This document shows positions 1-32,695 of a stretch of DNA of 32,695 nucleotides, in pieces. A program made the position numbers and the translations under genes. This DNA comes from Mariniphaga sp. (GTDB lineage Bacteria; Bacteroidota; Bacteroidia; Bacteroidales; Prolixibacteraceae): contig JANXZJ010000060.1 in assembly GCA_025355585.1 (NCBI GenBank), positions 1-32,695 of the forward strand. The letters run 5' to 3'. The first letter of the stretch is position 1. Every line of letters starts with the position of its first letter. Below the pieces are notes generated by a model that was not told where the DNA came from, ran no database searches, and saw nothing but the letters and a program-made list of their open reading frames with translations.

Positions 1-1195
1 AAACTGAAGTTTTTGAAAAGCTGAATAAATCCAGAAAAGATTTTATTGTTAGTGTTCTTTGGCATATTTTGAGCATCAAAGGTAGGATTAATTTCCTGCA
101 ACTTGGACGATTCAGTACTCTTTGTGAACAAACATACAGGAACCAGTTTGCGAAAAAGTTCGATTTCTTCTCATTTAATCAGCAATTGATCAATCAAGTA
201 GTTTCTGATGAGAGAATTATAGCACTTGATCCTTGTTATATTCCCAAAGCCGGTAAGTCAACATACGGAAGAGGGAGATATTGGTCCGGTGTAGCCGGTG
301 CAGCAAAATGGGGTCTGGATATTTGCGGTTTTGCCGTTGTTGATATTGTCAATAACACCGCACTGCATTTAAAAGCCTGGCAAACACCATCAGCGGATGA
401 ATTGCTTAAAAAAGGATTGAACCTATTGTCTCACTATGCAAGTCTTGTGGCTGAAAATGCGGAACTGTTTAAAGCATTGTCAAAATATATAGTTGCCGAT
501 GCCTATTTTTCCAAGAGACCATTTGTGGTAGCAGTAATATCATCCGGACTTGTGTTCATCAGTCGTTTAAGAGATGACAGTGTGTTGATGTACAAGTTTA
601 AAGGTGAGCGAACGGGTAAAAAAGGGGCTCCACGCAAGTTTTCAGGTGTGGTGGACGTTTACAACTTTAACCCCAATCACTTTTCATTGGACCTGTCAAA
701 CGAGGAGATTACAATCTACTCATTGGTCGTTTATTCCAAGGCATTCAAAATGTACATCAAGTTAGCCATTACAATCTTTTATGAAAAAGGGGTGGAAAAG
801 GATAGAAAACTCTACTTCTCCACGGATTTGAAGCTGGCAGGTGAAAAAATAGTTCGGTATTATCAGTCACGTTTCCAGATTGAATTTCTGTATCGGGATG
901 CAAAGCAGTTTACTGGACTTACTAACTGTCAGGCAAGAAGTAAAGACAAATTGGATTTTCACTTTAATGCAACACTAACAGCTGTAAATCTGGCAAAACA
1001 TGACTGGATGGTGACCAAAGGTAAAATGCATGTGCCATTCTCAATGTCAGATTATAAAACAATGTGTAACAACAATTTGATGCTCGAACGATTTATTTGC
1101 ATGTTTGCTATAAACCCTAACACACCAAAAAATCAAAAAATTGTCAAAGAACTATTGGATTACGGTAAAATTGCCGCTTAAAATTTACCGAAGTA
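1..1195 (+). mobile_element. IS4-type insertion sequence, 3' part
   Basis: The left edge of the window lies inside this element. The transposase frame fills almost all of it and stops at 1181. The right boundary is inferred from the point where the neighbouring sigma-factor reading frame stops resembling its family, at about 1190-1200. The left terminal repeat is outside the window, so the terminal inverted repeats and the target duplication cannot be checked. The few bases between the transposase stop and the sigma frame would have to hold the right end. Confidence 0.7.
3..1181 (+). CDS. IS4-family DDE transposase (5' end outside window)
   Basis: This is a DDE transposase that would cut and rejoin the ends of its own IS. 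The frame is open back to the first bases of the window (…EVFEKLNKSRKDF…), so the TTG at 69 is only an internal codon and the true start lies upstream. Visible motifs are a first Asp in ALDPCYIPKAG, a second Asp in IVADAYF, and a third region YYQSRFQIEFLYRDAKQ. The third region fits the IS4 signature Y-x2-R-x3-E-x6-K exactly. The C-terminal part (TNCQARSKDKLDFHFNATLTAVNLAK) is also typical of these transposases. No frameshift or internal stop is seen, so the copy may be active. It ends 3 bp before the stop of the truncated sigma-factor frame on the other strand. Confidence 0.88.
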   Translation, partial: TEVFEKLNKSRKDFIVSVLWHILSIKGRINFLQLGRFSTLCEQTYRNQFAKKFDFFSFNQQLINQVVSDERIIALDPCYIPKAGKSTYGRGRYWSGVAGAAKWGLDICGFAVVDIVNNTALHLKAWQTPSADELLKKGLNLLSHYASLVAENAELFKALSKYIVADAYFSKRPFVVAVISSGLVFISRLRDDSVLMYKFKGERTGKKGAPRKFSGVVDVYNFNPNHFSLDLSNEEITIYSLVVYSKAFKMYIKLAITIFYEKGVEKDRKLYFSTDLKLAGEKIVRYYQSRFQIEFLYRDAKQFTGLTNCQARSKDKLDFHFNATLTAVNLAKHDWMVTKGKMHVPFSMSDYKTMCNNNLMLERFICMFAINPNTPKNQKIVKELLDYGKIAA

Positions 1196-1610
1196 TTGTA
1201 TTCGATAGGTCGATTAATTTATTAGCTGCTAACTCCAATGCTGAATTACTATTTTCATTTTCTTGTAACTTATTATCTAGTAAAGTTACTTTCTTTTTTT
1301 CCAGAAAGTTAAAACAGGTATTGAAGGCAATCTGACCAATCCATGTACTCAGTTTTGATTGAAACTTAAAGCCCGGAAGATTTTTATAGGCTTTCAGGTA
1401 AATATCCTGCGCAATATCTTTTCTGTCTTCCGAATTGTTTAATAATTTGAATACAATTTGAGCCACCAGACCCTCGGTGTTTTTAATAATAGTAGCAAAG
1501 GCCTGGTTATCACCCTTCAGTACTCGATTAACCAACTCTTTATCATCCACGTTATTTTTTATAATTGGGTTCAAGAGGTATTTGACAGATTTGGGATGAT
1601 AAAGTTGCAA
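1185..1610 (-). pseudogene. ECF sigma factor, truncated after region 2
   Basis: The product resembles an extracytoplasmic-function RNA polymerase sigma factor. Region 2 is clear: ELVNRVLKGDNQAFATII, then the -10-binding part DRKDIAQDIYLKAYKNL, then KFQSKLSTWIGQIAFNTCFNFLEKKK. Region 4, the helix-turn-helix that reads the -35 element, is missing: the frame ends about 35 residues after region 2, exactly where it meets the IS. Intact relatives are usually 170-200 residues, against at most 141 here. The start is uncertain. TTG at 1610 gives the longest frame, but GTG at 1550 (VDDKELV…) fits the usual N-terminus better. I infer that IS insertion separated the two halves and that this fragment no longer makes a working sigma factor. 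Confidence 0.75.
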
Positions 1611-1638
1611 TAGAAATTGAATATCTTCTTATAATAGC

Positions 1639-1665
1639 AAAAAGCCCTGTTTGTCAGGACTTTTT
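1639..1665 (-). terminator. Intrinsic terminator after the carboxylase operon
   Basis: An 11-bp hairpin with one mismatch (AAAAAGCCCTG / CAGGACTTTTT, 5-nt loop) lies 27 bp past the stop of the carboxyltransferase gene. A U-run follows on the minus strand. The A-tract on the other side makes it potentially bidirectional. Confidence 0.75.
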
Positions 1666-1691
1666 GATTTAGATTGAAACACCGCTATTCT

Positions 1692-3230
1692 TTAAAGCGG
1701 AATATTCCCGTGCTTTTTCAATGGATTTGTCTTGTGCTTGTTTTGGGTCATCTCGAGCGCCTGTATCAGTTTGAACCTTGTTTGTGCAGGATAAATAATC
1801 TCGTCGATGTAACCTAGTTCAGCTGCTTTATAAGGATTGGCGAACTTTTCGCGGTAATCATCAATCTTCTCCTGTAGCTCCTCTGGATTCATTTTCCCGC
1901 GGTGAATGATCTTCACAGCTCCTTCGGCACCCATTACTGCAATTTCAGCTGAAGGATAGGCAAAATTAATATCTGCACCGATGTGTTTACTGCTCATAAC
2001 ATCATAGGCTCCGCCATAAGCTTTACGCGTGATCAGCGTAATTTTAGGAACTGTTGCCTCAGCATAAGCATAAAGCAGTTTGGCTCCATGACGGATAATC
2101 CCGCCGAATTCCTGAACTGTTCCAGGAAGGAAACCCGGAACATCAACTATTGTTACAATTGGAATATTGAATGCATCGCAAAAGCGGACGAACCTTGCAC
2201 CCTTCACGGATGAGTTGATGTCAAGTACACCGGCGAGACTTGCCGGCTGATTTGCAACAATACCAACACTACGGCCTGCAAAGCGGGCAAATCCGATGAT
2301 CAAATTAGGGGCAAACGCAGGTTGTAACTCGAAAAAGTTCTGATCATCAGCTACGCTTGTGATCAATTCTTTCATATCATAGGGTTTGTTCGGATCTTCG
2401 GGAATCAATGTATTCAAATTTTTATCTTCCCGGTTGACGTCATCCTTGCATTCAAGAATATGTGGATCTTCGAGATTATTCGAAGGAAGATATCCGATCA
2501 GTTCGCGTATCATTAACAAGGCATGATCCTCATTATCAGCCGTCAGGTGTGCTACTCCACTTTTTACATGGTGTGTCGTGGCGCCACCAAGTTCCTCCAT
2601 GGTCACCTCTTCATGCGTAACCGCTTTAACCACATCAGGCCCAGTCACAAACATATAACTTGTATCTTTCACCATTACAATAAAGTCGGTAATTGCGGGT
2701 GAATATACAGCACCACCTGCGCACGGACCTAAAATGGCTGAAATCTGGGGGATTACCCCGGAACTCATCACATTGCGGAAAAAAATGTCGGCATAACCTG
2801 CGAGACTTTCAATCCCTTCCTGAATACGTGCTCCACCCGAATCATTCAGACCAATCAGCGGAGCTCCCATTTTCATGGCAAGATCCATGATCTTGACAAT
2901 TTTGTCGGCATTTGCCCTGCTCATTGTACCGCCAAACACCGTAAAATCCTGAGCAAAAGTATACACAAGCCGGCCATCAATCTTTCCATATCCGGTAACA
3001 ACACCATCGCCTGAAAATCTGTTTTTTTCCATTCCGAAATCATGAGAACGATGGATCACAAACTTGTCGAGTTCGACAAATGTTCCCGGATCGATCAATA
3101 CATCAATCCTCTCACGGGCTGTTTTTCTTCCGGCAGCGTGTTGACGGTCAATGCGATCCGGTCCTCCGCCTGCTTCTGCTTCATTTATTCGCTCTTCGAG
3201 CCTTTCTAATTTATCTTGTTGTGATGACAT
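1692..3230 (-). CDS. pccB: Acyl-CoA (propionyl-CoA type) carboxylase carboxyltransferase beta subunit
   Basis: This subunit moves CO2 from carboxybiotin to an acyl-CoA, most likely propionyl-CoA to give methylmalonyl-CoA, in the cytoplasm. The 512-residue length is standard for the PccB/MmdA family. The N-terminal crotonase-like half carries [11 protein letters not shown] at about 129-139, and the C-terminal half has the acyl-CoA-binding stretch [17 protein letters not shown] chose ATG at 3230 ([11 protein letters not shown]) over a TTG three codons upstream. It is the last gene of a minus-strand operon, 44 bp after the biotin carrier gene, with a terminator just beyond. No decarboxylase membrane subunit (MmdB/OadB) is adjacent, so a soluble carboxylase is likelier than a sodium-pumping decarboxylase. 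Substrate choice between propionyl-, acetyl- and methylmalonyl-CoA cannot be settled from sequence alone. Confidence 0.92.
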
Positions 3231-3274
3231 ATAATTCAATTAATTGACTGACATTATTTTACTTTTCAACCTGC

Positions 3275-3799
3275 TTACTTTTCCTTTATGTCATCAATAA
3301 CCACTAATAGCTGGTCATTATCGACTGTTTCACCTTCTTTTACTGGTACTTCTTTTACGATCCCGCGTTGGCCCGCTTTAAATTCGCTTTCCATTTTCAT
3401 CGCCGAAAGTACAATCAATGGTTGTCCGGCTTCAACAATATCTCCTGGTTTAACGAAAACCCTGACCACTTTCCCGGGCATCGGGGAGCGAATGGTATTA
3501 TCGTTAAGCACCTGTTTCGATTGCATTCTGCTTTGCCGGTAACGTGATTCATTGTCTAACACCTCGACATCAAACTTGAAATACAGCGTGTTGACATGAA
3601 AATGTTTAGGCTCTTTATTTTCAATTACTTCGATATTAAAGGATCTTCCATGGTATAGTATTGAAAACTCCTGATTGCTCACTTTAACGATATCGATTTC
3701 GTATAGCTCATCATCTACAGAAAGTGTCAGGATATTTCCTTCGCGCTTCACCTCTTTGACGATTGCATTACGGTTATTGACTTTAAGTTCGAGTTCCAT
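3275..3799 (-). CDS. Biotin carboxyl carrier protein of acyl-CoA carboxylase
   Basis: This is the swinging-arm subunit that carries carboxybiotin between the two catalytic subunits encoded on either side. It has 174 residues. The C-terminal biotinyl domain (about 103-172) starts RSPMPGKVVRVFVKPGD and holds the attachment motif SAMKMES, which makes Lys135 the biotinylated residue. The first 80 residues form a beta-rich region typical of carriers linked to PccB/MmdA-type transferases, followed by a polar linker (about 83-102). Gaps of 30 bp upstream and 44 bp downstream support a single transcript. It needs biotin-protein ligase, which is not in the window. Confidence 0.92.
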   Translation of the reverse strand: MELELKVNNRNAIVKEVKREGNILTLSVDDELYEIDIVKVSNQEFSILYHGRSFNIEVIENKEPKHFHVNTLYFKFDVEVLDNESRYRQSRMQSKQVLNDNTIRSPMPGKVVRVFVKPGDIVEAGQPLIVLSAMKMESEFKAGQRGIVKEVPVKEGETVDNDQLLVVIDDIKEK

Positions 3800-3829
3800 C
3801 TGATAAATTTAATTGCTATAAGTATGGGT

Positions 3830-5353
3830 TTATATTCGCGACGTAAATTTCCGAAGTTGCCTTTTCCAGTTCGTTTCTTTTTTCGCCGAAGGGGCAGCAT
3901 TTGCTTTTTTACTATCCTCAAGACGGGAGACGTATTGGGCAAATGTCGCAATCATAGCCATGTCCTCACATTTCCTGTCGCAGATGCCATCCGCAAGTAG
4001 AAAATCACTGTTTTTCTCAATAAAATGAGTATTATATTGCCCATTTCTGAAATCGGGAGTATCCATAATCCTTTCAAGAAACCGGATTGTCGTTTTAATC
4101 CCTGTGATTTTGTATTCGTATAGTGCACGTCTCATTCTTTCAATTGCATCTTCACGGGTTCGGCCCCATACAATCAATTTGCTGATCAGCGAATCGTAAT
4201 AAATTGGAATAGTATATCCTTCATATACATAGCCATCGCATCGGACCCCAAAACCGAATGGCTCGGTGATATGGGTAATGGTTCCGGGGTTAGGCATAAA
4301 ATTGTTGTCTGTATCTTCGGCATAAATCCGGCACTCGATGGCATGTCCGCTTTGTTTCAGGTCTTCCTGTCTGAACGGAAGTTCGAAACCTTCGGCGATT
4401 CTTATTTGTTCTTTCACCAGATCTACACCAACAACGCGTTCCGTGATAGGATGTTCGACCTGTAAACGCGTATTCATTTCAAGAAAATAGAAATTCAACT
4501 TATCATCAACGATGAATTCAATCGTACCGGCTCCTTCGTATTGACATGCATTTGCAGCCGCAACCGCATATGCCCCCATTTGCTCTCTTATCTCGGGCGT
4601 CATGATTGGTGAAGGTGTCTCTTCCACCACTTTCTGATGACGGCGCTGGACGGAACACTCCCGTTCGAAAAGATGTACCGTGTTTCCATATTTATCAGAT
4701 AGTATCTGAAATTCAATATGATGTGGCGAATCGACATATTTTTCAATGTATAAAGCATCATCGCCAAAGGCCGTCTTAGCCTCCGAACGTGCAGCGCGTA
4801 ACGAACTGGCAATCTGCGACTCTTTTTTTACGAGTCGCATCCCTTTACCACCGCCACCTGCCGACGCTTTGATCATTACAGGAAGGCCAATTTCTTTGAT
4901 ATACCTTGCTGCTTCTGCTTCACTTGTAACCTTTTCTGTTGTTCCCGGGACAACAGGAACACCAGCCGCAATCATCTTTTTCCGGGCGCTGATTTTATCC
5001 CCCATCATTTCGATGGATTCAGGGGATGGGCCAATAAATCGCAACCCTTCTTCACGGCAACGGCGCGCAAATTTTGAATTCTCTGACAGAAATCCATAAC
5101 CAGGGTGGATAGCATCAGCTCCTGATAATTTGGCAGTTGCGATGATCTTCTCCATGCTGAGATAACTCTCAGAAGAGGGTGCCGGACCAATATTATATGC
5201 TTCGTTGGCGTATCTCACATGCATGGCAGTGCGGTCTGCGTCGCTAAAAACTGCGACGGTGTCAATTCCCATTTCGCGACAGGAGCGCATGATTCGGATC
5301 GCAATTTCTCCCCGGTTGGCGACCAATACCTTTTTAATTGGTTTTTGTTCCAT
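3830..5353 (-). CDS. accC: Biotin carboxylase subunit of acyl-CoA carboxylase
   Basis: This enzyme carboxylates biotin on the carrier protein using ATP and bicarbonate. The 507 residues show the full biotin carboxylase plan. The N-terminal fold starts KKVLVANRGEIAIRI. The ATP-grasp domain has the glycine-rich loop ASAGGGGKGMR (163-173), RRHQKVVEE (237-245) and EMNTRLQVEHP (292-302). A C-terminal domain and a basic tail of about 50 residues follow. It is longer than E. coli AccC (449 residues), and the extra C-terminal part resembles other Bacteroidota PccA-type subunits. It is the first gene of the operon; its start at 5353 is divergent from pepE, and the promoters must lie in the 161-bp gap. 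I saw no clear TAnnTTTG box there. Confidence 0.93.
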   Translation of the reverse strand: MEQKPIKKVLVANRGEIAIRIMRSCREMGIDTVAVFSDADRTAMHVRYANEAYNIGPAPSSESYLSMEKIIATAKLSGADAIHPGYGFLSENSKFARRCREEGLRFIGPSPESIEMMGDKISARKKMIAAGVPVVPGTTEKVTSEAEAARYIKEIGLPVMIKASAGGGGKGMRLVKKESQIASSLRAARSEAKTAFGDDALYIEKYVDSPHHIEFQILSDKYGNTVHLFERECSVQRRHQKVVEETPSPIMTPEIREQMGAYAVAAANACQYEGAGTIEFIVDDKLNFYFLEMNTRLQVEHPITERVVGVDLVKEQIRIAEGFELPFRQEDLKQSGHAIECRIYAEDTDNNFMPNPGTITHITEPFGFGVRCDGYVYEGYTIPIYYDSLISKLIVWGRTREDAIERMRRALYEYKITGIKTTIRFLERIMDTPDFRNGQYNTHFIEKNSDFLLADGICDRKCEDMAMIATFAQYVSRLEDSKKANAAPSAKKETNWKRQLRKFTSRI

Positions 5354-5514
5354 AGTAGATTACAATGACTTAAAATATTCAACTCAAACAAAACAAATTG
5401 GAGAGCTCATCTTCCGTTAAACAGGTTTGTTTCGGAAATTGTTTTTCAGATCGGGGTTAGTTTTTCTTTCAGCAGGTTTTTTACTTACTTGCGGCTGCAA
5501 TATTAACCTTTTTT

Positions 5515-6225
5515 ATGAGACTTCTACTAATTAGCAATTCTACAATGCAGGGTGAGCCTTATCTCGACTATCCAAAACACGAGATTCAAAAATTTTTGGG
5601 CGATAAAACGGTCACTGCGCTTTTTATTCCTTATGCTGCGGTGACATTCTCATTTGACCTTTATGAATCGAAAGTAAAGGAACGATTTGCAGAAATTGGA
5701 CATCAAATCACTTCTATTCATAACTTTAGCGATCCTGTTGAGGCGGTTCAAAAAGCGGAGGTAATTGTTGTTGGTGGTGGCAACACATGGCAACTTGTGC
5801 GGATGATGCACGATAACCTGTTAATGGATGCAATCCGGCAGAAAGTAAACAAGGGAACACCCTATATTGGTTGGAGTGCGGGATCGAATGTTGCCTGTCC
5901 AACACTACAAACGACAAATGACATGCCAATTGTCGATCCAAGAGGGTTCGATTGTATGGAATTAGTGCCGTTTCAAATCAATCCGCATTACCTGGATGCC
6001 AATCCTGCGGGGCATGGCGGCGAAACGCGCGAACAACGAATTGATGAATTTCTTGAAGTCAATCCCACAGTTACAGTCGTCGGACTTCGGGAAGGAACTA
6101 TGCTGAAATGTGAGAACAATACTTTGAAACTGATTGGCAACCGGAGTGCACGAATTTTCAAAAAAGGTATGAATCCGGAAGAACTTAGTGCCAGTGATGA
6201 TTTTAGTTTTCTGCTAAATCGTTAA
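5515..6225 (+). CDS. pepE: Dipeptidase E (alpha-aspartyl dipeptidase, family S51)
   Basis: PepE hydrolyses dipeptides with N-terminal aspartate in the cytoplasm. The 236 residues match the family length. The nucleophile lies in GWSAGSN (Ser121), with Asp136 (NDMPI) and His158 (INPHY). These correspond, shifted by one residue, to the Ser-Asp-His triad known from the enterobacterial enzyme. VVGGGNTWQL (85-94) is the other family hallmark. No signal peptide is seen. It begins a plus-strand run: the next gene starts 15 bp after its stop, so the two are probably co-transcribed despite unrelated functions. Confidence 0.93.
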   Translation: MRLLLISNSTMQGEPYLDYPKHEIQKFLGDKTVTALFIPYAAVTFSFDLYESKVKERFAEIGHQITSIHNFSDPVEAVQKAEVIVVGGGNTWQLVRMMHDNLLMDAIRQKVNKGTPYIGWSAGSNVACPTLQTTNDMPIVDPRGFDCMELVPFQINPHYLDANPAGHGGETREQRIDEFLEVNPTVTVVGLREGTMLKCENNTLKLIGNRSARIFKKGMNPEELSASDDFSFLLNR

Positions 6226-6240
6226 TTAATACTATTCTTA

Positions 6241-6990
6241 GTGAATAAACTTATCTTGGGAAGAATTAGTCCATTATGGTTTTTGCTGTTCACCTTCTTT
6301 ACCAGTTGTACACCTTCTAAACTGATAACTATTTATACAATTGGTGATTCGACGATGGCAAATAAAAAGGCAGAGGTGTACCCCGAGACCGGATGGGGTC
6401 AGGTATTCCAAAATTACTTCGATGCGAAGGTCAAGGTGAGCAATCATGCTGTAAATGGCAGAAGTTCAAAAAGTTTTATCGATGAAGGACGCTGGAAAAT
6501 TGTTCTCGATAGTCTTAAACGGGGTGATTATGTCTTCATCCAGTTTGGACATAACGATGAAAAGGCAGATAAGCCGGCTGTATATGCTGATCCATCTACC
6601 ACTTACAGGCAGAATCTCGAAAAATACATTGTTGAAGCAAGAGCAAAAGGTGCCACACCGATCCTGCTCACATCAATTGTCCGCCGGAAATTCGATGGAT
6701 CAGGGAAACTTGTCGATACGCATGGAAAGTACCCCGATGCCGTTCGTGAAATCGCTGCAGATCTTAAAGTTAATTTTATTGATATGCAGGTGCTGACTCA
6801 TTCGCTGATAAGTTCAATGGGTGACGAACCTTCCAAAAAAATGTATCTTTGGACAACACCTGACCAAAAATTCCCCGAAGGGAGAAAAGACGATACCCAT
6901 TTGTCTGTTGAAGGTGCCAAAACATTTGCAGATCTCGTTGCCAAAGAAGTGAGAAAGCTGAAAACCCCGCTGGCATGGCATGTGAAATAG
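6241..6990 (+). CDS. Rhamnogalacturonan acetylesterase-type SGNH lipoprotein (CE12)
   Basis: This esterase most likely removes acetyl groups from the pectic rhamnogalacturonan backbone. The 249-residue protein has a lipoprotein signal with lipobox FFTSC (Cys23), so it should be anchored to a membrane. The SGNH blocks are all present: GDST with nucleophile Ser37, NHAVNGRSS (Gly73), QFGHND (Asn105) and DDTH (Asp217, His220). TGWGQVF is characteristic of CE12. Start is GTG at 6241; no upstream ATG fits before the pepE stop. The downstream glycan genes agree with a role in pectin breakdown, but xylan acetylesterase activity also occurs in this family. Confidence 0.85.
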   Translation: MNKLILGRISPLWFLLFTFFTSCTPSKLITIYTIGDSTMANKKAEVYPETGWGQVFQNYFDAKVKVSNHAVNGRSSKSFIDEGRWKIVLDSLKRGDYVFIQFGHNDEKADKPAVYADPSTTYRQNLEKYIVEARAKGATPILLTSIVRRKFDGSGKLVDTHGKYPDAVREIAADLKVNFIDMQVLTHSLISSMGDEPSKKMYLWTTPDQKFPEGRKDDTHLSVEGAKTFADLVAKEVRKLKTPLAWHVK

Positions 6991-7058
6991 TATACCTGTT
7001 TTGATTCAGAAGCGACTTAAAAAATGCCTTTAATAGAAAATACAAATTATTGGTTGTG

Positions 7059-7068
7059 CAATCGATTG
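7059..7068. promoter_or_regulatory. Candidate LacI-type operator
   Basis: CAATCGATTG is a perfect 10-bp palindrome with the central CG typical of LacI-family operators. It covers the -33 element of the promoter at 7066-7093, which would suit repression. No regulator gene is nearby, so assignment to that family is inference. Confidence 0.4.
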
Positions 7069-7093
7069 TTTTAAGGCAATCTGTTTATATTTG
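7066..7093 (+). promoter_or_regulatory. Bacteroidota-type promoter of the DUF4350-like gene
   Basis: TTG (7066-7068), a 17-bp spacer and a perfect -7 box TATATTTG (7086-7093) match the TTG/TAnnTTTG consensus of the phylum's primary sigma factor. The ATG follows 61 bp downstream, so the gene has its own promoter in addition to any read-through from pepE. Confidence 0.6.
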
Positions 7094-7154
7094 TTTGATT
7101 TTCCTGAATTACGGTTGGGTGTTGATTTGAATTATTTTAAACAAAAACGATAAC

Positions 7155-7946
7155 ATGATGAAACAGAATTATTTTTCACTCAAAGGTATTATATTGCTTA
7201 TTTTGTGTGCGATAGCCTTGGATGGCTTCACTCAGAAAGTCGTAGGTCTCGATAATTGGTATAACCACGAAACAAACGCAAAGACCGGAAAGATCTTTCA
7301 TTATACCTGGGATGATACTGAAAACAGCGGTTTCTCGCAACTGGGTGACCTGTTTAAAAGTAAAGGGGCTTCATTAAAAACCGTTGCGACCAAAGCAGAT
7401 AAGAGTAGTCTTAAGGGTATTGATGTCTATATTATAGTTGACCCTGACACTACAAGCGAAAACCCGAAACCGAATTATATTCTGCCAAATGATATCAAAG
7501 CAATTTCAGCATGGGTTAAAAATGGCGGTGTACTTCTGGTTTTGGCCAATGACAAACCAAATTGTGAATTCACTCATTTAAACAATCTTGGGAAAGAATT
7601 CGGTTTACATTTTAATCCGGTGACACTTAATCCGGTGACCAACAGAGAGTGGAATATGGCTGCCGAAACCAATTTGCCCAATCATCCGCTATTTAAAGGC
7701 GTGAATAAAATTTATATGAAAGAGGTTTGTTCGCTCGGTCTAAGTGGAGCTGCCAAAGCAGTTTTGACAGATAAAGGTAATGTGTATATTGCCGAAGTTC
7801 CGTTTGGAAAAGGGTATGTTTTGGCTGTTGGCGATCCATGGTTGTATAACGAATATATTGATCATGCAATGCTTCCGGCTGATTTCGAAAATCTGAAAGC
7901 TGCCAATAACCTCACTGAATTGCTTCTTTCGAAGGTGAAGAAGTGA
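7155..7946 (+). CDS. Secreted DUF4350/GATase-like protein associated with GH105 enzymes
   Basis: This 263-residue exported protein has a signal peptide (about 1-26, ending DGFTQK). Its body (GLDNWYNHETN…FHYTWDDTENSGFSQLGDLF, YIIVDPDTTSENPKPNYI, ISAWVKNGGVLLVLANDKPNCEFTHLN) resembles the domain that often follows unsaturated rhamnogalacturonyl hydrolase (GH105) in Bacteroidota proteins. Here it stands alone and no GH105 gene is in the window. The fold is probably a class I glutamine-amidotransferase-like sandwich, without an obvious catalytic Cys-His pair. Its biochemical role is unknown; an accessory role in pectin use is inferred from the family and from the CE12 neighbour upstream. Confidence 0.65.
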   Translation: MMKQNYFSLKGIILLILCAIALDGFTQKVVGLDNWYNHETNAKTGKIFHYTWDDTENSGFSQLGDLFKSKGASLKTVATKADKSSLKGIDVYIIVDPDTTSENPKPNYILPNDIKAISAWVKNGGVLLVLANDKPNCEFTHLNNLGKEFGLHFNPVTLNPVTNREWNMAAETNLPNHPLFKGVNKIYMKEVCSLGLSGAAKAVLTDKGNVYIAEVPFGKGYVLAVGDPWLYNEYIDHAMLPADFENLKAANNLTELLLSKVKK

Positions 7947-7976
7947 AATGATCTGATTAATTGAATTTTAGTGGGA

Positions 7977-8028
7977 TGGAATAATGAAAAAGTTGTATAG
8001 CTGCATCCTTTCATTATTCCATTTTTTT
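7977..8028 (+). terminator. Intrinsic terminator
   Basis: A perfect 13-bp inverted repeat (TGGAATAATGAAA / TTTCATTATTCCA, 19-nt loop) is followed directly by seven T residues. It lies 30 bp after the DUF4350-like stop and separates that unit from the glycosidase gene. Confidence 0.8.
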
Positions 8029-8071
8029 GATTTTCCGACTTAACTCTTATTTTGAGAGAAGTAATTCTCTC
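8026..8071 (+). promoter_or_regulatory. Candidate promoter with hairpin/operator before the GH65-like gene
   Basis: TTTG (8026-8029), 17 bp, then TTATTTTG (8047-8054, one mismatch to TAnnTTTG) form a possible promoter. It is followed at once by the perfect inverted repeat GAGAGAAgtaaTTCTCTC (8054-8071), around the expected transcription start. The repeat could be an operator or a 5' mRNA hairpin. Confidence 0.4.
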
Positions 8072-8118
8072 CTCCATTCTCTTAATCAAAACCGTTTCCA
8101 CCAACTAATCTCTGAAAA

Positions 8119-10281
8119 ATGAAAATCAAAAATAATTGGATATTACTTTTGATGACTATAGTCATGATGGTTATATCTTCTTGTAATTCAAAGATATCCA
8201 ATTCGAATAAAATCGATCGTGAAGCACTCGTCCGCCGGCACACCGTTAAAATCGCTCAATTCGATACACTTGGTTCTCTGACAGTCGGAAACGGGAAGTT
8301 CGCTTTTACAGTGGATGCTACTGGGCTTCAAACCTTTCCCGAACTTTATGAAAATGGTATTTCGCTTGGAACCCAGTCGGAGTGGGGTTGGCACAGTTTT
8401 CCCGACACAGTTGGTTATCGGTATGAAGAAACACTGAAAAATTTTGATTATCACGGGCGTAAAATTCCTTACGATGTTCAGGTGAAGGAGCCAGAAAGAA
8501 GCGCTGGTGCTGTAAATTATTTCCGTCAAAATCCTCACAGACTACACCTTGGGATCATCGGTCTTGAAATAAAAACAGCTGAAGGAAAAGTGATTTCACC
8601 GAAAGATATGACCAATATTCATCAGGAACTTGACCTTTGGGAAGGGGTAATCAGAAGCAGTTTTACAGTGAGTGGCGAAAAAGTAGAAGTCATAACCTGT
8701 TGTAGTCAGGAAAAGGATGTGATTTCGGCGGAGATCTCTTCGGCGCTGATTACTAAAGGTTTATTAAGCGTAAAAATCCGGTTTCCATACCCTTCAGGTG
8801 GTCATGTCGATTCCGGTTGTGACTGGACAAAACCGGAGAAGCATAAAACCAATATTACTGATAGGAGTCAGGGAAGAGCACTGATTGAGCATCAACTGGA
8901 TAGCACAACCTATTTTACTGAAGTCGGATGGAGCGGAACAGCTTCAATGACAATGCCTTCAATGCATGTATTTGAGATTGTTCCAGGGAAAGGGGAGGAT
9001 AAGCTTTCTTTCTCGACGTGCTTTTCGGAATTTGCTCCTTCAAAAACTGAACACGCAAGGTTTAAGGAAATTCAACTGAGCAGCCAGCAGGGATGGAAGA
9101 AATTCTGGGAGAGTGGCGGCGCAGTAGATTTTTCAGGAAGTATCGATCCGCGAGCAAATGAACTTGAAAGGCGTGTTATTTTATCCCAGTATCTTACAAA
9201 AGTTCAGTGTGCTGGCAGTTATCCACCGCAAGAGACAGGGCTCACGAGCAATAGCTGGTATGGCAAACCGCATCTCGAAATGCATTGGTGGCATGGGGTC
9301 CACTTTGCCCTCTGGAACCGGATCGAATTGCTGGAGAAAAGTCTCGACTGGTACAATAAAATAAGCGCCGAAGCAAGAAAAATAGCAGAGAGGCAGGGAT
9401 TCAAAGGAGTTCGCTGGCCCAAAATGGTTGCACATAGTGGTCTCGACAGCCCGTCAAGCGTGGGGTCATTTCTGATCTGGCAGCAACCGCATATCATCTA
9501 TTTTGCTGAATTGTGCTATCGTAACCATCAGGATACAAACACCTTGAAAAAGTATGCTGATCTCGTTTTTGAAACAGCTGATTTTATGAGTTCGTTTGCT
9601 TATTACGATCAGAAGACGGACAGGTATATTCTTGGACCGCCGCTGATTCCGGCGCAAGAGTGTTTCGATCCGAACACGACTTTCAATCCTCCTTTCGAAT
9701 TGGCTTACTGGTATTGGGGCCTTACCACGGCACAAAAATGGAGGAAGCGGCTTGGGCTTGAGCCTAAGAAAGAGTGGGATAATGTGCTGGCGAAACTGCC
9801 TGTCCCGGCAAAATCGGAAGGAATCTATCTTGCTGCCGAAAGTGCTCCTGATTCGTATACGAATCCGCGGTATACTGCGGATCATCCCGCTGTTCTTGGC
9901 GCTTTCGGATATCTGCCTGGTTCTTCGCTTATCGACACTTTAGCGATGAAAAAAACATTTAACTATGTGTGGGAGAACTGGCAATGGAGGAAAACCTGGG
10001 GTTGGGATTTCCCGCTTACAGCAATGACTGCTACACGATTAGGAATGCCCGAAAAGGCGCTGGATGCCCTTTTTATGGATGTTGAAAAAAACACCTATCT
10101 TGTTAATGGTCATAACTATCAGGATAAAAGGCTACGGCTTTATTTACCAGGGAACGGAGGGGTGCTTGCGGCTGTTGCAATGATGTGCGCCGGTTTCGAT
10201 GGGGCTAAAACCGATCTTCCGGGGTTTCCGAAAGACGGAACATGGACAGTCCGTTGGGAAAACCTTTCGAAGATGCCGTAA
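8119..10281 (+). CDS. GH65-like six-hairpin glycosidase lipoprotein
   Basis: This is a 720-residue exported protein whose N-terminus ends in a lipobox (VISSC, Cys22). An N-terminal beta-sandwich (about 35-330; DTLGSLTVGNGKFAFTVDATG) is followed by an (alpha/alpha)6-barrel-like region. The barrel region contains EMHWWHGVHFALWNR (about 385-399), GVRWPKM, QECFDPNTTFNPPFELAYWYWG and a C-terminal LPGNGGVLAAVAMM. This layout recalls GH65 and the protein-glucosylgalactosylhydroxylysine glucosidase branch. The Glu of AQECFDP is a reasonable candidate catalytic acid by position, but that is inference. Substrate is unknown; the neighbours suggest a plant or algal polysaccharide fragment. The gene has its own leader, with a terminator before it. 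Confidence 0.7.
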   Translation: MKIKNNWILLLMTIVMMVISSCNSKISNSNKIDREALVRRHTVKIAQFDTLGSLTVGNGKFAFTVDATGLQTFPELYENGISLGTQSEWGWHSFPDTVGYRYEETLKNFDYHGRKIPYDVQVKEPERSAGAVNYFRQNPHRLHLGIIGLEIKTAEGKVISPKDMTNIHQELDLWEGVIRSSFTVSGEKVEVITCCSQEKDVISAEISSALITKGLLSVKIRFPYPSGGHVDSGCDWTKPEKHKTNITDRSQGRALIEHQLDSTTYFTEVGWSGTASMTMPSMHVFEIVPGKGEDKLSFSTCFSEFAPSKTEHARFKEIQLSSQQGWKKFWESGGAVDFSGSIDPRANELERRVILSQYLTKVQCAGSYPPQETGLTSNSWYGKPHLEMHWWHGVHFALWNRIELLEKSLDWYNKISAEARKIAERQGFKGVRWPKMVAHSGLDSPSSVGSFLIWQQPHIIYFAELCYRNHQDTNTLKKYADLVFETADFMSSFAYYDQKTDRYILGPPLIPAQECFDPNTTFNPPFELAYWYWGLTTAQKWRKRLGLEPKKEWDNVLAKLPVPAKSEGIYLAAESAPDSYTNPRYTADHPAVLGAFGYLPGSSLIDTLAMKKTFNYVWENWQWRKTWGWDFPLTAMTATRLGMPEKALDALFMDVEKNTYLVNGHNYQDKRLRLYLPGNGGVLAAVAMMCAGFDGAKTDLPGFPKDGTWTVRWENLSKMP

Positions 10282-10317
10282 CACAGCGCTAAAGTTAAAA
10301 GCAAATCGTAATTGTGT

Positions 10318-10325
10318 TATATTTG
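10318..10325 (+). promoter_or_regulatory. -7 promoter box of the GH16 gene
   Basis: TATATTTG matches TAnnTTTG perfectly and ends 24 bp before the chosen ATG. The -33 region shows only a weak GTTA. The GH16 gene may therefore be transcribed separately from the glycosidase upstream. Confidence 0.5.
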
Positions 10326-10349
10326 AGATCCGTTAATTACAACCAAACA

Positions 10350-11165
10350 ATGATAAAGATGAAAAGAATCAGATTATTTTCCACTGTTTTGATCATACTC
10401 ATGATCATTAATTTTGTTAATGCACAGGAAGTTGCAACTGAAAGAAACAAGGCTGTTTTACTTTGGGCCGACGAATTTAATGGAACGGGGTTACCAGATC
10501 CATCGAAATGGGGGTATGAGGTTGGATTTGTAAGAAACAACGAGAAGCAATATTATACCCTTGAACGGAAACAGAATGTACATCAGGAGGCTGGTAATTT
10601 GGTGATTGAATCACTGAGGGAGGATTTTCAAGGTGCAAATTATACCTCCGGAAGTATCAATACATTGGATAAGAAATCATTTGAAGGGGATATCCGTGTT
10701 GAAGTGCGAGCAAAACTTCCGCAGGGAAAAGGGATTTGGCCTGCCATCTGGATGATGGGTGCCAATATCAAGCAGGTTGGTTGGCCCAAATGTGGTGAAC
10801 TAGATATCATGGAGTTCGTTGGTCACACGCCAGGTAAAATTTTTGGAACACTTCATTGGTGGGACAGTTCAACTGCCAAGGATGACAAACACTTGAGTAA
10901 AGGGAGTAATTTGATGATTAGCGATTTGCATACTGAATTCCATATTTATTCGCTTGAAAGAAAAGGGAAGACCATTTCGTTATTCATTGATGGAAAAAAT
11001 CTTATGACCTTTGCGGCACCGGCAACTGCTTATGAAAACACCTTCACGGGTCCGCTTTACCTTTTGCTAAACACTGCTGTTGGAGGAAGTTGGGGAGGTG
11101 ATATCGATGATTCAATCTTCCCGCAAAAATATTTAATCGACTATGTGAGAGTTTATAAGATCTGA
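10350..11165 (+). CDS. GH16 endo-beta-glucanase (laminarinase-like), secreted
   Basis: The product is a predicted extracellular or periplasmic endo-acting beta-glucanase, most likely on beta-1,3(1,4)-glucans. The 271 residues begin with a signal peptide (about 1-25, ending VNAQE). The GH16 active-site motif GELDIMEFVG gives Glu150 as nucleophile, Asp152, and Glu155 as acid/base. Substrate-cleft motifs GKGIWPAIWMMG and WADEFNG are also present. ATG at 10350 was chosen because it follows a good -7 box; an upstream alternative start at 10314 would precede that box. ATG at 10359 is also possible. A galactanase or xyloglucanase specificity cannot be excluded. Confidence 0.88.
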   Translation: MIKMKRIRLFSTVLIILMIINFVNAQEVATERNKAVLLWADEFNGTGLPDPSKWGYEVGFVRNNEKQYYTLERKQNVHQEAGNLVIESLREDFQGANYTSGSINTLDKKSFEGDIRVEVRAKLPQGKGIWPAIWMMGANIKQVGWPKCGELDIMEFVGHTPGKIFGTLHWWDSSTAKDDKHLSKGSNLMISDLHTEFHIYSLERKGKTISLFIDGKNLMTFAAPATAYENTFTGPLYLLLNTAVGGSWGGDIDDSIFPQKYLIDYVRVYKI

Positions 11166-11265
11166 CATCATATAAAGGAGGAATGGTGGAATTTTACGAT
11201 TATTGATTTTTCATCAAATTTGTAATTTGATACTTGTTGTAACTTGAATTTAATTCATCTAATTT

Positions 11266-11481
11266 ATGCAAACAATTAATATCACTGCTTATACGGAAGA
11301 TCCTACTCAAATAGAGGCTATTAAGTCCGTTTTGAAGGCACTTAAGATTAAATTTGAGATTTCTAAAGGAAAACCTTATAATCCTGAGTTTGTTGCAAAA
11401 ATAAATCAAAGCAGACAAGATTATAAAGATGGGAAAGGTACTGTTGTTACACCTAAAGAACTCAATGATTTATGGGAATAG
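11266..11481 (+). CDS. DUF2683-like antitoxin of a YoeB system
   Basis: This is a 71-residue protein. An N-terminal half with a beta-strand and helix (INITAYTEDPTQIEAIKSVLKALKIKFEIS) is followed by a C-terminal tail with a toxin-wrapping look (NPEFVAKINQSRQDYKDGKG…LNDLW). It should neutralise the toxin encoded directly downstream and repress the operon, as such antitoxins usually do. Its stop overlaps the toxin start by 10 bp (11472-11481), implying translational coupling. The N-terminus differs from the Phd/YefM antitoxin that partners E. coli YoeB, but small DUF2683-type partners are common in Bacteroidota. Confidence 0.8.
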   Translation: MQTINITAYTEDPTQIEAIKSVLKALKIKFEISKGKPYNPEFVAKINQSRQDYKDGKGTVVTPKELNDLWE

Positions 11482-11729
11482 TCTTTTTGCCTCATGCTAA
11501 AGATGATTTAAACTTTTGGGTGAGAACTGGCAATAAAACTATTCTTAAAAGAATTAGTCGACTAATTGAAGCAATCACTCATAACCCATACGAAGGAATT
11601 GGAAATCCAGAACCATTAAAATACGATCTTTCAGGTACCTGGTCACGTCGAATAAATTTGGAACGTCGTTTAGTCTGCGGAATAGTAGATGATAAACTAT
11701 TAGTTTATTCGCTAAAAGGTCATTATTGA
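11472..11729 (+). CDS. yoeB: Txe/YoeB-family mRNA interferase toxin
   Basis: YoeB-type toxins bind the ribosome and cut mRNA at the A site. The 85 residues align along their length with E. coli YoeB. Conserved NPEPLKYDLSGTWSRRI and ERRLV segments are present, and the C-terminus is GHY. The catalytic residues Glu47, Arg66, His84 and Tyr85 are all kept, shifted by one relative to E. coli, so the toxin looks intact. It overlaps the antitoxin gene by 10 bp and is followed by a strong terminator. The module sits between the glycan cluster and unrelated minus-strand genes and may have arrived by transfer. Confidence 0.92.
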   Translation: MGIVFLPHAKDDLNFWVRTGNKTILKRISRLIEAITHNPYEGIGNPEPLKYDLSGTWSRRINLERRLVCGIVDDKLLVYSLKGHY

Positions 11730-11741
11730 ATATGTTACAAA

Positions 11742-11776
11742 AAAAGAGCTAAGATATAATTTACCTTGGCTCTTTT
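11742..11776. terminator. Intrinsic terminator after the toxin gene
   Basis: A 12-bp stem (AAAAGAGCTAAG / CTTGGCTCTTTT, one T-G wobble, 11-nt loop) is flanked by A-rich and T-rich arms, 12 bp after the yoeB stop. The symmetry means it could stop transcription from both sides. Confidence 0.8.
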
Positions 11777-11800
11777 ATTTTGAATCTCTATGGGTTAATT

Positions 11801-11868
11801 CCCCGCCGCTCGCGGCGAAATAGAAAATAAAAAAATCCATCAAGATACCCCGTCCGCTTGCGGCGGGG
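11801..11868. repeat. Pair of GC-rich hairpin repeats
   Basis: Two related hairpins occur in an AT-rich stretch: CCCCGCCGCTCGCGGCG (11801-11817) and CCCCGTCCGCTTGCGGCGGGG (11848-11868). Their GC content stands far above the surroundings. They look like REP-like dispersed repeats, although copies elsewhere in the genome cannot be seen here. They lie between the toxin gene and the convergent lectin-like gene. Confidence 0.55.
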
Positions 11869-11922
11869 AGATTCATTTTTACAAACAAGTTAGAGTGCTG
11901 CAAGTCTTACTTAATCAATGAT

Positions 11923-12606
11923 TTACTGGTTCATTTGTAAATTACGGAACTTTGCAACCGTAGTTGCCCCTTTGATATGAGCAGTTGCAGCCATTCCCAA
12001 ATAGATTTTTTTCGGCAACTCCATTGTAAATTTAGCATACTGTACCCAATTGATGCCATCAGGACTTGTGTAGGCTGAAAACACCGAATCTTTTCTTTTC
12101 AATCGCATCCAGACATTGGGATAATTTGCGGGAAAGGCTGCCTGAGCAACCGTATCTGTGAGTGACGGATAGATAGCTTTGCTTTCTTTGCCCTTCTCAA
12201 AGCGATATTGAAACTCGTAACCTCCCCGGTTATTGTTTCTTTTGTCGTTCCCCGGAAAAGCCAAAAACATTACATTGCGCGATCCGGATGTGAGATTCTC
12301 GCGTGCCATCAATCCGGCTTTGGTATATAAATGAGATCTTTCCAATGATTCGAGCCGCGCCACGAAATCGAAATCTCCCTCAATTTGTTTGTAAACAAAG
12401 TGGAATTGGTCTGCATTCATCCAGATATCTTCACCTCCTGCCTTGATATCAACTCCTTCAGGTACAATTTGTGCATCTCCTTTAACTGCAGGTTTTCCAA
12501 TGTCCTGTGCTTTAAAATTCGCCTGTGGCTGAGCCTGGGTTTCTGCTCCCCAAAAGAATGTGAGTAAAAGGAATATCTGTAATGATTTATAAATCAGATA
12601 ATTCAT
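11923..12606 (-). CDS. Secreted concanavalin-A-like (DUF1349-type) protein
   Basis: This is a 227-residue exported protein with a signal peptide (about 1-26, ending AETQAQ). The remainder (GGEDIWMNADQFHFVYKQIEGDFDFVARL…LYTKAGLMARENL…WMRLKRKDSVFSAYTSPDGINW) is a beta-sandwich of the DUF1349/lectin-like type. Such domains are often found in regulators of trehalose/glycan use or as carbohydrate-binding modules. No catalytic residues can be pointed to. A perfect -7 box (12642-12649, minus strand) precedes it, so it may be expressed alone even though it follows the Bfd-like gene by 61 bp. Function is unknown; carbohydrate binding is plausible. Confidence 0.7.
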   Translation of the reverse strand: MNYLIYKSLQIFLLLTFFWGAETQAQPQANFKAQDIGKPAVKGDAQIVPEGVDIKAGGEDIWMNADQFHFVYKQIEGDFDFVARLESLERSHLYTKAGLMARENLTSGSRNVMFLAFPGNDKRNNNRGGYEFQYRFEKGKESKAIYPSLTDTVAQAAFPANYPNVWMRLKRKDSVFSAYTSPDGINWVQYAKFTMELPKKIYLGMAATAHIKGATTVAKFRNLQMNQ

Positions 12607-12641
12607 AAGGTGTGGTGTGTTTATTGTGAGTTTGAAACATA

Positions 12642-12649
12642 CAAATATA
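12642..12649 (-). promoter_or_regulatory. -7 promoter box of the lectin-like gene
   Basis: On the minus strand this reads TATATTTG, a perfect TAnnTTTG, 35 bp before the ATG at 12606. No convincing -33 TTG is seen. The box lies just beyond the stop codon of the Bfd-like gene. Confidence 0.45.
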
Positions 12650-12667
12650 ATGAATGATTCGCTCTTT

Positions 12668-12883
12668 CTACTTAAAAATTATTCTGAGTTGAGGATCCTT
12701 CAGCGTCTCAGTCTTATACATTTCAACGATGGCATCAATCTCCCTGACACAACGGCCGCAACCAGTACCGGCAGTTGTAAATTTCTGAATTTCAGAAGTT
12801 GTGAGGGCGCCGGCACGCAATTTCTTTTTAATCTCGAGTGCAGTGACATGATTACAAAGACAGACCAATCGCTTTTGATTCAT
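12668..12883 (-). CDS. Bfd-like [2Fe-2S]-binding protein
   Basis: This small 71-residue protein has four cysteines spaced C-x-C-x31-C-x2-C (Cys8, Cys10, Cys42, Cys45). That is the pattern of the bacterioferritin-associated ferredoxin fold, also found as a domain in nitrite reductases and NifU. In Bfd the cluster passes electrons to bacterioferritin to release stored iron. No bacterioferritin or reductase gene is in the window, so the partner is unknown. It starts 28 bp after the metallophosphoesterase stop, which suggests co-transcription. Overlapping plus-strand frames here do not resemble proteins. Confidence 0.82.
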   Translation of the reverse strand: MNQKRLVCLCNHVTALEIKKKLRAGALTTSEIQKFTTAGTGCGRCVREIDAIVEMYKTETLKDPQLRIIFK

Positions 12884-12911
12884 TCGAACTTAATTGTCAA
12901 ATTTAGTAGAC

Positions 12912-14072
12912 TTATAATGTAGGTTCATCGAATTTAAGATTGAAAACGACCACTTCAGGCGTATTACCCAATCGAACAGGAGGTCCCCACGAGCCAAACC
13001 CGGAAGAAACGTAGAAATTGGTGTCTCCTTTCTTAAGGAACCCCCAACTGAGTTCGTATACTGCTTTGGTAATGTAATTTAAAGGCCATAGCTGACCATG
13101 ATGTGTATGTCCCGATAGGTGTAAATCAACACCTTCTGCGACTGCTTCATCCAGGTTAAAAGGTTGATGGTTCATCACGATTACAGGAAAGCTTTTGTCA
13201 AGACCGTTCATAAGTTCTTTAAGTGTCTTTCTTCCGGTTTCTTCTCCCATCCTGCGATTGTCGCGGTCATCGCGTCCTATCAACTGAACTCCATTAGGCA
13301 AAATCAGTGTTTTGTCACGTAAGATATTGATGTTGATGCTTTCCAGGTATGGCAATGTTTTTTGTATTCCTCCAATGTATTCATGGTTCCCGGGAATTGC
13401 ATAAACGCCCATTGGGGTTCTTATCTCCTGAAAGTGCCTTCCCAGATTTTTACGAAGTGCCGATGCCACATCACCGTCAACCAGATCACCGCACAGAAGC
13501 ACCAAATCCGGTTTTTGCTTTTTGATGATGCTTACAAGCCGTTCTTCGCGGTTCTCTCCGATTAAAGCACCAAGATGGATGTCTGAAGCTATTAAAACCT
13601 TCATCTCGCGATTCCCCTTGATTTGTTTATGGATGTTCAGCGATATCTCTCTGACGCGCGTATTCAAGGCATTGATGTGTCCAACCAGAACGACCAACGA
13701 GACAAAAGCAACTGTAAATAAGCCGATTCTGAATCGCAGCGTTTGGGTCATCTCCGGAAGGAAATGAAAAAAGTGGTTGAACAGACGAATAACATCAATT
13801 AAAAGAATGGCGAGTGAGAAGTAGAGCATAAAGGCAAGCCAAAAGGCTCCGATGCGATAAATCCATTCACTCGCCAGTGAAGAGTGGGTATGCTCGAGAA
13901 TTTCGCCTACAATAAAACATGAAACGATTAGCCAAAATGCTGCTATATAGCTTTTACGCCAGGCAGGTGATAACGAAAATGCTTGCAAACCCCTGGAATA
14001 AATAAGAAAATTAATGGAAAAATAGATCAGCAAAACTGTTCCGAAGAAAATCAAAAATGATGTGGTGCGCAT
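12912..14072 (-). CDS. Membrane-bound metallophosphoesterase (YkuE/YaeI type)
   Basis: The product is a two-metal phosphoesterase with an N-terminal membrane domain. The first 145 or so residues hold about four hydrophobic helices. The calcineurin-like domain follows, with SDIHLG, GDLVDGD, GNHEY, NHQPF and SGHTHHGQ, which cover the metal-binding and catalytic positions. YkuE/YaeI relatives act on lipids or UDP-sugar lipids at the membrane; the substrate here is unknown. I start at ATG 14072 (386 residues). The longer TTG start at 14093 would fall inside the -7 box TATTTTTG (14091-14098), so it is unlikely. Confidence 0.88.
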   Translation of the reverse strand: MRTTSFLIFFGTVLLIYFSINFLIYSRGLQAFSLSPAWRKSYIAAFWLIVSCFIVGEILEHTHSSLASEWIYRIGAFWLAFMLYFSLAILLIDVIRLFNHFFHFLPEMTQTLRFRIGLFTVAFVSLVVLVGHINALNTRVREISLNIHKQIKGNREMKVLIASDIHLGALIGENREERLVSIIKKQKPDLVLLCGDLVDGDVASALRKNLGRHFQEIRTPMGVYAIPGNHEYIGGIQKTLPYLESININILRDKTLILPNGVQLIGRDDRDNRRMGEETGRKTLKELMNGLDKSFPVIVMNHQPFNLDEAVAEGVDLHLSGHTHHGQLWPLNYITKAVYELSWGFLKKGDTNFYVSSGFGSWGPPVRLGNTPEVVVFNLKFDEPTL

Positions 14073-14090
14073 ATATGAAGATATTTTATT

Positions 14091-14098
14091 CAAAAATA
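14091..14098 (-). promoter_or_regulatory. -7 promoter box of the metallophosphoesterase gene
   Basis: The minus strand reads TATTTTTG, a perfect TAnnTTTG, 18 bp before ATG 14072. It supports that start over the upstream TTG. The -33 region is not recognisable. Confidence 0.45.
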
Positions 14099-14185
14099 GA
14101 CTTTATTAAAAGAATAAGATCAGACTCAATTGACAATAGTTGACCCAACTTTGTTCAGGAGCCGGAAACAATCGATTCATTTTTT

Positions 14186-14193
14186 TATCTTTG
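14186..14193 (+). promoter_or_regulatory. -7 promoter box of the DUF6452 gene
   Basis: TATCTTTG matches TAnnTTTG and ends 23 bp before the ATG at 14217. Near-palindromic CAATCGATTC lies about 8 bp upstream, at 14169-14178. A clear -33 TTG at normal distance was not found. Confidence 0.5.
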
Positions 14194-14216
14194 TAAATTA
14201 ACAAATTAATCTTTTC

Positions 14217-14705
14217 ATGAGATTTTATCTGTTCACAATTTTGCTTGCCATTTTTACTTTGGTATCCTGCAGCAACGGAAACGGTTGCTACGAATCGGTC
14301 GATACTTTAATGGTTACATCCTTTTCAATTGATAGTTTAAAGCAAATTAAGACATTGATAATTTATGGGGCTGGTCGTAAAGGCTTGGGCGATACACTTG
14401 TAAATGTCAAGGATTCAACCTTGACTAAAAGGTACAATCTGCCGCTTTCACTGTCTGCTGATTCGACAGGCTTGGTAATGGAAGCAAATGGAAAAAAAGA
14501 CACCCTTTATATCAGACATTCCATGATAATGGGCTTTGTTTCAGAAAGCTGCGGATTTGCACCTTATTATGTCATTTCAGGTCTAAGGTACACACGTGGT
14601 ATTGATTCGGTAAAGATCTCCGACTCAAAGGTTAATCCACAATCAATAGAGAAAAAAACGAATGATCAAAATATTAGCATCTACTTTAATTCTGCTGTTC
14701 ATTAG
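14217..14705 (+). CDS. DUF6452-family lipoprotein
   Basis: This is a 162-residue predicted lipoprotein: MRFYLFTILLAIFTLVSC forms a signal with lipid-anchored Cys18. The mature part starts SNGNGCYES and is rich in beta strands (TLMVTSFSIDSLKQIKTLIIYGAG; FVSESCGFAPYYVISGLRYTR), with two further cysteines. This gene type is found next to a DUF6048 gene across Bacteroidota. The 44-bp overlap with that gene here implies coupled translation. The function of the family is not known; the pairing with a barrel-like protein suggests a cell-envelope role. Confidence 0.75.
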   Translation: MRFYLFTILLAIFTLVSCSNGNGCYESVDTLMVTSFSIDSLKQIKTLIIYGAGRKGLGDTLVNVKDSTLTKRYNLPLSLSADSTGLVMEANGKKDTLYIRHSMIMGFVSESCGFAPYYVISGLRYTRGIDSVKISDSKVNPQSIEKKTNDQNISIYFNSAVH

Positions 14706-15429
14706 TACCCATCAAGGTTTTTCGCAGAAGAAAGCCGAAGTTTGGCGTTACGAAGGACCTCGTGTGGGGATTGATCTCTCGCGGTTTCTGGTTCCGTATT
14801 TGCAATCGGCAAAGCGAAATGGATGGGAGATTCAGGCAGATGTGCCATACAAAGGCAACTGGTTTCCTACATTTGAGCTTGGAATGCAATGGTTTGATGA
14901 TCAACGTGATGGCTTTCATTACAAGAACAATGGTACCTATGCCAGATTGGGTGTTGATATGAATATTGTAAAATTCGAATCGATGAAAGACCACGATCTG
15001 TTATTTATCGGGGCACGATATGGCTATTCGCTCTTCAACCAGCAAACAGATGGTATTGGTTATACAAATTACTGGGGAACAATTACTTCTTCGGTTCCTC
15101 TTCGGACAATGAATGCCCATTGGGGAGAGTTGGTTTTTGGGATGAAAGGGGAACTTTTCAGCAATTTTTTTCTGGGATGGACGCTAAGGGCCAAGTTCCC
15201 GTTATCAGTATCAAATGATCCAAATATTAAACCTTATATTATTCCAGGACTGGGTAAGACTTCAACTGATGTTCCTTTTGATTTTACTTTTGGGGTCTAT
15301 TATCGCTTCCCGATATTCCGGACCAAAAAATTGCCGAAACCGATCAAGGTAGGTGGCAACACGCACCCCGAAAAGAGTAATGAATATGATCCTAACAACC
15401 AGGGATCTTCGGGCAGAGGCCAATATTAA
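14662..15429 (+). CDS. DUF6048-family outer-membrane barrel-like protein
   Basis: This 255-residue exported protein has a signal peptide (about 1-21, ending GFSQ). The body has alternating aromatic strands: WRYEGPRVGIDLSRFLVPYL, GNWFPTFELGMQWF, FIGARYGYSLF, NAHWGELVFGMKGELF, FTFGVYYRFPIF. That pattern is typical of an outer-membrane beta barrel. A proline/asparagine-rich tail (about 230-255) looks disordered. It overlaps the DUF6452 lipoprotein gene, and the two probably form one envelope unit. No terminator with a U-run follows, only the short palindrome TTAAAGTTtcAACTTTAA across the stop codon. Confidence 0.75.
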   Translation: MIKILASTLILLFISTHQGFSQKKAEVWRYEGPRVGIDLSRFLVPYLQSAKRNGWEIQADVPYKGNWFPTFELGMQWFDDQRDGFHYKNNGTYARLGVDMNIVKFESMKDHDLLFIGARYGYSLFNQQTDGIGYTNYWGTITSSVPLRTMNAHWGELVFGMKGELFSNFFLGWTLRAKFPLSVSNDPNIKPYIIPGLGKTSTDVPFDFTFGVYYRFPIFRTKKLPKPIKVGGNTHPEKSNEYDPNNQGSSGRGQY

Positions 15430-15586
15430 AGTTTCAACTTTAAGCCACAGAAAAAAGGTAATGATTTGTCTGCACCTTATTGTTAAGTCATAATATGCTT
15501 AAGATGGTTTTGATTTGGAGATGTCTGACTTTTGAAAGAAAAACCTTATCCGAAGCCTGTTCATGGCTATCCTTTTCTTTAAAAAA

Positions 15587-16453
15587 CTAAGGGCGATAGC
15601 TTTTGCTCATAGAAGTAGGTGTACAAAGAATAAAATCAGCCAGACCTAGGTTTTCCTTTTTAAGATCCTCAATTTCATCCTGTTCTGTCGATCCGATCGT
15701 TAAGATCTTTAATTTCGGATTTGATTTACGAAGATACCATTCGATACCCTGATGGTGGTCGCTGTGATAAGAACCGTTAAAGTGAATAAGCGTCTTCCCG
15801 GGAGAATAATTTTTAAAAATGAAGTAAGCCATTGTTGCATCTTTAACTGCCTGCGACTTAGGCAGGTTCTGCCCTCCATGGCCCTTGGCCTGATTAAAAA
15901 TATCTTTATAACACGTCAGGGTACTGTCATATTGGATAGGAAGTGGAGCGATCCACTTTGCAGCTTCCACGTTTATGCTGTCCAGCTTCTCTAATCCTCT
16001 GCTGTAGACCATATTGGCATAGCGACGGGGTATATTGGCTGCAACAAATCTTAGCTTGTTTTTCTTGGCAAAATCCAGCAAAGGTTTATAGTCACTTGGA
16101 AAATTGGTCCAAAGCTTGGCTTCGTCTTTCAGTGTCTTTTCCGACACTGCACCTGAAAGATACTCATCTACAGTGATCTGATCATCCGCTTCAAACATTT
16201 CAGCGGCAAGGATCAGATTCTCCTTTTTATCTGCGTACAGATCTTTTGTCAGTTCCTGTTCCAGCCAGTGATCGATCGGATTGTCGTGCAGCTCGCCAAA
16301 GAGAATGATATCTGCCTCTTTTGCTGAATTGAGAAGTTTCGAATAGTTGATTTCTTTTCCACCCTCATTAAATAATTGATAGGCTTTTTTATCACTTCTG
16401 AAGGCTAATAGAATGAGTAATACTACACTCATTATCAGGCACTTTTTTGTCAT
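15587..16453 (-). CDS. ChaN-like (Tiki superfamily, haem-binding) exported protein
   Basis: This 288-residue protein has an N-terminal signal or anchor segment (about 5-18). The ChaN/DUF399 signature FGELHDNPIDH lies at 52-62, with LILAAEMFEADDQ and HFNGSYHSDHHQGIEWYL. In Campylobacter, ChaN is a haem-binding lipoprotein tied to iron uptake. More distant Tiki members are proteases, and both use the conserved Glu/His region. The usual lipobox Cys is absent here (LAFRSDKK), so the protein is probably periplasmic or N-terminally anchored. It has its own -7 box and is divergent from namA. Confidence 0.82.
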   Translation of the reverse strand: MTKKCLIMSVVLLILLAFRSDKKAYQLFNEGGKEINYSKLLNSAKEADIILFGELHDNPIDHWLEQELTKDLYADKKENLILAAEMFEADDQITVDEYLSGAVSEKTLKDEAKLWTNFPSDYKPLLDFAKKNKLRFVAANIPRRYANMVYSRGLEKLDSINVEAAKWIAPLPIQYDSTLTCYKDIFNQAKGHGGQNLPKSQAVKDATMAYFIFKNYSPGKTLIHFNGSYHSDHHQGIEWYLRKSNPKLKILTIGSTEQDEIEDLKKENLGLADFILCTPTSMSKSYRP

Positions 16454-16478
16454 CGTTAGTTTTATCAGTTTTAACAGG

Positions 16479-16523
16479 CGCCAAATATAAGGAAGTTTAC
16501 ATTCACAAAGCTTAAATTTGGCG
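16479..16523. promoter_or_regulatory. Divergent chaN-like/namA promoter region inside an inverted repeat
   Basis: CGCCAAAT (16479-16486) and ATTTGGCG (16516-16523) form an 8-bp inverted repeat, 29 bp apart. Each arm contains the end of a perfect -7 box facing outwards: TATATTTG on the minus strand (16489-16482) and TAAATTTG on the plus strand (16513-16520). A minus-strand TTTG (16509-16506) stands 16 bp from its -7 box. The arrangement could place both genes under one regulator. Confidence 0.5.
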
Positions 16524-16596
16524 TTAAGTAAAGCAATGATTATTTTAGCCTAAAATCAGGTAGTTCATCAAGTCATCTAATTTAAAAATATCAGCA

Positions 16597-17661
16597 ATGT
16601 CAAAACTCTTTTCTCCGCTCATTATTAAAGATATTGAATTTAAGAACCGCATTGTAATTTCCCCAATGTGCCAGTACTCTGCGGTAGATGGATTTGCAAA
16701 TGACTGGCATTTGGTGCATTTGGGTAGTCGGGCAGTTGGAGGCGCCGCATTGGTCATTCAGGAAGCAACGGCCATTTCATCCGAAGGGCGTATTACACCT
16801 TCGGATGCTGGTTTATACAAGGAAGAACATATTGACAAGTGGCAGAGCATCACTAAATTTATTCATCAGCAAGGTGCAGTGGCTGGTATTCAGTTGGCTC
16901 ACGCCGGAAGAAAAGCGAGCTGTGCTGAACCATGGAATGGCAGTCATCAGTTGAAAGTAAAAGCGAACGGTTGGAGAACCGTTGCACCATCGGCCATTGC
17001 CTTTAATGCAGAAGATGATGCTCCGTTAGCGTTAGATAGCGATGGAATATTGAAGGTGATTGCAGATTTTAAGGCTGCTGCGCAAAGGTCGTTGCGGGTT
17101 GGTTATAAAGTATTGGAAATTCATGCGGCACATGGATATTTGATACACCAGTTTCTTTCTCCTTTGAGTAACCACAGAACCGATAACTATGGTGGAAGTT
17201 TTGAAAACAGGATTCGCCTTCTGTTGGAAATAGTAAAAGCCGTTCAAACCGAATGGCCTCAAAACCTTCCATTGTTTGTCCGGATATCTGCAACGGATTG
17301 GGTTGAAGGGGGATGGAACATCAATGAAGCGGTGAAACTTTCTTCTATCTTAAAAATGGCTGGAGTTGACCTGATTGATTGTTCTTCGGGCGGATTGGTG
17401 CCTTATGCAAAAATTCCATGGCGACCTGGTTATCAGGTGACTTTTGCCGAAAGGATTAAAAAGGAAGCGGGCATTTTAACCAGTGCTGTTGGATTGATAA
17501 CAGAGGTGACGCAGGCAGAGCATATTTTAAAAAAGGGAGAGGCTGACCTTATTTTAATCGCCAGAGAATCACTCAGGGAACCCTATTTTGCACTAAAGGC
17601 TGCAGCTGTTTTAGGAGATGAAATAGTTTGGCCTGTGCAATATTCGAGAGCTAAATTATAA
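16597..17661 (+). CDS. namA: NADPH dehydrogenase of the Old Yellow Enzyme family
   Basis: This FMN-dependent ene-reductase reduces activated C=C bonds, quinones or nitro compounds with NADPH, in the cytoplasm. The 354 residues form a TIM barrel of the YqjM/NamA subgroup, marked by SPMCQYS (Cys25, Tyr27). The substrate-binding HAAHGYLIHQFLSP (His176, His179) and the FMN-binding C-terminal part (SAVGLITEV, IARESLREPYF) are present. Length and motifs are normal for the YqjM class. It is transcribed alone, divergent from the ChaN-like gene, behind a perfect -7 box about 76 bp before the ATG. The physiological substrate is not known; stress response to electrophiles is usual for the family. Confidence 0.92.
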   Translation: MSKLFSPLIIKDIEFKNRIVISPMCQYSAVDGFANDWHLVHLGSRAVGGAALVIQEATAISSEGRITPSDAGLYKEEHIDKWQSITKFIHQQGAVAGIQLAHAGRKASCAEPWNGSHQLKVKANGWRTVAPSAIAFNAEDDAPLALDSDGILKVIADFKAAAQRSLRVGYKVLEIHAAHGYLIHQFLSPLSNHRTDNYGGSFENRIRLLLEIVKAVQTEWPQNLPLFVRISATDWVEGGWNINEAVKLSSILKMAGVDLIDCSSGGLVPYAKIPWRPGYQVTFAERIKKEAGILTSAVGLITEVTQAEHILKKGEADLILIARESLREPYFALKAAAVLGDEIVWPVQYSRAKL

Positions 17662-17815
17662 ATACAGCTTCAGACATTCAGTTAAATAAAATAAGTCGCA
17701 AGAGGAAAGATATTTAGAGTACTCATCCCAAAACCAGAATTGAATTTTTACGTTATATGAGTTGAATGAACAGGAAGGAGGATTCACATTCAATATCAAG
17801 ATAATCTGAAAATTC

Positions 17816-18592
17816 ATGAAATCACTTAGCTTATTTGCACTAATTGCCATATATTCAACATGCTATCCCTTTGCGGTCCAGGCTCAGGATAATTATGAGA
17901 TTCAGGTTTATTCCGCTGATTTAGTTGAAGAACACCACACCATGTTCGAATTGCACAGTAATTACACAATCAACGGGACAAAAGTGGGACAGGATAATAT
18001 GTTTGCATCCAACCAGCTGGTTCATGAAACATTAGAAATTACACACGGATTTTCCAAATGGTTTGAGATTGGAACCTATATTTTTACATCGATAGGATCA
18101 GCCGGTCGGACGGGATTTGCAGGGACACATATTCGTCCTCGATTTGCTATTCCTGAGGAGTATAATCTGCCGGTAGGTATAAGTTTGAGTACAGAATTAG
18201 GGTATCAGAGGCTGCCTTTTTTTAACCGGCAATGGCTTGCCGAATTACGTCCGATCATCGACAAAAAAATAGATAAATTCTATTTTGCGATCAATTTAAC
18301 CGTTGATTTGAGTCTGGATAAGAATCAACATGATGGCTTACTGTTTAATCCATGTTTTAAATCAAGCTTTGAAACCAGCAAGAAGATTGATTTAGGAATC
18401 GAATATTATGGTGGTCTCGGTGCTTTCCGGCAATTTGATCCAATTCAGAACCAAAAACACTCAATATTTGGCGTCATTGATTGGAATCTTGATCCTGACT
18501 GGGAATTTAATGCAGGATTAGGTTACGGACTCACTTCCGGAACGGATAAATTGATTGTCAAATTGATTCTGGGCTATCGGCTTCCAATTTAG
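17816..18592 (+). CDS. Outer-membrane beta-barrel protein of unknown role
   Basis: This 258-residue exported protein has a signal peptide (about 1-24, ending VQAQDN). The rest alternates amphipathic strands with aromatic girdles (WFEIGTYIFTS, VGISLSTELGYQRL, KFYFAINLTVDLSL, DLGIEYYGGLGAF, WEFNAGLGYGLT) and ends in LGYRLPI. This is what an outer-membrane barrel looks like. No close family is recognised. It ends tail to tail with cysN, with a 4-bp overlap (18589-18592), so there is no space for a separate terminator. Confidence 0.7.
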   Translation: MKSLSLFALIAIYSTCYPFAVQAQDNYEIQVYSADLVEEHHTMFELHSNYTINGTKVGQDNMFASNQLVHETLEITHGFSKWFEIGTYIFTSIGSAGRTGFAGTHIRPRFAIPEEYNLPVGISLSTELGYQRLPFFNRQWLAELRPIIDKKIDKFYFAINLTVDLSLDKNQHDGLLFNPCFKSSFETSKKIDLGIEYYGGLGAFRQFDPIQNQKHSIFGVIDWNLDPDWEFNAGLGYGLTSGTDKLIVKLILGYRLPI

Positions 18593-19956
18593 ATATTGTA
18601 AGAATAGACTTCCTGATCAGATACGATCATTCCGGCACCCACCGTCTCAAATGTGTTTTCGTCAATTAATATGAGACTTCCGGTTATCCGGTTCTCACTG
18701 TAATCATCGTATTTCAACGCCTTTTGAGTTTTGATGGTGATGTGCGCAATGTCGTTCATGTGTATGGTTTTGTCGTCCGCTATATTTTTAAGTGTGTTGA
18801 TATTCACCTTATAGCGGATATCCTGTATAATGGCGGGTGTTTCGTTGGTCGTATGACGCACAATGTATTTTCCTCCTACACTAAGTGGTCGCGCATTCAG
18901 CCAGCAAACATGCAATGAAATGATTGAGCTGTATTTTGGATATTTCTCATTTACTTTTACAAGCAAATCACCCCGGTTAATACTGATATTTCCATCGAGC
19001 CTGATCGAGACCGACTGAGGTGTGAATGCTTCGTTTAATTCAACGGGACCTTCGTCGATAGCCTTAATGGTTGAAAGTCTGTTTGATGGTAATGCAAGAA
19101 TTGTGTCACCAACCCTGAATAAGCCGCCAGATACGCGGCCTGCATAGGCCCTGTAATCTTGAAATGCGGCATTATTTGGATTAATTACATATTGAACCGG
19201 AAAGCGGGCAGGCAATAAACTGTCAGTGTTATGAACCGGAATCGTTTCCAGAAGTTGCAGCAATGTTTCTCCCTTATACCAGGGTGTATTTGCCGAAACA
19301 TCGACTACATTGTCGCCATCCCGGGCAGAAATGGGAATGAAAATGATATTTCCAAGTTTTAATATTACTGCAATCTTCTCATATTCAAGCTTAATTGTGT
19401 TGTACACCTCTTCGGAAAAATTTACCAAATCCATTTTGTTGATTGCCAGAATTACATTCGGGATTTGCAGCAGCGAAGCTATATAGGAGTGACGTTTGGT
19501 TTGTTCCACTATTCCGTTTCGTGCATCAATTAAGACAATTGCAACATCAGCAGTTGATGCTCCGGTAACCATGTTGCGGGTGTACTGAATGTGGCCGGGC
19601 GTGTCAGCGATGATGAACTTACGTTTTGGCGTGGCAAAATAGCGGTATGCCACATCGATCGTAATTCCCTGTTCCCGTTCAGCACGAAGTCCGTCAGTCA
19701 GTAAGGCAAGGTTTACTTCCTCGCCGCCCAGTCGCTCACTGGCATCTTTGACCGATTGCAACTGATCCTCAAAAATCGATTTACTGTCGTAAAGCAATCG
19801 TCCGATAAGCGTACTCTTTCCGTCATCGACACTACCGGCTGTGCTGAAACGGAGCAATTCCATATCCAGGTAACCCGATGGCCCGTTGTCTTCTTCTTTC
19901 AAAAGTAGTGATGACAGAATGGGTTTTATTGCGGATGTATTTATTTGTTGTAGCAT
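18589..19956 (-). CDS. cysN: Sulfate adenylyltransferase GTPase subunit
   Basis: CysN couples GTP hydrolysis to APS formation by CysD, the first step of sulfate assimilation. The 455-residue translation-factor-like GTPase shows G1 GSVDDGKST (41-49), G3 DTPGH (118-122) and G4 NKMD (173-176), followed by two beta-barrel domains. There is no fused C-terminal APS kinase (CysC), unlike many bacterial CysNC proteins. It follows cysD by 59 bp and is the last gene of the cobA/hemD-cysD-cysN unit. Confidence 0.95.
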   Translation of the reverse strand: MLQQINTSAIKPILSSLLLKEEDNGPSGYLDMELLRFSTAGSVDDGKSTLIGRLLYDSKSIFEDQLQSVKDASERLGGEEVNLALLTDGLRAEREQGITIDVAYRYFATPKRKFIIADTPGHIQYTRNMVTGASTADVAIVLIDARNGIVEQTKRHSYIASLLQIPNVILAINKMDLVNFSEEVYNTIKLEYEKIAVILKLGNIIFIPISARDGDNVVDVSANTPWYKGETLLQLLETIPVHNTDSLLPARFPVQYVINPNNAAFQDYRAYAGRVSGGLFRVGDTILALPSNRLSTIKAIDEGPVELNEAFTPQSVSIRLDGNISINRGDLLVKVNEKYPKYSSIISLHVCWLNARPLSVGGKYIVRHTTNETPAIIQDIRYKVNINTLKNIADDKTIHMNDIAHITIKTQKALKYDDYSENRITGSLILIDENTFETVGAGMIVSDQEVYSYNI

Positions 19957-20015
19957 GTTGTCCTGTTTTTAATCAAATTTTCAAAATACTCATAATGAGA
20001 CTTAAAGCATTTCTG

Positions 20016-20921
20016 CTAAAAATAACCTACCTTTTTACGGTCTTCCATGGCAGCATCCGAACGTTTATCGTCCGCACGTCCGCCACGCTCGGTCACACGT
20101 GAACCGGCAATTTCGGAAATGATCTCTTTCAACGTGTTTGCGGTTGAAAGCGTCAATCCAGTGCACGTGATGTCGCCAATTGTACGGCAACGGACTTTCT
20201 TCCACACCACTTTTTCGGCCGGTTTACGCGGCATGGCTGGCAGTGCTGCATAAAAAATCTCGTCGCGCTCAAACACTTCACGCATATGCGTATAATAGAG
20301 CGATGGCAACGGGATATTTTCCTGAAGAATGTACTGCCAAACGTCCATCTCGGTCCAGTTGCTGATGGGGAAAATTCTGAAGTGTTCACCATCCTGCTTC
20401 TTCCCGTTAAATATATTCCATAATTCGGGACGTTGGTTTTTAGGATCCCATTGGCCAAATTCGTCACGGTGCGAAAAGAAACGCTCTTTGGCACGGGCTT
20501 TCTCTTCGTCTCGGCGTGCACCGCCTATCGCGGCATCGAATTTGTATTTTTCGATGGTATCAAGTAAAGTTATTGTTTGTAGTTTGTTACGACTGGCATT
20601 GTACCCTTTCTCTTCGCCAACCCGACCTTGTTGAATCGATTTTTCCACTGAACCTACAATCAGTTTAACACCCATTCGGTTTACAAGTTTATCACGATAT
20701 AGAAGCGTTTCTTCGAAATTATGACCAGTATCGATATGGACAAATGGAAAAGGGATTGCCGCAGGATAAAAGGCTTTGCGGGCCAGGAACGCCAAAACGA
20801 TCGAATCTTTCCCTCCCGAAAAGAGCAACGCCGGATGCTCGAACTGAGCGGCGACTTCGCGTAAAATGAAGATCGATTCAGATTCAAGTTCTTTAAGATG
20901 AGTTAATTCTCTATGCCCCAT
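20016..20921 (-). CDS. cysD: Sulfate adenylyltransferase catalytic subunit
   Basis: CysD makes APS from ATP and sulfate, driven by CysN. The 301 residues belong to the PP-loop ATP pyrophosphatase superfamily, with the loop FSGGKDS (34-40), HIDTGHNFEET and AAIGGARRDEEKARAKER. The C-terminal RVTERGGRADDKRSDAAMEDRKK is diagnostic of CysD and separates it from the related CysH reductase. Its start is 12 bp after the stop of the HemC-remnant/CobA/HemD gene, and cysN follows, so the three genes are surely one operon. The longer C-terminal tail is normal for the family. Confidence 0.96.
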   Translation of the reverse strand: MGHRELTHLKELESESIFILREVAAQFEHPALLFSGGKDSIVLAFLARKAFYPAAIPFPFVHIDTGHNFEETLLYRDKLVNRMGVKLIVGSVEKSIQQGRVGEEKGYNASRNKLQTITLLDTIEKYKFDAAIGGARRDEEKARAKERFFSHRDEFGQWDPKNQRPELWNIFNGKKQDGEHFRIFPISNWTEMDVWQYILQENIPLPSLYYTHMREVFERDEIFYAALPAMPRKPAEKVVWKKVRCRTIGDITCTGLTLSTANTLKEIISEIAGSRVTERGGRADDKRSDAAMEDRKKVGYF

Positions 20922-20933
20922 GGTTTAATTTTT

Positions 20934-22544
20934 TTATACAAATGTTACTTTATCAACGTAAGATGTTGGATATGCCGATGCCGGTAGAAGTATGGTTTTG
21001 CCGATAGATGAGGCCAATAGGTTTAGGTTCTTCCGGGAAACATTCCGATCGGGAATCAATTGATTCACTTCCCATCCCAGTTCTTTTAAACTTTGCCGCA
21101 AAACGGAAAATACAGGATTGGAACTGCCAATAAGTACTTTCGATGGAGCAATTCCGGCTTCTTTTATCCCCGAAATTAATCCTTCTGACGATTCCACTTC
21201 AGGGATTAAATCTGCAAGGATGCCATGTTCTTTTAGGGCTCCTGCCGTTATTTTCCCAACCACCGCTATTTTTATTCCGGCAAGAAAACGGCTGTCTCTT
21301 CCGTGCTTTTCAATGGTATCGAAAAAAAGATTCACTGTTTGGCGGTTGGTGAAAATCAGCCAGTCAAATGATTTTAATTTTTCTAATTCTTTGCCCAATT
21401 CATTAAAATAGATGTTATTGGTGACGGAATCCAATAGATTGACTTTCAGTAATTCAGTATTTGACTTATTTCTAAAGGAGACCACTTCGCCAATTACAAT
21501 GATAATCGGAGTTGGAAATTTATGCTCCGTTAAGGTGAGTGCTTTTAATGTGAAAAAAAATTCCTGCTGGTCAGGTAAGGAAAGGTTGTAAACCATCATA
21601 ACCGGTATTTCAGGATTCCTGCCCTGTTCAATGGCTTTCCTGGCGATGGCCCGGATATTAGAGCCACCCATGTAAATAACCAGCGTATCTGCATCAGGGA
21701 GGTGTACCTTTTCGGAATGACCTGATATAAATGCAATTGATGAGGAGAGTCCCCTGTGCGTGAGCGGAACCTTAAGAAGTGATGCCACTGCAATTCCAGA
21801 TGAAACGCCAGGGATAACTTCAACGTCAACCAGGTTGCGCTCCAGGTATTCGACCTCTTCGCCACCGTGGGCAAAAATCATCGGGTCACCACCTTTGAGC
21901 CGAACAACCTGTTTGCCCGCTTTTGCTGCACTGAGAATCAAACGATTAATTTCGCCCTGTTCAAAGCAATGACTTCCTTTGCGTTTGCCAACATAGACCT
22001 TCTCCGCATTGTATTTATTAAGGTAATCTTTATCAAGGAGATCGTCATGGAAAATGATATCTGATTGTTCCAATGCATTGTCACCACCCAGTGTTAGCAG
22101 GTCCGGATTGCCTGGTCCAAATCCAACGAGGGTTATTTTTCCAAATTGATTTCGAATGTCATGAGTTGCAAAAAACGCCCTCAGCTCCGGTCTGTTTGCA
22201 AGGGCAACAATTGCGAACTGCTCCTTGTGTTGGGTTGAATTAGCTGGATCCAATGCTTCTAACAGGGCGACGATTTCAAGTCCTGCAGGCAATGGATAAG
22301 GCAAATCTGACGTCGATTGGAGCAGCAAATCTGCTTTCCCTTGTAAGATAGACTGATCTGCTTCTGCCAGAAGATTTTCAGAAAATGCATTACCAGGAAC
22401 TAAGATCTCTTTGTAGCCATCCGATGGCCAGGTAATCAACTTGTATCGCAGATTGGGAAAGCGGTCCAACACCCTGGTCACCTGTTTTAACTTAGGTGTA
22501 CCGTTTCTGGTAATTACTTTCAAAGTGTTCAACGTATCGGGCAT
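20934..22544 (-). CDS. cobA-hemD: HemC-like remnant/uroporphyrinogen-III methyltransferase/synthase fusion
   Basis: This 536-residue, three-part protein serves siroheme synthesis. Residues about 135-357 form SUMT (CobA), with LVGFGPGNPDLLTL and VVRLKGGDPMIFAHGGEE, which methylates uroporphyrinogen III to precorrin-2. Residues about 370-536 resemble uroporphyrinogen-III synthase (HemD). Residues about 8-130 resemble the first part of porphobilinogen deaminase (HemC). ITRNGTPKLKQ matches the HemC N-terminus, and ADLLLQSTSDLPYPLPAGLEI matches the HemC block with catalytic Asp (VHSxKDxPxxxPxGL). That Asp is kept (Asp80), but the preceding Lys is Ser. The Arg-rich block and the cofactor-Cys domain are gone, so the remnant should be inactive. 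It is the first gene of the unit with cysD and cysN, behind a palindromic operator. Confidence 0.88.
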   Translation of the reverse strand: MPDTLNTLKVITRNGTPKLKQVTRVLDRFPNLRYKLITWPSDGYKEILVPGNAFSENLLAEADQSILQGKADLLLQSTSDLPYPLPAGLEIVALLEALDPANSTQHKEQFAIVALANRPELRAFFATHDIRNQFGKITLVGFGPGNPDLLTLGGDNALEQSDIIFHDDLLDKDYLNKYNAEKVYVGKRKGSHCFEQGEINRLILSAAKAGKQVVRLKGGDPMIFAHGGEEVEYLERNLVDVEVIPGVSSGIAVASLLKVPLTHRGLSSSIAFISGHSEKVHLPDADTLVIYMGGSNIRAIARKAIEQGRNPEIPVMMVYNLSLPDQQEFFFTLKALTLTEHKFPTPIIIVIGEVVSFRNKSNTELLKVNLLDSVTNNIYFNELGKELEKLKSFDWLIFTNRQTVNLFFDTIEKHGRDSRFLAGIKIAVVGKITAGALKEHGILADLIPEVESSEGLISGIKEAGIAPSKVLIGSSNPVFSVLRQSLKELGWEVNQLIPDRNVSRKNLNLLASSIGKTILLPASAYPTSYVDKVTFV

Positions 22545-22635
22545 CTGTTTATATGTATTTTGATAAAAGAATCAATGACACAAATAACGTAGATGCAAAA
22601 GGTTTTCGAAATCCCTTGTAATGGGTAAATTAGGA

Positions 22636-22651
22636 TACCATGTTTATGGTA
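22636..22651. promoter_or_regulatory. Palindromic operator upstream of the cobA/hemD-cysD-cysN unit
   Basis: TACCATgtttATGGTA is a perfect 6-bp inverted repeat around 4 bp, centred about 100 bp upstream of the start codon at 22544. The same palindrome, in reverse orientation, lies before cysJ at 26861-26876. Two identical 12-bp half-site sets before the two sulfur-assimilation units indicate a shared regulator, whose identity is unknown. Confidence 0.7.
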
Positions 22652-22746
22652 GGCCTGAATATAAAACACAGAAATTCATCAAAATTGGGGGATTGTTTGA
22701 GGGCAAAACTGCTTCCTTAAGTTCCGAAAGATTGTAGGTGAAAGGC

Positions 22747-23217
22747 TTAATCGATTTTTAAAACTCCTTCGGCTATCAGTTGTGTGATTTGGTTTCGGAT
22801 CGCAACCGACTGATAAACATTCTGAGCATTGGAGCCTACTGAAATGGTTACGTGCCCCTGTTTATGAACAGCAGGTGAAACAAAATCGCACAGCATTGGC
22901 GCATCGCAAACGCTGGTCAGAATCCCAAGCTCCTCGGCATCGGCTTTTATCTGGCTGTTTAGCTCGTGGTTACCGGTACATACGTAAATCAGAAAGAAAC
23001 CTTGAAGGTCGGTTTTCTCATATTCTTTTTCGATAAAGGTGAAAGGCAGTTGGCGGATTTCATCTGTAAAATCGGGTGAAATCACCGTCACATTCGACAC
23101 AATTCGCGCCATGATACTTCCCTTATGAGTGGCAACTTTACCACCGCCAACGAGCAAAATTTTCTTGTTGGTCACATTCAACGAGATGGGCATGAATACA
23201 AGGTCTTCTCTTTTCAT
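22747..23217 (-). CDS. sirC: Precorrin-2 dehydrogenase (siroheme synthesis)
   Basis: This enzyme oxidises precorrin-2 to sirohydrochlorin with NAD+, and in the CysG/Met8 relatives it also inserts iron. The 156 residues cover the Rossmann domain with ILLVGGGKVATHK (20-32) and the VCDAPMLCDFVSPAV segment near the active site. It is about the size of the Bacillus YlnF-type protein and lacks the methyltransferase part of CysG, which is supplied by the fusion gene of the next unit. Its ATG directly abuts the cysI stop, so expression is tightly coupled to sulfite reductase, the enzyme that needs siroheme. Whether it also acts as ferrochelatase is open. Confidence 0.87.
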   Translation of the reverse strand: MKREDLVFMPISLNVTNKKILLVGGGKVATHKGSIMARIVSNVTVISPDFTDEIRQLPFTFIEKEYEKTDLQGFFLIYVCTGNHELNSQIKADAEELGILTSVCDAPMLCDFVSPAVHKQGHVTISVGSNAQNVYQSVAIRNQITQLIAEGVLKID

Positions 23218-24924
23218 TTATTCATGGAATTTTTTTCCTTCGGTTGTCGCTTTCACATATCCTTTGCGGATCACGAAATTTCCAAAGTGTTCGTTTGTTT
23301 CCCTGGATTTGGCATAATCTTCAAGAATTGGTGTTAATGCAGCAATGATTTCCTCTTCGGAAAGCATCTCCTTGTAAAGCTTATTCAGACGGTCGCCCAC
23401 GAAACTGGCGCCAAGGTAAAGATTGTACTTACCTGGTGTCCTTCCAACCAATCCGATTTCAGCCAAAAACGGACGACCACAGCCATTTGCACAACCTGTC
23501 ATTCGGATTGAAATTGGTTCATTCAGCAAACCGTTAGCTTCGAGTACCTTGTCGAGTTTATCAACAAGCGATGGCAAATAGCGTTCTGCTTCGGCAAAGG
23601 CCAGTCCGCACAACGGTAAAGCTGCACATGCAATGGAGTTCTGGCGTAACTGCGACAGACTTTTGCCATCAATAACGTTGTGTTTCTTCAGGATATTTTC
23701 GATTTTTGGTTTCTGCTTTTCTGAAACCTGTGCGATCACCACATTTTGGTTTCCGGTAAGGATAAAACTTCCGTTATGGATTTTAGCCACTTCACGAAGG
23801 GCCGTTTTGGCAGGATATCCGGAACGATCGACAAGTTTGCCACCTTCCACAAAAACTGTGTAATGCCATTGTCCATCGGCACTTTTCGACCAACCGTATT
23901 TGTCCCCCAGGGTCGTAAATTTGTAAGGTTTTGCAGCTTCAGTCTCAATATTGTGCGTCCGCTTCAGTTCTGAGCGGAAATAGTCGAGGCCCAAACGGTC
24001 AATCGTGTATTTTAACCGGGCATTTTTGCGGTCGGAACGATTGCCATGATCGCGTTGAAAGACCAGTACCGCTTCCGACACTTCCACGATTTTCTCTTTC
24101 GGAATATATCCAACAACATCGGCCACCCGGGGATAGGTGTTATTATTCCCAAAGGTGTAAGCCATTCCTCCACCAACCGTTACGTTATACCCTGTGAGTT
24201 GACCGTTTTCGATAATGGCTATAAAGCCAAGGTCGTTCGACAACACATCGGAGTCGTTGCGCGGAGGGATCGCAATGGCTGTTTTAAATTTTCGGGGGAG
24301 GTAGGTTTTCCCGTAGAGTGGTTCTTCCTCCTTTTCGCCACCTTCAACCAGTTTTCCGTCAAGCCAGATTTCATGATAAGCTGCAGTTTGAGGCGTGAGA
24401 TAGGCTGAAATCTTTTTTGCATCTTCGGCCACTTCTGCATGAAGGGGCGACTCGAACGGATTTGCCGATGCCATTACATTTCGGTTCACATCACCACAGG
24501 CAGCCAATGTATCCAACAAGGTATTGTTGATTTTTTGCATCGTGGTTTTCAGGTTGCGTTTCAACACACCATGAAACTGAAAAGCCTGTCGCGTGGTGAA
24601 TTTGAATGTCTTATCCGCGTATTTATCGGCCAGTTCATCCAGCGCGAGCCATTGAGCAGGCGTTGTGATTCCGGCAGGAACACGAATTCGGATGAGAAAA
24701 CTGTAAAGTGGTTCCAGTTTTTGATGTTTGCGTTCGTCGTCAAGATCACGGTCCTGCTGTTGATAGGTGCCATGAAATTTGATTAGCACCTGGTCTTGTT
24801 CCTTCATTGAACCAGTAAGCGGATTATTCAGGCTTTCGGTGATGGTTCCCCGCAGATAGTTGCTGTTTCCCTTGATTATTTCAATCGGACTTGGTGGCGC
24901 TGATATATTGTTGTTATCTTCCAT
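23218..24924 (-). CDS. cysI: Assimilatory sulfite reductase, haemoprotein subunit
   Basis: CysI carries siroheme and a [4Fe-4S] cluster and reduces sulfite to sulfide with electrons from CysJ. The 568 residues show the duplicated nitrite/sulfite-reductase fold. Cluster ligands Cys433 and Cys439 (IACAALPLCG) and Cys478 and Cys482 (TGCANGCGRP) sit one position from those of the E. coli protein. TRQAFQFHGV belongs to the siroheme pocket. I chose ATG 24924, 10 bp after the cysJ stop. ATG 24945, which would overlap cysJ, is a less likely alternative. Confidence 0.95.
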   Translation of the reverse strand: MEDNNNISAPPSPIEIIKGNSNYLRGTITESLNNPLTGSMKEQDQVLIKFHGTYQQQDRDLDDERKHQKLEPLYSFLIRIRVPAGITTPAQWLALDELADKYADKTFKFTTRQAFQFHGVLKRNLKTTMQKINNTLLDTLAACGDVNRNVMASANPFESPLHAEVAEDAKKISAYLTPQTAAYHEIWLDGKLVEGGEKEEEPLYGKTYLPRKFKTAIAIPPRNDSDVLSNDLGFIAIIENGQLTGYNVTVGGGMAYTFGNNNTYPRVADVVGYIPKEKIVEVSEAVLVFQRDHGNRSDRKNARLKYTIDRLGLDYFRSELKRTHNIETEAAKPYKFTTLGDKYGWSKSADGQWHYTVFVEGGKLVDRSGYPAKTALREVAKIHNGSFILTGNQNVVIAQVSEKQKPKIENILKKHNVIDGKSLSQLRQNSIACAALPLCGLAFAEAERYLPSLVDKLDKVLEANGLLNEPISIRMTGCANGCGRPFLAEIGLVGRTPGKYNLYLGASFVGDRLNKLYKEMLSEEEIIAALTPILEDYAKSRETNEHFGNFVIRKGYVKATTEGKKFHE

Positions 24925-24934
24925 TTTAATTTTA

Positions 24935-26719
24935 TTAATAAACATCAAGTTGTAACCGCTTTTCTTTCTGCATTTTATTGACGTAATCCAATGCGCTGTC
25001 GTTACTCATTGCTCCCTGATTTTCAACAATCGATACCAATGTGTTTTGGACGTCATTGGCCATTTTCTTCATATCGCCACAGATGTAGAAATGGGCACCA
25101 TCTTCGAGCCAATGATAGATTTCAGTCGCATTTTCCTGCAGTTTGTGCTGCACATAAACACATTTGTTGGAATCACGCGAGAAGGCGACATCCATTTTGG
25201 ACAATGCCCCGGATTTCAGGAATTTCTGCCAATCGGTCTGGTATAGGAATTCGCTTTCGAAATTCCGATTCCCAAAAAACAGCCAGCTCTTACCTTGTTT
25301 TTCGGACAGCTCACGGTGTTGAACGAAAGCACGATAGGGAGCAATTCCTGTGCCTGCACCGACCATGATGATGGGTGTTTCGTTGTTTTCGGGTAGCCGA
25401 AAGTTTGGATTCTTCTCAATAAAAACAGGTATTTTGCTTTCATTCCCATCAAATTCCAGCAGATAATTCGAACATGTTCCCCGGCGGTTTCTTCCCTTGT
25501 TTTCGTATTCAACAACCCCTACTGCAAGGTGCAGTTCTCCGGGGTTCGCCTTTGGGCTTGATGCAATGGAATACAATCTTGGCTGCAATGGTCTCAGAAG
25601 TTTAATCAAATTCTGGGCTGAAAGTTTTATCGGAAAATCATTTATAAGATCAACAATGTCTCTGCCATTCAGGTATTCCTGTAGTTTTTCCTGTGATTGT
25701 GAGATGTAGGCCAGCTGTTCGTTTGGAGCAAATTCGAGGTAACGTTTTACAACATCGATCGTTATTTTCGATAGCTCAAATTCTTGTTTAAGGGAATCAA
25801 AGAGTGAGATTTTTGCGCCTTTGATTTCTACCTCTTCATCAGGATTTAAACCTGAAGCGGTAAGGACTTCGTTAACAAGTTCCGAAGTATTCACAGGCAT
25901 AATTCCAGCCGAATCTCCGGGTTCGAAGGGTAGGTTGGCATCGAGTTCAATGTGAAGGGTTTGCCGTTCTGAACCACGCCCGTGCAGGTTGATTTTCTCC
26001 AGTAATTCTGCCTGATAGGGATTTTTCTTTGAATAGTTTTGTGAAGCCGAAGTTTCAATATTTTCAGCTGAAGTGACTGATAATTTTTCCCTTGCTGAAC
26101 CTTTAAATGCAAGAAGAGTTGACCTCAGCCACATGTCGGCGGTTTCCTGAAAATCGACATCGCAATTTCCTGCATCGGCCAATCGGTTGGCACCCAGTTT
26201 TTCCAGCTGATGATCGAAATCCTTTCCTGTCTGGCAAAACTGGAAGTAAGAAGAATCGCCCAGCCCCAATACAGCAAAGTTTACGTTTTCGAGCCGGGAG
26301 GCGCGTTTTGAGAAGATGAATCCGTGCAGCTCCTTTGCTGCAAAAGGTGGTTCACCTTCACCATGCGTTGAAACGATCAGAAGCAAGTTCTTTTCAAATT
26401 GTAAGTCCTTTGGTTTGTAATCGTCCATGTTCTTTAACGTAGCTGACAGACCAAATTCAACAGCTAGTTTTTGCGCTTTCTTTGCCAATCCTTCGCCATT
26501 CCCGGTTCGTGAACCATAAAGAATTGTAATTGGGCCAAAGCCTTGTATTTTATTGATTTCAGTTTTACACGGTGCGGGAGCCTGAACCCCATTTTGTGCA
26601 GTTATTCCGGCGAGATATCCTGACATCCACGCCAGTTGCACTTCATTTAACGAACTGGTAAGCTGTCTGAATGTATCTGATTGTTCTGCCGAAAGAGGTG
26701 TTGCAAAATCGTTGCTCAT
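24935..26719 (-). CDS. cysJ: Sulfite reductase flavoprotein subunit
   Basis: CysJ passes electrons from NADPH through FAD and FMN to CysI. The 594 residues give an N-terminal helical segment, a flavodoxin domain (about 63-205; LYGSRTGNGEG, STHGEGEPP), and a FAD-binding domain with RLYSIASSP (381-389). The NADPH-binding domain has VGAGTGIAPYRAF (453-465) and CGDMKKMA, and the protein ends in VY. All parts fit the E. coli enzyme (599 residues). It is the first gene of the cysJ-cysI-sirC unit and has a long leader of about 140 bp up to the palindromic operator. Confidence 0.95.
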   Translation of the reverse strand: MSNDFATPLSAEQSDTFRQLTSSLNEVQLAWMSGYLAGITAQNGVQAPAPCKTEINKIQGFGPITILYGSRTGNGEGLAKKAQKLAVEFGLSATLKNMDDYKPKDLQFEKNLLLIVSTHGEGEPPFAAKELHGFIFSKRASRLENVNFAVLGLGDSSYFQFCQTGKDFDHQLEKLGANRLADAGNCDVDFQETADMWLRSTLLAFKGSAREKLSVTSAENIETSASQNYSKKNPYQAELLEKINLHGRGSERQTLHIELDANLPFEPGDSAGIMPVNTSELVNEVLTASGLNPDEEVEIKGAKISLFDSLKQEFELSKITIDVVKRYLEFAPNEQLAYISQSQEKLQEYLNGRDIVDLINDFPIKLSAQNLIKLLRPLQPRLYSIASSPKANPGELHLAVGVVEYENKGRNRRGTCSNYLLEFDGNESKIPVFIEKNPNFRLPENNETPIIMVGAGTGIAPYRAFVQHRELSEKQGKSWLFFGNRNFESEFLYQTDWQKFLKSGALSKMDVAFSRDSNKCVYVQHKLQENATEIYHWLEDGAHFYICGDMKKMANDVQNTLVSIVENQGAMSNDSALDYVNKMQKEKRLQLDVY

Positions 26720-27152
26720 AATTGTAATTGCCTGTGGACTTCATTCATGATTTGAGTTTTTTCGGTTCAGACATTACAATTTCATCAGAACCCTGGAAAC
26801 ACTTTGCAATATTGTCCTTATCTGCCGGGAATTACAATACCTGTTTTTCGTCATTCTGCATACCATAAACATGGTAGAATACTTATTCCGGAGAGCGTTT
26901 GAAAAACAATTTTCAAAGTGTCAACTTTTGCATTTAAAGTTGTCCGGTTTTAGAGGTCAAGTGGGTCTGGCTGAGTCAATTTATTCAATTTTTAGTTTGA
27001 AAATCCATCTTCTTTTTCAAAACAACGTGCCAGGTTTTGTAATCTGATACAGGTTTTTAATAAAGACAGTAGGTCTAAAATGACTTCCTGTCTTATGTGA
27101 TTCATTCATAATTAACGCATAATAAAATATATTTGAGGCTGTTATAGATTGT
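26720..27152. other. Intergenic stretch upstream of cysJ
   Basis: This 433-bp gap holds no convincing gene. It contains the palindromic operator at 26861-26876. Closer to cysJ there is an imperfect inverted repeat (26764-26792; GGTTC / GAACC with inner bases partly paired) that could form a leader hairpin. No TAnnTTTG box was found on the minus strand here. The part from 26890 to 27152 shows nothing recognisable. Confidence 0.5.
26861..26876. promoter_or_regulatory. Palindromic operator upstream of cysJ-cysI-sirC
   Basis: TACCATaaacATGGTA is the reverse complement of the site at 22636-22651, including the 4-bp spacer. It ends 142 bp before the cysJ start codon. On the coding strand both copies share the flanks C before and T after. 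Confidence 0.7.
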
Positions 27153-27893
27153 CTATTCATTTAAAATACGTTTAAATTCTGCATATCCGTTCATTTGACC
27201 AAAATCGCCGAGATAAGCATCGCCTTCTACACCTCCCAAGGCCTTAATCCTATACCAATCCCTGTGAGCTCCTTTAGTATCGCCAACTTCATACCTGGCC
27301 AAACCTCTTACTAATAAAAGACTTACGTCATTCGGTAAAATAGCAATGCCCTTGTCATAATATTTCAGTGCTTTTTGTGGGTCCTGTTTTTTAAACATCA
27401 TCTCGGTTCCTTGCGTAAAGTATTTTTTGCCCAGGTAGTCAAAACCATGATACTTATCAAGCTCAGAAAGTTTGAAAATAACGGAAACTTCATTTTGCAT
27501 TGCAACTGGTTTCCCATTATTTAAGCCGGGCATCCACATTCCTTCAGTAGTTTTCAGGACCCTGATTACTTCCTCGTCAATTTCCGGTGAAATACTGTTA
27601 ATCATATTGAAATCAGTTAATTTCCCGGTAGGGGATATTCCGAACTGAACGATTGCAGTACCTTGTGTGAGTGATTCGACAGCTTTACCAGGATACACAA
27701 CATTTTTTCCCATATAATCTGTAATAGATTCAACTTTGCTATCCGTCAAACTCCTGGTAGCTTTTTCAACACCTGTAAATCGGGGTGGCGAGACATCTAC
27801 TCCCTTTATTTGATCGGCATATTCTTTTTTCTCTTGTCCCAAAGTGATGACTGACATGGCCATACACAATATAAAAATTAATCTTGTTTTCAT
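27153..27893 (-). CDS. Secreted TonB C-terminal domain/TPR protein
   Basis: This 246-residue exported protein has a signal peptide (about 1-19, ending VITLGQ). Residues about 55-145 resemble a TonB C-terminal domain (VVYPGKAVESLTQGTAIVQFGISPTGKLTDFNMINSI…MWMPGLNNGKPVAMQNEVSVIFKL). One or two TPR-like repeats follow (about 152-225; KKQDPQKALKYYDKGIAILPNDVSLLLVRGLARYEVGD). There is no transmembrane anchor like that of true TonB, so it is not an energy transducer by itself. Such free TonB-domain proteins are frequent in Bacteroidota and their role is not settled. It lies 301 bp downstream of the AraC/TPR regulator on the same strand and may be its target. Confidence 0.78.
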   Translation of the reverse strand: MKTRLIFILCMAMSVITLGQEKKEYADQIKGVDVSPPRFTGVEKATRSLTDSKVESITDYMGKNVVYPGKAVESLTQGTAIVQFGISPTGKLTDFNMINSISPEIDEEVIRVLKTTEGMWMPGLNNGKPVAMQNEVSVIFKLSELDKYHGFDYLGKKYFTQGTEMMFKKQDPQKALKYYDKGIAILPNDVSLLLVRGLARYEVGDTKGAHRDWYRIKALGGVEGDAYLGDFGQMNGYAEFKRILNE

Positions 27894-28194
27894 GTCTTTT
27901 AATTTTTTAGTTTATACTCCATTTCTTTAAATCAAATAAATTACTGAACCTCTTTCAATTGTTCGGTAAATTTCGTACAAAAACAGGGTCCGGGCATAGC
28001 AATTCCGATTTCAAAATATTTCAAAATCATTGAATTTGTTTCGATTTCTAAGCTCGTGATATCAATTTCGACACACGATTTTCAATTTCGTCAAAGGGCT
28101 TTCGAAAATGCAGAGTAAGGTTGTGGAAAAGGAAAGGTTGAATCTGCTTCCGGGAGGTTCTGTCAGTTAAAGTGGCAAAGAAATCACAGGGACT
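27894..28194. other. Intergenic region with paired direct repeats
   Basis: This 301-bp gap between the regulator gene and the TonB-domain gene has no gene. It contains two exact copies of TCAATTTCG (28062-28070 and 28082-28090) with starts 20 bp apart, roughly two helical turns. That arrangement is one AraC-family proteins commonly bind. Each copy is preceded by GAT at near-equal distance. Confidence 0.45.
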
Positions 28195-30144
28195 TTATTT
28201 TTGGTATGCGTCTAGTCCCATTTTTTTTAGCAACGCCTGGAAACGGGGCTCATTTCGCAGGTTCTTAAATTCAGGATAACAGTTTATAATAGGCATACCG
28301 GTATTATGCAATTCATTCATTGCCTTTTCCAGCCAATTTAAGGCTTTCTCTTTTTCCCCAAGAAATGAATAATATTCGGCAATGGCCATAACTCCATAAT
28401 CGAGATTAAGCTTCTCATAATCAATGAGTAAATTCAACAAGCCTTTCATACCCGTCTGAAGATAAACTTTTTTCACCTTGTCGGCATATTTCCTTTCTTC
28501 AATAGTAATCAAAGGATCTCTTAATGCTTGCTCAACTGCTTCAGCCGCTTTCATATCTTCGCCGGTCAATTTATAAACCTTGAAATAATACCAATTGATC
28601 GGATAAAACGACGGTGATATTTCTTTCATTTTAGTCAATTCCTTCAGCGCTTCAGGATATTTTCCTTCACATATATAATTCCTTGCACTACAAGTTAAGA
28701 ATATGAGTGAAGTTGGCTGAAGTTCCAAGGCAAGGTTGATGTGAATCCGACCCAGTTCCGTTTCTCTGAAGTAACAAAGCATTTCGGCATAATAGAAATG
28801 AGCGCTTGCACAATGAGGATTTAAATGAATAGCCTGTAAAAATTCTTTCCGGGCCTCATCCCATTTCCATTCACTGGCGCAAAGAAGTGCTCCTCTTATA
28901 GCATGAGCATCGGCAAGGCTATTGTCAAGTTTAAGTGCTTTTGTCAGATACTCCCTGGCCTTGTTATATCCTTCCGGCGTCGGATAATCATGAGATCTTG
29001 TACCTATAAGATAGGCTTCTGCCAAACCGGCATACGCTTCTGCATAATCAGGATCTGCTCCCAGTGCTTTTTTAAAACATTGGATACTCGAGTCTGTATT
29101 CCTCTGATTCAAGTAAAAGAGGCCCTTTAAATATTCAGTGTAAGCCTTAGGGTTATTGGTTGTAACCTTTTCAATCAGTTTGATTTCTTTCATGGTAAGA
29201 ACTACCCGAAGTTCATCAGCGATCTTTTTGGCAATATCATCCTGAACTCTAAAAATATCGGACATTTCCCCTTCCATTTGGTCAGACCATATTTGAATGT
29301 TGTCTTTGGTATTGGTCAGCCGAATAAAAATCTGAAACCGGTCGCTGTTTTGCTGAACTTCCCCTGAGAGAATATACTTAGCGTTCGTTTTTTTGACAAT
29401 TTCCAAAGCCTTTTGATTTCCTGCTTTTTCTAATTCAACGGAAACCAGGGAAATTACTTTCAATTTCTCAATGAACATCAGGTGGTCGAGGATACTCACG
29501 GTAACACCTTCAGCAAAATACTTATAATCATCTTCTTTGTTTAAATTTCTGAAAGGAAGCACGGCAATGGATTTATCTGAACTATCTTTCTGATCTAATA
29601 CTACAGTATAAGGATTTTTAAAAACAGTAATGCTCAGAATCCAGGCCAGGACAATAATGATAAGGATGCTGACACGTCCATAAAGCAAAGGTTTTTTGCC
29701 TCGAAATCTCCATTCAGACTGTTTTTTGATTTGTGGCAAAGGTTCAGCCTCAGTTGCAAGGGGATCAAAAGCAAACGGGCTGTGGATTACTTCCGGTTCT
29801 CCTTTGGAATTTTTAAAAGCTTCGCCAGGCGGGTAACCAAAATATTCATGAAAACAGGTATTAAAATAGGCAGGGCTGCCAAATCCAACTTTGTATGCAA
29901 CCTCGGACGCTGTAGTTGATTCCTGTTGAAGCATTTCCATCGCACGTTGCAACCGTACTTCGCGAATAAACTGGGTGGTAGATTTATCAGAAATGGTTAA
30001 AAGCCGATGGTAGAGGTCGGAACGGGACATTCCCACGGCGTGAGCCAAGTCATCTACTCCGAAATGCTCATTGGCGAGGTTCGCCAGGATGATTTCAGTG
30101 AGTTTTTGTATAAAAGACTGATCTATGAGATTTCCATTATTCAT
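28195..30144 (-). CDS. Membrane-tethered AraC-type regulator with TolB-like and TPR domains
   Basis: This is a 649-residue one-component regulator. Residues about 12-112 form an AraC helix-turn-helix pair (FGVDDLAHAVGMSRSDLYHRL; TASEVAYKVGFGSPAYFNTCFHEYFGYPPG). A basic linker leads to one transmembrane helix (about 157-176; VSILIIIVLAWILSITVF), placing DNA binding inside and the rest in the periplasm. Residues about 190-315 match the FlgO/TolB-N-like domain seen in CadC- and adenylate-cyclase-like regulators (KSIAVLPFRNLNKEDDYKYFAEGV…ILSGEVQQ). TPR repeats fill about 325-645. The signal sensed is unknown. The downstream TonB-domain gene, with repeats before it, is a likely target. Confidence 0.85.
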   Translation of the reverse strand: MNNGNLIDQSFIQKLTEIILANLANEHFGVDDLAHAVGMSRSDLYHRLLTISDKSTTQFIREVRLQRAMEMLQQESTTASEVAYKVGFGSPAYFNTCFHEYFGYPPGEAFKNSKGEPEVIHSPFAFDPLATEAEPLPQIKKQSEWRFRGKKPLLYGRVSILIIIVLAWILSITVFKNPYTVVLDQKDSSDKSIAVLPFRNLNKEDDYKYFAEGVTVSILDHLMFIEKLKVISLVSVELEKAGNQKALEIVKKTNAKYILSGEVQQNSDRFQIFIRLTNTKDNIQIWSDQMEGEMSDIFRVQDDIAKKIADELRVVLTMKEIKLIEKVTTNNPKAYTEYLKGLFYLNQRNTDSSIQCFKKALGADPDYAEAYAGLAEAYLIGTRSHDYPTPEGYNKAREYLTKALKLDNSLADAHAIRGALLCASEWKWDEARKEFLQAIHLNPHCASAHFYYAEMLCYFRETELGRIHINLALELQPTSLIFLTCSARNYICEGKYPEALKELTKMKEISPSFYPINWYYFKVYKLTGEDMKAAEAVEQALRDPLITIEERKYADKVKKVYLQTGMKGLLNLLIDYEKLNLDYGVMAIAEYYSFLGEKEKALNWLEKAMNELHNTGMPIINCYPEFKNLRNEPRFQALLKKMGLDAYQK

Positions 30145-30516
30145 ATCGTTGGAATTTCACAGATTAAAAATACAAAAGAATGTCTTTATAACCAAATTGA
30201 AGGTTCTATGACATTAAGTTAGGGCAGTACTGAGTGAGTTACTCCATATGACAAATTGTTATCATAGTGAAACTACCTATTTAACAGTTATAGGCCCTAT
30301 TTTCAATTGTAATTTTTAAAAAAAGTATGTCTTCGTAGAGTATAACCCAGCGATGAACGAACCCTTTAATAAAGTTGCAAAAATTTATTTGTAATTCCAT
30401 TTCTTTTTTCCTGCTTGTGGGGAACTATTTTGTATGTTTACGCGGACTTGAAAAATATGAATTCGGGTTTAAAGCTATTTTTGTATAAATTCACCATAAT
30501 TATAGGAGGGCTAAAG
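30145..30516. other. Divergent intergenic region between the AraC-type regulator and ETF-QO
   Basis: This 372-bp gap is AT-rich and holds no convincing gene. On the plus strand there is a perfect -7 box TATTTTTG (30476-30483), with TTG 25 bp upstream, which is a little far. A short hairpin (CCTAT / ATAGG, 30276-30294) is visible. The frame that extends the ETF-QO gene back to 30415 encodes no family-like residues. On the minus strand only a weak TTTG-N20-TATTTTTA resembles a promoter for the regulator. Confidence 0.4.
30504..30509 (+). promoter_or_regulatory. Shine-Dalgarno site of the ETF-QO gene
   Basis: AGGAGG stands 7 bp before ATG 30517. Strong Shine-Dalgarno sites are rare in this phylum and among the other genes of this window. 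It decides the start in favour of 30517 over the longer frame. Confidence 0.6.
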
Positions 30517-32175
30517 ATGAATAATGCTGATACGGTATCAACCGATGTACTAATAATCGGAGGTGGACCATCCGGCTTAGCCACGGCAATTCATTTAGCG
30601 GATATATTAAAGTCAAAAGGTACTAGCCAAAGAATATTGCTAATTGAAAAAGGAAGTGCTATCGGTAGCCATATCTTGTCAGGCGCTGTAATAAAGACGG
30701 ATATTTTTAAAAGCTTATTACCAGATGTTGAATTCAGTGAAATTCCTTTCAATGCGAAAGTAACAACCGATTCAACGGTAATACTGACCGAGAATGGATC
30801 TTTCAAATTGCCGGTTCATGTGCCATATATGAGTAATAAAGGCAATTACACGGCTTCGTTGGGGCAAATTTGTCGCTTCCTGGCAAAAAAAGCAGAAGAA
30901 AAGGGGGTTGAAATCTATAGCGGATTCTCTGTTAATGAAGTCCTTTATAAAGATGGAAAGGTAATCGGTGCCAAAACCATTGACACAGGCGTTGACCATC
31001 ATGGAAATCAACTGGAGAATTTTCAGCCGGGAACCCGCATTGAAGCAAAACTGACCATTTTTGCCGAAGGTACACGAGGACCATTGGCTAAACGATTGAT
31101 AGAGAAATTTGAACTCGACAAAGGCAAAAACTGCCAGATTTACTCATTGGCATGTAAAGAGTTGTGGAGTGTTCCCGTAGGAAACATCAAACCGGGAGAA
31201 GTATATCACACAATGGGTTATCCGTTGAATCTGAAAGAATTCGGCGGAGGTTTTGTGTATGGATTAAATGACAATAAAGTGGCTGTTGGATTGGTGGTCG
31301 GACTTGAATATGAAGATCCGACTTTCGATACCCACGATGCTTTCAATGTATGGAAAACGACCCCTTTTGTTTCAAAATTTCTGAAAGGCGGGAAACTCGT
31401 GGAATACGGTGCCAAAACCCTTCCCGAAGGTGGATATTATTCAATTCCTAAACCTTATACCGACAATGCACTTATTGTGGGCGATAGCGCCGGATTGGTG
31501 GCGATGCCTTCATTAAAAGGTATTCATTTAGCCATCGCTTCAGGTATGCTGGCCGCTAAAACTGCTGCAGAAGCGTTGAGTAAAAACGATTTTTCGGAAA
31601 GGGTGCTGAGCCAGTACGAATCGTCAATGAAAAACAGTTTGATTTACAAGGATATGTATCCTGTTCGTAATTTCAGACAAGGCTTTTCAAAGGGCCTTAT
31701 CATAGGTTCGTTCCATTTTGGAACGCAATTGATTACAGGTGGAGCCGGTTTCTTCGGAAGATTAAAATCGCATCCCGACCGGGAAGCAACCAAAACGTTG
31801 AGTGAATTTAAGGGTACACCTTTCAAAGAAAGATTCAAAGGAAAACTCGAATTTGATAAAGTTCTGACCTTCGACAAAGCTACAAATGTCTTTTATTCCG
31901 GCGTTCATCACGATGAGCAACAGGTGGTCCATGTGAAAATAAATAATCCTGAATCATTTAACAACATCAACATCAAACAATACGGTGCGCCCGAGCAGTT
32001 CTTTTGTTCTTCGGAAGTGTATGAACTTCATACCGACAAAAACGGACATCAGGAGATACGGATTCATGCCGAAAACTGTATGCATTGCAGAACCTGCGAT
32101 ATCAAAACACCAGGCGACGGAATCACGTGGTCGGTTCCGAATGGCGGCAATGGTCCGGAATTTCAGAATATGTAG
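30517..32175 (+). CDS. Electron transfer flavoprotein-quinone oxidoreductase
   Basis: This membrane-associated flavoprotein accepts electrons from ETF and reduces the quinone pool, linking acyl-CoA dehydrogenases to respiration. The 552 residues match the usual length. The FAD-binding motif VLIIGGGPSGLATA (11-24) opens the protein, and GHILSGAVI-like GSHILSGAVI and DSAGLVAMPSLKGIH follow. The C-terminal ferredoxin-like part carries the four [4Fe-4S] ligands Cys497, Cys521, Cys524 and Cys527, and ends in the family signature DGITWSVPNGGNGPEFQNM. The start at 30517 is set by the Shine-Dalgarno site. etfB follows 83 bp downstream, and etfA is expected beyond the window. Confidence 0.95.
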   Translation: MNNADTVSTDVLIIGGGPSGLATAIHLADILKSKGTSQRILLIEKGSAIGSHILSGAVIKTDIFKSLLPDVEFSEIPFNAKVTTDSTVILTENGSFKLPVHVPYMSNKGNYTASLGQICRFLAKKAEEKGVEIYSGFSVNEVLYKDGKVIGAKTIDTGVDHHGNQLENFQPGTRIEAKLTIFAEGTRGPLAKRLIEKFELDKGKNCQIYSLACKELWSVPVGNIKPGEVYHTMGYPLNLKEFGGGFVYGLNDNKVAVGLVVGLEYEDPTFDTHDAFNVWKTTPFVSKFLKGGKLVEYGAKTLPEGGYYSIPKPYTDNALIVGDSAGLVAMPSLKGIHLAIASGMLAAKTAAEALSKNDFSERVLSQYESSMKNSLIYKDMYPVRNFRQGFSKGLIIGSFHFGTQLITGGAGFFGRLKSHPDREATKTLSEFKGTPFKERFKGKLEFDKVLTFDKATNVFYSGVHHDEQQVVHVKINNPESFNNINIKQYGAPEQFFCSSEVYELHTDKNGHQEIRIHAENCMHCRTCDIKTPGDGITWSVPNGGNGPEFQNM

Positions 32176-32184
32176 TAAAAAAAT

Positions 32185-32223
32185 GTCATTAAGTCATTAA
32201 ATGGTCATTGAAAAGGTCATTAA
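32185..32223 (+). repeat. Four GTCATTRA repeats between ETF-QO and etfB
   Basis: GTCATTAA occurs at 32185, 32193 and 32216, and GTCATTGA at 32204. The last copy is followed by atgac, giving a near-palindrome GTCATTAAATGAC. The spacing is irregular (8, 11 and 12 bp). The cluster lies in the 83-bp gap before etfB; a role in mRNA processing or protein binding is possible but not shown. Confidence 0.5.
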
Positions 32224-32258
32224 ATGACGCGAAGTAAAAAACATAAAATAAGAATTCT

Positions 32259-32695
32259 ATGGCTCTTACAATTATAACTTTAATTAAGCAAGTACCACTC
32301 CCGACCGAAATGAGAATGGGAGACGATGGATTGATGGACCGGACAAAGGCTAAGTCAATTATCAATATTGACTGTCAGTTTGGGCTTGAAGCCGGATTAC
32401 AACTCAAAAAACAAAATCCCGATGCCCGTTTGATTGTTTGTTCCATGGGGCCGCAATCTTTTGAAGTGGCATTACGCACAGCCATTTCAATGGGTTATGA
32501 CGAAGCTTACCTATTGTCCGACCGTAAATTAGGCGGTAGCGATACTTATGCAACAGGGCTTGCCATATCGACTATGCTCAGGCATCTAGGGTTTACAAAA
32601 GACTCGGAAGAACCTTTTATTGTTCTTGCAGGTCGTCAAACCAGTGATGGCGATACTGCGCATGTACCTTCGCAGGTAGCTGAAAACTTAGGTAT
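32259..32695 (+). CDS. etfB: Electron transfer flavoprotein beta subunit (3' end outside window)
   Basis: EtfB pairs with EtfA to carry electrons from acyl-CoA dehydrogenases to ETF-QO. The frame starts at ATG 32259 (MALTIITLIKQVPLP) and is open to the window end, giving 145 complete codons. Family hallmarks are KQVP, IVCSMGPQSFEVALRTAISMGYDEAYLLSDR, GGSDTYATGLAIS and VLAGRQTSDGDTAHVPSQVAE. The last segment lies in the nucleotide-binding region. It follows the ETF-QO gene on the same strand after a short repeat-bearing gap. The motif set cannot tell a classical from a bifurcating ETF with certainty, but the ETF-QO neighbour favours the classical respiratory type. Confidence 0.93.
   Translation, partial: MALTIITLIKQVPLPTEMRMGDDGLMDRTKAKSIINIDCQFGLEAGLQLKKQNPDARLIVCSMGPQSFEVALRTAISMGYDEAYLLSDRKLGGSDTYATGLAISTMLRHLGFTKDSEEPFIVLAGRQTSDGDTAHVPSQVAENLG

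Follow-up and report, generated by a model that had tools for sequence, protein, structure and literature searches.

A tandem operator upstream of sulfur-assimilation genes of Bacteroidales, probably used by an orphan NarL/FixJ-type response regulator

Introduction

Regulators of sulfur and cysteine metabolism belong to several protein families, being CysB and CmbR (LysR), CymR (Rrf2), McbR (TetR) and CysR, the latter name designating a ROK protein in Corynebacterium and a Crp-type protein in cyanobacteria. In Bacteroidetes, promoters recognised by the main sigma factor carry a box of the form TAnnTTTG. As far as the available portions of the sources extend, NarL of Escherichia coli uses sites that are 16-bp 7-2-7 inverted repeats and activates ogt from sites located at -44.5 and -77.5 (PMC7419079), the consensus of the NarL heptamer being TACYYMT (PMC4886647), while the VirR/VirS system of Clostridium perfringens controls the ubiG operon (PMC2940859, also available in part). 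The available portions of PMC12596196 and PMC9723704 mention no sulfur regulon, and none of the open-access titles and abstract openings among the matches listed describes a regulator or operator of sulfur assimilation in Bacteroidales.

In the current work, a stretch of 32,695 nucleotides (named “the window”, always at its full length) from the Mariniphaga sp. assembly GCA_025355585.1 (4.09 Mb, 197 contigs, 84.3% complete) was analysed. We describe a tandem operator, its conservation, its fixed spacing to a promoter box, and the linkage of a regulator gene to both this operator and sulfur genes.

Results

Identical palindromes precede two sulfur-assimilation units

The window contains two sulfur units on the reverse strand, for which NCBIfam models back the assignments of CysN, CysD, CobA/CysG-C, CysG-N (sirC), CysI and CysJ:

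20934..22544, reverse strand: cobA/hemD fusion, first gene of its unit (uroporphyrinogen-III C-methyltransferase and a uroporphyrinogen-III synthase-like part)
20016..20921, reverse strand: cysD, sulfate adenylyltransferase small subunit (NCBIfam)
18589..19956, reverse strand: cysN, sulfate adenylyltransferase large subunit (NCBIfam)
24935..26719, reverse strand: cysJ, assimilatory sulfite reductase flavoprotein subunit (NCBIfam)
23218..24948, reverse strand: cysI, assimilatory sulfite reductase hemoprotein subunit (NCBIfam)
22747..23217, reverse strand: sirC-type siroheme synthase, CysG N-terminal domain (NCBIfam)

Each unit is preceded by an intergenic 16-mer, which on the forward strand reads TACCATGTTTATGGTA at 22636-22651 (approximately 92 bp upstream of the cobA/hemD start at 22544) and TACCATAAACATGGTA at 26861-26876 (approximately 142 bp upstream of the cysJ start at 26719). 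These two sequences are exact reverse complements of each other, which confirms, in coordinates and in letters, the preliminary description of one noncoding palindrome placed before both sulfur units. That description had furthermore regarded a chance occurrence as very unlikely, and had set a genome-wide scan for randomly placed copies as a refuting test. A pattern scan of all 197 contigs retrieved TACCATN4ATGGTA exactly twice, both times before the sulfur units and with no crowd of copies elsewhere, and the pattern read backwards was retrieved 0 times from the same contigs. The copy number of two is weak by itself, because approximately 0.41 exact matches are expected from the base composition of the window (P = 0.065 for two or more). 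When up to two mismatches are allowed, the window contains four matches, a number reached by 5 of 100 shuffles. The case for the palindromes rests on their location and conservation.

Each palindrome forms the distal part of a tandem operator, composed of TACC-N8-GGTA and then TnCC-N8-GGKA, 22-24 bp apart, and followed by a promoter box:

22636..22651, reverse strand: putative distal site (site 1) of the operator preceding cobA/hemD-cysD-cysN, gene-strand sequence TACCATAAACATGGTA
22612..22627, reverse strand: putative proximal site (site 2) of the same operator, gene-strand sequence TACCCATTACAAGGGA, its start lying 24 bp from that of site 1
22581..22588, reverse strand: degenerate promoter box of the cobA/hemD unit, GTTATTTG, 4/6 to TAnnTTTG, starting 39 bp after the site 2 start
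26861..26876, reverse strand: putative distal site (site 1) of the operator preceding cysJ-cysI-sirC, gene-strand sequence TACCATGTTTATGGTA
26838..26853, reverse strand: putative proximal site (site 2) of the same operator, gene-strand sequence TGACGAAAAACAGGTA, its start lying 23 bp from that of site 1
26807..26814, reverse strand: degenerate promoter box of the cysJ unit, CAATATTG, 4/6 to TAnnTTTG, starting 39 bp after the site 2 start

The preliminary description had seen no recognisable TAnnTTTG box beside either palindrome, a statement that needs correction given the degenerate box (4/6) present 39 bp after the site 2 start in both units; G102, a sister genome, has the letters of CAATATTG unchanged. 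A further site of this type, the third in the genome, is located at 9776-9791 of contig C101, before a gene identified as cysK (TIGR01139, E 6.8e-141). The regulon in this genome would thus encompass cobA/hemD-cysDN, cysJI-sirC and cysK.

Conservation of the tandem and its distance to the promoter box

The tandem was found before cysJ in all 12 genomes of the genus that encode CysJ, so that the conservation expected before orthologous operons is indeed observed. Among the CysJ loci compared, 20 of 28 carry the tandem before cysJ at a score of at least 14/16, a result obtained with none of 23 control words, and no tandem precedes cysJ at L152, L153 and L159 (a partial CysJ match in G103, E 4.7e-4, was dropped before counting). 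In relatives, the tandem also precedes cysD, cysK, metY, a serine hydrolase gene and others, including a cysN-like gene in G104. With respect to cysD, it is present at 5/5 assimilatory copies and at 0/15 second copies, this count excluding the partial loci L060, L067 and L068 as well as the Mariniphaga copy (L045), where the operator precedes cobA instead. The supposition that the palindromes belong to the operator of a sulfur regulon is upheld by this distribution, and the operator is predicted to mark a sulfur-assimilation regulon conserved across Bacteroidales families.

The exact pattern matched in 54 of 100 family genomes, and the 24 extra-genus loci (of 29 examined, L003-L031) were all situated inside open frames of at least 98 codons, and none of them adjoined a gene matched by the sulfur queries, so that a definition by all 12 letters is too strict. 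A strict tandem pattern was retrieved from only 5 of 295 genomes of the order, among which the G115 match lies in coding sequence and the G130 match is unassigned.

A TAnnTTTG box (at least 5/6) starts exactly 39 bp after the site 2 start in 40 of 55 tandem promoters, each other offset occurring at most once, and it is at this very position that both window promoters score 4/6 where most relatives have a good box. Considering the agreement of both window boxes with TAnnTTTG at only four of six positions, it could be proposed that an alternative sigma factor recognises the promoters to which the sites belong, a reading to which we assign a very slight probability, given the good box at the same place in most relatives (40/55). 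Of the two options left by the preliminary description, an activator or another sigma factor, the latter is not needed because a promoter box is present though degenerate, while the former is probable. The modest excess over the expected number of exact copies (approximately 0.41, P = 0.065) might be taken to suggest a repetition by chance, or a structured RNA such as a terminator or riboswitch instead of a protein operator, but the conservation with control words at 0, the constant spacing from the promoter box and the position upstream of the inferred transcript start reduce this explanation to an almost negligible one.

The rigid +39 position of the box corresponds to an activator geometry. 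Site 2 ends approximately 20 bp upstream of the box, near a would-be -33 element, where a bound protein could hinder polymerase, and the protein might accordingly be a repressor, released from its sites under sulfur shortage. We consider this quite improbable, as two sites in a row lie upstream of the box and none over it, the 39-bp distance is rigid, the boxes of the source genome are poor, and NarL, in the available text, activates from sites at -44.5 and -77.5 (PMC7419079).

An orphan response regulator is linked to the operator and to sulfur genes

The best candidate for the protein acting through this putative operator is an orphan NarL/FixJ-type response regulator which, by its residues, has an altered receiver pocket. 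The Mariniphaga copy (221 aa; G000:C18:27998-28660) is encoded on another contig, after a metB-like gene, where a convincing tandem is absent. An orthologue is present in 12/12 motif genomes but also in four of six genus genomes without CysJ, and therefore its presence alone does not discriminate; it was not found in G104 (64% complete).

A sulfur gene neighbours the regulator gene at 14 of the 26 loci in other families and at 9 of the 20 genus loci, versus 2 of 88 control loci (Crp 0/30, Rrf2 1/30, LysR 0/18, NarL-type paralogues or weak hits 1/10), the remaining 12/26 loci of other families having no sulfur neighbour within approximately 1.5 kb. The tandem itself occurs at 6 of these 26 loci (23 control words: 0; shuffles: 0.075), each time before a cysK, metY, cysJ or PstS-like gene adjoining the regulator gene, and was not found at the other 20. 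Among genomes of the order, the strict tandem is present in 3/26 with the regulator versus 1/192 without it (p = 0.006, assuming that these 218 genomes fall within the 295). The 26 genomes consist of 25 to which G365 was added; L345 (E 2e-44), which has cysK as a neighbour, is included among the controls though it may belong to the regulator clade, and L319 is a repeat of L304.

Other regulator families were examined as well. Operator layouts of this kind resemble LysR promoters, for which reason a LysR-type activator was searched for; it is unlikely, with no PF00126 match at E 0.001 in 6/12 CysJ-bearing genus genomes (Mariniphaga, G091, G064, G078, G015 and G102, four of these being at least 92% complete). 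Rrf2 type A is present in just 6/12 motif genomes, and type B is present in 11/12, but those copies that were read adjoin ScdA/hemerythrin genes. One Crp/Fnr cluster is found in all 12 genomes (58 proteins clustered, with G015, G088 and G103 only partly sampled), yet none of the 30 Crp loci has a sulfur neighbour. A genuine operator controlling sulfur genes may nevertheless be bound by a Crp/Fnr, Rrf2 or other NarL-type protein, the response regulator being a mere neighbour: the presence of the Crp/Fnr cluster in all 12 genomes compared and of an Rrf2 type in 11 of the 12 CysJ-bearing genomes, and the absence of an adjacent sulfur gene from about half of the response-regulator loci, would fit such a scenario. 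We regard it as rather unlikely in view of the neighbourhood counts, the distribution of the Rrf2 and LysR proteins, and the six loci of other families at which tandem and response regulator are side by side.

The response regulator forms a clade separate from its paralogues (support 100/98). A GerE (LuxR-type) DNA-binding domain (PF00196) was identified in 4/4 clade members scanned (Mariniphaga copy, E 1.2e-15) and a receiver domain (PF00072) in 3/4 (Mariniphaga copy, E 1.9e-11), the G295 copy giving no such match at E 0.001; the profile matches the solved relatives NarL and VraR, both full-length. In an alignment of 44 members (without L291, and with L302, L313, L344 and L345 lost by start or length rules), the phospho-acceptor Asp is conserved in 44/44 and the conserved Lys in 43/44, whereas the second Asp of the acid pocket (DD) occurs in 0/44 as opposed to 7/7 paralogues or weak hits. 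Loci were read by eye only for adjacent histidine kinase genes, of which one was confirmed, in L332 (HisKA + HATPase_c).

Discussion

The data assembled here point to a tandem operator of a sulfur-assimilation regulon that is probably used by an orphan NarL/FixJ-type response regulator acting as an activator. Site 2, a weaker TnCC-N8-GGKA two helical turns downstream of site 1, would abut the promoter. Two dimers of the response regulator could occupy both sites from the same side of the helix, and the bound protein would assist RNA polymerase in initiating at a weak promoter under sulfur or cysteine shortage. Sulfur or cysteine, as initially supposed, would be what the regulator responds to. 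Because the receiver is without one acid-pocket aspartate and, on reading by eye, most copies have no kinase gene next to them, an ordinary phosphorelay may not supply the signal, which could come instead from a metabolite or from an unusual phosphoryl donor. More tentatively, and somewhat against the odds, sulfur assimilation in much of the Bacteroidales might be run by an undescribed class of orphan NarL-type regulator, acting via a rigid double operator, whose altered receiver would sense a sulfur metabolite itself (e.g. O-acetylserine, sulfide or cysteine) rather than a signal from a kinase.

The analysis provides a searchable operator, a promoter layout with rigid spacing, a list of targets and a single candidate protein, and therefore the control of sulfate assimilation in these gut and sediment bacteria becomes directly testable. 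If the proposal is true, core metabolism has recruited a response regulator whose phosphorylation pocket is altered.

The regulon resembles those of CysB, CymR, CmbR, McbR and CysR in its genes for sulfate activation, sulfite reduction and cysteine synthesis, whereas the candidate belongs to another protein family, LysR being absent here from half of the motif genomes and Rrf2 unlinked to sulfur genes. Like VirR/VirS, it would be a response regulator influencing sulfur amino-acid genes, although VirR/VirS is a kinase-paired two-component system of another phylum. Orphan response regulators described as atypical likewise act as transcription factors, but control development, with no sulfur link stated in the available portions. 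The comparison with NarL/NarP of E. coli, as far as the excerpts allow, reveals differences in the inner heptamer letters (TACCATA here versus TACYYMT, TACC fitting this consensus and the next letters ATA not), in the distance between sites (22-24 bp versus 33), in the genes controlled (sulfur versus nitrate), and in the altered acid pocket and lack of a visible kinase gene beside most copies. What the candidate shares with NarL/NarP is the combination of receiver and GerE domain, a 16-bp inverted repeat whose size and symmetry fit two heptamers in a 7-2-7 arrangement, outer TACC/GGTA letters that fit TACY, and two tandem sites just upstream of the promoter.

Occurrence of the palindrome in the source genome

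Both 16-nt copies of TACCAT-N4-ATGGTA were confirmed at their previously reported coordinates as exact reverse complements of each other, and both are non-coding, each being located upstream of one of the two sulfur-assimilation units.

Window 22636-22651: palindrome upstream of cobA/hemD-cysD-cysN
Window 26861-26876: palindrome upstream of cysJ-cysI-sirC
Window 69-1181, left contig end: DDE transposase gene (PF01609, E 4.1e-9)

A scan of the source assembly (4,094,628 bases, 84.3% complete) recovered the exact pattern at these two sulfur-unit places only, and the same pattern read backwards had no match in the whole assembly. The preliminary description had deemed chance very unlikely; a count of two, where 0.41 are expected, is no more than slightly out of the ordinary (P = 0.065), while the position of both copies before sulfur units stands, and it is this position, rather than the count, that needs an explanation.

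A tandem operator upstream of sulfur genes

CysJ was present in 12 of the 18 genus genomes (13 matches, one being partial with E 4.7e-4), and the conservation expected before orthologous units was borne out by a related palindrome upstream of cysJ in all 12, the form in several relatives being TACCATAAANTAGGTA. The element is also located upstream of cysD in G091, G097, G064, G071 and G084, of a cobA homologue in G102, of a cysN-like gene in G094 and G104, and of cysK or cysK-like genes in G056 (two), G084, G071 and the source genome (a third own element, C101:9776-9791). Outside the genus, all 24 exact matches examined fell in open frames and none was beside sulfur queries; the exact letters are therefore not the conserved unit.

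The aligned promoters contain a second, weaker inverted repeat (site 2) 22-24 bp downstream of the first (site 1), giving the layout TACC-N8-GGTA, then 6-8 bp, then TnCC-N8-GGKA, and a scan of the window for this tandem returned exactly two places, before the two sulfur units. Scanning contigs with a CysJ alignment generated 28 loci with named records (from Prolixibacteraceae and Mariniphaga MAGs, Paludibacter and other Paludibacteraceae, Bacteroidia, and two Thalassotalea outgroups), 20 of which carry the tandem with at least 14/16 matches at most 700 bp upstream of cysJ (about twelve genus or sister genomes and eight Paludibacter or Paludibacteraceae). Upstream of the same 28 cysJ genes, 23 control words of equal composition matched at no locus at 14/16 and at a mean of 0.17 loci (maximum 1) at 13/16. 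No tandem was detected within these limits in the two Thalassotalea, L152, L153, L159, L162 (broken off at a contig end), L169 and L176; in the last two, cysJ comes after a gene row led by cysD, and the tandem is located at the start of that row.

Promoter geometry

Fifty-five promoters were selected for having the tandem (site spacings of 22, 23 and 24 bp), covering cysJ, cysD, cysK, cysN, hydrolase, ThiF-type and PstS-like genes of several families; they are not independent, many being from close relatives. In 40 of these 55, the start of a TAnnTTTG box (at least 5/6) lies exactly 39 bp downstream of the position at which site 2 begins, and any other offset is represented by at most one promoter each. 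The absence of a recognisable box noted in the preliminary description has to be corrected, since the window has weak boxes at +39, GTTATTTG and CAATATTG (4/6 each); these and the third box of the source genome, CAACTTTG (5/6), are imperfect, which explains why none had been seen. If the TAnnTTTG box is centred near -7, the centre of site 2 would fall near -42 and that of site 1 near -65, and such positions would suit an activator rather than a blocking repressor.

Genes associated with the operator

Genes preceded by the tandem in other families are cysD, cysK, metY and one of the ThiF family; a serine hydrolase gene also occurs in this position more than once, identified by PF06821 in L182 and by eye at the other loci. 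A small serine hydrolase gene directly follows the tandem in L150, L153, L163, L165, L178 and L182, from several families. A second copy of cysD, with about 72% identity to the query, is present in the genus, and the tandem (at least 13/16, at most 500 bp upstream) precedes none of 15 such copies versus five of five assimilatory cysD genes in relatives (Fisher p = 6e-5).

G000:C86:32958-33860 (L111:10958-11860): second cysD-cysN copy of the source genome, without operator

A role of this copy in sulfation would be a guess. Paludibacter-type loci (most of L150, L163, L165, L168, L169, L170 and L176) have, between operator and cysJ, a short membrane-protein gene which we take by eye to be DUF2061. 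Genes for PstS-like substrate-binding proteins recur beside sulfur units or the candidate regulator described below (L304, L177, L107, L117, L352); that of L304 matches TIGR02136 (E 2.3e-34, below the family cut-off), the others being recognised by eye, and the products may be carriers of sulfate or other oxyanions.

A candidate regulator

LysR proteins are missing in six of the 12 motif genomes (those of the genus with CysJ), and Rrf2 and Crp/Fnr proteins are present without a link to sulfur genes; all three were set aside as unlikely. An Rrf2 protein is paired with a Crp/Fnr-like protein in L119, L120 and L122, the pair in L122 also adjoining a symporter-like gene and a NarL-type regulator-family piece split over two frames.

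When neighbourhoods were read, NarL-type proteins came up in G056, close to cysK, and in G071, adjoining cysDN. The candidate, an orphan NarL/FixJ-type response regulator (own copy G000:C18:27998-28660), is encoded on another contig, directly 3' of a metB-like gene (Cys/Met PLP-enzyme family), and has orthologues in all 12 CysJ-bearing genomes of the genus and in four of the six that lack CysJ. Of the 218 order genomes searched with a profile, 36 had matches reaching at least E 1e-40: 25 genomes scored 3.3e-60 or better, G106 scored 1.8e-49, and the other ten scored no better than 4.3e-46. The first 26, own included, were taken as the regulator clade, G106 being borderline on a long branch, and this clade is split from seven paralogues or weak hits with support of 100/98.

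A sulfur neighbour (cysK, cysD, cysJ, metA or a metY/metB-family gene, which in L304 shares just 34% identity with the metY query) is located within about 1.5 kb of the regulator in 14 of 26 other-family loci (25 genomes from the profile search plus G365) and in 9 of 20 loci within the genus. Control loci of similar size gave 0/30 for Crp, 1/30 for Rrf2, 0/18 for LysR and 1/10 for NarL-type paralogues or weak hits (Fisher p = 3e-9, related loci not being fully independent). The tandem is present in six of the 26 other-family loci (L304, L324, L327, L329, L331, L339), in each case in the gap upstream of a cysK, metY, cysJ or PstS-like gene adjoining the regulator, and was not found in the DNA compared for the other 20. 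At these 26 loci the 23 control words gave no tandem match, 40 dinucleotide shuffles gave 0.075 tandems on average (maximum 1), and spacings beyond 22-24 gave one match at 21 and one at 33. Regulator and operator thus probably belong together, the main evidence being the tandem beside the regulator in six loci. A weaker tandem (13/16), lacking a box at +39, is located in G100 (L349:6253-6291) and in the source genome (L347:9407-9445), between an acetyltransferase gene adjoining the regulator and the next, peptidase-like gene.

The earlier proposal of a sulfur-regulon operator is hence supported and extended to a tandem with fixed promoter spacing and a regulon in several Bacteroidales families; a specific candidate regulator can be named, its binding, direction of control and signal being putative.

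Comparison with NarL

The own copy combines a receiver domain (PF00072, E 1.9e-11) with a GerE helix-turn-helix (PF00196, E 1.2e-15), and among proteins of solved structure VraR is the closest to it in sequence, followed by DesR, RcsB and NarL. The phospho-acceptor Asp is conserved throughout the 44 clade members that were aligned, and the Lys in 43 of them. None has the second acid-pocket Asp, and in 43 Gln replaces the His that usually follows this residue. All seven paralogues or weak hits keep DDH. Judged from its domains, the regulator is a NarL/FixJ protein, and it lacks one of the features that define canonical phosphorelay receivers, the second acid-pocket Asp. The C-terminus of most clade members reads EYYI or nearly so, and a histidine kinase gene was located near the regulator in one locus, L332, other loci being read by eye only.

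An excerpt of PMC7419079 describes the binding sites of NarL as 16-bp inverted repeats of the 7-2-7 type, with ogt being activated by NarL from sites at -44.5 and -77.5; the heptamer consensus, TACYYMT, is given in an excerpt of PMC4886647. Compared with these excerpts, the operator described here is likewise 16 bp long with an outer TACC as in TACYYMT (PMC7419079, PMC4886647), whereas its inner bases do not fit that consensus (PMC4886647).
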